Assembly: GCF_025118155.1 (NCBI RefSeq) | Contig: NW_026251392.1 | Span: 558,001-622,000, forward strand | Length of the DNA: 64,000 nucleotides | Reading direction: 5' to 3' | From: Cokeromyces recurvatus | Lineage: Eukaryota; Mucoromycota; Mucoromycetes; Mucorales; Mucoraceae | Shown: positions 1-64,000 of the stretch, piece by piece | Numbering within the stretch: the stretch's first letter is position 1 | Layout: every line of letters starts with the position of its first letter | Notes under the pieces: generated by a model | Seen by the model: only the letters and a program-made list of their open reading frames with translations | Told to the model about the DNA's origin: nothing | The model's database searches: none | Position numbers and translations under genes: made by a program

Positions 1-1010
1 TAAAGCCAACTTACTGCTACCATTCTTCTCTAAACATCTCCGTCACCATTTGATGCTCCATCCACCATCCATTGTTGCTAGTTTGTTTGCAGCTTTTGAT
101 CAGCTGGGGCTCAACTTTCAACTGGATGAAATCCTCCTTCCCAATCTTCTCCAAATAGTACCACCTAAACATACATTGGTTGCATCATTACCCTAGGCTT
201 TCCGCTTCTACTTTCTTCATATTCGACGCCAATACTTGCCACTTACGCCTGAAGGTGCGACATGAATATAGTATACTATCTCGCCTCCTGTAATGACTGT
301 ATATGGATATTCTCGAGAGACAAACGATCAAACTCCTGAACTCCCTATGGAAATATATAACTTAGGATGTTACTGAAGATCAATCAACTCCCTCTTCCAC
401 TGCTTTAGACTCGCTCTTAGTTCAGTTGAAAATCGTTGATATATGGCAACGATTTAATCCCCGGAAGTACTGTAATCATGGTTATCCAAGCACAACTTTT
501 GGTAGAGTGTCTATTAATAAATCTAACTTCAAGTCATTTTGGAAAGCTGCGATATCTCTATAAGCAAGAACATTGTAGTTTCGTGTACTAAATAAAAAAT
601 TGCCCATCAGAACAGAAATCTATCGAATTGGTCAAGTCCCTAACCCAATTCATAGCCTTTGTAACTCTTGAAGAGATTCTGTTGCTCATTTTATTGTTCA
701 TTGCCCATCTAAATGGAGTATATGGATTGAAATCCTCAACTTTTTCTCCTCCGATATCTATATAAGTTTTTCAGCCCTTTTCAGAATGCTTTGTCTCCAA
801 ACTTTTCATTGTCCTGGCAATTGGTCAGTGGCAAAACTGGAAAGCTTACTGGAACTTGGTCATCAATCAAGCCACTTTCAAACCCTTCTAAGTTATATCC
901 AACACCATTACTCAAATAGCAATTTCCATAAAAGCGCACTCTTTACTTCAACTCAAAATTGTCAACATTGATCTTTTCTTTGCACTACCGTTTATTCCGG
1001 TCCAATCTTG
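1..1010 (+). pseudogene. Degenerate LINE (non-LTR retrotransposon) 3' part
   Basis: Broken reading frames on plus resemble the end of a LINE reverse-transcriptase polyprotein. Around 535-760 the broken translation runs FWKAA..., LPIRTEIYRIG, then a Cys/His pattern ending HFIVHCPSKWSIW, which is the layout of the zf-RVT domain that follows reverse transcriptase in these elements. The final open stretch (786-971) ends near the likely element end. There are several stops and shifts, so it is inactive. The upstream 1-530 is too decayed to assign with certainty but keeps the same codon feel. The family assignment is from motif recognition only. Confidence 0.55.
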
Positions 1011-1673
1011 TCCCACCTCTCTGCAATGTGTAAATTTAAATAAAAAATTATTTACAAAGAAAACATTATTATACAAAATGTTGATAAAAGTGTTTCTGAA
1101 GAAGATGATATAAATAAGGCATAGTTAGTTTTAATGTAATACTTCGTATTTTATATATTCAATAAATTGAATTAAAACAGAAATTTTCCGTAAATCGATT
1201 CCATTTTCTAGATTGCACAACGGTTTTCAAACAGAAACAATATTGCTAAAATTTAGTCTCCATATTGAAATATTTATTATATACTTTTTTAACGAGTTAA
1301 GTACTTACAAAAATCAGTATTTAAGAATGAGTCTGGACCAAGTGTTGCTGAAATGTCGTTTTAAATATGTCCACGTAAACGTCGAATTATATGTTTTTTT
1401 TTCCATGACCATAATGCTTTATAATATATGTATATGCATATATATAAACAAGATTCTTATACAATCTTAGCTAATAGTTAACCAAGTAGCTACTCTAATA
1501 GCCACATCACTAACTAGATACGCAGATATATCGCCAATCATGTAAACAGACATTCTATACTTCTCAAGCAAAATAGATTAAATTATAGTAGTATTTTAAA
1601 AAGTAATAGAAACATATCTATAACTATTAAAATGACTTGTTCAAGTAATTACATAAGATGCTATTTCTGTCCA
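1011..1673. other. AT-rich DNA, no gene seen
   Basis: Between the LINE relic and the mariner relic I see only AT-rich sequence with short random open frames. The open stretch at 1213-1470 has a composition typical of non-coding AT DNA. Confidence 0.5.
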
Positions 1674-2254
1674 ACATGAACTACCTCCAAAAATTGCGTG
1701 TCCTTGGTTGAATTAGGATTAGAAGAAAATCTTGATTGAGATGCAATGAACCTGCTATCGTTGAAACTTCTTCAACAAAAACTCTTTCACATACTGTATT
1801 GGGAGGGGGTGATACCTTCTGTTGGTGTTATAAACGTGTCTATGCGGGGGCCTAGAAATATTAAGAAAAGAAAGGTATATAGAACAATTAAGTATAAAGT
1901 ACACAAAGATAGAAATACCAGCGTCTAAGTGAGCCACTGGTGCTCATTACGTGCACTTTATCATCGATACATTGAATATCAAGGACAGTACTTCCATACA
2001 CGTTCCTAGAGTTGTTCATCTGTCAATCATAAAGCGAAGTAATGTTCATATTTACCCTTACTTCTTGCTTATCGTAACTTAATCCTATTGAAAAATTTTG
2101 GTCTGTAGTAAAATTCAATATTAGACGCCATCCTTTGGAAGATACGGAAGCTTTGATTACAGAAATTATTGAAGCATATGAGGCAGCCCTTCAGGATACT
2201 ATTGAATACTTTTTTAGGCTATCTGAAAAATATTCAAATAAACAACCAATTTAA
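1674..2254 (+). pseudogene. Tc1/mariner-type transposase relic (DDE, C-terminal half)
   Basis: The frame around 1795-1925 reads GVIPSVGVINVSMRGPRN followed by a basic stretch, as in the catalytic region of Tc1/mariner-like DDE transposases of Mucoromycota. Further on, 2085-2254 reads NPIEKFWSVVKFNIRRHP and ends with a stop at 2254. NPIE-FW is the conserved block carrying the last acidic residue of the DDE triad in this superfamily. At least two frame changes and several stops separate the pieces, so the copy is dead. No terminal repeats were found. Confidence 0.6.
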
Positions 2255-2556
2255 CTAAAGTCAATCGTCTTTCTTTTTTTCTTTTTTTTCACCTTTTGTC
2301 CTAAAAAGGTGTTCATCTACCTTTTATCATTATTTTTGAACTGATTCAGTAATTCTATAAAATACGTGCTCATTGGTCATTTTTTCTTTTTTAATTGTAC
2401 CAGAATTTCCCGCCTAACTGAAATTTAAAAAAAAAGGGTGTATTTTTTATCCCTGATCGGACCCTTATTCTAATCAATATTAAATAGGATGAAGAATAGT
2501 TTTTTTTTTTATTGAATATGATAGAAGAATAATTAAAATACGCGATGTTTTTTTTT
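2255..2556. other. Intergenic; contains an orphan terminal-repeat fragment
   Basis: AT-rich spacer between the mariner relic and the 3' end of the isomerase gene. At about 2367-2388 there is a roughly 20-base exact match to the outer inverted repeat of the element at 53798-55584 (core GCTCATTGGTCATTTTTT). Otherwise there are only homopolymer runs. Confidence 0.5.
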
Positions 2557-4001
2557 TTAGTTATTGTTTGTAGTAAGGGAATAGGCTCTATAAAATTCTA
2601 AACCAGATTTGTCAGATTGAGCAATTAAAGGAGTATTTGCACCCACAAAGTAAACATAACCCTCTTTAAGTTCATAAGAATTAGAATCTTTATCATTACT
2701 CATCTTACCGCTACCGGACGTAACAATAAGGATGCTAGGGCCTTCAATAGGGTTGTGTTTTTCAGTTTTATCCGCGTCCATCTTTGTCCAGATAACAGAA
2801 AATTCTTCAATAGGGGGGTCATAAAGAAGAGAATGATCAGCAAATTTAATAGGCGACATTTTCTGTGATTCCGCGGAGCCATAACGGTAAGTAAGCATGT
2901 CAACTAAAACGTCCACATCTTTAAATTTGGGAGTTAAGCCAGCACGCACAACATTATCACTTGTAGCCATACACTCAACACAATCTAATAAAAAGGAAAA
3001 AGAAAAAAGTATTAAAAATAAACAAAATGTTTAGTAGTGTACTAATAAAACATTATTACCTCCAGATAAATAAGCGTGAGGTTCATTAGCACCTAAGAAA
3101 ATAGCTTGTCCTGGTTCCATGGAAACATAATTCAGCATCAAACATGAAAAGACGCCAACATCACCACCAGGATATTGTTGATCTAATCTAATAAGTAATT
3201 GGGAAACAGTATCATTCGCATTTGACTCTTTAAGACGATTAATCAATTTAGCTAATAATTGTGTAACATTATTTTGAGAGCTATGCATAAGGGCAGAGAA
3301 TACTTTTTTAAGAATAGATTTGTTGTGAGCAATATCTTCCTCGGAAATAGAGTTACCGGTATCTTTTACGACTGTTAAGAACTCCTCGGAAATATCTTGT
3401 CCTAATAATTCGGATAATTCAGGATATATTTCCATATGCTTGGCAATTTCATTCAAGGGACGGAAGCCACAAAGTGCTTCAAAGGGTGTGAGAGCAACTG
3501 CCATTTCAGGCTGAAAAAGAAAAAAAGTTATATTAAATTATATTGAACTTGTTTTGTTTTAACTATAATATGTCAAAGAGAAAAGAGATGGATAAGGTGG
3601 GGGGGAAAGCTTACTTTATGATTAGGATCTTTATAATTTTGAGGATACTCTTTAAAGAGACGAGCACCTAAAGTTTTGTCAGGATGAGCTTGAATGGACA
3701 AAGCTTTACGAATGGAAAGAATCTTGAAAAGGAAAGGTAAATCGCCGTTGTACTGGTCATAAACAGGCTTAGTGCTAAGTTCAACATTGTCTTTAATGAG
3801 TTGCTGAAGAGTTGTATTTTTGCTATCCATAACAATAGAAGGTGCATTAGGATGAGTGCCCATCCAGAGTTCAGCATAAGGTTTTTCATTATTGACATCA
3901 GTACCAGATGCCTTTGCATAAGCTGCAACCTTAGAGACATCGCCTAATTTACCCCAATCGTATGATTGAGTTTTGCATTGCAAACGATAAATAGCACTCA
4001 T
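2557..4001 (-). CDS. PMI40: Mannose-6-phosphate isomerase (type I, zinc-dependent)
   Basis: Interconverts fructose-6-phosphate and mannose-6-phosphate in the cytosol, feeding GDP-mannose synthesis for glycosylation and cell wall. Three exons, complement of 4001-3615, 3510-3060 and 2984-2557, give 421 residues, the usual length. Visible zinc-site motifs are QAHPDK (residues 104-109), HKPE (128-131, created across intron 1) and ANEPHAYLSGG near 270-280. The family signature GDCVECMATSDN (280-291) is rebuilt across intron 2, which fixes both splice sites. The start is the only ATG giving the conserved N-terminus (YRLQCKTQSYDWG). The neighbour upstream is unrelated repeat DNA. No defects are visible. 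Confidence 0.95.
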
Positions 4002-5422
4002 AATATTCTATTCAACACGAAAATAATTGGAATAAAAGAAAACTGGAAATACTAAAAAAGAAAAAAAAAGGACCCTTATATTGATAAAAAAAAATGCGGG
4101 TTTTCAAATTATTATAAAATAAATTAAAATGACCCAAATAACGACATAGTAATAAAACTTACTGCATTATCCGGGCCAGTTCAAAAAGATAAAAAAAATA
4201 TTCTTTCAAAAAACAAGAAGTAAAAAAGCAAAAGGGGGAAAGAAAAAAGTAATTTTAAATATGAGTAGAGAAGAAAAGAAACTATTTTGTCCAAGTAGGA
4301 GTTGGTACGGGTTTATGGAAACTTTCCCATCATTTTCAAGGAAAGATATTTCAACTGTGTCTTGAATGAGGGTCTGAAGTTTGGAAAGAACTCTCAATGA
4401 GTTTTCATGTTATATTCTGATAGCTTCGTTGTCTTTATTCATTTTGAATATACAAGTTGACAAATCTGGGGTCTTGAAGGTAGTCGCCTTTATTGCAAGG
4501 ATTGAAATTCGTAATATGGAAGATATTGAATTTAGTTAATTGATTTTTGAATTCAAGTATATATTATAAATGAATTAGATAGAGACTGTGTTAGTGAGGT
4601 GGTAGCGTATATCTATTATGCATGCGTTTTTGATACCTAGTTTTTTGAGGTTGATATAAATTGAACCAGGGAAGGTGAATTTTAATGGGGAAGTAGATAA
4701 ATATAAAGTCTTGCTTATATAATGGGGGTTGGAAGAAGCAAACAGTCGGTTCCGCTTTACGAGCTCTCCTCCTATGCTTACTACGAGAGAAGGAATTTTT
4801 AACGTGGGTGCCTTTGGTGGAGTCACACCAAAGGAGGGAGGGGGGAAGAGTTGAATTCTCAGTTGAAATGAGTGTAGGCTGTGTGAGAGTAGGGACAGCT
4901 TGAATGAGGGTTTAGGGAAACTAAGTTATTCTCAATATTTTGATTTTGGAGTAAACTTTTCAGATTTTGGATCTTATATTGGACGTCAGCAAGTTGAGAT
5001 GGCAAATGGAAAGTTTGCTATTGTAGAAGAGAAGATAGTTGATTAATATTACTAGATAAGTATCTAGAAGTGCATGAAGTTCATTAATAGAATATGAAGG
5101 AGGGAAGTCAGTAACTATTGTATTACAGAGAGCATTATGCAGTTCATAAGTACATATTTGCTTAGTACAGAAGACGATAGCTAATTTGCTTTTTACTTGC
5201 TGTGAAAACTGTTAAAAGATATCCTATTTGATCAAGTGGTATTTTCAATTTAATTCGAAGTAAATACTTTAAATCGAAAAGTTAGCAGAGACTATAATTC
5301 AAATTATTACACAATTAAGAAGAATTATTTTATTTAGAATTGTAAAAAAAATCTTATTGTTAATCTATTCATTAGGTAATTTTTACATTGTTCAATATTA
5401 TAAAACTTTATGTTTGTTTCTC
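4002..5422 (-). pseudogene. Decayed repeat-derived coding remnants, family unknown
   Basis: Minus-strand open stretches at 4575-4826 and 4206-4397, with an additional frame near 4830-4930, have non-random composition: a Pro/Leu/Ser-rich segment, then a segment with FASSNPHYISKTL and LKFTFPGS. They are broken by stops and shifts and I cannot link them by splicing. I suspect the first ORF of a retroelement, but I recognise no diagnostic domain. The rest of the interval is featureless AT-rich DNA. Confidence 0.3.
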
Positions 5423-6544
5423 TTATTTAACTTCATTTTGTTCAACTTTTTTTTGTATTTTAGACCAACGTAGACCGCAAGCATTACAAAGCCTATAAAT
5501 AATCAAATTAATAAAAATGGTTTATTAAACCTGAAAAAAAAAACAGACGTTTTTGGTCCATTAGGTCCTCTTCTCCATTCTGGCGCCTCAGTTGTTCCAC
5601 AGTCAGTGCATATTTTCATATTGTTGAAATTATTAGTGCGTTGCTATTTGTTAAAAAAGAAATTAGTATTAAAAAAGAAAAATACTCATCTATACCTTTT
5701 TTCCCTGTTTAGAAGAGGACTGGTTCTCATTGGATGAAGCAGTTTCGATATTATGAACTATAGTAGGATATGATAAAAGTTCTTCCATTCCGATTGTTCT
5801 CAAATCGCTATTTTCTAGGCCTAATGAAATACCAACGGAACGTTCACCCAAATCATATCTTAAACCAGTGAACAATGCTAGACTTTTATTTATGTCATAC
5901 GAAGAGCTGACGCCCTGTGTGTACACATTAGGTGGATTATCCATAGTTGTAAGAAAGTCATCAAAGTAATCACTGGATTTTTTATTTCCTTCTTCCAATG
6001 AAGTGTTACTAGAATCTGCACTACTATTATTTTTACTACATTCAATATCGTCATGCTGCTGTTTAAGCTGAGTAAGTTTCTTTTTTAATAATTCATTTTC
6101 CATTTTAAGATCAAGAAATAAATCAATCGATTGAGATGTTTCAGTAGGGATTTTTCGAGCACTACCAAAGAAAGAGTTTTTGTAAAAGTGACCTCTTGTT
6201 TCCAAAGTAGTATATTTACCATCCTTTCTTAGAAAACGATAGCAACATCGAAGAACTTGTACAGAATTTTTGGCAGCTCTAAACTCTCTCATAAAAATAT
6301 CTATATCATCTACATGAAGGAATTCTGTAAATGTCCTATTGATTAATTCAGACGGTTTATAACCGAGGAATTCACTGGAGGCTGTGGAGCAATAAAGAAC
6401 TCGAAGATCATCATTTAAAACATGAACGACATCTCTTAAAGATTCTAAAATACTTTGTGACCAATTCTTTCGACGAGTGAAATCTCCAGTAGAAGTGTTT
6501 GCATTTAATTTAAGTTTGATGATTTGCTGTGAACTACCTTCCAT
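5423..6544 (-). CDS. WC-2: White collar-2-like PAS / GATA zinc-finger protein
   Basis: Partner of the blue-light receptor WC-1 in the fungal white-collar transcription complex (nuclear). Exons, complement of 6544-5696, 5643-5549 and 5492-5423, give 337 residues. A PAS domain spans about residues 35-120 ([34 protein letters not shown]). It is followed by a short Leu/Lys coiled-coil segment (about 148-166). A C-terminal GATA-type finger has Cys at 295, 298, 317 and 320 ([20 protein letters not shown], then LCNACGLRW). The finger is split by an intron inside the Thr codon before LCNAC, exactly restored by the donor at 5548 and acceptor at 5493. It is shorter than Neurospora WC-2 (about 530 residues); Mucorales carry several WC-2 paralogues, and which one this is cannot be told here. 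Confidence 0.88.
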
Positions 6545-7000
6545 TATTATAATTTGGGAATTATGAAATATAAAGAAAACTATAAAGGAAAAGTTATCAA
6601 CTTTCTGTTATTCAATTTTTTTTTATAGTTATAAGACTAAGAATAATTAAAGTTGCACATTTATGTGTGGTGTTAAAAAAAATATTCTTATTTTCTTGAA
6701 CTGTCATAATATACATCCATATTAGCCAACTATATTAGCTTGCTTAATAATATTTAAAGAAAAATATTTCTCACCTACTCCTTAAAAGAAAAAAGGGGGG
6801 CCTTTGAAATAACAAGGATACTAATCTTATTTTGTTACTTTTCCTTTTTAATTCTGTTTTGTTCAAAAAAGAAGCCAATAATATGTAAGAAGATGATTTA
6901 CAATATCATTTAAGAGAATAATACTCTATGTTAGCAATCAAATGCAAAAAATCTGACCAAAGTGGGCATATTTTAGAACGTAGTAAAATATGTATCTTTC
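6545..7000. other. AT-rich intergenic, nothing recognised
   Basis: Upstream region of the WC-2-like gene. T-rich stretches just 5' of its ATG are compatible with a fungal promoter. No other feature is supportable. Confidence 0.4.
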
Positions 7001-7420
7001 TCATCTATTCAAAGTAAATGATTACTGCACTGTATCCTTATTCTTTATTAAATACATATGCGTGCTGATTGTAGATGGATACAAAACTTTCAGAGTAATA
7101 TTTGTTGCTTCTTTATATATATTAAATATACCTGTCAATTAATTTTGCAATGAAATTTACACCTGAAATAGCAAATTGTCTTGGCGCCTTAGTTTGTAAA
7201 AGTTGTGGGTTACTATGGCAATACTGTCCAAAAAAATAATAATAATAATAATAATAATCATTAAAACTCTTATAAAATATTAGGTGGTCAAGGTCGCCTT
7301 TCTGTACTCTTTCATCGAGAACAATAATATTACTGTCTTGAATACATTTGCTCATTAGCTTTTCATGTCTTTTGTTGAAGTATCCATCAGTAACTTTAAT
7401 GATTACTTGGTGGTAATTTA
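7000..7420 (-). pseudogene. Possible spliced gene or gene remnant of unknown function
   Basis: On minus, an acceptor TTTTATAG just before about 7443 opens a frame beginning SAWDSKLNYHQVIIKVTDG that continues past KCIQDSNIIVLDER. A second block after GGACAG (about 7226) reads YCHSNPQLLQTKAPRQF and runs to about 7130. The ATT repeat between them (7236-7258) looks intronic. Amino-acid usage is coding-like, but I find neither a convincing start nor a family. It may be a transposon or a decayed host gene. Confidence 0.25.
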
Positions 7421-8149
7421 ACTTACTATCCCAAGCACTCTATAAAACTGTTCACATAGTAGCATATTATATACTGTATCATAACGCGCTATCGTATTTA
7501 AATACTTAGAACTAATAAGCTCTTTTCCTTTCTTTTGAATCAGCTTTATATACATTAAACACGTGCATATTTTGATATTCTTCCTCAATTTATTCTTTGG
7601 TTAGTTATGTGTGGGGTTCTTTACGAACTTAATCATCTCTTTCATTCTATAGAATTTGTAATAATACAACTTTACACATCATCCATAAATTTATATCATT
7701 TTTGATAAACTAAGTTTAATAAAAGATAATTAAGTTAGATACAATATCTTTCATATAGCTTGAAGAAGAAGATAAATACAAATCAATAAAGAATACTAAT
7801 TTAAATATATTACCGTATTTGATACATCAGTAGTAATATTATCTTTCTACTATCTAAAACAGTTATTATATAAAGCTATTAATTTATGAATGAAAAGAAG
7901 AGTGTACTTTATTTTATTTTTTTATTATATTTACAAGTGTCGTTTCTTATTAAAACTTTAGGTTCAAAATATTAAAATAACATGGAGTTATAAATATTGT
8001 AGAATTTGCGAAAGAAGGTCCTTTTATTTATGCTTTAGTTTTGTTGCTAGCATATATGTTTTTCTTTTTTTTTTTGCAGCAATGTTATACAGATACGACA
8101 ATATTGCAATGGTATCACAAGTAAGCAATAATATAATATTATAAATGTA

Positions 8150-8280
8150 AAATACACTTCTTTCTCTTATAATTAATAAAGATCAGAATATGGTCTATGT
8201 AATCATTGGCACTCGATAGATTTCATAATAATAAATTGAAACTAAAGTTGTATTGACATAAAGAGCATGGCAAAAATAAT
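8150..8280. repeat. Dispersed repeat next to tRNA-Asp (copy 1)
   Basis: About 130 bp that aligns, with perhaps 70% identity by eye, to 18610-18740. Shared landmarks in order are AATTAATAAAGA, then TTTCATAATAAT, then a TAAAGA(G/A)CA block. Both copies lie on the plus strand, 25-65 bp past the 3' end of a minus-strand tRNA gene. Confidence 0.45.
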
Positions 8281-8302
8281 AAACATGACAACAAAGTAAA
8301 AA

Positions 8303-8374
8303 CTCTCCGGCGGGGAATTGAACCCCGGTCTCCCGCGTGACAGGCGGGGATACTCACCACTATACTACCGAAGA
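8303..8374 (-). tRNA. tRNA-Asp (GTC anticodon)
   Basis: On minus, a 72-nt cloverleaf. The acceptor stem TCTTCGG pairs with CCGGAGA (one G-T pair) and the discriminator is G. The anticodon arm CCGCC-TGTCACG-CGGG is typical of Asp with anticodon GTC. The T arm CCGGGGTTCAATTCCCCG is perfect. There is no intron, and CCA is not encoded, as expected for a nuclear gene. Confidence 0.93.
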
Positions 8375-9181
8375 ATGACTTGAAAAAAAATTTTTAATAA
8401 TTATTATATTACTTATTGAAATTAAGCGGTCACGTGACTTGGGACTACTTCTTCGGTTTGTTTATATAATTATTATAAATATTTTATTTTTCTTAACATC
8501 TTTAATAACAACGAAAGCTTTTCTTTTGATAGCGAATTGATTGTGTACATTGAGTACTACGATCGCCGCTGAGGTAATTGAAAAAGAATATTAATCACGC
8601 ATGGTTGTAAGATTTATAACTTAATTCAATAAGATAAATAGTCATAATAGAATATATAGTGCATTTGTATAATAATTCTCTCTATAAACATATTTAGTAT
8701 ATTTACCCTTGTATAGAAAAATAACTAATTAATAAAAAGTCCTACATCTAAAAATATACTTTCTTCTATTATTGTTCTGCTGAATATTAATTTATAAAAA
8801 TAACTTTATACAAGTTAAACTGGGGTAAACTAAGAATAATACAAATACGCGTAATAATTGATTCTACTCAGAATACACGTATTAGTTATAAAAATAAATA
8901 TATACTAAAGACATGAATCTATAATTATATTATCAAATACAATTTGTTATATTTTTATCCTCTTATTACTCATCATCCTTATTCACAAAAGATATAAACA
9001 CTCTTACATTATTCACCCTTATTTTTATAACTTATAACTAAGAACAATACTTGTATTGAATTAACTCTTAATAAACTTATTGACAAGTCTCAAGGTACTT
9101 CTTCTGTCTTATTTTCTTTTTATTTTATTTTCTTTTTATTTCTTTTACTTCTATTTGATTATCTAAACTTACCTAAACCAC
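8375..9181. other. AT-rich DNA 5' of tRNA-Asp, possible LTR debris
   Basis: No gene. The layout near 8990-9110 (TATA-like stretch, then an AATAAA-like signal and a short CAAG/TCTTCTG tail) resembles the R-U5 part of an LTR and is loosely similar in order to 22840-22950. This is only suggestive. Confidence 0.25.
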
Positions 9182-9456
9182 AACAATATTCAACATTATC
9201 AATGTGTACATGATATGTATGACTCATGAATAATTATGTAATTGAATACACCAGTCATAACTCTGTTTGAATAATGTATATAATTATTATTATTGCTCGA
9301 ACATTCTAGCAATGACTACTATTAAAACTGAATGTAGAATGAATATTATGCTGTAAAGTACAATACACTAGCTTTATATAAATAACCTCTTCATTATGTA
9401 ATAAATGATGGTTTATTTCTATTAACTTAGTTGTAAATACGACTACAATCATAACA
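9182..9456 (+). repeat. Dispersed ~275-bp repeat, copy 1
   Basis: Nearly the same length and about 90% identical by eye, in inverted orientation, to 22290-22565. Shared marks include ATGTATGACTCATG, GTAATTGAATACACCAGTCA, TATTGCTCGAACATTCTA and AATAACCTCTT. Similarity stops sharply at both ends, so it is a discrete element such as a solo LTR or small non-autonomous element. It carries no coding capacity. Confidence 0.7.
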
Positions 9457-10221
9457 GTGGCAAAGGGATCATAATGCTGCTAAGAATATGTCGCTCATTT
9501 CGTCATACATCTAGAATGGCTACGATCGTCCTTCTTGTTATAGAACAAGCTCTGGATATAATCATGAGTAATATTATAATAGATGAATTACATAATACAG
9601 GATAAAATATAAGCCTGAATATGAAATAAAACTCTGTATATAACATCTTGTAAATAATATAAAACTTATTGACATCCAATTGTCTAGATGTATCAATTAT
9701 AAGACATCGTATCATTTCTAAATATTTATTTTTATAACCTTGATAAAGGATTCAGGTCGTCTTTGATCCAATAAAATAAAACATAAAAGATATCAGGAAC
9801 ATATACTCAGATTAAACAATAAATTTTTTATTTAAAACTTGATCAGATCATTATAACACCCAATAGATAATCCATAGATCAGTCTCTTGAATCAACAAGA
9901 CGTATATACGAATACTAACACTGTTTCATGACTCATGTTCTTTGACGGTTATTTCTATTTCTTTGATTCAGGATTCATTAATATAAATACAAGCAGTTGT
10001 TTAGACACAAAATAATCTTTAACTTCTTCTTTAACTTTCTTTTAACATTCTTTATTTTTATTGAATAAAAACAGTCTCAAACTATACTTCCTTTTGTTCT
10101 CTTTTCTCTTTTTATTTTATCTTCTATTTTTATTTACATTCCATCACACTTCTATGTTCCTCCCCAGTAGATCAACTTGATCAATTTTTTTATTTTATTT
10201 TTTTTTTATTGCCATCAATCA
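9457..10221. other. AT-rich interval with LTR-like 3' part
   Basis: At about 9960-10120 there is a TATA-like TAATATAAATAC, a T-rich leader and an AATAAA-like signal, the order seen in LTR promoters. No partner LTR or internal domain was found. The remainder holds no feature. Confidence 0.25.
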
Positions 10222-10403
10222 CCGTAGTAAACACGGCTTCCATTTTAGGGATTTAGATTTTTTCAGGTAAGCATCTGAAAAGCACTGTTTTTTCGTCCAA
10301 AAATGATTTCTTTTTTGTCTAAAAATTAATTTTAATTCATCCAAAAAAAAGTCTAACATCGTCTGAATTTGAAGTGTGAATACTGCAGACTTCAGCACTT
10401 GAA
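10222..10403 (+). mobile_element. Orphan right end of a Fanzor-type element
   Basis: Aligns with the 3' non-coding end of the element at 35281-37288. It has CCGT..ACGG (10222-10236), then TTCC...GGGA, then TTCAGGTAA. It also has a run of CGTCCAAA / GTCTAAA / CATCCAAA motifs, then CTAACATCGTCT(G/A)AATTT(G/A)AAGTGT. No protein-coding part precedes it. A 5'-truncated LINE begins immediately afterwards. Confidence 0.6.
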
Positions 10404-11010
10404 TTGGATCCCATCCTTTACTTACCAATGACTACCTCAGAACGTAGTCGAGTGCTTCGATGGCGACTTGGCTGGCTACCTAGTGGTAAACCTAAAGAAT
10501 GTATATTTCACCCGTCTCATAATTGGAGCCAGCGACATGCTATTGAATGCTTACATGTACATCATTGTCTCTACATGCCTACTTCAGTCGAAGATCCCAT
10601 CTCGTTCCTCCTCAACTTGCTTCCACTACATAAACCTTGTCGTCCTTCTGATTGTACGAGCTGGTATACTTTATGGCCTATTCTTTGTACAATTCTACAT
10701 GAACTTGGTAATACTTCCATGATAAATTTTCTCATGATTCTGTTGATCCTGGTCTCAAGCTGCTGAATTGGTTGTCCAAGTAATAATGTGTGTCTTCCCG
10801 GTCCCTTTGGTCTGGTTTGTATTTCGCTTTTTCCTCCTTATATTTTCTCTTAATTCCAAAATACGGCTCTTTACTTTTTCCTTCTTGTCCTTTAGGAAGA
10901 TTTTTATTCTTATTTCCCCTCTATAACTGGCTCGGGCAATATTGCATCGCTACATGCTCATTGCCAAAAAATTTAAAAAAAAAAAATAATAATGATAATA
11001 GTAATAATAA
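10404..11010 (+). pseudogene. 5'-truncated LINE 3' end
   Basis: The open frame from 10404 reads SRVLRWRLGWLPSGKPKEC, then a Cys/His-containing stretch (HAIECLHVHHCL, EDPISFLLNLLP). This is the zf-RVT-like tail of Mucoromycota LINE polyproteins. The same tail is recognisable on minus at 53892-54278. The sequence ends in an A-rich/AAT tail near 10974-11010, typical of a LINE 3' terminus. Later frames are shifted. This is an insertion remnant, not a host gene. Confidence 0.6.
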
Positions 11011-11136
11011 AACTCAGAATTTAATTGTATCCGATAATCTGACTATTTGTAATTCTATGCTGCTTGGCCTCGTATCACGTCTATTATTTATTATTAATTT
11101 ATTTTATTTTTTGTCTTTTTTTCTTTCACTTGTATA

Positions 11137-11642
11137 ATGACTTCCGTTCAGTTTACTGTAGGAAAGCTTGATGCCGGTATGGTACGTAATGTTGCTTTAT
11201 TCCTAATATTATATACGCTTATCAAGTAATCTAAAACATAATATAAACAAAATACGAACTCATTATAAAATAATCTTTAGGCCATCTTGCTAACAGAAGA
11301 TCACCATCTTATTGAATTTCCTTCACTTTTACTTCCTAAAGGCGTTTCATCTGGTAGTATTGTAAATATTACAGTAAACCGTAACATTTCCGAAGAAGAA
11401 AAAAAAATGAAAGAATTTTGGGAATTACAAGATGCCATTTTAGCAACTTTTGGTGAAGATGAACCTGAAATACCCGTTCTTCGAGCTAAAAATATCACAC
11501 AAACTTCAATTATTCTTGAATGGGATCCTCTTATTTTACATACAGCTAAACTTCGTTCACTTGATATTTATAAAAATGGAACAAAACTAGCTCAAGTAAA
11601 TATTATAAATTTATCTAGTTAAAAAGTAGACATGTATTAATA

Positions 11643-11709
<67 letters not shown>

Positions 11710-12207
11710 CAAAGCATGTACCGAATGATATAAATTTTATTAAACTATCTGGATTGGATGTAGATCATGAATTCGAATTTCATATTATAATTAAAACAAC
11801 ATCTGGCGAATATAAATCAAATATAGTAAATGCACGTACACATAAAATGGATAATTTGACAGGTATTCGTGTGGCATTTGGTACGTTTGAGGAACCAGAA
11901 CCAGCTATTACAGGGTTAAAGGAATTACTATCAAAAATGGGTGCATCATGGTCTGATGAAGTCAACGTAGAAACAACTCATTTATTAGCTCAACTTCCAG
12001 GTGGAACAAATTATGAGCATGCTGTTCAACATTCCATACCTATAGTGAAACCCGAATGGTTAGTCCAATGTGATAGAAATAAAAAAATTCAGGTAAAATG
12101 ACATTTATGTCAAAACAATTTTGTATATGTGTATATATTTATATTCATTATATTATTTTTAGCCTGCTCTGCCTTATTATATCGTGAATATAGTAAACAA
12201 TGATTAA
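11137..12207 (+). CDS. CHS5: Chs5-like exomer scaffold (FN3 + BRCT)
   Basis: Chs5 is the core of exomer, the trans-Golgi cargo adaptor that exports chitin synthase III in yeast. Exons 11137-11181, 11281-11595, 11715-12092 and 12163-12207 give 260 residues. The N-terminus MTSVQFTVGKLDAGMAILL and EDHHLIEFPS are the family's opening motif. A fibronectin-III-like domain follows (about 70-160, with ILEWDPLIL and KLSGLDVDHEFEFH), then a BRCT domain (about 165-245, with ETTHLLAQLPGG and VKPEWLVQC). It is much shorter than yeast Chs5 (671 residues) because the long acidic/Lys-rich tail is absent; the last exon encodes only 14 residues. Intron 2 contains a run of about 61 T (11646-11706). Confidence 0.9.
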
Positions 12208-12283
12208 TATACGTGATGCTTTAGTTCAAAAATGTTGCTTTTTTTAAAATAGCATATTAAAAATATAGTAATGTTTAATTTAT

Positions 12284-13513
12284 TTATGCAAAAATGTCAC
12301 AATCAGGGCCAAATACATTCTTAGGGTCACTGTAGATATATATATATATATATATATATAATGTCAGTATATGTATACATATATTTTGTTCTTTTCATTT
12401 TTATTTATTTAAACTTACCATATACGAATTGGATTTTTTCGTCCAAGAGCAGTGACAGCCTCAATATCGTCATCCTCCATTTTGAAATAAGTTAAGTTAT
12501 CCTTGATTCGAGAAGGAGTAACAGACTTGGGAATGACAGCATAGCCGCGATTAACACCCCAATTAAGTAAAATTTGAACAGGCGTTTTATTATACTTTTT
12601 AGCTAACTCAAAAATAATGGGCTCTTCCATTGTTTTGAAAGCACCTCTGTAACCAGGATTACCAAGAGGAGAATAAGCAGTTAGAACAATGTTCTTACTC
12701 TTACAATAAGCTAGTAACTCTTCTTGAGGAAGAGCAGGATGTATTTCAACCTAAAATAAACATGCATTTTCAATATATCGTTTTTTTTTTTCTTTTTTTT
12801 TTCGAAAAAAAATACTTTACTTGGTTTACAGCAGGAGGGATATCGCATTTACTCAACAAGTCTTCGAGCATGGGAATAGTAAAGTTAGAGACACCAATAG
12901 AACGAGCTTTACCATCCTTTACTAGCTTTTCCATAGCACGCCATGTATCAATAATAGGTACATGTGTGTTTTTCATATCTCCAGTAGTTTTACAATCAGA
13001 AAATTCATAACCTTTGAATTCGACAGAAATAGGCCAATGAATAAGATATAAATCAACATAATCAGTACCCAAGTTCTTTAATGAGCGTTCAAAGACAGGA
13101 CTAACATGTTGGGGTTCTCGAAAATTTGGCCATAATTTTGTAGTGATGAAAAGCTCTTCACGAGGAATCTTACTTTCCTTAATTGCCTTTCCTAAAGCTT
13201 CTTCTGTTTCATCTAAAGAATGAACAACGTGATATTTCATAAGTACTATTGTACATTGTATACTTTTAATTATTGACTTACATATATAAGCAGTATCAAA
13301 ATGTTTGTATCCAACTTCTAAAGCTGCTTTTGCAGCAGAGTATACTTGTTCAGAACCATCATTGCCACCAAAAGTACCAAAACCTATCATAGGGAAATCA
13401 TACCCGCTATTAAGCTAAGTTATATGAAAGATATTTGTGCATATGTTTAGTTGTTATTATTTAAATAAATAAATAAAAATACATACTTTGATAGTAGGAA
13501 TAACAGTAGACAT
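12284..13513 (-). CDS. Aldo-keto reductase (AKR superfamily)
   Basis: NADPH-dependent reductase of carbonyl substrates, cytosolic; the substrate cannot be read from sequence. Exons, complement of 13513-13487, 13414-13282, 13212-12821, 12750-12419 and 12329-12284, give 309 residues. The catalytic tetrad is in place: Asp49 and Tyr54 (DTAYIY, assembled across intron 2), Lys79 (ITTKLW) and His112 (LIHWP). The NADP-binding C-terminal signature is IPKSVTPSRIKDN. The last intron lies within the RICDP codons and the protein ends in DCDIFA; without that splice the frame would stop prematurely after IRIW. Intron 3 is T-rich and intron 4 contains a TA repeat. It faces the convergent Chs5 gene, with only 76 bp between stop codons. 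Confidence 0.93.
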
Positions 13514-14197
13514 TGTTGAATAAAAGGAATTAAGAAAAAAAAATTACATGATACCATCCAATTGTTCGTGTTATATACCTTATATTTAAATACCGACGAT
13601 AGCGACAAAGATAAGGTTAAAGGTCAGCTAAAGACTAGTATTATTTAGTCTAAAACTATTTAGTATCGATGCCTCTTTAATAAGTATATCAAGACATACT
13701 ACTGTTTGTAACAGACTGCTACTGTTGAATATCTATTACAATCCCGAGGTATATTATGTACTCACACTTGAGTGACCTCGGAGTAAAACTATATTCCAAG
13801 GAAAAGCCTGTTTAAATAAATTTCACTATTACTCTTTTAAATAACTAGCTAGAGCGTATAGAGTCTTAATTATCTTACATCCGTGATAATCAAGCCATAT
13901 ACTATAAAAAGGAGCTATAAACCTTTTTTGAAGACAAAGAAAAGAAAAGAAAAGAGAGAGAGAGAAATATAATAGGTATGCAATTAGATGCAAGTAAGTA
14001 AGAATTAGTTTGATCATTAGGATAACCATTGTAACAGTTAGTATCTGTGATTTGATCAGGTTAAAAATAATAGCCAACCTTATGTTCGGTTGTACAAATT
14101 ACTACCTGGTGAAGAGTCAATGATGAAATTATTTGACAGGAGCGTGATGCCTTCATTAGTAAATGATTTTAATGGACTGCTAGACTATTGAACATAA

Positions 14198-14263
<66 letters not shown>

Positions 14264-15208
14264 GAAGGTAGTATCATGAGTAAATAAGATGGAAATTCAA
14301 TGTTTCATTGGAAAACTAACTAAGATACCTTGAACCGTATCTACTCGTCTTTGCTCAAGAACACAGATAGACATAGAAAAAATTCCAATGAAACTGATGG
14401 TTAATTAAGGAATAGAGATCTCGAATATTCTTCTATATACCTTCTATCAGTAATTCCTTATAAAAAAATATCTACAAACCCCTTTAAATTATTTTAATAT
14501 ATATTCTGCTAATATCAACCTCTAGTATATACTATAGATACGGCTTAAACCATTTATATAGTCAATGAGCTGTCCTAAATTGTTGCATTAATGACATTAT
14601 TGCATATAGCACTCAAGTTTCTGAATCAAATAAAGTGTTATTGTTTATTCCTCTTTTTTTTGGTTAATAAAACTTAAATGTTTCTATTCTATTATATGCA
14701 TAAAGTACAAGACATTAGAATGATTCTTTTATTTAAATAGTAGATGATTAGATTATTCTAATTTTACAAAATAGCTCTTTTATTATAGAATAGTAAGATT
14801 AAACTAGTAGAAAAAAAGATGCTCTATAATATCATTTGAAAGAATTCATTTCCAACAATAACATTAAGAGTTAATTCAAGTATTTAATATGTAAAATATT
14901 ATTCTAGAGAAAACTGATTTGACATACCATATGAGCAGACTTCTATAAAAAAAAAGAAAAATAGAAAGAGAGAAAGAGAGAGTAGGAATTGTTGATAACT
15001 ACTTATTAACTATTTTAATATTTAAAACTTGTTTCTTGGAGAAAACATTATTATTTTTTTTATACAAATGCTATAATATACATATATAAAGAAGTAGTGT
15101 ATTTATCTTTGACGCGTATTTATTCAGTTTTGATTGGCTGATAAAAAATGTTGTCAAAAAAAAAAAAGGTTAATTCTGCATGTCTTTTCTGTTTTGTTTA
15201 ATTAATAA
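13514..15208. other. Intergenic, no gene seen
   Basis: AT-rich. It contains a T45/A17 junction (14202-14263) that could fold as a homopolymer hairpin, and a GA-rich microsatellite near 13941-13966. Short open frames here lack coding character. Confidence 0.45.
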
Positions 15209-15678
15209 ATGACGTTTGAAGAAGAAATTGTTTTACGACTAAAACGAAACGGTACTTTTGATTCTATAAGAAAGCAACTACTATCAGAGTTCCAATCTGG
15301 TGTAAGTATATCCATATAAAAAATTATATAATTTTTTATTGAGATTATTAAATAAATTACAATGTTATAGGATGCTGGGCAAAAGTTTTTAGACAAACTT
15401 AAAGCATTCATGGAAGATTTAGTTCATAGAGATCCTAGTTTATTAGATAAGGACTCTTCCTTTTTTTACGATTATGTTTCTGCTGAACTTGAAAGGTTTA
15501 TTTTCTAAAATAAATGACGAACATAAAGTAATTATGATTAACGTTGATTTGAAGTAGATCTGGAATTTATCAAACAATACGACAAGAGATTTTGGATACT
15601 TTGAAAGATGACTCTCATCAGAAAAAAATAGATGAAGATATATATTTTGTAACTGAAAATGAAGAGAAAAACCAATAA
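15209..15678 (+). CDS. SHG1: SHG1/BOD1-domain protein (COMPASS Shg1-like)
   Basis: Shg1 is a small subunit of the Set1/COMPASS histone H3-K4 methyltransferase complex, nuclear. Exons 15209-15301, 15371-15495 and 15558-15678 give 112 residues. The domain pattern is visible: VLRLKRNGTFDSIRKQLL, then a Leu/Phe helix with VHRDPSLLDKD, then ELERSGIYQTIRQEIL, matching the order 'short helix, FD-IRK-LL, HRDP, SG-Y' known for the family. The protein is about the minimal domain with a short acidic tail. Assignment rests on motif order, since the domain is small and weakly conserved. Confidence 0.65.
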
Positions 15679-16640
15679 TAAGAATCAATCACAATAGATA
15701 CCCGTCTTCACTACCTTATGATATGATCAAAATATATCGATACTTTTAATAATCTAATACAGGGCAAATATTACATATATAATAAAGTTTTATATATCAC
15801 TTTGTCAACATAATGCTGCTCAATTAATTGTAATTCTGCTAATTTTATCGAAATTCCTTACGTATAGTTGTAGTACTTTATTTAATAGAATACGACACTA
15901 ATATGTAATATTATTATGCATATATTACCAAAGAAATACAATGGTTGTATACCCAGAGAGTACTACTTTTTATATTTTCTTAAATTGTTTTGTTATACTC
16001 GTTCCTTTCATCGATAGAATATGTTATGACTGGTAAATATGAAACTTTCTTATTTTTTAAAAATCCAGATGAGAATAGAATAGGCAAAATAAAACATTTT
16101 TCTAGATTTTACAAGACAGATAAAATCAAGTAAAGGTACAAACTATATGTTGTATAAAAAAGTATTATTCATCGCAAATCACATTGATTACAGCACTATC
16201 TTTTAAACAGATATTCAAAATCAATTAGTAAAGTAAATGAGGTTGAACAATAGTTCTAAAAGTCGATTGATTTTAAATGATTGGCATTTATATAAGAATA
16301 CAAGGATATGTGGGATCATATAAAAGGTAATTAACTCTGATTACCTTATTTTGATAATCGTCGAACTATTAAAAAAATTTATTTGATATTAGATCGTGAT
16401 AAATAACCTCAAGTTGATAATATGCAATGAGAATAGATATCGTAGGTTGCAGAAAATATTCGTTTATCAATACTTTGAAATTGTAATTTATGATAATTAA
16501 AAAACTTGAAGATGAAAAAATAAAAGCAAGATATGTTAACTAACATGTTAGTATGCATTACATGAATAAAAGAAGCAAAATACTACTATTTTTTATTTTA
16601 TTTTATTTTTTGTTCATACATACATAGTATAGAGTGTTCC
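15679..16640. other. AT-rich intergenic
   Basis: No coding, RNA or repeat feature that I can support. Confidence 0.4.
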
Positions 16641-17160
16641 ATAGCTCAATAATAATTTTAAAAAAGACAACAAGTCAAAGTAGTAGTTGTTTTTGATAAG
16701 GATGTGTTGGTAGTAGTATTGTAGTTGTAGGTATAAATGGCGGTGGTGGTATAAGTGGGGTGTTTATAGTAAATATAGCCGTATGTGTATCCTCTATTTC
16801 TGATGAAAGTAACACGGGTGTTTGGAGAGTGACTAGAATTCGCAGCATATTTAGCCCAAGCCTAGGCTGTGGAATCGAATCACTTCAAGGGTTCCCCACC
16901 AAATCAAATGAACCCTTAATTTTTTTAATTATTCTTGTTTTTTGTACTACACCAGCGACTCCTTTTTTTTTTCTTTTTACAGTAGCAGTAGCAGCAGCAA
17001 CATGAATAATGATGTGTTATAGTTATATTCTACCAAGCAACGGTAGTAGATACAGGAAGAACAGTAGTAATTACAAATTTGCTATTATTACCTGGTATTA
17101 TTATAGTCGGATCATATATCAAAAACAAATCATTTAAACGCCTCCTGTTTTTATTATTAT
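16641..17160 (-). pseudogene. Possible coding remnant, unknown
   Basis: Three minus-strand stretches have a coding-like composition. One reads LFLIYDPTIIIPGNNSKFV (about 17030-17140). One is basic and contains GSFDLVGNP (about 16895-16990). A Pro/Thr-rich one contains INTPLIPPPPFIPTTT (about 16690-16870). They sit in different frames with stops between them and I cannot connect them with convincing splice sites. No family is recognised. Confidence 0.2.
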
Positions 17161-17674
17161 ATGTATGCATATTATGTTTCTTGTACCTTGATATTATTAT
17201 GGTTTTCAAGCAGTAGATAGAAAGTGTTATTTTAAGCACATACACATCTGAATTTATAGTTGCTATATTTGATTTATAAGGTATCTTATAAGAGAGATAA
17301 AAAACAGATACATATTTACATTTAAAAATAATTGCAAATAAACATAATATACAGACTTTTTTAGTCAACTAACAAACTCCTCAAGCTAATAATGCATTAT
17401 GTTATGGTTTAGTTAAGGATTAAGACTTCAAAGTTCTATCAAGAATACAGTAATAACAATTACTGTCCCCCTATAAATTAGCCCAAAGAAGAATATTCTC
17501 AGCTATTTCAAAAAGAAAATAATAATATAACAATTTTACCACTTTAACAAGTGCAAGATTTTCCTTTTCCAAGAATATTTAACTGGAAAGTTATCTAAAG
17601 GTTGTATAAATAAAATGAATAATCATGGCTATTTCTTTATTCAGTTTTACGTCTAAAATTCAAATTTTGCCTCA

Positions 17675-17717
<43 letters not shown>

Positions 17718-18609
17718 AAGAAAGTGTTATATATATTCGAAACTAACAAATAAAGAAACAATGTAGAAATAGTAAATAAACTAATAAAAGATAGCTTTAT
17801 TTTCTAGCATGACTCCCAATATAGAGAAAAGCCTAACCTTCTTGATATACATCTTTTGTTTACAATTTAGTTATTAGAATTAGGAATATTTAGGAATATA
17901 TTTAGCAACGCAAACTAGAAAAGCTACATAAAAAGAAAGAAAGTGATTAGTAATTTTATAGTTTCTAAGAAAGGTAGCATTAATATCATCAATAAAGATA
18001 TTTACTATATTGATGAAATAATGGATATCAAAATAATAAAGATAAAAAGTATGAACGATTAAAACATTTGTTTTTGAAATATTTAAGAAGATCTTATATG
18101 TGTATATCATAAAATTATACTATAGGAATTAAAAATTGTTTCATCAACCTTCCTACAAATTGAGGCTTCCACCCTCCTTTAAAATATTTGATCGCGTTAT
18201 TTTTACATTTATAATATTGTAAAATATTAGTTATAATATAGTTAGAGAACTGCTTACAGCTTTTATTAACATAATAAATATGAAAAGAAAAAAATATGCC
18301 TTGAAGAGATATAATATCGTACCTAATTTTATGGTAATAGTATATACGTGTGTTATGTTTATTTTAGAAGTAAACAAAATATTAGAGTGTAGTTTTTTTA
18401 GTAACTTAAAGAAAAAGAATAAGAAGAATATTAATAATCCCAAGCAATCTTTATAATAAACAATTGTAGGCAGTAGTAATATTACTAAATAGTTATATTA
18501 AAGCATATAAATAGTTTATTAAATGGTTTCAAGTGTTATAGTGTGATAAGCCAGCTTGAATATAGTATTATAAATACAAGTATAATGTAAAGTATGAAGA
18601 GCGACACAT
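17161..18609. other. AT-rich intergenic
   Basis: Contains a T12/A29 junction (17675-17715). Open frames at 17880-18110 and 18231-18443 are low-complexity and not credible genes. Confidence 0.4.
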
Positions 18610-18740
18610 TTCTTCATTTTTAAGAATTAATAAAGAACAAAAACATGATCCATATAATTATTAATGTCTACGTCTATTATATTTCATAATAATTAATTGG
18701 AATCACGGTTGTCTCATCGTAAAGAACACGACGCAAGTAA
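18610..18740. repeat. Dispersed repeat next to tRNA-Leu (copy 2)
   Basis: Partner of 8150-8280 in the same orientation and in the same position relative to a minus-strand tRNA gene (here about 65 bp past its 3' end). Confidence 0.45.
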
Positions 18741-18803
18741 TATGAAAAATTATATGAATATAAACATTTTAAATATAATGCATAAAAAAGCAAAAATAAA
18801 AAG

Positions 18804-18886
18804 TGAAGAGAGTGGGATTTGAACCCACGCCTCCGAAGAGATCACGACCTTAACGTGACGCCTTAGACCAACTCGGCCATCTCTCC
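18804..18886 (-). tRNA. tRNA-Leu (AAG anticodon)
   Basis: An 83-nt class II tRNA on minus. Acceptor GGAGAGA pairs with TCTCTTC (one G-T). The anticodon arm is TCACG-TTAAGGT-CGTGA, giving anticodon AAG. A long variable arm ATCTCTTCGGAGGC identifies it as Leu, and the T arm is GTGGGTTCAAATCCCAC. No intron. Confidence 0.93.
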
Positions 18887-18940
18887 ACATGTTTTTGTCC
18901 AGTCTATTAGCAATGAAGTGGATAAGCAGCCAATAGAAGT

Positions 18941-19001
18941 GCCACTGCAAGCAATGAGTATATCTTGTAAAAAATATAATACAGGATATAATCAAATTTT
19001 A
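18941..19001 (+). repeat. Short copy related to the 21.4-21.7 kb repeat
   Basis: Begins CCACTGCAA, contains TATATCTTGTAAAAAATATA (the same 20 bases occur near 21652-21676) and a GGATATAATCAAAT block. The opposite end TTGCAGTGG is found at about 21686. Confidence 0.5.
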
Positions 19002-19890
19002 GCAGTGATTTTTAAATGTTATTATTTTGATCACTTTTTATTAAAAAATGTTTAAATAAAAATAATATTATATTTTGGAGGTTATAATAGTATTCATGTA
19101 TCCAAAAAAAAGTATATCTCTACTGCCATTTTCTATCATTTTATTTAATTTTTAATTTTACAGCTATTTTGGCTGTAGACCAGGAATTTCCTTTATCCGG
19201 CATTTCCGCCAATAAAATTACATAAAATGAAAAAAAAATAAAAATTGCGGATTCTGAAAAAGTACTTTAACATTTTTTTTATTTATTTTTCATTTTTTTT
19301 TATTCCCCACAAATTTTATATGCGTAACTTTAATTATAGGCTTATAAAATGTAAATTACATTTCAATAATGTAAAATACATTGCAATTGTTTCAAATCAT
19401 ACTTGATGTTTTTTTTTCTCACTCAAGTTTTTACCAAAAAAAAAATAGTACACGTAATATAATAAAAATATGTATTATAATTATATAAATAAAATAAAGA
19501 ATTTTTATTATATGTAAATAAAAAAAAGATGTTTAATTAAATTGCATTCAATCTAATCTATTTTGCATTTCAATTAGATCGTGTAATGTGTTGATTTATT
19601 AATTGACTTTAATTTTGAAATGAAGAAAAAAAAAAACTAATTGCGAATGTAAATTAAAGCAATTCCATTATTAGTGATTATATACATTCGTTTACAATTA
19701 GTGAATTTAGAGAAAAATAAAAACAAGATTTAGCAATTATATAATTAATGTAGTTGTGTTCATTTCAATTAAATTCCTTTTTTTTTTTAAAAAAAAAAAA
19801 TTCAAATTTAATCCCCCCTAGTAAAATTATTTTATATTTTACTTTTTTTATTCTTTATTTAACAATGACCAACATTACCGACATTGACAA
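19002..19890. other. AT-rich intergenic
   Basis: Very AT-rich, with a T11/A12 junction at 19778-19800. Nothing else is supportable. Confidence 0.4.
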
Positions 19891-20693
19891 ATGCAAATGT
19901 TCTGCAATCAGCTCAAAAAAAAAAGCCCTAAAGACTTTACTATATATTTTCAAGAGGTAATTACTACAATTACAAGAGTAATGACATCTCCATTGTTTAA
20001 TGAAGATGACATTGGTAAATGAATTAACACATGTAATTAACAATTCTCAAATATTTTTAGTAAAGGATATTATTGTTCAAAGTAACAGACATTTTGAAAG
20101 GTAAAAGATAATAAGTTAGTGCAAAAAATATAAATGTATTGCTAAGACTTTTTACATTGTATATATAGAGTTTGCTGCTATTCAATAATTTAGTTCGTTT
20201 TATTTCAATAGCGGACCGAAAAAAAACTTTTTTTTTAAAAAAAAAAGAGGTAATCACATCCTTTTTTCCTTTTTTTTCATTTTTTAATACATTCGTTAAA
20301 CTACTAATTTTTTTATTGTAATAGATGTTCATTTTAATATTGTTAGCTATTACTCTTTTTTATATATGTATTTAAATTATAGGTCTTTGTTGATTATTTC
20401 AAATTGTAAGTATTTACATTATTTTGAAAATATATGTATCTTTTTTTTTAATTTTTCTCTTTTCTTAAATCAAAAACAACTAAAATGAAACAATTAAATA
20501 GGTATGTGTTGGTCTTTATTATGCAGCAGCAATATTTGATTCAGATCTACAACAAAGACTTGTATTATTTATCTATTGAAAAAAGGTATATAAAATAACA
20601 CCTTTATCTTTAACTATTTCAATATGTGTATTAACAATTCTTTATATAACAGGGAGGTCAAGTACAAGTGTACATCATTCTAATGTAACATTG
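19891..20693 (+). CDS. Possible multi-exon gene of unknown function
   Basis: Tentative. A frame starting at ATG 19891 (MQMFCNQLKKKSPKDFTIYF) runs to a GT donor at 20015. Splicing to the acceptor ending at 20060 keeps the frame and gives PLFNEDDIVKDIIVQSNRHF, ending at a donor at 20101. Further candidate exons with AG/GT borders follow (about 20384-20406, 20514-20585, 20655-20698), one reading YYAAAIFDSDLQQRLVLF, but I could not join them without ambiguity. No family is recognised. It could be a real intron-rich gene or a decayed one. Confidence 0.25.
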
Positions 20694-20699
20694 AAAGGT

Positions 20700-21394
20700 A
20701 TAGTGTGGGAAAAAAAATAATAATACCCGAGATTTAACTAATATTCTTTTCTCTGCAGCACAAACATAGGTCTAGCCTTTTGTATTTTTTTTTTTTTTGG
20801 TAAATATGATATTTCTATACTTTATCATATGTTGGCTTTTATTAATTATTTATTCTATTAATAGTGTATGCTTCTTTTGTAAATGGAATACTTTTCTGTT
20901 GATCACTTCAATTGCTACTATTTTTTGTTTTGTTCTGTATGATAATCCTTGCAATCTCTGTGTTCTTTTTCTTTTTTTTTCCCCCAAAGGGTTCTTTAAT
21001 CAATGGCCATGTTATCAATAGAATATATATTCAAGGTAAGTGTAATATTTTACATGTAATGCTTATAGCATACTCTTTTATTATTATATATTTTATTATA
21101 TAATTTTATTATATTATTATTATTATTTGATATGTACCAATTTTTTATGTAATAAATAAATAAAAAAAAAAGTAAATAAAAAGCCACATTTTTTGTAAAC
21201 AATGTATTTAATAATGTCCAATAAAGAAAGGCAATAAAGAAGCCTATTTAATATAAACAAAGCCTAAAAGGGAATAAAATACCATCTATATAACCCAATA
21301 ATGTATAACCATGTTTTGATGAGTCATGAAGCATAAAGCCAATGATAAACAACATGGTATGTAAAATATTAGCAAATGAAAAGCAATTATAAAG
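20700..21394. other. AT-rich DNA without a clear gene
   Basis: Several AG/GT-flanked short segments continue from the previous candidate, but open frames (20797-21103) are hydrophobic and low-complexity. Confidence 0.3.
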
Positions 21395-21695
21395 TACAGG
21401 ATTTAATCAAAACTTGTAAAAAACAGTACATGAAATATATAAACCCTGTGTGTATCTTGTAGAAAAAAGTACAAGAAATGTTCAAAACTTGTATATATCC
21501 TGTAGAAAAAGTGCAAGATTTGTTTATATCTTGGTTATATCTTGTATGATTTTGAGGCAGGATTTATACATATCTTGTACATATATCTTGCACATACAAG
21601 AAATGTCTAATTCTTGTAGTACATGATATAGTGCAAGATATAATCAAATCCTGTGTTATATCTTGTAAAAAATATACTCAGATGATTGCAGTGGG
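21395..21695. repeat. Cluster of alternating CTTGTA / TACAAG words
   Basis: About 300 bp built from recurring words such as TATATCTTGTA, AAACTTGTA, AGTACAAGA, GTGCAAGAT and TACATGA, alternating in orientation, so the block is a patchwork of short inverted repeats. A related 60-bp piece is at 18941-19001. There is no coding potential. It looks like a small non-autonomous element or a structured intergenic repeat. Confidence 0.55.
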
Positions 21696-21890
21696 TTAAC
21701 CGGTAAGTCAAAATAAAATAAAATTTAAAGAAGATGTTTATTTAAAAGACAAGATCAAAGATAATGTTTATTTCATTCACATCAAAATCGTATTTATACT
21801 AAATAAAATATTGTAAAATATTATCTAAGTATGAACGTGTTCCAATAAGATTTGAACAAATATTAAAAGCCTTAAAGAAGTCTTTACGTG

Positions 21891-22097
21891 TTAACATGTT
21901 TCACTTTGGACCCTGTTTTTACGTAACCTTTTGTTATTGGTAATGGGCTTGAATTTCATTTTCCGCTTGGCTTCTTTCCTTAGACGAACATCTACTTCTA
22001 ATGGTACATCTTCATAAGTATTATCAGGCTCGACAGATTTGTAAAAGAATTTAAAAATTATAGCCATATTCAGAATTATTTCAAACCCAGCAACCAA
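21891..22097 (-). CDS. Short basic ORF, unknown
   Basis: An open stretch on minus whose C-terminal part is charged and coding-like (VEPDNTYEDVPLEVDVRLRK, then a Lys/Arg-rich end, stop at 21891). The most likely start is the internal Met giving about 58 residues. Isolated in repeat-rich DNA; possibly the tail of a transposon protein. No domain is recognised. Confidence 0.25.
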   Translation of the reverse strand: MVAGFEIILNMAIIFKFFYKSVEPDNTYEDVPLEVDVRLRKEAKRKMKFKPITNNKRLRKNRVQSETC

Positions 22098-22229
22098 TCA
22101 GATTTATGTAATTTACTGTTATTATTTGCGCCCTGTGTGGTATAGTATTATCTTTTAAACAAGTTAATTTATTTTTTTTTATTCTTTTTTGCTTCTTAGA
22201 AGTTTTAATAATACGAATTTACATTCTTA

Positions 22230-22264
<35 letters not shown>

Positions 22265-22289
22265 TAAAAAACGATATACCTCTAAATAA

Positions 22290-22565
22290 TGTTATAATTG
22301 TAGTCGTCTCTATAATCAAGTTAATAGAAATAAACCATCGTTTATTACATAATAAAGAGGTTATTCATATAAAAACTAGTATATTGAACTTCACAGCATA
22401 ATATTCATTCTACACTCAGTTTTAACAATAATCATTGTTAGAATGTTCGAGCAATAATAATAATTATATACATAATTCAAACAGGATTATGACTGGTGTA
22501 TTCAATTACATAATTATCCATGAGTCATACATTTCATATATACATTGATAATATTGAATATTGTT
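22290..22565 (-). repeat. Dispersed ~275-bp repeat, copy 2
   Basis: Inverted partner of 9182-9456. Boundaries are sharp: TGTTATAATTGTAGTCG at the left and GATAATATTGAATATTGTT at the right. A TA dinucleotide array (22233-22260) lies just outside. Confidence 0.7.
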
Positions 22566-23461
22566 AAGTAATGAAATCTTATACAATGATAATTATAGTA
22601 ACTCATAAATAATTGGTATTGTTGTAGCTAGACATATTCACTGAGGATTAATATTGATGTGTCGCAGTCCAATAATAATGATTCGTTATGTTTCTAGGAG
22701 CGGCGACAACTCAGGGAGAAAAAAAAATAAAAATATATCTTATTGAATATAGAATTATTCGAAGACAATGTTTTATGTAAAACACTTTACTATAGTAAAA
22801 CTTGCTTATCTGAATCATATTTCCATTGATAACACTTACCTTATAAAAATATATAAATAACCCTCGATTTTCCCCTCATAATTTTTCGTTGTACAATTTT
22901 TGTATTATCTTTAATAAACTATACAAAGTTTTCACAGACTTGTCTTCTGTTCATTTTTCTTTCCTTGTCTTTTTGCTAATCAAAACACTATTATCTAAAT
23001 AAGTGTTAATAATTAACTTAGTTATTGTATATCTTATAGCATTTTGTCCTTTCCAGCTGTTTCAAAAGTATATCTAAAAACCACTGTAACTATGATAAAT
23101 TTATAAACCACTATTACAAGTATAGGCATCTAGTACAAAAATAAAATAAAATAAAATAAATATTCTAGATATACACAAGTCCCTCTTTTTTTCTTTTTGT
23201 TCTAACAATTTAGCTTTAATTTTTTTTTCCCGTTGACTAAATAGTTATAGAAGTAATTATTGATTTAAATATATTCGATGAGTTTAATGTAATTATAACA
23301 AGAATATCTTGCGTATAATTGCATTCTATTTTCAATATTATCATCAAGAGACTATAAAGTTTCTACAGCAAAATATATTTGTGTTTAGACTTCATAAAGA
23401 TAAAATATATTTATTATATTCAATTTTTTTTTTAAATAAAAGAAGAGGAGAAAAAGATATA
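22566..23461. other. Intergenic with LTR-like segment
   Basis: About 22840-22950 has a TATA-like stretch followed by an AATAAA-like signal and a sharp T-rich border, like an LTR R-U5, but no pair or internal region was found. The open frame 23309-23494 on plus is antisense to the end of the BTB gene and not credible. Confidence 0.3.
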
Positions 23462-25804
23462 TTAGATATGACCCATAGCAACTGTAAACCGTAATGTTGA
23501 GGCAGCATCACAATTTAAAATAGATTCATGACTAGAGGATTTTATGTCACTTTGTATATTTTTATGCGGTAAAGAAGTAGAATAAAAATTATCATTGGTT
23601 ATGGAAAAAGATGCCAAATCGCTATTATCCTTGTCAGTATTAATAATGATCGATCCTATTTGCTGGGTAGAATCGTCTATATCTTCATCAGCGCATAATG
23701 TTGTACTTCTCCATCCCTACATATTCTAACTTTATTTTAGTTGTTATACTGTATAAATGTGCTTTTTCTATATTCATATATATAGATATATATTTTTTTA
23801 CCCAGCTTTGCAAAATTTGAAAGTTATCAGGACTACTTTGAAATAAAGTTAATACATGCTTAGGTCCTCTAGATGGGCAATAAATTTTAAACCATGTTTT
23901 CGTTGTTCTTCTTTTGTCACTATAACGTGAAAATGACTTGAATGTAGAAGACCTATTATGGTTTAATAGCTTTGTATTATGACTATTATTATGGGAAGAA
24001 GAAGATGATAAAGTAATGGTAGCATTGGAATTATAAGGAAGATGATTATTGTCTTCTTCTTCAGAGACATTACTATTCTCTGTATGAAAAGAACATTTCT
24101 GATATTGATCATTATTATGAAATATAGAATGACGATGAAGATAAACACCTAATTGTAATACCCCCTTTTTTTGGGAACGGATTTTTTGTATGTATATATT
24201 CCAGTTAGATCTATATAAACGATATTAATCCTATTATATGATGAATACGTTATATAAAGTATAGTTCACCCTGCATAAAAGACTGTATCTGAGTAAACTC
24301 GAACACCATACTTTACAGAACGAATATCACAAAATTCTACACTAAAACGAAAAGGTGGATAAATTGAATATTGTTCAACTTTAATCGTGTCAGAAAAATG
24401 CCTTTCTTGTTCCTGAAGTGTTTCTATTCTATTGATCATAGATATAGTAGAAGAAGAAAAGGTGGCAAAAGAAATAGCGGATTCACCGGTGTGCGTTGTT
24501 GTATCGTTAGTAGGAATTGGGTAATAAATTTTATCAACAGAACTGTTTTCATCCATAGATGAGGCTTGTATATTAAAGTTTAAAAAAGTATCCTTTTCCG
24601 AGGCTGCTTCTATCTTTGATCGTAATTGAATTTGACACCATAATGCCTGCTTGAGAACACTTTCAGGAACAAGGGGTTGATGAGTTAAAGGGTGTAAATC
24701 TTTTTGAATCATTTCTAACTGTTCAAAAGTCATATGCATATAGTAGATTAGTTGAGTAACAATGAAGCAAGACGAAGAACTTGTATCAAGATCCGCCGAA
24801 CCAAAAGAAGATGTTTCATAAACTTTAGATCTTGCATGGATTATTTTCTTTAGAAACTGATATCTTTCAAATTCACTATTATGTGTTAAAAAAAAAAAAA
24901 GAAAGAAAAAGAAAGATAAAAAAAAAACAATAAATACTCTATTTTATAATATATTGGTATCTCTTTACTTTGGCACCCAAAAGGCATCACTTTCAATGAT
25001 TTTTTGTAGCCAATTTACAGGTAAATTGACAAGATAGGTAGGATCCATATAATATGCTTCTCTACATAAAAATGTATAAATAGCATCCAAGATATGATCA
25101 CTTCCTTGCACCATCCACTTTGTTACAAACAATAAATAATCCACGACATTATTAAAATTTAAGTTTTTTAAAATATATTCCACACAAATAAGGCTACAGA
25201 CGTCTACTTGAAAATAAGAGCTTGTTGCTAAAATCTGCTTTACGTTTGAATCAGTGACAACCATTGTATAAATTGGATTTAATGGTTTCTGGTTATCAAA
25301 AACAAGAATTTTATTACCATAAAGGTATTCTAATATAAACTGAAACGATTCCATAGTAATGAAACAGTCATTACTATCGTTATGATAATCATCAAAATGT
25401 AACGTTATTCTATTGGAACCTGATTCTTGAAAGTTACCTTGCAAGAGTAAGCTAAAATAAGGATTTTGGTCTAGTATAAGACGATGTAGATGATATCTCT
25501 TATTCCAAGCTGGAACCAAAACTTCGATGTCACTTCCAACACCATCGAAAAGACCTCGGGTTAAGATATGATGACAGAGCATAAAAGATTCTATCTGCCA
25601 GTCATATTTAGAAGGCATATCCATATTGCCATTTGTATTTGATGATATGTTAGATTTAGAGTTACTACTGCTATACAAGGTTGACCAAGGTTTCTCCATC
25701 ATTTCAGGAGTCGATTGAAGTTTTGAATGTGAATCTCTTGTTGATCTATTTGAATCATACTTCAATCGAGATTGTCGATCATCATTAATGGTAAACACCT
25801 CCAT
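23462..25804 (-). CDS. BTB/POZ domain protein (germ-cell-less-like)
   Basis: BTB domains mediate dimerisation and often act as cullin-3 adaptors; the specific partner here is unknown. Exons, complement of 25804-24969, 24875-24270, 24210-23802 and 23716-23462, give 701 residues. The N-terminal 75 residues are Ser/Asn-rich and disordered. The BTB domain is at about 85-215 (GVGSDIEVLVPAWNKRYHLH; FQFILEYLYGNK). A conserved BACK-like region follows (FVTKWMVQGSDHI, LCREAYYMDP). The C-terminal half (QLIYYMHMTFEQLEMIQ, YYPIPTNDTT, PPFRFSVEFCDI, KTWFKIYCPSRGPKH) matches a fungal family with this same arrangement. All three introns sit inside conserved segments, which supports the model. It heads a run of three minus-strand genes. 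Confidence 0.85.
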
Positions 25805-26051
25805 TAATTCAACAATTTATAAATATATATTTATACACACACACACAAAAGAAAAAAGGAAAAGAAAGGAAAAGAAAAGATGACAAACTGATTATATTTC
25901 AATTTGTGTGTATATATTGCATAAAACAGTTTTATATTTAATATATGCAGAGTGATGAAAGATTCGTGACGTACATTTATTCATATATAAGGTAGGAATG
26001 TATATGTGTATCTCATCTATTTTATTGATTTTACAATACACAATTAAATTC

Positions 26052-27852
26052 TTATGCAGCGACTGTTCCTTCACTCATTAAAGAATAGGAAGAAGAACTA
26101 TAATAACAAAGGATTTAGTATATTAGTACTGTTAAATATTTTCTTTTTTCATTACCTCAAAAACTCCTCTTTAATATTCAGTGTGCTGTTACTGTCTTTG
26201 TTCGAAACGAGTAACTTTTTCTTAGTTACAAGATGATTATTATTTACGGGTGAAATTAAATCAAAAGTACATTTTAATTTTTCATCAATAGTCATAATAG
26301 CACCCTTATTGTTGTATGAACAGTAAGCTGGGGCACTAAATATCGTGACTAACTTTTGATTATTAAACAACTTGAAACCTTTTCTAACAACCTAATATGT
26401 ATAAATGTATACATGTATATACAATTTTATAACCTATACGAACATTAGCTATATTTTAATAGGTAACTTACAGTGTGTGATCTACAGACTAATAAAAGAC
26501 CAAACTTTTCCATGAATTCATCTAAAGCGTTCGCACCAAAATAATGACCGAGGCCTCTCGAATTGACAGACCAACCGATGATAGATTCATCTGGATCAGA
26601 CCATAATAGATCACTGAGCAAGCCCTTTTCAGGAATAGCAGTTGGTCTAACGATTGAACGTACATCATCCATTGATTGCATGAAGGGGCTTATACCACCA
26701 TGAACACAAAATATCTTATCATCTATCAGTCCAGCGATAGGTAAAGTATTGAAGACATCAACAAATGTTTTCCATATATCAGCATTAACTCTTCTAATAC
26801 ATTCATCATAAAATCCATATTCTAATTTATGCGTACATTAGTTTTTTAACACATGTATACATACATACATATACACTTATATATTCTTTCTTTCTATACT
26901 TTTTGAAACATCAGCACATTCATGATTCCCTCTTAATAAGAAAAAGTTTTCTGGATATCTAATCTTGTAGCAAAATAATAACAAAATAGTTTCCAAACTT
27001 TGCTTACCACGATCAACGTAGTCACCTAAGAGTAAATAATTTGATTCAGGAGGATATCCTCCTAACTCAAATAATCGAAGTAAGTCATTATATTGGCCAT
27101 GAATATCTCCCATTATTTTGACAGGTGGATGGATTTCAATTAAACTCTGTTTGTATAAACAATTATAAATAGAACATATTTCCTCCTCCTCCTCCTCCTT
27201 CTCCTTTTTTTTTTTCTTTTTTTCTTTATTTATTTATATAATAAATACGTACAGGTTGTCTCATGAATATTTCTTTAGCAGCCTTACATATATAAATGAT
27301 CTCAGCTTTCTTAAAGCAAATACTAGTAGATCCAAATAAACGAGGTGTTAAACCTGTATTTAATAAGCGTTCAATACATGCATTTATGTCCAGAGAATGT
27401 TTGCTTTCATCCGACTCATCTCGCAATTGACGACGAGTTGGTAAGCTTCCGGTATCAAATCTAACTTGTAGTAGGGACTGTTGCCTATCAAAGGTAGATT
27501 CAGATCCAGATCCAGAAGAATTATAATGATGACTATTAGGGATGATCAAACTCTGGGTACGTCTGTTACTGGTGAAGGCAGTATGACTAGTAAAACTGTT
27601 ACTACGACTAATGGAATATATAAGACTTTCAATAACAGATTCTGTCACCTCAAGTTCCTTCCTTTGTCGTCGTTGAGTCTCTCGACATATTTGGATCAAA
27701 CGGTGTGTTTCCTCATTGTAATCTTTATTGATAAGAATCGATTTTATCTCAGGGAAAGCAGTCATCGAGGTAGCTAAGGATGCACTATCCGAAGTTATCA
27801 TAATCCTTGGTTTTTCTTTTCGTTTCTTTTTTGTTGAAAGTACATTACCCAT
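26052..27852 (-). CDS. PPZ1: PPZ-type Ser/Thr protein phosphatase (PP1 family)
   Basis: Metal-dependent Ser/Thr phosphatase. PPZ enzymes regulate ion homeostasis and wall integrity in fungi. Exons, complement of 27852-27253, 27146-26900, 26821-26472, 26391-26156 and 26097-26052, give 492 residues. The first 170 residues are a Ser/Arg-rich extension that starts MGNVLS, an N-myristoylation signal as in PPZ proteins. The catalytic domain carries every metal ligand motif: GDIHG (213-217), GDYVDRG, RGNHE, CVHGG and the His in CRSH. It is divergent, with SAPAYC where PP1/PPZ have SAPNYC and CRSH for CRAH. The last exon adds a Ser-rich tail. The PPZ call rests on the myristoylated extension; a diverged PP1-like paralogue is the alternative. 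Confidence 0.85.
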
Positions 27853-28006
27853 TATTATTTAAGAGCGATTTTTTTTTATTTGAATCAAATAGAGAAAAAT
27901 GTTAAAAAAAAAAAGAAAATAAATAAACAAAAAAAAAAAAAAAAAAAAAAAAAAACTTTATAAAAATAAATAAATAAAATAAAATGAAATCCCATCAGCG
28001 TCCATT

Positions 28007-30774
28007 TTATTTCAATTGTTTAAGTTCCTTTAATTCTCGTCTTAAACTTTCATTTTCTTTTTGTAATCTACCATTCTCTATAAGTGTTTGTTGAATTAAC
28101 TTTTCTAAATGTTCAATTGTAGAAGATAAGCCTTCGTTATTAACTGTTGTAGTGGAGCTAAAGATATACACATGTATATGTATATATAAAAAAAAAAATT
28201 AAAATAAAATATTTTTATAAATGTAAAAAAATTCTAATTTCATCCCCTCATATAAATAATTTACGTTGTTAATGATAACGGTTGTTCATTTGCATTCATA
28301 TTTGATTGAAACTGATTGGATTTCTTTAGTATTTCTTGTAAAATTATTCTTTGAGATTCATTCATTTTAATTAATTCTTCAATTTGACAGATAGGATAAT
28401 TAGTAGTAGAAATATCTGTATGCAGAGGATAGGAACTATGGCTGGAAGAGATTGAAATACTACCACGTGGGATTGATGCCATATCAACAGAGGAATTACA
28501 ACCAGTTAACTCAAATCGACCTATTTTTCTATTAATGACTGATTCAGACAAATAATCCATTACCTCATGAGATGGATTCATTTTTTTTCAACAATAGCAG
28601 CTGTTAAGCTATTGCTATTTTTATTAGATATTGAAGAATAGCTCGAGCTCTCACGTGAGAGTGGAATAGGTTGATAAATCATAGGAGAAGAAGATGATGA
28701 TGACGCAGAGGATATCTCAAAACGTGATTTACGATCGCTTGTAATGGATAAAAGTTCTTGCTGGTTAAATGTAGGTTGTTGTGTAATGGATTCTTGATTA
28801 TCAATAAATGCTTCATTATTACTTGATGTAGTATGGTTATTAGTCCAAGCTGATACTTTAGGTTGATTAATATAAAACCTTCCTTTCATGATTTCACCAT
28901 GATTATTCTGTTCTACTGAGATAGTGTGATCATCATCTGTCATAGGACTAATTGATCTAACTGAAGAAGATAAATCTATAGTTGGATCCATTTTTGTTAT
29001 TACTTCTTCAATCACAAAGCGTGATTTTTTTGATGGCGTAGTAGCCATGATTGAACCAAGTAGGGGTTCATCAGAAGGGTGAACTAATGTATTATTATTA
29101 CGAACTACTACATCCCCAAATGATATATGTTTTTTTGTTGTTTTAGCTACTGATTCTTTAGTACTATTTTGATCTGATAGACATCCTTCATTATCTGATA
29201 CTGCTTTATTATTGTCATTCTCTTCTTCATCAAAATTCCATTCGTCTACTTTTGCAATCGCTACTTGTTCTTGGGGTATCTTTTTACGTGATCTTTGCTC
29301 CAAGGGAGGAAGTTCGGAAAGAATTGATTTTGAAAGACAATCCCTTTTTCTCGTTTGTTTAAAAAAGGGATGTTGAATCAGCTTTTCTGCATGTGGTCTA
29401 TATAGATAGATAAGTGTAAGTCGTTAATAATAATAAATATGAAATATGTAATAATAGATATTTAAATACCTTTTTAAAGGATCTTTCAAAAGGCACAAGT
29501 CAATCATCTCTTTAAAGGATTTAGAATATCTATGAAATGTATGATCACGATCTAAAGTAGGTGAATCATTTGAAAGCGTCATCATCAATACCTATGCAGA
29601 ATAACTTATAAATTATTATACGTATATACATATATATATATATATATATATTTATATAGGGCACTACAAAAATATTACCTTTAATGGAGGATATTTTGCA
29701 AATGGAGCATGACCAGTAGCTAATTCAATAGCTGTAATACCAAAGCTCCATATATCTGCTTTATAGTCATATTCAGCTTGTTCCATTACTTCAGGAGCCA
29801 TCCAACAAGGCTATTTATAGAATGAGTCCAGAAATTTAACTAGAGAATTATTTTGGGTCATATAATACTTACTGTACCAACAAACGTTTTTCGCATCCCC
29901 TTTTCACCTGTTTCCATTAAAGAGGAAGAGACACCAAAGTCGCCTAATAAAACAGTACCGTCTTCGTCTACTAGTAAATTACCTGCTTTTACATCACGAT
30001 GAATATGTCCATTTTTATGCAAATATACAAGGGCCTCTAATGTTTGACGTAGTATGGTAGCTATGCTCAATTCGTCTAAACCCTCGGGAAATTTTGTTTT
30101 CATAATGTCTAAGCAAGAACCACCAGATAAATAGGGTGTGACGATATATAACTTGGATCCATGAACAAATGAACCATAAACACGCAACACATTTGGATGT
30201 TTAGATAATGCCATCAATGCAGTTTCACGCTATAATAAACTTGAAAAGTCAATTCTAAATAATTTCATTGTTTTGATTGATAAATAAAAAGAAAGAAAAA
30301 AAAATTGAGTTTTACTCGAAGTTCATCAATCTGGTTCCGTTCAAACTTATCAAGATCAATCATTTTCAAAGCCATCGTCTTATTTAATGGCTTGTAAATA
30401 GCTTTTAATACTATAGCAGAGGAACCATAGCCTACAGATGATATGTTATTATATATATATATATATATATATATACGTATTACATAAACATATTTATGTA
30501 GTTTACCTATTGGTTCTTTAAGCTCAAAATCATCAATTTGGTTGAATTGATAATACTCTATATTAAATTGAGAAGGTACAGGAGATGAGGGTATCGTACT
30601 ACTAGTGCTGGTATCATTACTACTGGTAATAATTTTTAACCCATTCAAAATATCCATGCCACTTATAGATCTTTTTGAATGATGTCCTGTATTATTATTA
30701 ACAACAAGGATGGGTGGCCTTTGAGTCTTGTTGCCTGACTCATCTACTAAATTGGATGAATGAATGTTTTCCAT
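28007..30774 (-). CDS. STE20-type kinase, SPAK/OSR1 (Fray)-like, frameshifted in this sequence
   Basis: Exons, complement of 30774-30507, 30431-30316, 30229-29873, 29810-29679, 29591-29470, 29397 to about 28265, and 28157-28007. The kinase domain runs from about residue 85 to 345: [22 protein letters not shown] (Lys), [30 protein letters not shown]. The C-terminal region is long and Ser/Asn-rich and holds four RFx[V/I/L] motifs (SRFVI, GRFYI, SRFEI, GRFEL). It ends in a Leu/Glu/Lys coiled coil ([10 protein letters not shown]...LRRELKELK). The frame breaks in a run of eight A (28581-28588): upstream it stops at once, downstream a frame resumes at [11 protein letters not shown]. One extra A would restore a protein of about 760 residues, so a homopolymer error or a recent mutation is likely. 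Confidence 0.85.
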
Positions 30775-32300
30775 TCTTTTAAAATATAAGAATATAAGAG
30801 GGTATATGTATATATGTTACTGTAAGAAAAGAAAAAAAAAAGAAAAAAGAAAAGAAACAAGAAACAGGAAATAAGCAGTTTTTAAAATAAATAAATAAAA
30901 AAAAAGGGCGAGATGATAACTAGAGTGAATGTAGTACAATACTGTCCGCAGTGACAAATTACACATGTAATGTTGTGACTTAAATAAGATGGCTACTTAC
31001 TTCGGTTAATGCTTAAATAAATAACTATAGCTTTTATCAAAGTAATTACAAGATAATAATAATAACAAAAGAATATTGTTTATTTCCTGTTACTAATTAC
31101 ATATAGCCTTTTTAATACTTCAAAACCGAAAAAAAAAGAAAAAGAAAAGAATAAGAAGCAATAGTCCTAAACTAATTTAAACAGAGAGAGAGAGAGAGAG
31201 AGGGGAGGTTGATTTAGGTCGCAGCTATCATTTGTTACACACACATATATATAAATAAATATTTATAAACATAGAAATGTATTCATATATGTATTTACAG
31301 ATTTCTGAGGTATGCGACTTGTTATAAATATCTTATCAACGGGTGATTAGTATAATGTAAATATATAAAAGAAAATGTATGAAAAGTTATTTACTTTTCT
31401 AAAGTAAAATAAAATAAAACCTATCAAGAAAAAATAAAGAGAGTCATTAGATAAAAGATATATGACTATATACATAAATAAATAAGAAATAGAAAAAACT
31501 GTCATATGATAATTAACATTGCAAAGAAAATAACAATAATAAAATTCTTTTGACTAAAGGGTTTGATAATAAAAATTAAGTTGGCTGCCGTTCACTGCTC
31601 TCTTGAGTCTGGTTCCTTTATTGTTCAATATAACAAACGTGTTATCATGAAATTTCTAAAATACAGTATAAACTTTCAATTTTAAATATTGCATCCAACT
31701 TGGTCTTTTCTGTTCTGCTTAATTATGAGTACTGTGCTTCCAACTTCAACTTTTTTCATTATCATACGCACTTTCAGCCTTCGATGTTTCTTTTTTCTTC
31801 AGTTACACATTTTTATCAATTAAGTAATACACTATTTCCACGTCAAATTTTATACCCAAGTCCTGTAAAAGATCAGTAGCTATATTTCGAAAAAGGTACT
31901 CCCTATAATGCTTTATTTAGCAATATTCCTAAATTTGAATGAAATTTTATTCTACAAGTACATAAAATGGAAGGTAATAGACCTGTTCCAACGTTTCTTT
32001 TTTCTTTTTTTTTTATTATTATTATTTATCTTTTGAATGCAATGCAACTCATATTCCGTTTAATTGCCCTAACCTTACCGTTCATATTTGGTTTGTAAAG
32101 TACTGAGAGTTGATGACGAACAGATCAGATATCTTCCTGAAGACAGTTTTTATGAACAAATATCGGACAGCTGCACTGCCTGTATACAAGTCAAATTCTT
32201 TAAAGTTTAAATTTTCTGCAAAAGCATAAATTACATCCAAAAGTTCCTTCTTCACAGTAGGATAATTTATTTCGGGTTGATGTTAATTTTTCTAGACGAA
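30775..32300. other. Gene-poor AT-rich interval
   Basis: Upstream region of the kinase gene, with A-rich and GA microsatellites (31183-31201). From about 31560 composition becomes less biased and looks like decayed transposon DNA, but no family is recognisable. Confidence 0.35.
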
Positions 32301-32330
32301 AAAAGCATACCGAACAATCAAACTGAAATA

Positions 32331-32378
<48 letters not shown>

Positions 32379-34200
32379 AAGTTTACTTTTATTTTATATG
32401 TGCATCAGTATATAAAGCTTGTATTTCTTGTTAGGATCAGGATATTTTAGTTGTATTGTCTCTTACAATACACTTGTTGCTGCTTATTTATCCCAGACAA
32501 ATGAAACTGTTTTTTTTTTCTTGTCCCAAGAACTTCAGCATCCTTCACAAAAGCCGAAAGACTTCTAAACCAGTGCATCAGAAAAAAAAAACATGCAGCA
32601 AATAAATGGATGTTTATTACTGAAAAGTACGAAGAAAAAGGATTTATACCAAGTTATCTATTTTCCTTTATGACAGAAATGTATATCCAAAAAAAAAAAA
32701 GCAGCTTCTCTGCTGTTAAAAATCTTTGTTAACAAAAATTTGTATCCACAGAAAATCAAAGAAGCTGTGTCGAATTGACGAAAGATTCTAGCAAAATCAT
32801 TAACCGCTTCTGGGAAACTGATAAAGAAGTACATGCTGGATTTGAACAAAAAAAAAAAAAAAAAAAAGAACTTCTCTATAAAACATACGATTTGAAAGAG
32901 CTGAAGAATGGCATGCTGTTCATATATGAAAGAACACTTACTGGAGCTGTCAAGAGACAAAAACATGACTGTAGCCAAGAGAGCCGTTGATCTCTTTCAA
33001 CGAAGAGACATTATTTTTTTAATTTTATTTAGATAAGGTAGTTTATATGTGTTTGTTGTGGTAAGAAATGGTATTATGGCTCATAATTGTATATAAAAGA
33101 AGACTTTATTAGAAAATAGTAATGGGGGGGGCACAAACGCGATATTTTATTGAGAAAAAAAATTAATATAAGACTAGAAACTTCTTTTAGTTCTCAAAGC
33201 AATCCTAAATTACTTTGATTAACAGAGTCAACCACGAGAAGGTAGAAGTTTATCTGACTCCAAAAAGCATATCCCCAGATCCCTACCAACAAATAAAAAA
33301 ATGTTGGGTGGTGTTCACCGTTCCGCGTATTGTAAAAGCAGCTGTAGCAGGCCACTTAAACTCATGCACTGGACAATCAACAAATCTTTGCCAAAGCAAT
33401 AAACCGTTGAGAAACCCCTGCCAACCCACTTTTGCAAGACAACTTCAAGACTACATTATCAAGCTCACACTACAGGTGTGGGTCTAGGCCGGGCGCTTCC
33501 CGTAAGATAGCGCACTGTGGGAAGACTTCTTTCTGTAGTAAAGAAAAAAAGAAAAAAGAAAAGAGAAAAGAAAAAAAAAACCTCCTAAAAATTAATATAT
33601 TCGTCATCATATATTTTTTTTCTTTAGACTCCTTATTTGTGATAATTTTTATTTTCTGCGTAACGTAGGGAAGACAAACTACCCAATCAGTGATCGCGGG
33701 TAAATTGATTGATTGATACATGATATATCAAAAATTAAAAAGTGATTAACTCTTGCACAATGTATATACATATATCTGACAACACCTAATTTTCAAACAC
33801 TGTTTTGCCTTTTTCTTTTCTTTAAACTTTGTAGATTTATTACGTTTTCCATTGAAGCAATATAGCACCTCAAAGAAAAGATAAAAGCTCAAACTCATAG
33901 CAGTAGAAAATGGTCTATTTTTTTTTTGATTTATGTTAAAACCTATCATGAAATCACGTACGTATGACTTATGCTTTCATTTTTATCTAATGAAAGCTAT
34001 CAAAAAAAAAAAAGTACCAACTGCGAGTCAAGCTGGACACAAGCACAAAGGCAGTTATAAGTGCTCTCTGTATGTAAAGAGTATGTAACGAGTATTATGT
34101 TAATCATGCAATTACTGGAAAGTAATTCAATGTTATGACTTACTTTGAAAAGATAACATAGAAAAAAAAAATAAGGGGAAGAGAATACGACTTGAATAAG
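32301..34200. other. Decayed mobile DNA, unassigned
   Basis: Higher-complexity sequence with broken open stretches on plus (32760-32990, 33215-33487) and a T run of about 32 (32336-32367). The stretch containing ELLYKTYDLKELKNGMLF has a coding-like composition but no family. Given the Fanzor relic that follows, this may be its eroded 5' part. Confidence 0.3.
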
Positions 34201-34239
34201 ATCAACAAGAAATAAGAATATGTAGCATTAAAGAGCAAC

Positions 34240-34925
34240 ACATTGTTATACACGTTCCAAGAGGAGAAGGGCTTATCATGTAGAAAAACTTTAATTAAAA
34301 GCATCGAGACAGATTTCCCTTCAACAAAAAAAAAAAAAAAAAACCCCGTAGACATTGAAAAATGGAGCATTTATAGATTGTATATGCCCTCAAACATGTG
34401 TCCCCAAATCTTCAGGTTCTACAATGAAAGGTCTACAACCCCTTTCGTTTCAATGATTATCAAGGCAGACAAAGGTCGAATAAAGAGATGACCAACATTT
34501 TACTTAATGGAGGAAAAAAGTATAATGAAGCCAAAAGACTGAAAACAGGGAAGAATATAAAGAAAAGATAAGAGGGCAAAAAGAATCCACAGATTATATA
34601 CGACGATAAATGTAAGACTACACCAGGAAAGAAGCAGGCAGGATAAAAAAAAAGCCAAATTCAAGCCTTCTCTTTGTGTACCTCTCGTTGCGTTTGGTGA
34701 TAGGATGAAGAATCCGGATACGATTAGGATAAAAGGCCAGATGTCAGATGCCACAGCAATACTTGAGAGAGAAATCAAGCTTAAATCAAGAACTACATTT
34801 TGATAGATCTGCTGTCTTTCAGAGAAGAAACAATTTCGCTGGCAATAGTGGTTTAGATATCCACAGGTAATTTGTCTAAATTGTAATACATACTTGTCCA
34901 AAAAAAAAAACTAACAGTAATTCGT
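34240..34925 (+). pseudogene. Fanzor-type nuclease relic
   Basis: Broken plus-strand frames match, in order, the C-terminal half of the intact Fanzor next door. Here MTNILLNGGKKYNEAKR with a Lys-rich run corresponds to MVNMLLNGTKKYNKSLR there. VPLVAFGDRMKN...IKGQ corresponds to VPLVVFGAGMFG...YKGL. A CLNC-like pair follows. It then ends with CTTGTCCAAAAAAAAAACTAACA, the same right-end word seen in the other copies. Multiple stops make it inactive. Confidence 0.55.
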
Positions 34926-35058
34926 CTCTTGTTCTTTCTCAAGTTGAATCCTTATTCGTCTTGTAATCCGTCTCACTTTCAAGTTAAATGACTCTTCCTT
35001 ACCTTTAAACACAAAGTTCTTGAAACCAAATTCATTTTGTCTGAGATTTATAAAGTTA

Positions 35059-35105
35059 CCTATGAGCACATAATATCTTTGTTATATTGGATTACCCAGG
35101 TCAGT
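35059..35105 (+). repeat. Diverged copy of the outer inverted repeat
   Basis: TATGAGCACATAATAT...CCCAGGTCAG resembles, with about 65% identity by eye, the left outer repeat of the element at 53798 (TGAGCACATAACATT...CCCTGGTCAG). It lies 165 bp left of the intact Fanzor element. Confidence 0.4.
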
Positions 35106-35269
35106 TCAAATTACGTGAAAAAAAGTATTTAAAAACCCTTTTACGGGACACGAGGTAAAAAGGTAAAGGAAAGGAAGAAGAGAAGGTGAAAAAGAAAGGA
35201 GGAATATTGCTAACAAGTTTAAAGGGACAACCAGTTGAGTAATTTCTTGCCTGGATCAAGAAGTGGAGG

Positions 35270-35369
35270 AGACACTCTGCTTACACTTTTTGGACGAAAG
35301 GAAAAATAAAATCAGACGAAAAAAATATGAGTTCAGACACTTTGATGGTAAATGTTCAGACTTTTTCTT
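35270..35369 (+). repeat. Left inverted repeat of Fanzor element
   Basis: About 100 bp whose reverse complement matches 37125-37227 at roughly 85-90%. It includes GTCTGAACATTTACCATCAA, CGTCTGATTTTATTTTTCC and CGTCCAAAAAG. It also supplies the region just upstream of the Fanzor start codon. Confidence 0.85.
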
Positions 35370-35465
35370 CATCTGTAATCATCAAATCCCAAAAAGGAAA
35401 ACCCTGTTTTTTTTTTAAAAAAAAAAGTGAATCACAGACGTTGCAGAAGTATTGTGTCTAATTTA

Positions 35466-37086
35466 ATGAAGTGCGTCTTAACCTTACGTTCCTTTAATAA
35501 ATCGCAACTTAAAAACACAGAGGACTTCCTCGATCCCAGAAAGCCTCTGTATATCACATCCGCCCTTAGCAATTAGCAACATAAACTTGCCTTACGGATT
35601 CCCTTGGTAGATTTACTCCTTTATTGATACACTTGCTCTCTATCATTGAATCTGAACACGACAACCATTGTGAATACGATGTAAGAAGACTGTCTCTTCC
35701 GCGGCGATTTAGTCTGTTCCCAACACCTTCCTTACACTGGCGTTCTATAACTTTGTCAGTAAACGCATTATCTGCGTTTCTTCCTCGTGAAAAGTTGCCA
35801 AGAGGTTATAATGACCAACTTCGGCTCTTTTTTAAAATATTAAAGTTCCAGTCATTGAGAATTAAAACGTAAGTTTTAAAAAAAAGGGTGATATCATAAT
35901 AATTAAAGCAAACATACTTCCAGAATTGAAAGTATAATGTCAAATGGCAGAAATAGACAGTTGTTTGGAAACTTGATCAGATCAGACGGTTTCAGTATTG
36001 ATTTTTTGTTCTACAAAAGACGAAATGATCAAAATGATATGACTGTCAAGGTTAACCAAATACACCTCAAAGTCGATGACTTTAAGAGTCAAGAAGTAGA
36101 AGAGTCATCTCTTCCAATAGCAATTGACCCTGGAAGAAAAACCGTTTTTACTGCAGTTACCGATTTAGACCGCGATGTTCGACGATGCACAACCAAGAAA
36201 TACTATCATTTGACAGGCTCAACAAGATTCAGTTCTGAATTGACCAGACTAAAAAATGAGCGTGGCATTAACATCATAGAAAGCTCTATACCAACCAACA
36301 AGACTTCTGACTCAGAAAAGTACTTGCGGCATGCCACCTATATTTTTAATAATTTAGATACTCTGTTCGAGTTTTATAATGCTGCTACGGCGAAGAACCG
36401 TTTCTTCTTGTACCAAGGAAATCAAAGGGCGCCAGAGCTAATGGTAAACATGTTGCTAAACGGAACTAAAAAGTACAACAAAAGTTTAAGAAGCAAGGAG
36501 AAAAAGAAAGCAAAAAACAAAAGGAAGAAGAAGAAAAAAGGGGGTACCAAGAAGAAAAGAAAAGGAAAAGAAGTTATAAAGAAATGTATTCCAAGGTATT
36601 TGTAGTTAAAAAAAGAAAACCAGTAGATTAGTGTCATTATTATTTTTACTGAAAAGGTGCATGTATACAAATGTATCTGATAGAGAGACCAAATATAAAA
36701 ACTACAAATCAAAGGTACCCTTGGTCGTATTTGGGGCCGGAATGTTTGGCAAAGATTTGGTGCACTACAAGGGATTGAGAAGTGGAGTCACTGAACTCTT
36801 TTACAAGACTTTAAAGAGAAGAGAAAGTAATGGTGACTTGATAGTTGTTACCATCGATGAGTATCTTACCTCCCAAGTATGCTCTAAATGTATGACAAGA
36901 AGTTTGGATGTTTTTACTGGTGTTCGTGGCTGTGGTGTTCTTGTTTGCAAAACATGTCAAACACTGTGGCAGAGGGATATTAATGCATCTTTAAACATAA
37001 TGAAGATTGCACAGTCGATTTGGAGAGATGGAGGGCGCCCTCTTCTGTTTAAAAGAGGTCAAGTCTTACATAAATCGCCGTATTAA
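35466..37086 (+). CDS. Fanzor RNA-guided nuclease (eukaryotic TnpB homologue)
   Basis: Fanzors are eukaryotic TnpB relatives; characterised members are RNA-guided DNA nucleases. Exons 35466-35548, 35611-35868, 35924-36595 and 36657-37086 join without a stop to give 480 residues. The RuvC acidic residues are visible: Asp182 (AIDPGRKT), Glu406 (TIDEYLTS) and Asp445 (QRDINASLNI). The zinc ribbon has Cys 413, 416, 435 and 438 (CSKC, CKTC). Upstream, FSLFPTPSLHWR and RSDGFSIDFLFYKR are lineage-typical blocks. A Lys-rich segment (about 299-335) could be a nuclear localisation signal. Each intron is 55-62 nt and restores frame exactly. Start chosen as the first ATG after the left repeat that splices in frame. 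Activity is inferred, not shown. Confidence 0.82.
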
Positions 37087-37124
37087 ACACGGTTCTCCGA
37101 AAGGAGTTCAGATTATTACAGGTA
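37074..37124 (+). ncRNA. Candidate omega (guide) RNA scaffold core
   Basis: CCGT-ATTAAAC-ACGG (37078-37092) spans the Fanzor stop codon. It is followed directly by CTCC-GAAA-GGAG (37095-37106), a GNRA-capped hairpin, then TTCAG and CAGGTAA. The ACGGTTCTCC...GGAG unit recurs at 55310-55327 and, decayed, at 10233-10250, always between the coding end and the right terminus. In TnpB/Fanzor systems the guide scaffold is transcribed from this position. Exact ends are unknown. Confidence 0.5.
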
Positions 37125-37227
37125 AAGAAAAAGTCTGAACATTTACCATCAAAGTGTCTCAAACTCATTTTTTTTTTTCGTCTAATTTTATTTTTCCTTC
37201 CATCCAAAAAGGGTAAACAATGTGTCT
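37125..37227 (-). repeat. Right inverted repeat of Fanzor element
   Basis: Partner of 35270-35369. It carries iterated TTCGTC(C/T)AAA-like words that continue to about 37280. Confidence 0.85.
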
Positions 37228-37288
37228 GAAAATTAATTTGGATTCGTCCAGAAAAAAAAAACTAACATCGTCTAAATTTAAAGTGTAA

Positions 37289-37370
37289 GTGAAAACGTTA
37301 TTTTTTTTTGTGGGGTAATTAATTAACAACAAAATTTAATTTTTTTTTTGTAGCAACCTTTTCTTTCCTT

Positions 37371-37410
<40 letters not shown>

Positions 37411-37680
37411 TAAATAGCCATTTCTAAACATTAGATAACCTATAGTGTTTCTTCATAAACATATTTATTTATTTTTTTGAACAAAAATAACCCAGCCTCA
37501 AACCAACTTTATATTCTTAAGGGGACGAATATTAACAACATAATACTTTCCCCCTTTTTTTTTTCTAATCATTGACAACTTAAGTCATCATCATCATCAT
37601 TAGCATTATTCAATAATTTTTTTTTTCTCTAAAAAAGAAAGAAAAGAGATTACTACATTAGTCGTAATTCAACTTATAAG
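37289..37680. promoter_or_regulatory. Upstream region of the adenylate cyclase gene
   Basis: About 390 bp with a long T run (37372-37409), a CAT-triplet run (37584-37600) and pyrimidine-rich stretches typical of fungal promoters. No specific factor site can be claimed. Confidence 0.3.
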
Positions 37681-40600
37681 ATGCAAAGAAGACGTTCCCT
37701 AGAGGGTGACAATACTATTTCAACAAAACAGAGTATTAATAATGGACCAACTCCGATTTCATCTCTATCTACACAAATTATTCCTTATCCAAGAGGTGGT
37801 AGACGAATTGGACAAACTACAACTACAACAACAACGTTTGCTGATGATACAAATATAATATTGAGAAGAAGTAATTCAAATGAACGTCATCAATATCATT
37901 TATCTGAAGGTATAAAGAGGAAGGATTTTTATTGGGTCCATTCTATTTAGTAACAACAGTTATAACTTAGATCAATTACCAAAGAAAAGACATTTATTTA
38001 GATTTGGAAAGAAAAAACGTAAGCTTCAAAAATAGGTTGTAACCAAAGGAAAATTAATTTCTTTAAATAGATTACAATTCACCTTCTATCAATACTGCTT
38101 CAGTTGCAATAACAGCAAAAAAAAAGTTAAATGATAATAAACTGATATTATTGGATCACGCACTTCATACGACTACTGCTGCCACCGAAATTCAAAAGAG
38201 ATATTACCAACAACAAAATGAGAAGAAAAAGATAATCAAGACAAAGAATAGTAACACAAATGGAAAGGTAAATAGTGACTACAATGAAGTTTATTTTTAC
38301 TGATATTATTTAATTATTATTTTAGAATCCATTATTAAAATGTAAAAAAAAAAGAAAAGAAAAGAAAAAAAAAGTACTACTTTCATATATAAAGGCTGAA
38401 AATATTAACTTGGTCTTTATTACTTAGTGGATCAGGATTTTGATAAAATGGATGGCATCATCAATAGAGATTATTATAAAAGATCACCTGCACCTTCTTT
38501 AATTGGAACAAATAATCAAACAGAGGATACTGTAAATATACATGTATATAAATTTAGACCTTTTCTTTTTTTAAATGTAATGTATATATAGAGCTATGAG
38601 TTATTAGAATCTTGGGCTCCTCCAGATAGTTGGGGAGTTCAACCGGCTTCTATTATGTCTATTTCAGCTAGTTTAATGGATGAAGATAATATGGATTTTG
38701 ATGACTATCCTATTCATGTTCAAGACAAATGGAATATACCTAAAAAAAATGCAAGTATTATATAATAACAACAAAGTAGCTAGCTATTATTAATATGTAT
38801 ATTATAGGCTAATATCAAGATTTATCGTCCAGATCAAACTTATAATACCCTTCATATCCCTCTTAATACCACTACATTTGAAATTTTGAAAAAACTAGCT
38901 ACTAAATTCTTTATGTCGGATATGTCAAAATATAATCTGGTTATCAAAAGATATAATATAGGTAATACATATACATATTTATATACATATTTATATTTGT
39001 ATATATTGTCTTTAAATACATGAAATGATATTATATGTATTACTATTCTTGCATTTTTTTTTTTTAATTTTCTTTTTCTTCTTCTTCTTCTTTAGATAGA
39101 GTATTAGGCTTGACTGAACGTCCGCTTCAAATTCAAAAAATATTACAAGAACAAATGGGTTACATGGAGGAGGATACCATTGAGGATTGTAGTTATTTAG
39201 TTCGCTTTCAAATGATGCCTAATATGACTCAACCTATTTCTCAAGATGATAATACAAAAGATTTAGGTCAATATATTGATCTTCAATCAAGGTCTTTAGC
39301 TACTATCCCTATTTATCTTTATCAGCAAGCTTTACATATCATTTCATTAAATGTATCAAGAAACCTTCTTATTGAGTTACCTTTAGACTTTATTCAGATG
39401 TGTACAGGTTTAAGACAACTTTGGTTGGCTAATAATGAATATACTACTTTACCCCATTCTATTCGATCTATTTCATCTTTGGAGCATTTAAATATTTCTG
39501 GTAATCGACTACATGATTTGGATCATGCTCATCTTCACGAATTAAAGGACCTTCGTGTTTTACGTGCTATTAATAACCAATTAGAAACATTACCCAATAC
39601 ATTTGCTATTTCATTTCAGTATCTGTCAACTTTATTTATTTCTAATAATTCTTTTACAAGGTTTCCTTTAGTAGTTTGTGAATTGACTAGTTTAGCTTAC
39701 CTTGATATCAGTTTCAATAAAATTCAAGCTTTCCCTGAAGAAATAGGTCAACTAACAAACCTTGTTGGCCTTTTTGCTATCGCTAATCGTATTACAGGCG
39801 CCCTTCCATCATCCTTTATACGACTTAAAAAGCTTCAGGAATTAGATATTCGTCAAAACTTAATAACTAATCTTGACGTTATCTCACATTTACCTAAACT
39901 TGAAGTACTACTGGTAGATTATAATTCAACTAGTATAGTTAATTTTGAAATCGGAAGCTTAAAACAGCTCAAAATGTACAAAAATCATTTGACTCAATTC
40001 AATCTGACTTGTACCTCAATCGCTTGTCTCTCCGAATTGAATTTATCATGTTGTAAATTATCAAGTTTACCTGAAAGTGTATTCTATAATACACAAAATT
40101 TAGAACGTCTGATCTTGGATAGTAACACACTCAATTCTCTTCCTTCAAGTATTGGTGTCTTAAAAAGACTACTAAAGCTGTCTGTTCAAAATAATAATCT
40201 TGATACATTGCCAAGTGAAATTGGTGAACTAATTGAACTTAGAGCACTGGATGCTCAAAAAAATAATTTAAAATCCCTTCCAAAAGAGATTTGGCTCTGT
40301 GCTTCTTTACAAACCTTGAATTGCTCTTCTAATCTAATCGAATCTTTTCCTAAACCTTTAACTCCTACAGTATCATCAAAAGATTCTAATCCTAAACTTA
40401 TTAATCCAATCATACGAAATGATAATACAGCAGTAGATAGTGATAATAGAAATAATTTAGATGTAGAGATAGCTTCTACAACTGATAATGACACTACATT
40501 ATCGCTTTTCAATACTACTACTAATGCAATAAACACAGATCAGCTTGGTATTGCTAAATATCTAGATCGTTTGTTAGACTCTAGTCCTCTTCACCTTCCA

Positions 40601-43600
40601 CCACCACCACCAACACCCATCTTTAATCATTCAAATTTTAACTCTGTTTTAAATCTTTCATCTTCTGCATCCTCTTCAGCTGCTGTTTCACCACTGACAC
40701 CTAATAATAATAATAATAATAGTAACATGCATCCTATAAAAATTAATAATCATGGTTCCTTCTTTGGTCAAGTCTCTCGAGCCAATATACCTGATCTTTT
40801 TCATTCTTCTACAGTATCATTCCTACAAAATCAATTTTCCTCTTCCTCATCTCCTTCTCTCTCTATCGCTCCTTATTCTCTTTCAACAACCGCAGTGACA
40901 TCGCCAGATCCTAGTTTTAACCCACCCAGTTTTTTCGCAAGTCCTCGTAATCATCCACCTCCATTGTCATTGTCGTTACGCCAATTATTTTTAGGTGATA
41001 ATCGTTTGACAGATGACGTTTGGTCACCTCTTTCCTTGTTCCTAGAGCTACGCACTCTTAATCTATCATTTAATGACCTCTACGAGATACCCTCTGGAGG
41101 TCTCTGTCATCAACATCTCTATGAATTATATCTATCAGGTAATCAACTCACATCTCTACCTGCTGATGACATCGAAAGACTTCAATACTTACGTGTCCTT
41201 GCTATCAATGGTAATAAACTCCAAACATTACCTGCTGAGATTGGTAAACTTCGTAAGCTTCTTGTCCTAGATGTAGGAAACAACGTCTTGAAATACAATA
41301 TTGCTAATTGGCCTTACGATTGGAATTGGAACTGGAATCTAGGACTCAAGTATTTAAATCTATCTGGTAATAAACGACTAGAGATTCAAAAGAAGACACA
41401 CCTAGATGATACCACAGCAAATAATCACCTTTATCATCATCCCCTCAACACGATGAGAGATAAGGATCTTTCAGACTTTAGTGCCTTAACACGGTTACGC
41501 TTATTAGGTTTGATGGATATCACAATCTTAGGTGTCTCAGTCCCTGAAGAATTTCATGATCGACGTGTACGTACTTCACCTTCTGAAGTCAATAGTATGC
41601 CCTATGGTGTAGCAGACTGGTTGGGTCCTAGCGACCATCTCTCTACCTGGGATCTAGTCATGCCTCGTTTCCGTGGCAAAGAGGATGAATGTATCTTTGC
41701 CCTCTTTGACGGCTCCAAGCATCCAAAGAGTGGGTGTCAGCTTACGAAATATTTGAATGATACCTTTGTTGCTCAATTCACAAAGGAACTGAGCTCTATC
41801 AAGAGTGATGATACGATCGTGTCTGCTATTCGTCGTGCCTTTTTAGGACTTGAACAGAATTTAGGAGCCCAAGGGTTTGATAAAGATGCAGGTGCCTCTG
41901 CAGTTGTCTGTTATATTGCGGGTACTAAACTTTATGTTGCTAACGTTGGAGACACCCTGGCTGTTATCTCTCGTAATAATGGTCAAGCCTATGAGATTAC
42001 TCAAAAACATATCCCCTTGAACCCAAGTGAAGTCTCACGCATTCGTGCCGCTGGTGGTTATGTCTCTAACTCTGGGCTTCTTAATAATGAGCTCAATGTA
42101 TCACGTAGCTTTGGCCATTTCCATTTAATACCTGTAGTGAACTGTAACCCTTATGTATCTACAATGGATTTAGCAGAGACAGATGAATTTGTCATCATCG
42201 CATCTCGTGGACTTTGGGATAAGATGACCTATCAAACAGCAGTCGATATTGCACGTACGGAGAAGGATGATTTAATGGTGGCTGCTCAAAAACTACGTGA
42301 CTTTGCCATTACCTATGGTGCAGTAGATAACTTGATGGTCATGATCATTGGTGTTGGTAATTTATTTGATAAACGTGGACAACGACAGCGATACTTTAAT
42401 ACAAATCGGTATAATAATCGTGGAAATAATTTATTGATGATGGGTCAAGGACGTAGTGGATCTAATAGTTTAGCAGAGGATGGACTCTTGGTAAAGAGTA
42501 ACAATAAACGAAGAGGAAAAGAAGAATTGCCAGGTGACTCTGTAAGTAAAAAAAAAAAAAAATAAAAAATAAAAAAAAAAATAAAAAAAAAAATAAAAAA
42601 AAAAATAAAAAAAATAAAAAAAAAATAAAAAAAATAAAAAAAAATAAAAAAAATAAAAAATAAAAAATAAAATAACACTATGTATACATGTATATAATAT
42701 AATCATTATCATTATTAGACATTGGCTCGGTTAGAAAGAGAAGTTGCACCACCTGTCAGTCAACTTGCTTTGGTCTTCACAGATATCAAAGGTTCTACAC
42801 AGTTATGGGAGACACAACCACAAAACATGCGAGCAGCAATTAAGATTCATGATGCTATCATGCGTCGTACATTACGTAGTGTAGGTGGATATGAGGTCAA
42901 GACAGAAGGGGATGCCTTTATGGTCTGTTTTAAGAATATCACAGCAGCTTTATTATGGTGTTTTACAGTTCAACTTCAATTATTGGAGGCAGATTGGCCA
43001 ACAGGTATCCTTGATACAGAGGAAGGACGTGAAATTGAAAAAGATGGAGTTATAATCTATAGAGGACTCTCAGTACGTATGGGTATTCATTGGGGCGCTC
43101 CTGTCTCTGAACGAAATCCGATTACTCAACGTATGGATTATTTTGGACCTGTGGTAAATAAAGCAAGTCGAATTTGTAATGCTGCAGATGGTGGACAAAT
43201 TTGCGTCTCCTCTGATGTTATTGCTGCCTTACGTAGTTTTTCAAGCATGTTTGATGAAGACGAACAAAATAACAATAGTAGTATGAATGAAAAGGAGGGG
43301 CACCTTAAAGCCTATATGAATTTTGATACCTCCTATACAACAGAGAATAACAACAATATAGATGCCTTCCCTATTAGTCGTGACTTATTACAGTTAAAAC
43401 AATTGGGATTTCATGTGGTAGAATTAGGTGAAAGACGTTTAAAGGGATTAGAGACACCTGAAACTCTAAGCTTAGTTTATTCTAAACAATTGTTGGGTCG
43501 TATTGAGATTAACAAAGGCCAAATGATGTCTACGAATGAAAATGACAAACTACCTTCCTCTGATACGCCCACAAATCTCATGTCCCTTCCTTCTTCTCTC

Positions 43601-44228
43601 GAGGCCTCTCCTTCTCTTGTATCCAGAAGTACAACAGCGCCTGTTGCTTTAGATTCAACAAATACAACTCCTAATGATTATTTGACTGCAAAACCTCTGT
43701 TATTAACGAATGAACTCATACCAAAACTAAAGAAGAAGAAGAAGGCAATGAAAACGATTGATCCAAACCTTGTATGTGCAATAAGTAACCTTGCTATTCG
43801 TCTGGAACGTTTAACATCAGGTAATATTCTATCTCAACATATGGCAGGAAGCACAATTCAACGACACTATGTCCTAAATGATGCTGAAGGGGAGAACCAT
43901 CATACGATTAGTACAGCTTCTTCAGGGCTTGGATTAATGCTTGATCGACATATACGTGAAGATGCAACAGATGAAGAGTTGATCATTTTAATGGAAAACT
44001 GTGTTACTCGTGTTGAGGTAAATATATATATAAATATATATATAAAATATCCACATATATTAAACATTCATTCACCTATTATTATAGAATGCAGTGTCTA
44101 CTCTGTATTTACAGAAAATGGATAACTTTGCTAATGTATTCGAAAAACTTGCAGAAGTAATTGATACTGATCCTTCATATATTGTTAAAGCACTACAAAT
44201 GTATGCTGAAGCTATCACATCAATATGA
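37681..44228 (+). CDS. CYR1: Adenylate cyclase (RA-LRR-PP2C-cyclase)
   Basis: Makes cAMP for PKA signalling at the membrane, under Ras control. Ten exons: 37681-37909, 37971-38018, 38071-38267, 38326-38341, 38428-38531, 38592-38750, 38808-38961, 39096-42541, 42719-44017, 44088-44228; 1930 residues. Order of domains: disordered N-terminus; Ras-association domain (IKIYRPDQTYNTLHIPL); about 20 leucine-rich repeats interrupted by a Ser/Asn/Pro-rich insert; PP2C-like domain (YGVADWLGPSDHLS, FALFDGSKHPKSG); class III cyclase domain (LVFTDIKGSTQLWE, KTEGDAFMVCF, VVNKASRICN) with metal Asp and purine-site Lys; C-terminal helix. The fourth exon is only 16 nt. The intron after 38750 has a GC donor (GCAAGT), the only one seen here. 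The intron 42542-42718 is almost pure A with T spacers. Confidence 0.95.
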
Positions 44229-44318
44229 ATGTTCGTCATCCACATATAATATTATTTTTGTTCATACATTCTTACTAATATATCATAAACAAATACAAGC
44301 ATTCTTTTACTCTGACTT

Positions 44319-44358
<40 letters not shown>

Positions 44359-44436
44359 ACAATACTTTTAATTATATATATTTTATATATTTATTTGTAT
44401 ACAAATATATAAAAAAAAAGGATTTCAATAATTCTT

Positions 44437-45778
44437 TTACAAAATGGGAATATAACTATTGATTCTCTCCTTTTGATTTTGAGAAATACATTCAGCAATC
44501 CAAACAATATTTCTGATTTCTTGTTCCTTCAACTTAATATAGGCATAAAAGACACCATAGTTAAATTGTTGTTGAAAGGTTTGTCGATTTAAAAAGACTT
44601 CCATTTCAAAGAATTTATCTTCCAATGTCTTGTTGGATGTACTGGTATCAAAGAAAGAACGATATTCATGGAAGACTTCACAAGTAGCCTTGACTTGATC
44701 CATTTCATCTGCAATCGCTAAACGGGCATTACCTTCAGGATAAAGACGGCCAATGGTAGGGAATAGTTTTCTACGATCTTCTTTAGGTAACTCAGTACCA
44801 AAAGAATTAATTGTAATATTGATAGTACGACGATCTGCTTCAAACTATACATTTATATATACGTATGTATATATATAAAAAAAGCTAGTCTAGTAAATAC
44901 TATATACGTATATATACATATGAATATATAATTAAAATGATTACTTTACACGAAGAATATCGCCCATCACTTCAGCAGTAGGACCACCCATGTTTTGACA
45001 GAATTGATAAAAATCTTCAAGATAAGCTTTGTAGAGTGTATTACGAATAATTTCAATATTTAATTCATCCAAATCATGAGCGCTGAGACAGTTGGCAAAA
45101 TAAGGGGCTAAGCAGACGTGTAAGCTATCACGCGTTTTATAATTATAAACTCTATGTTACCTAAAGGAGTTTCTACCAAGACAGTATTATATAATTCAGC
45201 AACAGTAGTAGCAACACATAAAGCTGGCATAGTATCAAATACACCAAGTGGATGACAACGCTCGAGAAGTTCATGAGTATCGCGTTCATGAAGTGTTCCC
45301 GTAATGATCAAAATGACGTTATCAATCATGTACTGGTACCTTTAATAATAATAATAATAATGTCAGTTCCATCTATATACATATATGTATATAATAGAAA
45401 ACAATTGATTAGGAATTATTACGTGATGTATTCTAAAAATTTTGATAAAGGCTGAACTGCATTACTACGAATGTAATTGAATTCCTCAACAAGACTTTGT
45501 GTTAATTTTTCTGAAATAGTGGAAGTAGCAATAGGGGAAGGCTCATTTTGTAAAAGATTACCATAATCTGTTGCACCTAGTTGAAGACGAAGATCTTTTC
45601 ATATAATTTAGTTGCCTTTTTTGCTTTTATTTACTTCTTTATTTGCTTACTTACCTTCAAGTGTTTCACATTGAGTGAAATTAAGATATTGAGTGGAATT
45701 TAAGATGCTGGAGTAATAACCTCTTAAAATACCATCAACGTAACCATCATTTTCATTGTAAGTAAGTGCACTTGCCAT
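44437..45778 (-). CDS. VMA6: V-type proton ATPase subunit d
   Basis: Subunit d sits at the base of the vacuolar ATPase proton-translocating V0 sector and couples it to the central stalk. Exons, complement of 45778-45655, 45594-45423, 45339-45161, 45107-44950 and 44844-44437, give 346 residues (yeast Vma6 is 345). Family blocks include [65 protein letters not shown] and [19 protein letters not shown]. Each intron restores a conserved block. It is convergent with CYR1, with about 200 bp and a T28-type run between stop codons. Confidence 0.95.
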
Positions 45779-46594
45779 TCTATTTTATTTATGTTATAAT
45801 TCCTAATTTAATCAAGTTTACTGTATATTTTATATGCAGAGAGAGAAAGATAGAAAGAAAGAAAGAAAGTAATAATAATAAAGGATAAAGCTGGTTTTTT
45901 TTTTTCTTGGTTAATTTGTGTTCGGTATTTAAAAACGTTACTGCAAACAGTAGCAGCAGTATCAGATACGATCAAATAACTATATTGAGTCATATAGGTA
46001 GTATCCAGATAACAAAGGTTTACCTGAAACAGTTTAAATAGTACAATAGATTGGAATAAACAAGAAAACATTCTAATTTGGCGAAGAGGAATGAAAATAA
46101 AACCATGGTAAGTAAGTAGTGACAGCATATTGTATACAAGATCGAGATAGCAGCCAACTCAGAAGTCGTTAGTTATAGATGCTTGATTCCAGGAAATAAC
46201 CTAAACAAGTATAGTAGTTTACCTATAAGATTTACTAAACAGAATCAAAACTCGAGCATAAGAAAAATACATAAATTAACTCTCCCAAGAACGTACACAG
46301 ATTAATACATGTTTGCCTATTAATCTTAGCAATTCTACTTTCTCTTTCCTCGATTAACTTTCCCCTTTTTCTTTGTAAGATCTATTATGTACTTATTGAA
46401 CTTATATATGCTCATATACATCTCTTTTTCCTCACAGAAATGCATTTATCTAGTTTTTATTATTATTATTATTATTGCACTTTTAAAAATTTAGAGCTTA
46501 TCCATTCCCTGAATTCGCTGTATTTTTTTTTTCTTCTAAACAACTAAAAAGGCATATTCATCATAAATAATACAAAAAGGAATATTTTAAAAAT
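45779..46594. other. Intergenic between VMA6 and TRM61
   Basis: GA-rich microsatellite at 45839-45870, otherwise ordinary AT-rich DNA. The open frame 45808-46128 on minus overlaps the VMA6 promoter and is not convincing. Confidence 0.4.
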
Positions 46595-47801
46595 CTAGTT
46601 TGAGTCACTACTATTGTTAGTAACTACATCTGAAGCAGTAGGAGGCAAAAAGGTAGCAAAAGTTAAATAACTTGTATGTCCTCTTGTTTCACCTAATGTC
46701 TTTGACACTAACATTAAATTGGCCGTTTGTTCGATTTCTTCTGGTAAAGGAGTTGGCTCATCTTTACCAAATTTCCTTTTAATTGATGAGTTTTCTGAAG
46801 TAGGTAGTCCTTGTGCTCTTCTTTCTTTTGCTTCTTTAATTGCGGTTGAAAATTCAACTTTTTGTAAAGGAGAGACAGTATGTTCACGAATCAAGCATTC
46901 ATACATTGTAATCTCTAATAGGAAATTAGTCACCTTACCGCACTTTATTCACTTTCTATTATTACTTTACCAATAAAACCGTATTCTTCTAAAGCAGCCA
47001 CAGTTCTAGCAACTTGTTCAATGCAAGGACTAAAACAACAAATCTTACCGGTTCTGTCTTGTTTGAAGGCCTCTTTAGCAGAAGCAATCGCATCCCATGG
47101 AGCTGGTAAATCCAAAAATACAGCATTTACTTCATCCTTTAATTGAAATCCATCCTTACAGACATCCCTATGATGCATTTTTATAACATCTCCTAATCCA
47201 TGTTCCTCAAATTCTTTTTGTGCTAAATTTGCCCTTTCTTCATGATATTCAAAACTGTATAATTTACCAGTTGGAGCAATGGTACGAGCAATCGAATGCG
47301 AAAATGAACCTGATCCAGTACCTGATTCAATCATTTTTACACCAGGTTTTAGTTCTAGTTGAGTTGAAATGAATGAAATATCAGCAATGTAAAGAATCTG
47401 TGTACGATGTGGTAAGACTTGTGTCCATAACTCTGGTGTTGGGTGAAGTAAATAAACAAATCCTTTATAATTAGAAGAAACCATCTAATATTATTTAGTT
47501 TATTATTATTATTATTATTTTACATATTTTATTAGTACCTTAGAACCAAATTGCTTTCCGATCATATCATCATGCTTGAAAGTACCAAAACGATTATTAA
47601 AAGCTTCACCCTTTTGAATGCGAATAGGTGACATGTGATCTCTTGTCTATAAAAAAATAAAAATAAAATAAAATAAAATAAAATTAAAATTAAAAAAAAA
47701 AAAGGGAAAACTAGCTTCCAAATGTAAAATCTAATAATTACCATGTGAACAATAACAAGATCACCTTCCTCTATAAACTTTTTCCAGCCATTAAAACTCA
47801 T
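46595..47801 (-). CDS. TRM61: tRNA (adenine-58-N1)-methyltransferase catalytic subunit
   Basis: With Trm6, methylates A58 in the tRNA T loop (nucleus). Exons, complement of 47801-47742, 47646-47539, 47484-46971 and 46914-46595, give 333 residues. The N-terminus GDLVIVHM then RDHMSPIRIQKGEAFNNRFG is the RNA-binding beta part. The Rossmann core has the SAM motif ESGTGSGSFSHSI, acidic YSFEYHEERA and DLPAPWDAI with the catalytic Asp. GFIEITMYECLIREHTV is only formed by the 56-nt intron 3; read-through would stop after KVIIESE. The C-terminus PLPEEIEQTANLM...GHTSYLTFATFLP is typical. Its start lies 150 bp from the divergent NSL1-like gene. Confidence 0.95.
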
Positions 47802-47951
47802 GTCAATATTACAGAAAAGAGAATTACGATTAAAAAAAGTGTATAAATAAGCCACTTTATTTAAATAATAATTTCTGTATTTGTGTGACTTGAAATTTTT
47901 ATTCATGCTCTTTACCCCTTTTTCTTTTCTTTTTTTATTAGCAAAGAAATA
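47802..47951. promoter_or_regulatory. Short divergent promoter (TRM61 / NSL1-like)
   Basis: 150 bp separates the two start codons. It contains a pyrimidine tract (CCCCTTTTTCTTTTC) next to the NSL1-side ATG. No specific site is claimed. Confidence 0.5.
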
Positions 47952-48806
47952 ATGGAGCCTCAAGATAGAAATCAAGATAGAATTAAAATGGATGCAGATG
48001 ATTTTCTTAGCATTCAGAACCAATTAAAAGCAGCTTCAATCGAACTTATTAATGAAGCTGTACCTGGAAGAACTTTAGAATCAAAAAACACAAGCAATTT
48101 AGTAAAGCACATTATGGGAGAAGTAAGTTAATAATGAAGAAAAAAAAAATAATAATTTAAAATAATCATCCTAATTTTTAAATTAACATATAGTGGTTAG
48201 GTAATATATGTAATGCATTATCAGAGAATATTGAATTTGAGGGTGGTGAAGCTGTTGATACTCAAGGTAAATTATTATAACTGACAAAAGAAATAAATAA
48301 TACACCTGTTAATAACAATTGAATAGCCTTATTCAGTTTATCTGAACCTATTGATGAGAGATTAAAAGCAAAAGTTAATGAAAAGGAACTTGAATTAAAT
48401 AATATGATCGAGAAAGTAATAAAGTTGAGAACACAAACACCTGAAGTTTTATCGAATTTAGTGAATGATGCGTGCCGAACTCAAAGTCAGTATGCAGAAC
48501 AACTTGAAATACAGCCCGCACTTATTGATATGGATGGTAATGATATAAATGTTCAAAGATTTTATGAAAGGAGTATATATTTAAATATTTTGATAGTTGA
48601 TGAACCAAGTTCAATACCTCTGGAAGAAGCTAAAAAGGAATATAATGATTCGATAAGATTGATTTCTATTTTAAGTGAGGTGAGCATATAAAATAAAAAA
48701 AAGTAAATACAAGTTGTTTATTAAGCATCTATTATAGACTGTCCCTACGGAATTAGAAAGAGTTCAAAGGATAGAAGAATTAACACAACTAAGTGAAAGA
48801 AAATAA
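47952..48806 (+). CDS. NSL1: Kinetochore protein, Mis14/Nsl1-like
   Basis: Mis14/Nsl1 is part of the MIS12 (MIND) complex linking centromeric chromatin to microtubule binders. Exons 47952-48122, 48194-48266, 48327-48679 and 48738-48806 give 221 residues. Visible: an N-terminal helix (IQNQLKAASIELINEAVPG), SLSEPIDERLKAKVNEKELE (the 'EP-DE-L...V' block that precedes the family's long helix), a heptad-rich coiled coil (LNNMIEKVIKLRTQTPEVL) and a terminal helix ELERVQRIEELTQL. Length and layout fit the family, but conservation is low, so this is a moderate call; another coiled-coil kinetochore subunit is possible. Confidence 0.5.
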
Positions 48807-49042
48807 TCTTATGTAAATATATATTCCTCTTACTATTTATTATGTACATATCATATTAGTTTATATAGAAATGTACTTGATTTTTTTTTATATATAAATA
48901 TATCTTATCTTCATTTCAGTTATATAACATACATTTTATTTTAATAATATAAAATAAATATATTTGTAAATGTTAGCAATATAAATAGCATAAAAATGTA
49001 TGATTAATCCAAGTGTCTGTCTTATTATAAATATATAAAGCA

Positions 49043-51672
49043 TTACATAAAATATGCCACTTTCTGAAGATCAGGTATAACAGTAGCATAGCTCGCAATT
49101 TGAGATTCTGAATCGAGAACATCTGATGTGGCATCTGTATCAGACCAGTTTTCACCTTTTCTATGAAAACGTGCTCGACTAGCAATTATATCTGCATAAT
49201 AAACGGCAGGAACGATAGAAACAGCACGTGTGGCACGAGCAAAGGTGTAACAAAGATTATACGTTAACTCTGGGAGAGTATCAGCAGTGAATTTGTTTTC
49301 ATCGTAAAGGACATGATAATGTGTAGGACGAGATGTACCTTGAAGACCAGCATGAGATTGAAGATAAAAATCAAATTCGAAAGGGTGTACGATATTGGTG
49401 TCAACAACGGTACCAGGTAAACAGTTACCAGTACGATCAGCGTCACGCTTTTCAATAGGGAAGAAGCGAGCATGATGACGCTTTTGAACAACAACAAAGG
49501 TAAGCGTAGGCTTGTATGTCTTGTCTAATGAAGCACACGCAGCATGAATAGCAGCAACTTCAGAGTTCATGACTTGTTTGAATTCCCCTTCAGAAACACC
49601 ATCACGATAAAATAAAATTCTAGAAGGCTTTTGACCACACGCCTGATAAAACTTTTTAAGTACATCTTTCATCATAATAGCTAATTTATCAATTATTTCA
49701 GTACGGCTTGGTTGAAAAGATATAACTGAAGTATATTTTACTGCACGAGCATCTATAGAAGCAGCGAGAGCAGCAATAGAAGGCTGAGTGGAATCTCTAG
49801 AACTAGGATGTGTAATATCGGCACCAATAACAATAGTAGGACGCTGAGAAAGGAAAGGGATATAATTAGGAGGTAAAGTCCAGTTCATACCTCCCAACTT
49901 TGTATTGACCTTGAGACTGACATTACCACAGTACTGTTTTTTAGCTTCACTAATATGTTTAGATTGGAGACATTGAGTAGGTACACCGATGACAGTATCA
50001 GATACCCTTTTGATTTCAGCATATAAAGCTGTAATGGTACTAGGTAAAATACAAAAAATGACTTGGGGTTTTGATTTAGCAACGTTTCCAGCCTTCAACC
50101 ATGCTTCCTTCAAACTACGTTCAATATCACCTTGTGGATTAGCGGATAAGACAGGAGGATTTCGGTTAGTAACATTCATACCATTTTCAGCGAATGTTTG
50201 ACACATTTCACGGATAAATCTTTGGATAGCTTGAACAGGAATACCACCAGCAAAATTAACTATACTCCACGACGAAAGAGTAGCACCTTGAGTGAGCTTC
50301 TTGCCACGTAAATTCCAAGCGCCACACTGAGGTATAAATTCAGCTTCATGTGAAGAAACATGATAAGCAATCTTGGGAGAAGGTAAAACACGAGCTTTAA
50401 TAATAGCCATTTCAGGCTTAATGGTCATTCCAAATTGCTGCATATATTCATTATTCTTGTATTGTAAAAGATTGAAACCATGTATAATTTTATTTGCGCG
50501 AACATCTGGTTTTTGACAAGTAAATTTAATCATTTCAGCAGTTTGTTTTTCATTAAGTTTCTTATTAATACGCTGCCCCTGAACGACTACACAGACCTCC
50601 ATAGGAAAGAATGAATTTTTACCAACAACAACACATGGCAAAAATGGATAGTGGAGGCGTTTGTTATAACGTTGAGAAAAGTAAGCCGCAACACTTATTT
50701 CATCTCCATCATCATATACAAATTTAGTCTGATCAGCAGAGGTAGGCGTCAAGCTACATATCGTATAATTGCGGTTGTGTTCACCACGATGAGTAACACG
50801 TATTTTAAGAAGTTTAAGGATCTTTCCCAACTTTTTTATATCATATACAGACATGCCCCTTCTAAAGTCATCAATAGAACGACGGCCTAGAATCTTTGTT
50901 ATTACTTCAGGCAATGAACCAGGTTCGTAAAATGCAGTAGCACTGACATCAAGGTTTATCATCATTTTTTCTATATACATATACATATATATATATATTA
51001 ATCATTATTTAAGTTAGTCGTTATTTTTTTTCACAGAGTATGTGATATATATATATATAAATATGGCTTACCAACTGTGGGACGAGCAGATTGATAGTAA
51101 CCTTGCCATACTTCTGCACCATTAGGAAGTGAACGTTTATCATTAGGAGTATAAAATGAGCGTCCAACAGTAGTATATATCGTTAAAGGCACATGACGAA
51201 TAAGAACATCAAGAACCATAATAGCCATTAAGCAGTTATTACTACAAGCAGCCTTGCCTTTTAAGAAAAGGTTTAATTCTTCCATATTAACTTCACCAAC
51301 TTTTTTAATACAAATTATGACAGTATTCGATTTAGGATTCTTCTTGGAACTAATTTCAGGGAGCTGAACTTCAAATTGGCCAGCTTGAGATTCACCTAAT
51401 TTAAGAAGCTTAGGAGAGAATACATTCTTACGACCATCAAATATTGCCTTAGCACCACCAAAGATTTTATTAGCATTTGTAGTTTCAAAAGCGTTCCAAA
51501 CTTTACGACTAAATTCAAGTGATGTTTTAGGGATATCAATAGTAAAATCGTAATGATGGATATTTTGTGAAGGGAACGAAGTGACCTCAAAGAAGTTTGC
51601 TCTAACACGAACTGCTTTTCCAGACTTCCCAATACCAGGACGTTTTACAAGCTCAGTTAATTTAAGAGACAT
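49043..51672 (-). CDS. AGO: Argonaute
   Basis: Small-RNA-guided effector of RNA silencing. Two exons, complement of 51672-51072 and 50970-49043, give 842 residues. The N domain and linker 1 (GRKNVFSPKLL) are followed by PAZ (about 240-330), MID (about 450-560) and PIWI (about 560-825). The slicer tetrad is present: Asp585 (IGADITHPSS), Glu625 (QPSRTEIID), Asp657 (YRDGVSEGEF) and the His in PTHYHVL. It should therefore be cleavage-competent. The single intron falls right before MMINLDVSATAFY. Mucorales have several Argonautes and I cannot say which this is. Convergent with the NSL1-like gene. Confidence 0.96.
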
Positions 51673-52107
51673 ATTTTTCTTGTTAAAAAAAAAGAGAAGA
51701 AAAGAAAAATAAAAGAAAGAAAGAAAGAATAAGAAAAAAAAAGTAATGTAAAGACTATATATTATTTTTAAACTCTTTTCCATTTTGATAACACTATTTA
51801 AAGTCACAATGAGAGAATATTTGATCTAAAGACTAAAGTTATTTATTGAAAAAGTGTGTACGTATAGAGCTTAATTTTGTTATAAACCTCCTTTAATACT
51901 CAATAAATATAAGATTATCAAATATTTCTCTTTCCCTTATAAAATGATATTTTGTGTATTTAGTGATAACTAATTTTATTTGTTATTAAAGAAACCAATA
52001 ATGTAATGATAAACTCGAACAAGCCACTTGCAAAAGGAAAAAAAAAGACCTCTGCTTTTTATTACTCAAGCATTTATTTAAATTAAAGTTTTACAATGAG
52101 TACTAAA
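51673..52107. other. Intergenic between AGO and the carrier gene
   Basis: AT-rich spacer: AGO promoter side and carrier 3' side. No other feature. Confidence 0.4.
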
Positions 52108-53376
52108 TTATTGATATTGTCTTATAACTTGAGCATTTTCTGTAAATCGATCAATAAGTATTTTCATTTTTTCATACACCATGAATGTAATTGCTTGGCC
52201 AGGTGCCACTCTCAATAGACGGGGTGTTAACCCTTTATAAAAAGCGAAAAATCCTTCCATTTTCATTATTTCCATAGTAACTGTTTTAACCCGCTTAAAA
52301 CCTGTTCCAGGAGCTGAAGATTTTTGAATACGAGTCTTAATAGTATCAATTGGAGCATTAGAGAGTGGTCCCATAGCACCTGATATACCGCCTAATATTA
52401 AATGTTGATATGAAGGTAATTCGGATAAGTTCTGAAAACGTTGCGCTATTTTTTTCATTTCCTGATATGCAGTGAAATTAGCAGCTTGATTTGTAGCTAT
52501 ACAATGATAGATTTAATATGTGTATTTGCTTTTTTTAACCCTTTTATTTGGCTTCTAAACTTTATAGAAACGTCTTTAATATACCTTGTCTTAATACAGT
52601 TAGAACAACGCCCTTATATAATGCTCGGATACCTTCTTCCTTTATAATAGTATAAGCTGCATGAGGTGCGTTACGATACTTTGTAATATCCAGAGAATCT
52701 GTCATTGAATGACGTTGCGCCTATTTAGTATATAGGGTGTGAATAAATCATGTATTTTCTCTGTTTATTCCATATACACAAGCAAACCTGTAAACGAATC
52801 TTAATCAAGTCCATTGGGCTAACAACTAAAACAGCCTCTGTTGCACCAGCAGCAAGACCCGCTATATATACATGTATACTAATCTTTTCAGTATTTTCTT
52901 CCTTTTATTATCTCTAATATGTATTTATGTATGTATATATACATATATTGATATTTTTTTTCTTTTTTTTTTACCTAAAAATATTGAAGTAGTGCTTACA
53001 ATACCATTAGAGTTAGCCATCCATGATTTATAAAGCTCAAAAGATGTAAACCGTATCGCCATTTTGGGTACAATCCCCGAGACAACTGCACCTAATCCTT
53101 TATATAGGGCCCAAAGTGATTCATTTCTAATTATTTTTGTTCCTACCCCCAAAAATCCAAGACGTTGACCCTATTTATTTTCATGTAATAACATCAATAT
53201 CTATATTTCACTATTTCTCAAAAACTTACATTAACAGTTTTTATGCCTGATTTTGAAAGTTGCATTCTGACTTTGATTGTGTCTAGAGGATGACAAATAC
53301 ATGCTTCCATAAGACCAGCAGCACCACCGGCTAATAAGTGATTAAGAAGAGGAGTTTGTTTAGTGTTAAGAGACAT
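52108..53376 (-). CDS. SFC1: Mitochondrial carrier, succinate/fumarate (Sfc1/Acr1) type
   Basis: Inner-membrane exchanger; in yeast Sfc1 swaps cytosolic succinate for matrix fumarate and supports growth on C2 sources. Exons, complement of 53376-53230, 53170-52975, 52861-52788, 52720-52585 and 52496-52108, give 313 residues. Three carrier repeats each have the PxD/K signature: HPLDTIKVRMQ, SPMDLIKIRLQ, APIDTIKTRIQ. The segment AQRHSMTDSLDITKYRNAPH and LTVLRQATNQAANFT are characteristic of the Sfc1 subgroup rather than citrate or ADP/ATP carriers, so transport specificity is a reasonable inference. Confidence 0.88.
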
Positions 53377-53797
53377 AATACATACAATAAATAAAGACAG
53401 ATAAAGAAAATAAAAAAAGAAAAATGAAAAAGTTAGATCCCTTTTTTATACACGAACAGTAAGTTAGGAGAATTCATCAAACAATCGCAGAAGACCTTTA
53501 ATTTTCTCCCTTTTTTTTTTCCTCTCTTCTTTCTCGGTAGTTTGCCAAGACAATGCAGGGATTCCATATTATGACTAAAAAAAAAAGGTTTGTAACATTC
53601 GCTGAAGTTCAAAAAATATTATTAGACAGCTACATGATCTACATTCATTTTCATTTGAACAAATAATATATGTAAATTGTTGATCAACTAGCTTTTACTT
53701 TCATTTTAAAAATTAAAAAATATGAATATTGCTGCATTTTTTGATCCCCTTTGAGGAACCTGCTGGCTACTATCGACATATGAACGTCAAATTATAA
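53377..53797. other. Intergenic upstream of carrier gene
   Basis: Promoter-side sequence with T-rich tracts, then AT-rich DNA up to the left repeat of the mobile element. Confidence 0.4.
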
Positions 53798-53891
53798 TAC
53801 GATTAAGAGAAATTTTATTCAAAGATTAAAAAATGACCAATGAGCACATAACATTTATATATGATGTTTTGCCCTGGTCAGATCACTATGG
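53798..53891 (+). repeat. Left terminal inverted repeat, element 2
   Basis: About 94 bp; its reverse complement matches 55490-55584 almost perfectly in the inner 60 bp (TGACCAATGAGCACATAAC, TATATATGATGTTTTG, CCTGGTCAGATC). Confidence 0.88.
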
Positions 53892-54278
53892 AAAAAAAAA
53901 AGGAAAGAAAAATCCTTTTGGGATAAAAGGGAAAATGTTAAAGTGTATGTATAAGTAATGATAATTAACTATCAGAAAATCGTTGTTGTATTGAAAGAAG
54001 ATGGTGGTCAGAGGGTTCAGGGATTTGGGAGTGAAGCTAGATAGTCCATCTCCAAACAAAATTACACATATAGAAGGCCAACGTATGAGCCAGGCATCAA
54101 TTAATTTTCTCATTTTCTTAGTAAGAAATGTTGATGATAATAGATTCAAGGGATAAGTTAGTGGATCTTCAATAGATTTGGGCATCTGAAGGCGGTTATA
54201 CATATGCAAACAAGAAAAACTATGTGAGCGTGTGAAGAGTTCATTTGGATGGAAGAGACAGGCTTGGGGTTTATTCAT
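53892..54278 (-). pseudogene. LINE 3' end fragment
   Basis: The minus-strand frame reads KPQACLFHPNELFTRSHSF, then CLHMYNRLQMPKSIEDPL. This is the same tail region as 10404-10770 (KPKECIFHPS..., CLHVHHCLYMPTSVEDP). It is truncated at both sides and lies inside element 2. Confidence 0.6.
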
Positions 54279-54281
54279 TAG

Positions 54282-55354
54282 TGAATTAAAAAGATATGAA
54301 GCGTTCGATATCGAAAAATATACTGAAAAAGACTTCTACATGCAAGTTTTTTTTCGTCACTTGTGCAACATACGAATAAGTTACCACCTACAAAATCAAC
54401 TAAAACCACAGAGTTTAGAAATTTGATTAAGAAATACTTGAACGAATATTGTGGATTATGTGGCTATACCCCCATAAAATTGAAGTATTCTCAACAAATT
54501 GCTGCATATGAGTGTGCAAAGATAGATACTGCCTACAAAAACGGCATCATGCTGCAATTTGGCAATAAGCTTAGGACGTCCGTAAATTTACTGACACAGC
54601 AAAAAGACAGAACAGCGGCAAGAAGAAAAATATTAAAAAGGCAAAAAGTGGCTGAAGAAGAGATTAAATAAATCATTGAAAACGAGATAACACAACCTTG
54701 CACTCAATTGAAGTTATCAGTTGCTTCAGGAAATATCCAAAATTTACCAGTAGATCAGTTAACAAAAGAAGCGATCGCACATATATGAGATTTTTTTAGC
54801 ATTTATAGTTCACAATATAAATCCAAGAACAACAACATTTATTATGACTGCAAAGCGAATCCTATTGCTCACTTAAAAGCATATTATAAATTAGCTGATT
54901 TGTGTGAACATTTAGGTTCCAAAACATTTGCATGCTTCCCATTAAGGCGAACTCATACACCATGTTATGTCAAGAACCCTCGACTGCATATGCAAGGCAA
55001 GTATCCAGTAGTTGAGTGCCGCGGCCTTTTACGGTAAACATCAATTTTATTTTTTTTATTTTTTTTTTTTTTAAAAAAAAAAGACAATTTCTTATATTTT
55101 CTTTCGCTAGATGTACAAATCAAAAATGTTTAGTGCCTTCTCGACTCTGGAACAGAGACTTGGCTGCCGTTTTGAATTTTAGAGATATTGTGTTAAGCCA
55201 CAGGCAAGCCCTTGGTTGTCCCTCTAGATTCAAAAGGGAAACATCAAAACGCGCTTCAACAAGCACCACCACCTCCACTTCCAAAAAAGTCCGCTCTATG
55301 CCTCCCGAGGACGGTTCTCCTGAGGGAGGAAATACTGATAGAGTACAAGTATGA
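54282..55354 (+). pseudogene. Fanzor-family nuclease fragment, RuvC-I/II region deleted
   Basis: The N-terminal part (54363-54671) reads YLNEYCGLCGYTPIKLKYSQ, then YECAKIDTAYKNGIMLQFGN. After a stop it continues (about 54795-54980) with ANPIAHLKAYYKLADLCEHL and CFPLRRTHTPCYV, blocks typical of one fungal Fanzor lineage. The C-terminal part begins at about 54985 (VVECRGLLRC, restored across an intron 55034-55110). It reads CTNQKC...RLWNRDLAAVLNFRDIV, i.e. zinc ribbon plus the RuvC-III Asp. The central RuvC-I and II segments are missing. The protein type differs from the intact element (WNRDLAAVLN versus QRDINASLN), so two Fanzor lineages coexist here. Confidence 0.6.
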
Positions 55355-55475
55355 TGCAGGTAACTTACATACGTACACTTGATTGTCCGAAAACTGTTTT
55401 TTTTTGTCTAATTTCCATTTTTGTTTCGTCCAAAAAAAAAAAACTAACATTGCGTGAATTTGAAGTGTAAAAACT
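55304..55475 (+). ncRNA. Candidate omega RNA / right-end block of element 2
   Basis: ACGGTTCTCC-TGAG-GGAGG (55310-55328) matches the hairpin unit at 37089-37106, with a different tetraloop. Then comes GCAGGTAA, iterated GTC(C/T)AAA-like words, and CTAACATTGCGTGAATTTGAAGTGTAA, the common right-end word order. It partly overlaps the coding fragment, as in the intact copy. Confidence 0.45.
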
Positions 55476-55489
55476 GTAATGCAACACTA

Positions 55490-55584
55490 CCATAGCGATC
55501 TGACCAGGACAAAACATCATATATAAACGTTATGTGCTCATTGGTCATTTTTTAATTTTTAAATAAAATTCTTCTTTAATCGTA
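55490..55584 (-). repeat. Right terminal inverted repeat, element 2
   Basis: Partner of 53798-53891. Confidence 0.88.
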
Positions 55585-55725
55585 ATGCAACACTGCAAAA
55601 CATATAAAATTTTAACTCAGTTATGGAAAATTTTCAAAAAAGATAAAAATAAAATAAGCCCCGCATTCTATGTATGCTAACCATTGTCTTCTTTTTATAA
55701 CTGTAATCTCCACCTAAATTTTGAC

Positions 55726-58700
55726 ATGTTATTGTCACGAATTCAGACAAATGCATGTATAAGAAGTGAATTATTAAAGAGGTCATCGCGTTACTTTATA
55801 CCGAGAAATACTTTATTGATCAATAGTAGTAATGGCCAACGATCTATAAAAACTTTTAGTGCTCGACTTGCAGAGGAATCAACAAATAGTTTCCCCAAAT
55901 CTGTTACCAAAGTAATCATTTATAAGTTACATCTTTAATTATACTTTTTTTTTTTGTTTTGTTTATATGTTTATATCTGTTTAAACTAGTCTACATTAAA
56001 TGATATATCTGCTCGAGAACAAACAGCACAGCTTTATCTTGATAATGTATTTCCCTTAAGAATGGGCATGATTGATATTAGACAAATTGTTTTTCGAAAT
56101 TCAAAACATTTTCTGGAAACAAGGGTACAACATGCTATACCCTCAAATATATTACCAAACGAATTTACTATCAAAGAGATAGTAGCTCGGTAAAAATCAC
56201 ATATACATTTGTCAAAAAAAAGAAAAAAAAAGAGAAAAAGCACACACATAAATCTTTATATCGCTGATTCTTTTGTTGTTGTTAATATTTTTTTTATAGT
56301 ACAAAGGACGGTGGTGCCATTGTATCTTTTGCATTTAAAAGTCCAGATGAGAAAAAAGTTGAAATTGCTAGTGATATTGTAGCGAGGATTAATGAATATA
56401 TTAAAAATAATAAAGTAGTCGCGCCATTTAATTTTCAAACAGTTAGAGCTTTTTTAGTAAAAGGACAACCATTTATGGAGGATATTTTGGCTCGGTATCC
56501 AACACAAAGATTACGTATAGAATTTCAAGGAGAGGCTGTCAGTGTTGAAAAATTATATAAACATCTAAGACCTTTTGGCAAATTGTTTGATATATTACTT
56601 TATCCCAATCCTACAGTTAATAAGGACCCTGCTCGATATGCACTTGCTCAGTTCACTCGTATTAGATCAGCTACTAGTGCTCGTAACTGTTTACATGGTC
56701 TTACAATTGATGGCACTCGTATAAATATATTGTATGAACGACAATTGGTAACATTAATACAATTTTGATTAGAAAAATATAATATGACATCTAAGTATCA
56801 TTACTCCCCCCTTTTTTTTAAAAAAAAAAATTATAGCGTACAAATATCGTAAAAGATTGGTTAATCAGTCATCCTCGTATTACAGTGCCACTTATGGCTG
56901 CTATATTTGCAGGCGCAACGTATGCAGTATTTGATCCTATACGTGTCTTTTGTGTTTCTTCGAAAATAACTCAGCGATTCAATCTTGAAGAATATGCTAT
57001 CTATCGTTGGTTACGTAAAGAAACATGGGCTCGACTTATACCTGGTGGTGCCGCTCACGATCTTTCTGGTTCTAGTGGATCTGTATGGGCCGATGACGCT
57101 GAACAAAACGAAAAGCTAGTTTCACGTCTTTCTGAAACTCCTGGTATATAACAAACATAAAAAAAAAAAGAAAAAAAAAAGCATTTTAACGAATCTAATT
57201 AATTTTAAAATAGAAACGTTTGTGCTTGTAACGGGTCACAAAGGTAGTGGAAAATCTGCTTTAGTTAAATCAGCAATTAAAGATAGAAAGTAAAAACAAA
57301 ACAATATAGTTATATATGTATACATATATATATCACATATTAAAAAAATTTTTTTATTCATAGGAATAAGCTCTTCATTGATTGTGCAAATATTGCTAAT
57401 GCAAGAAATCAATCAGAAATGACAAAAAATTTAGCCAAAGAAGTCGGATATTACCCTGTATTCACTTGGTCTTCATCAATGAGTGGCATGATTGATACTG
57501 CTTTAGCTGCTACAACAGGACAGAAAACAGGATTATCTTCTACGCCTGATTCTCAGATTAAAAGTATTTTAGAGACAGTGGCTATAGCTTTAAGAGATGT
57601 AGTACCAAGCGAAAAGGAAGCTCGTATTAGAGTAGAGGAAGAAGTTCAGCGTGAAAATTTTCTCCATAAAATAAAAAGTATTTTGACAACGGGTAGTGAA
57701 AATAAAGCAAAAACAATCAAACCTAATCCAAACAATGAAAAGAGTAGCGATGAAGCAGATGAAGATAAGCTGGACCAAAAGAGTATTCCTATTGTAGTTA
57801 TTGATAATTACATGTATCGCGAAACAGCAAAGAATGCTAAACTATGGGATGAACTTGCTGAATGGGCTGCTTTATTGATTGAAAATGAAATTGCACATGT
57901 TGTGTTTGTAAGCTCTAATGCAAGTGTGATGAAGACTCTTGGAAAAGGTAAGAAATTATATAAATACAGTTATGCTATTTATATTTTAATATTGATATTA
58001 TTATTATATAAAGCTCTTCCTGGAAAAAGCTTTTCAAATGTTGCTCTTTCTGACGCACCACCAGAGATTGCATTATCTTTTATCAATAAACAACTTGGAT
58101 CCGAAGTTGAAGATCCAAGCCTACATGATGTAGTATCAGCACTAGGAGGTCGCTTGACTGAACTTGAGCTTTTGGTACAAAAAATGAAAATGAAAATGGA
58201 TGCTCAAAGTAATATCTACATGGCCTAATGGAGAAAGATAACGTATTAATATTTTTTTTTTATTTTATTATAGCTGCATTCGAAGATATTGTTACTCGTA
58301 ATTTGATTGAGATTCGAAAATATGGGTTTGGCGATTCTTCTGTAGACAACTATATAATGGAATGGACAGCAACTCAATTTTGGACAATTGTGAAGCTTTT
58401 AGCAAAGAACAAAAGTGTAAGGGAGAGTTTTTTTTTCTTTGTCTTTCTCTTTTTATTTTTTTATTATTATTGTCATATTTACTTCATTTCGATACAGATT
58501 AACTACGATGAATTGAAATGGGGTTCTATATTTAACGGTAATGATGCGCCTTTGAAGGCAATGGAAAGAGCTGAGTTAATTGTTATTGTTCAAAAAGAAG
58601 GTACGATCAAGTATTTTATTTTATTTTATGATAAGGTTAATTTATAAAGCTTTATTTTCATTAGGTCGTCCAAATTCAATCCGACCAGGTAAACCTGTAT

Positions 58701-58996
58701 ATTATACCGTATTTAATCGACTTGTATCAGATGAGCTTTTCACAGCTTCCATGGAAGTTGAATCGAATATGGCATTAAAGAAGCAAACCGAAGATGCAGT
58801 TACAAAACTTGAAGATACCATAGAAAAACTATCTCAAATTAATTCACCTAGTCGTCCTCCAAAAGAAATTGAAGCTCGTATTCGCTTTTTGTTAAACAAA
58901 GTGAATGATAGTCAAAAATCTATCGAAGAATATGATAACAACATTAAAATAGCAAAGGAAACTATTTCTAAAGTTTGGGTCGATAACGATTTTTAA
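55726..58996 (+). CDS. YME2: Mitochondrial escape protein 2 (Yme2/Prp12)
   Basis: Inner-membrane protein of mitochondria involved in nucleoid and mtDNA maintenance. Ten exons: 55726-55911, 55990-56189, 56300-56747, 56837-57143, 57214-57289, 57364-57947, 58014-58208, 58274-58416, 58498-58600, 58665-58996; 857 residues (yeast about 850). The N-terminus is basic, Ser/Arg-rich and lacks acids at first, as for a mitochondrial presequence. An RRM-like domain lies near 190-275 (RLRIEFQGEAVSVEKLYKHL). One hydrophobic segment follows (VPLMAAIFAGATYAVF). Walker A is TGHKGSGKSALV, and IPIVVIDNYMY looks like Walker B. It ends in a coiled coil. Intron 3 contains a T8/A11 junction. It begins only 140 bp after element 2. 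Confidence 0.92.
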
Positions 58997-59182
58997 TAAT
59001 ATTATATAGTACTAATTCTTTGTATATATTTTTTTATATAAACTTTAAAAGAATTAAAAAAATAACCTAATAGGAATTTACTTATTATTTTTATTATTTT
59101 TTTACGTAGTATATTGGGGGTTTTCTTTTTCTTTTTCTTTTTCTTTCTCTTTTCTTTAAAATAATAATAATCATAATACAAT

Positions 59183-60874
59183 ATGCCATCGTTAACTGAA
59201 AAATGGCGGCAGATTCAAACCGGTCCACCAGATGTAATAGATCAAACGGTTGAGTCACCAATTTCACCTCCCAAGTCTGCTAACAGCGAGATGGATAAGA
59301 CAACATTGAAAGCATTTATGCTAGTAGAATCAAAGCCTTCCCCTGTCATAGATGTAGCTACTGAGGGGAGTATGAAGTCAAAAGTAAGCCAAAATGGGCA
59401 AGCCAGCACAGGTACAGATACGAATAACTCAATCGCTGATGAATTTCATAAAGATATTGATTTATTGGATACTTTTGATGAACATAATACATTTGAACAA
59501 TATAAAGAGTTTCCAGCCTCATTTGAAAATTTGCCAATGGATTTGATATTTAGTTCCACAAATAACCTGAGTCTCTCTCTTAATAGAGTATCTTCAATTG
59601 GATTATCCTCTAGTAGTGAATTCCATGATAAATGGCCTGTTCCTGAAACAGTTGAAGAACTTTATAGAATATGTGAAAAGGAACAGTCTAAAGGTGATCT
59701 GAACTCACGTTTTGCATTATGTTTGCATTTAATGGAAAGTGCATGGAAAATGGATCCAAATAGTATTCTAGTTGTTTCTCCAGATGAAATTAAATTATCT
59801 GGTAGTAGTAGTAGTAGTAGTATGTTCGAAGATTTTAGATCGGGCTTATCCCTGTCTAGCGGTTCTCAAATATCGTACACGTTAAATGAGGCTATGATTA
59901 GAGAAGCAAGAAAATTATTGAAACAGCTAACTCATTCAGGCTATATAGCCTGTAAGGGAATAGAATCTGAAGCTCAGTATTTACTTGGTAATTGTTATGG
60001 TATGGGTGCATTTGGTTGGCCAATTAATCATAAGCGTGCATTTCAATGGTATTTTCATGCATCCAAAAATGGACATACTGAAGCTACATACCGTGCAGCA
60101 GTTTGCTACGAACTAGGTATCGGCATTGAGAAAGATGCATCTTGTGCAATTATGTTTTATCGTAAAGCAGCTCATTTAATGCATGTTCCTAGCATGTACA
60201 AGTTAGGCATTATATTGATGAGAGGATATTATGATCAGCCAGTTTCAAAACGTGAAGCAGTTATTTGGCTACAACGAGCTGCATATACAGCTATTGCACC
60301 TTTAGCACCTGGTGATGAATGTAATGCAACAACTGTTGGTAGTAATGGCGGTGTTGCTTTACCTCATGCATTACATGCACTTGCTATTATTCATTTGACA
60401 GGAGAATGCGAAAATACAAGTATAATATCAGATTCAAAGTATGCTATCAAACTGCTTCATAACGCTGCTAGATTAGGATATGCACCTAGTCAATATAAAT
60501 TGGGTGAATGTTATGAAAGTGGAGTTCACTGTTCAGAAGATGAATCCCAATCTATTTACTGGTATGCATTAGCAGCACATCAAAATTATCCTGAAGCATG
60601 TTTAGCTTTGTCTGGATGGTATTTGACTGGCTCAATTAAAACGGACAGTCTTATGCAGTCGGATCAAGAGGCTTTTGTATGGGCATATAAGGCAGCCAAG
60701 CTTTCTAAAGGTATTCAATCAAAGTCATTAGTAGCCAAATCATATTATACTTTAGGTATTTATTATGAAAATGGCATTGGTGTATCCAAATCATTAAATA
60801 TTGCTCATAAATGGTATAGAAAAGCTGCTCAATATGGTCATACAGATGCAATTAAAAATACTTTTGTCAACTAA
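59183..60874 (+). CDS. Sel1-repeat protein, Skt5/Chs4-like
   Basis: Skt5/Chs4 proteins activate and anchor chitin synthase at sites of wall growth. A single uninterrupted exon of 563 residues, unusual in this intron-rich window. The N-terminal 200 residues are Ser/Pro/Thr-rich and disordered. After a short predicted helical part (PVPETVEELYRICEKEQSKG), six or seven Sel1 repeats span about 255-560: AQYLLGNCYGMGAFG, ATYRAAVCYELGIGIEKD, SMYKLGIILMRGYYDQ, SQYKLGECYESGVHC, SYYTLGIYYENGIGVSKS. There is no C-terminal CaaX box (it ends KNTFVN), unlike yeast Chs4, so membrane attachment by prenylation is not supported. An unrelated Sel1 adaptor is the alternative. Confidence 0.75.
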   Translation: MPSLTEKWRQIQTGPPDVIDQTVESPISPPKSANSEMDKTTLKAFMLVESKPSPVIDVATEGSMKSKVSQNGQASTGTDTNNSIADEFHKDIDLLDTFDEHNTFEQYKEFPASFENLPMDLIFSSTNNLSLSLNRVSSIGLSSSSEFHDKWPVPETVEELYRICEKEQSKGDLNSRFALCLHLMESAWKMDPNSILVVSPDEIKLSGSSSSSSMFEDFRSGLSLSSGSQISYTLNEAMIREARKLLKQLTHSGYIACKGIESEAQYLLGNCYGMGAFGWPINHKRAFQWYFHASKNGHTEATYRAAVCYELGIGIEKDASCAIMFYRKAAHLMHVPSMYKLGIILMRGYYDQPVSKREAVIWLQRAAYTAIAPLAPGDECNATTVGSNGGVALPHALHALAIIHLTGECENTSIISDSKYAIKLLHNAARLGYAPSQYKLGECYESGVHCSEDESQSIYWYALAAHQNYPEACLALSGWYLTGSIKTDSLMQSDQEAFVWAYKAAKLSKGIQSKSLVAKSYYTLGIYYENGIGVSKSLNIAHKWYRKAAQYGHTDAIKNTFVN

Positions 60875-61882
60875 ACTTATCATCATAGATATACATAGAT
60901 TCGTATTTTCTTTCCTTAAACTAAGCTATATAAGTTTAATATTGAAATAATAAATATACAAGAGACATTTTTATTCTTTAATTGATATTTTATTCATGAT
61001 CCGTATAATACATATATTTGAATCATATGATTAGGATATTTTTGAGATTTGAATAGTTATATACATTTAAGAATAAATAACTACGAACAATATAAGTATA
61101 TTACTTAGTCTAGTATTTAATAATTTGAAAAAAAAAAATAAAAAAAAATTCTAGATTTACATTTCACTAGGATTTGTATAACTAACATTTGGGTCTTAAA
61201 AGATATTGAAAGTGCTATATAAAAGTTTGTCAAAAGTTATTATGTCTAAAGAATATTGATACTGGTCTGTTCATTAAAACTTTTAGATAAAAACAAAGCC
61301 AACTGGATTTCTAACTTTTGAATACTATAAATGTTATTGGAAGAATAGTACCAAGACTATTTACAAGATAAAACTAAGCAAACTTCAATTTGATTATTCT
61401 TTATTTAATATTAAATAGGATAGAAGAAGAAATTCATTAATAAGTATTGTTCTATAGAATGATAATATGTTACATCTAATTAGAAGATATATCCAATCAT
61501 ATTTGTCGACGATCGCAGCTTTTATGTTGTTCATTCCAATATAATAATACTTACGATATAGTGTGAATTAGAAGGCAACAATTTATAGTTTCTTTATACT
61601 TCTGTTTGTATTACCATCAAATATAATTCATCAAAAATGATATGCCTTCTATTTTCAGAAGCTTCTGCATCCTATCATTAGTACTTTAAACAAAGGCAGA
61701 AGTAAATAAATATATATGTATATATGTATATAAACGAATAGTGAATAGTGTTTCTATTAGTAATTATCTTAATGCTACCATCACTGAAATAGAGACATTC
61801 TGTAGGTGAATAACTTTGCTACCATCCATAATAATTGGAATTCCTGGATTAGCCCCCCACTTCTCTATTTGCTCTTTCCCTT

Positions 61883-61915
<33 letters not shown>

Positions 61916-62275
61916 CGTTTAACATTAGTCAGTTTAATATTAAATTTTAACTGCTATTATCTCTTTTCTTAGTCGAAAAAAAAAAGACCGGTCAATCACG
62001 GGTCATGATAATAAAGATAATTCTATATTTCATTCAAAATACTATTAATACGAATATGTACTGAGATTTCTTGAAACGTCTGTTCAGAATAATTATTATT
62101 TTAAATTTTTAATTTATTACTACTGTTATCATGAGACTTATAGTTCATTTCCTCACAATCCCGACTCGTACAGCTATATAACTGAGAGAAAGTATAAATT
62201 AATAAGTCCTTCTTTTTAACTTGCAAGTCTATTACTAATATCTAAAAATAAAAAAAAAAAAAAAAAATAGTGTAC

Positions 62276-62308
<33 letters not shown>

Positions 62309-62740
62309 ATGCTCAATTTTAATGATTAATATATTTCTTAATTGATATACTACATATAACTATTTGCCTATTTTCTTTTTTGTTTGATAGTTAATATGTG
62401 TTGTTGACAGTGTTTTATTATCTGTACCTAATGTAAATACATTAACAAAAAACATCAATTATTTTTCAGAAGATATTCTAATCTAAAGTTCTCCCTTTTT
62501 ATTCCCCTTAAAAAAATAGTCAAAAATAAAACTTGCCTAAAATTTCCAATGCCATTTTACTAATTTGGCTTAAAATTCCAACGAAGTAAAGATCATTGCC
62601 ATTTATTATTTGAACTACACGTGAAGTGATTCCTTTCCTCCGAGGCTTTTTTTTGGCATGATAATATGCTTATACTTTTTCTTGTCTTCATTTTTTTTCC
62701 TTTTTCTTTCTTTTTCATTTATCTTACATTTTACTCTCAA
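60875..62740. other. Large intergenic region
   Basis: About 1.9 kb of AT-rich DNA with T or A runs at about 61886-61915, 62250-62267 and 62277-62303. No coding or RNA feature is supportable. The last 200 bp is the pyrimidine-rich upstream region of the next gene. Confidence 0.45.
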
Positions 62741-64000
62741 ATGAATCAATATAAAGCATTTAATAGACATGATGTTCATAAATGGTTAATAAATATTCCT
62801 AACTATCATGAAAATTATCAAACAAATTCTTCTAATGAAATTGAAGAGTCAAGGTAAAGTATAATAGGCATTTCTGATTTAGAGAATATACAGATTCCCT
62901 AAAAAAAACAATAAGGGTAAAGGGCCATAAATAAAATTTAATAATTAATGTCTTTACATATTTAGTCTAACTAGAAAAGAAAGACCATTATCTTTATTGT
63001 CACTTAATTCAGAAGACAGTATTAGTTTAGATGATTTTATCAATGCTAATTATACACCTAGTATGGATGACGAAATAGACTTGCTATCTTTATCTTCGCT
63101 ACATCTTGACGATAACAGTGAAGAATTTTGGAAAGTAGATAATGTAAATCATTTATTCCCTTTTCTCTCTTTTTTCCCTAGGAATTCAAAAATGTATATT
63201 TTTGGTTTCTTTATTAAATAGATCTTTAATCATTATATATCATCCCAATTGACTAAAACAAAAAATCAAAATGATTATCATACTACGCATCATATATCAT
63301 CGTTTGACAGAGACTATAAACTGGTTTCTAATGGCACTAAAGATTTACATATTTTTGAGGAGGTAAAAAACAAGTGCTTTGGTTTTAACTTAAAATTAAT
63401 CTATTTTCTATCTATTTTATGCAGTCAACTGGATATAGTTTTATAAACAAGTTGGATTCACTATCAATTTGTGGTACAATCACTTTTATGTTTAATTTAC
63501 AAAATATGTGTTAATATATAATAATTAGATAATACTGAAGGGTTCAATGATAAAAACAGCATAAATTCTTACTTTACATCTTTAAACTACCAAGATACCG
63601 ATTCTACTGTATCCACATCTACTTCATCAAGTAGTAGCTATTCTATGAAAAAAACAAATAAGCTTTCTTTATTACCTTATTTTCATACTTTTAGCACTAA
63701 TAATTCGACCACGTCTATTGCCTCAGCACGTTTATCAGATAATTCTAATCAATATTCTTACCATAAGCGTTCATTGATTCCAAGCAATTCTGAAAATATA
63801 CGATCCAAAAATAATACTATCTCAAACCTTCATGTAAACTCGAACTCTTTACCTAATACTCAACTTTCTGGCTCAGCAGATAGACATAAATTAACAATGA
63901 CAACTGAATCACAAAATAGAAGATCGATATCATTCACAACTACACACACAAAAAGTAAAAGTGACTTACCTTTATCTACAGCAAACAAAATCCCTCAACC
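62741..64000 (+). CDS. Unknown Ser/Thr/Asn-rich protein, 3' end beyond window
   Basis: Exons 62741-62853, 62966-63143, 63222-63362, 63425-63473 and 63529 onward join in frame, running off the window at 64000 with about 315 codons read. A 12-nt microexon at about 63181-63192 is possible. The start MNQYKAFNRHDVHKWL is preferred over an upstream in-frame ATG (62666), which would add an improbable Phe/Leu-rich leader encoded by the pyrimidine tract. The N-terminus has an acidic Leu-rich patch (DDEIDLLSLSSLHLDD); the rest is low-complexity Ser/Asn/Thr. No domain is recognised. The N-terminal disordered region of a signalling or transcription protein is possible. Confidence 0.65.

Follow-up and report, generated by a model that had tools for sequence, protein, structure and literature searches.

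Fanzors are RNA-guided proteins that cut DNA. Fanzor1 genes in Tc1/mariner elements and Fanzor1 families in Mucorales are already known from the excerpted text of Bao and Jurka 2013 (PMC3627910): such elements carry Fanzor1 alone or together with a transposase and have terminal inverted repeats (TIRs) and TA target sites, and Mucor, Rhizopus and Phycomyces were listed there as hosts. PpFz1, the Fanzor1 of Parasitella parasitica (PDB 9cf0/9cf1), has an FRI insertion and is active (PMC11423790, in excerpt). The omega RNA of SpuFz1 from Spizellomyces punctatus (PDB 8gkh/9cez) spans the right inverted repeat (IR), and the guide lies beyond that repeat; ghost loci of the same species have no working protein, yet keep the IRs and the omega RNA (excerpts of PMC10432273).

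We analysed a Fanzor1 homologue in a 64,000-nucleotide stretch of Cokeromyces recurvatus DNA (the window). A first-pass annotation had interpreted it as an intact Fanzor element, perhaps active. The homology stands and the RuvC half of the gene is open, but "intact" is refuted by sister copies, a lost stop codon and damaged ends: the gene is ordinary in identity, and describing it as intact was mistaken. Very probably, the window element is what remains of a Tc1/mariner-type transposon with a mucoralean Fanzor1 gene: degenerate, non-autonomous and not a working nuclease. It shares the Fanzor1 fold with SpuFz1, and would resemble the ghost loci in retaining IRs and a putative omega RNA but no working protein. 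In contrast to PpFz1, it is missing the N-terminal part. Like the published Tc1/mariner Fanzor1 elements, the Cokeromyces elements have TIRs and TA target sites. Their ends read TA-CAGT, while those mucoralean elements that are assigned a type in the excerpts of PMC3627910 are MuDR-like, with 9-bp target site duplications. A frame may be open and contain all of the catalytic residues and still deceive, as long as it has not been compared with sister copies that show what is lacking.

Fanzor1 identity and the four-exon gene model

Judged from its sequence, the window gene is a Fanzor1 homologue. A Pfam search places Cas12f1-like_TNB (PF07282) on the last exon (E 1.8e-10), with no relevant Pfam match on the other two frames when scanned apart; with PADLOC, too, the matches (Cas12u/Cas12f models, best E 5.8e-7) are confined to the last exon. 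A protein search with the 480-aa frame returned 50 proteins at E <= 0.001. The organisms named among these homologues are, we take it, all Mucorales, and five rows carry no organism. Fanzor-like matches at E <= 0.001 are very numerous across the genome: the central part has 145, the C-terminal part 159 and the N-terminal part 58, where several pieces may come from one copy. This makes the genome a rich resource for Fanzor1, and it also provides a candidate omega RNA.

Fanzors are recognised by a RuvC-I DPG motif and by a catalytic Glu located six residues before the first CxxC (Ealt; PMC10711439). Both are present in the window protein, as IDPGRK from 36123 onward and as E-YLTSQV-CSKC. The D-to-E spacing is 224, which exceeds the 120-160 of the search expression in the excerpts of PMC10711439 and falls within the 125-275 of Bao and Jurka (PMC3627910, in excerpt). 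The Fanzor signature of the latter source, [TS][TS]xx-C4 zinc finger-RD, is found as TSQV-CSKC..CKTC..RD. The protein is also related in sequence and fold to solved Fanzor1: a model of a 720-residue Mucor homologue (P0004) aligns over residues 96-715 with the SpuFz and PpFz structures. Just upstream of the element are a TIR-like right end (34869-34925) and, at 34443-34583, what is left of another Fanzor, with 49% identity across 47 residues and a single stop.

The annotated four-exon open frame of 480 residues was reproduced exactly, and is among those that stay open when 60 GT-AG combinations are tried. Its exon 1 (35466-35548, +) is followed by intron 1 (35549-35610, +; 62 nt), and the Fanzor coding remnant (35611-35868, +) begins only after this, near residue 317 of P0004, so that residues 96-316 of this homologue are absent. 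Introns 2 (35869-35923, +; 55 nt) and 3 (36596-36656, +; 61 nt) are plausible; the frames in two sister copies, L009 and L012, also break at intron 2. The coding part between them (35924-36595, +) includes the RuvC-I DPG (Asp codon 36126-36128) and a Lys-rich stretch, and the last (36657-37086, +) includes the RuvC-II Glu (36859-36861), the CxxC..CxxC ribbon (36880-36957) and the RuvC-III Asp (36976-36978). D182, E406, D445, the ribbon and the Lys-rich stretch are thus all present as annotated. The final 8 residues of the frame are read-through beyond a lost stop. The best of the 50 homologues covers 93% of the query, a coverage that fits the 28 exon-1 residues lacking a match.

Internal deletion, lost stop codon and damaged ends

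Near-identical copies, which the first-pass annotation had suggested counting, do exist, at 90-96% DNA identity. A DNA search of the C. recurvatus genome gave 61 matches, and apart from the window itself six extend over a large part of the gene (contigs C18, C27, C3, C16, C7 and C34). L009 (C18) and L012 (C16) hold approximately 2.5 kb of extra DNA between the bases matching window 35589 and 35595, and it is this that contradicts the description of the element as intact. The extra DNA contains N-terminal Fanzor exons, with frames such as GTSTNKKRK..CSRCKLSGHSSARSPEC, a sequence that forms the N-terminus in homologues; its opposite strand in L012 has an 82-aa transposase-like relic. Near L013, there is no N-terminal Fanzor match among the matches listed. 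In the window the corresponding position is occupied by AAACTTGCCTTACGG (35583-35597, +), the scar of the deletion with a short filler, within intron 1. The same scar with identical filler is found in L014 (C34), whose flanks differ. In L009 and L012, the DNA of exon 1 lies approximately 1.6 kb upstream of the first recognised Fanzor frame, and is probably not Fanzor coding. Because the sister copies hold approximately 2.5 kb at this point and the scar is common to L014, exon 1 is upstream DNA moved close by the deletion, and intron 1 bridges the scar.

Two other origins of the scar were considered. The high identity of the copies (90-96%) and the duplicate appearance of contigs C18 and C27 would suit an assembly artefact of collapsed repeats, but the same scar and filler recur at L014 with other flanks, making this explanation extremely unlikely. 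A retrocopy, in which the 2.5-kb gap is a spliced intron of an antisense RNA, was rejected, as there is no GT-AG at the antisense boundaries and a filler is present. C18 and C27 probably represent one region twice, as duplicates or alleles running in inverse order; their match positions sum to 399013.

The codon at 37060-37062 (+) is CAA in the window, as opposed to TAA in all five sister rows (L042, L043, L003, L044 and L045; four loci if C18 and C27, which carry L042 and L003, are one). The inverted repeats reported around the gene are confirmed at 35319-35409/37085-37175 (77%) and 35270-35325/37172-37227 (88%), and both element ends are altered. Only the inner part of the left TIR is present (35270-35383, +; pairing with 37111-37227 at 87%). 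Its outer 61 bp or so are missing, although relatives have complete ends, and it halts at 35270, where it abuts a LINE 3' tail. The right TIR (37111-37288, +) has an altered terminus, reading AAAGTGTAAGTGAAAACG and not ...AAAACTG-TA.

For the most probable history, that of a degenerate copy, the sequence shows a ~2.5-kb internal deletion that took out the Fanzor N-terminus along with upstream element DNA (which holds the transposase relic in full copies), leaving a scar that recurs at one other locus whose flanks are not the same. It also shows damage to the stop codon and to both ends; the RuvC and zinc-ribbon half stays open, and an omega-RNA-like scaffold follows the gene. The window copy lacks the REC and WED domains of a working Fanzor1 nuclease: because its protein starts near residue 317 of the 720-residue homologue, the predicted WED/REC part, for TAM reading and guide holding, is absent. 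We infer that a product lacking the first WED segment and the greater part of REC could not read a TAM or hold a guide, and would not be a working nuclease.

Some observations run against a defective element. No stop interrupts the C-terminal two thirds of the frame, where every catalytic residue is present, and splicing over the scar at canonical GT-AG sites yields one frame. Were exon 1 real, the 480-residue protein would be an intact and active compact nuclease, with GT-AG introns, D/E/D and a 'MKCVLTLRSFNKSQLKNTEDFLDPRKPL' that is similar in L009 and L012. We regard this as very improbable: none of the 50 homologues covers more than 93% of the query, exon 1 is distant from Fanzor in full copies, the WED/REC region is missing, and the stop and ends are damaged.

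Substitution patterns bear on whether the deleted form has been maintained. The dN/dS between the window and five copies without the scar is 0.28-0.53, which mostly reflects the period when the family was functional; all five carry gapped codons or extra stops, and no clean sister copy was found among those inspected. The contrast with L014, for which the ratio is 1.48, speaks for a degenerate copy. Few changes underlie this value (18.5 non-synonymous, 3.5 synonymous), a point that counts against the defective-element reading; small in number, they show no protein selection after the deletion. A shortened product kept for another role, such as binding omega RNA or TIR DNA in competition with full-length Fanzor, would be consistent with the open frame, with the occurrence of the deleted form at two loci and with retention of RuvC/TNB, on which the SL1 contacts of the published omega RNA are located (PMC11423790, in excerpt). 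However, the ratio of 1.48 between the two scar copies, the loss of the stop codon and the restriction of the L014 match to query 46-1250 make this unlikely.

Omega-RNA-like scaffold and origin of the guide

Fanzor genes that share 42-58% identity with the C-terminal part of the window protein are followed by a conserved block of approximately 49 nt. It consists of a ATCGCCGT...ACGG hairpin (SL1), a second hairpin (SL2) with arms that differ between families, and then GATNNTTACAG-GTA. In the window it occupies 37073-37121 (+), with SL1 at 37077-37093, SL2 at 37095-37106 and the tail GATTATTACAG at 37111-37121, where it overlaps the right TIR. This block resembles the published PpFz1 omega RNA, in which SL1 has 7 bp compared with 5 in the window (excerpts of PMC11423790). 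It probably encodes a guide-RNA scaffold, seemingly still intact, and is a candidate omega RNA beside the gene, although its position relative to the element end differs from that in characterised loci.

The scaffold-tail pattern has 41 exact matches in the genome, compared with 5 for a reversed-pattern control. Of these 41, at least 29 follow a listed Fanzor C-terminal match on its 3' side, no more than 400 nt away and on the same strand, where 0.04 would be expected. Evidence for the fold is mixed. RNAalifold on a MAFFT alignment in which SL2 is misaligned recovered SL1 only, with an unfavourable covariation term of 0.08, i.e. no support from covariation as aligned. This alignment comprised 16 of 23 rows, leaving out two near duplicates (L042 and L036) and five members of one family with a longer region (L040, L048, L049, L055 and L056). 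One SL1 pair is CG in eight of the 16 rows, UA in four and broken in four, and the outermost pair is broken in four; like the covariation term, SL1 broken at one pair or more in several rows speaks against the defective-element reading with its retained scaffold. Across 10 families, SL1 folds as expected in five, with one mismatch in two and otherwise in three. SL2 folds as a hairpin at the same place in all 10 chosen regions, with a mean energy of -3.5. Swapping the arms gives a mean of -1.9, and 6 of the 76 swapped combinations are as low as the mean of the native ones; the arms were cut by eye, so this test leans towards a hairpin. Folding z-scores of seven single motifs range between -2.73 and -0.25; two of the seven, L046 and L030, form no SL1, which likewise counts against the defective-element reading. 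The sole Rfam match in window 35000-37400 is SNORD31 (E 0.12), below the gathering score.

Compared with SpuFz1 and the ghost loci, where the guide lies beyond the right IR (PMC10432273, in excerpt), Cokeromyces scaffolds end 80-171 nt before the element end in nine measured cases. These are the window copy, at 167 nt from its altered end, a C9/C12 family, at 150 nt, and seven of the 41 tails, each having a patterned end no more than 400 nt away. This raises the question of where the guide comes from when long TIRs separate scaffold and flank. Because the scaffold ends inside the transposon, it is possible, if doubtful, that the natural guide in these mucoralean elements is not simply flanking DNA: it may be a fixed, element-encoded guide to the element's own or sibling TIR arrays, with defective copies such as this one as donors, or the TIR may be spliced out. 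A further candidate is a guide within a long RNA that takes in the TIR. The sequence features bearing on splicing are a GTA after the scaffold and a CTAAC...AAG near the end; as a 5' splice site, the GTA is nearly constant and a G at +5 occurs in less than half of the rows, by eye. Allowing up to three mismatches, a 24-nt pattern following the window scaffold occurs 11 times in the genome, compared with once in the control, and by their coordinates these matches fall in TIRs of this Fanzor-bearing element family. An internal guide with targets elsewhere was rejected: the matches sit in family TIRs, and in the copies inspected the preceding bases read CAG, unlike the published ATN TAM of PpFz1. 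A transcript of the scaffold, if one is made, could load a different Fanzor in trans, which has been proposed for the Spizellomyces punctatus ghost loci; by this analogy the window element is perhaps a source of guide RNA. Literature searches on Fanzor with Mucoromycota, and on Fanzor with splicing or omega RNA, in which subscription papers were mostly outside the scope, returned nothing that we recognised on these points.

Carrier transposon and associated LINE

The window copy, with its altered termini, does not have TIRs ending CAGT.. flanked by TA, and no DDE transposase was found in it. A relative at C9 (296165-299581) has such ends, TA-CAGTTTTT...AAAACTG-TA, and when up to three mismatches are allowed, the pattern of the outer TIR end matches the genome 80 times and the control not at all. 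The 82-aa relic in L012 has no Pfam match itself; it is 39% identical (E 1.7e-7) to a frame on C47 that matches DDE_3 (E 1.8e-24). An inner, nested Fanzor element ending in TTACAGG-TA, where conservation stops, is unsupported: family left ends read CA-CCTGTAAT, and the C9 left TIR is without the motif.

A LINE with the 3' end GTTTAATC(G/A)-TA sits sense-outward at TIR ends, and the terminal TA of Fanzor-bearing TIR elements seems to be its specific insertion site, always in this orientation. Where both junctions are in hand, duplications of 9-15 bp starting at the TA beside the TIR end accompany seven independent insertions (C18/C27, C16, C34:796k, C38, C9:271k, C34:714k and C9:294k; two duplications have one mismatch). 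An eighth insertion (C4) has a duplication too, at a TIR without its last bases; at C3 the LINE is joined inside the TIR with no such duplication. At C13, C19, C21, C30, C41 and C45 the 3' side only was tested, and the loci read were partly chosen for carrying a Fanzor or adjoining a TIR. Forty LINE tails, the scored part of 102 candidates, were compared with patterned TIR ends. Such an end lies no more than 4 kb away in sense-outward geometry in eight cases (seven if C18/C27 is one), where about 0.2 would be expected by hand arithmetic, and in another geometry in six. Searches on site-specific LINEs and on Fanzor with non-LTR elements, with subscription papers again mostly beyond their scope, yielded nothing recognised on a LINE/Fanzor association.

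The LINE 3' tail joined to the left TIR of the window element (35046-35269, -) is outside the Fanzor unit and is 92% identical to the LINE tail of L009. One exact fusion of LINE tail and inner left TIR is found at eight loci (window 35046-35290, L012 and L014-L019) with outer flanks that differ: a multiplied chimeric unit. By eye, the duplication at its two ends in L016 and L018 seems to consist of TA alone. The LINE 3' end reads GTTTAATCG-TA at L009, L010, L012 and L061-L071. At L030 (C13) and L074, the left-TIR flank and the flank of the right-hand LINE 3' end have AGTTGGCTAA in common when each is read outward, as inverted copies. Elsewhere in the window, a TIR end at 10361-10387 (region 10361-10400) is followed by LINE-like sequence.
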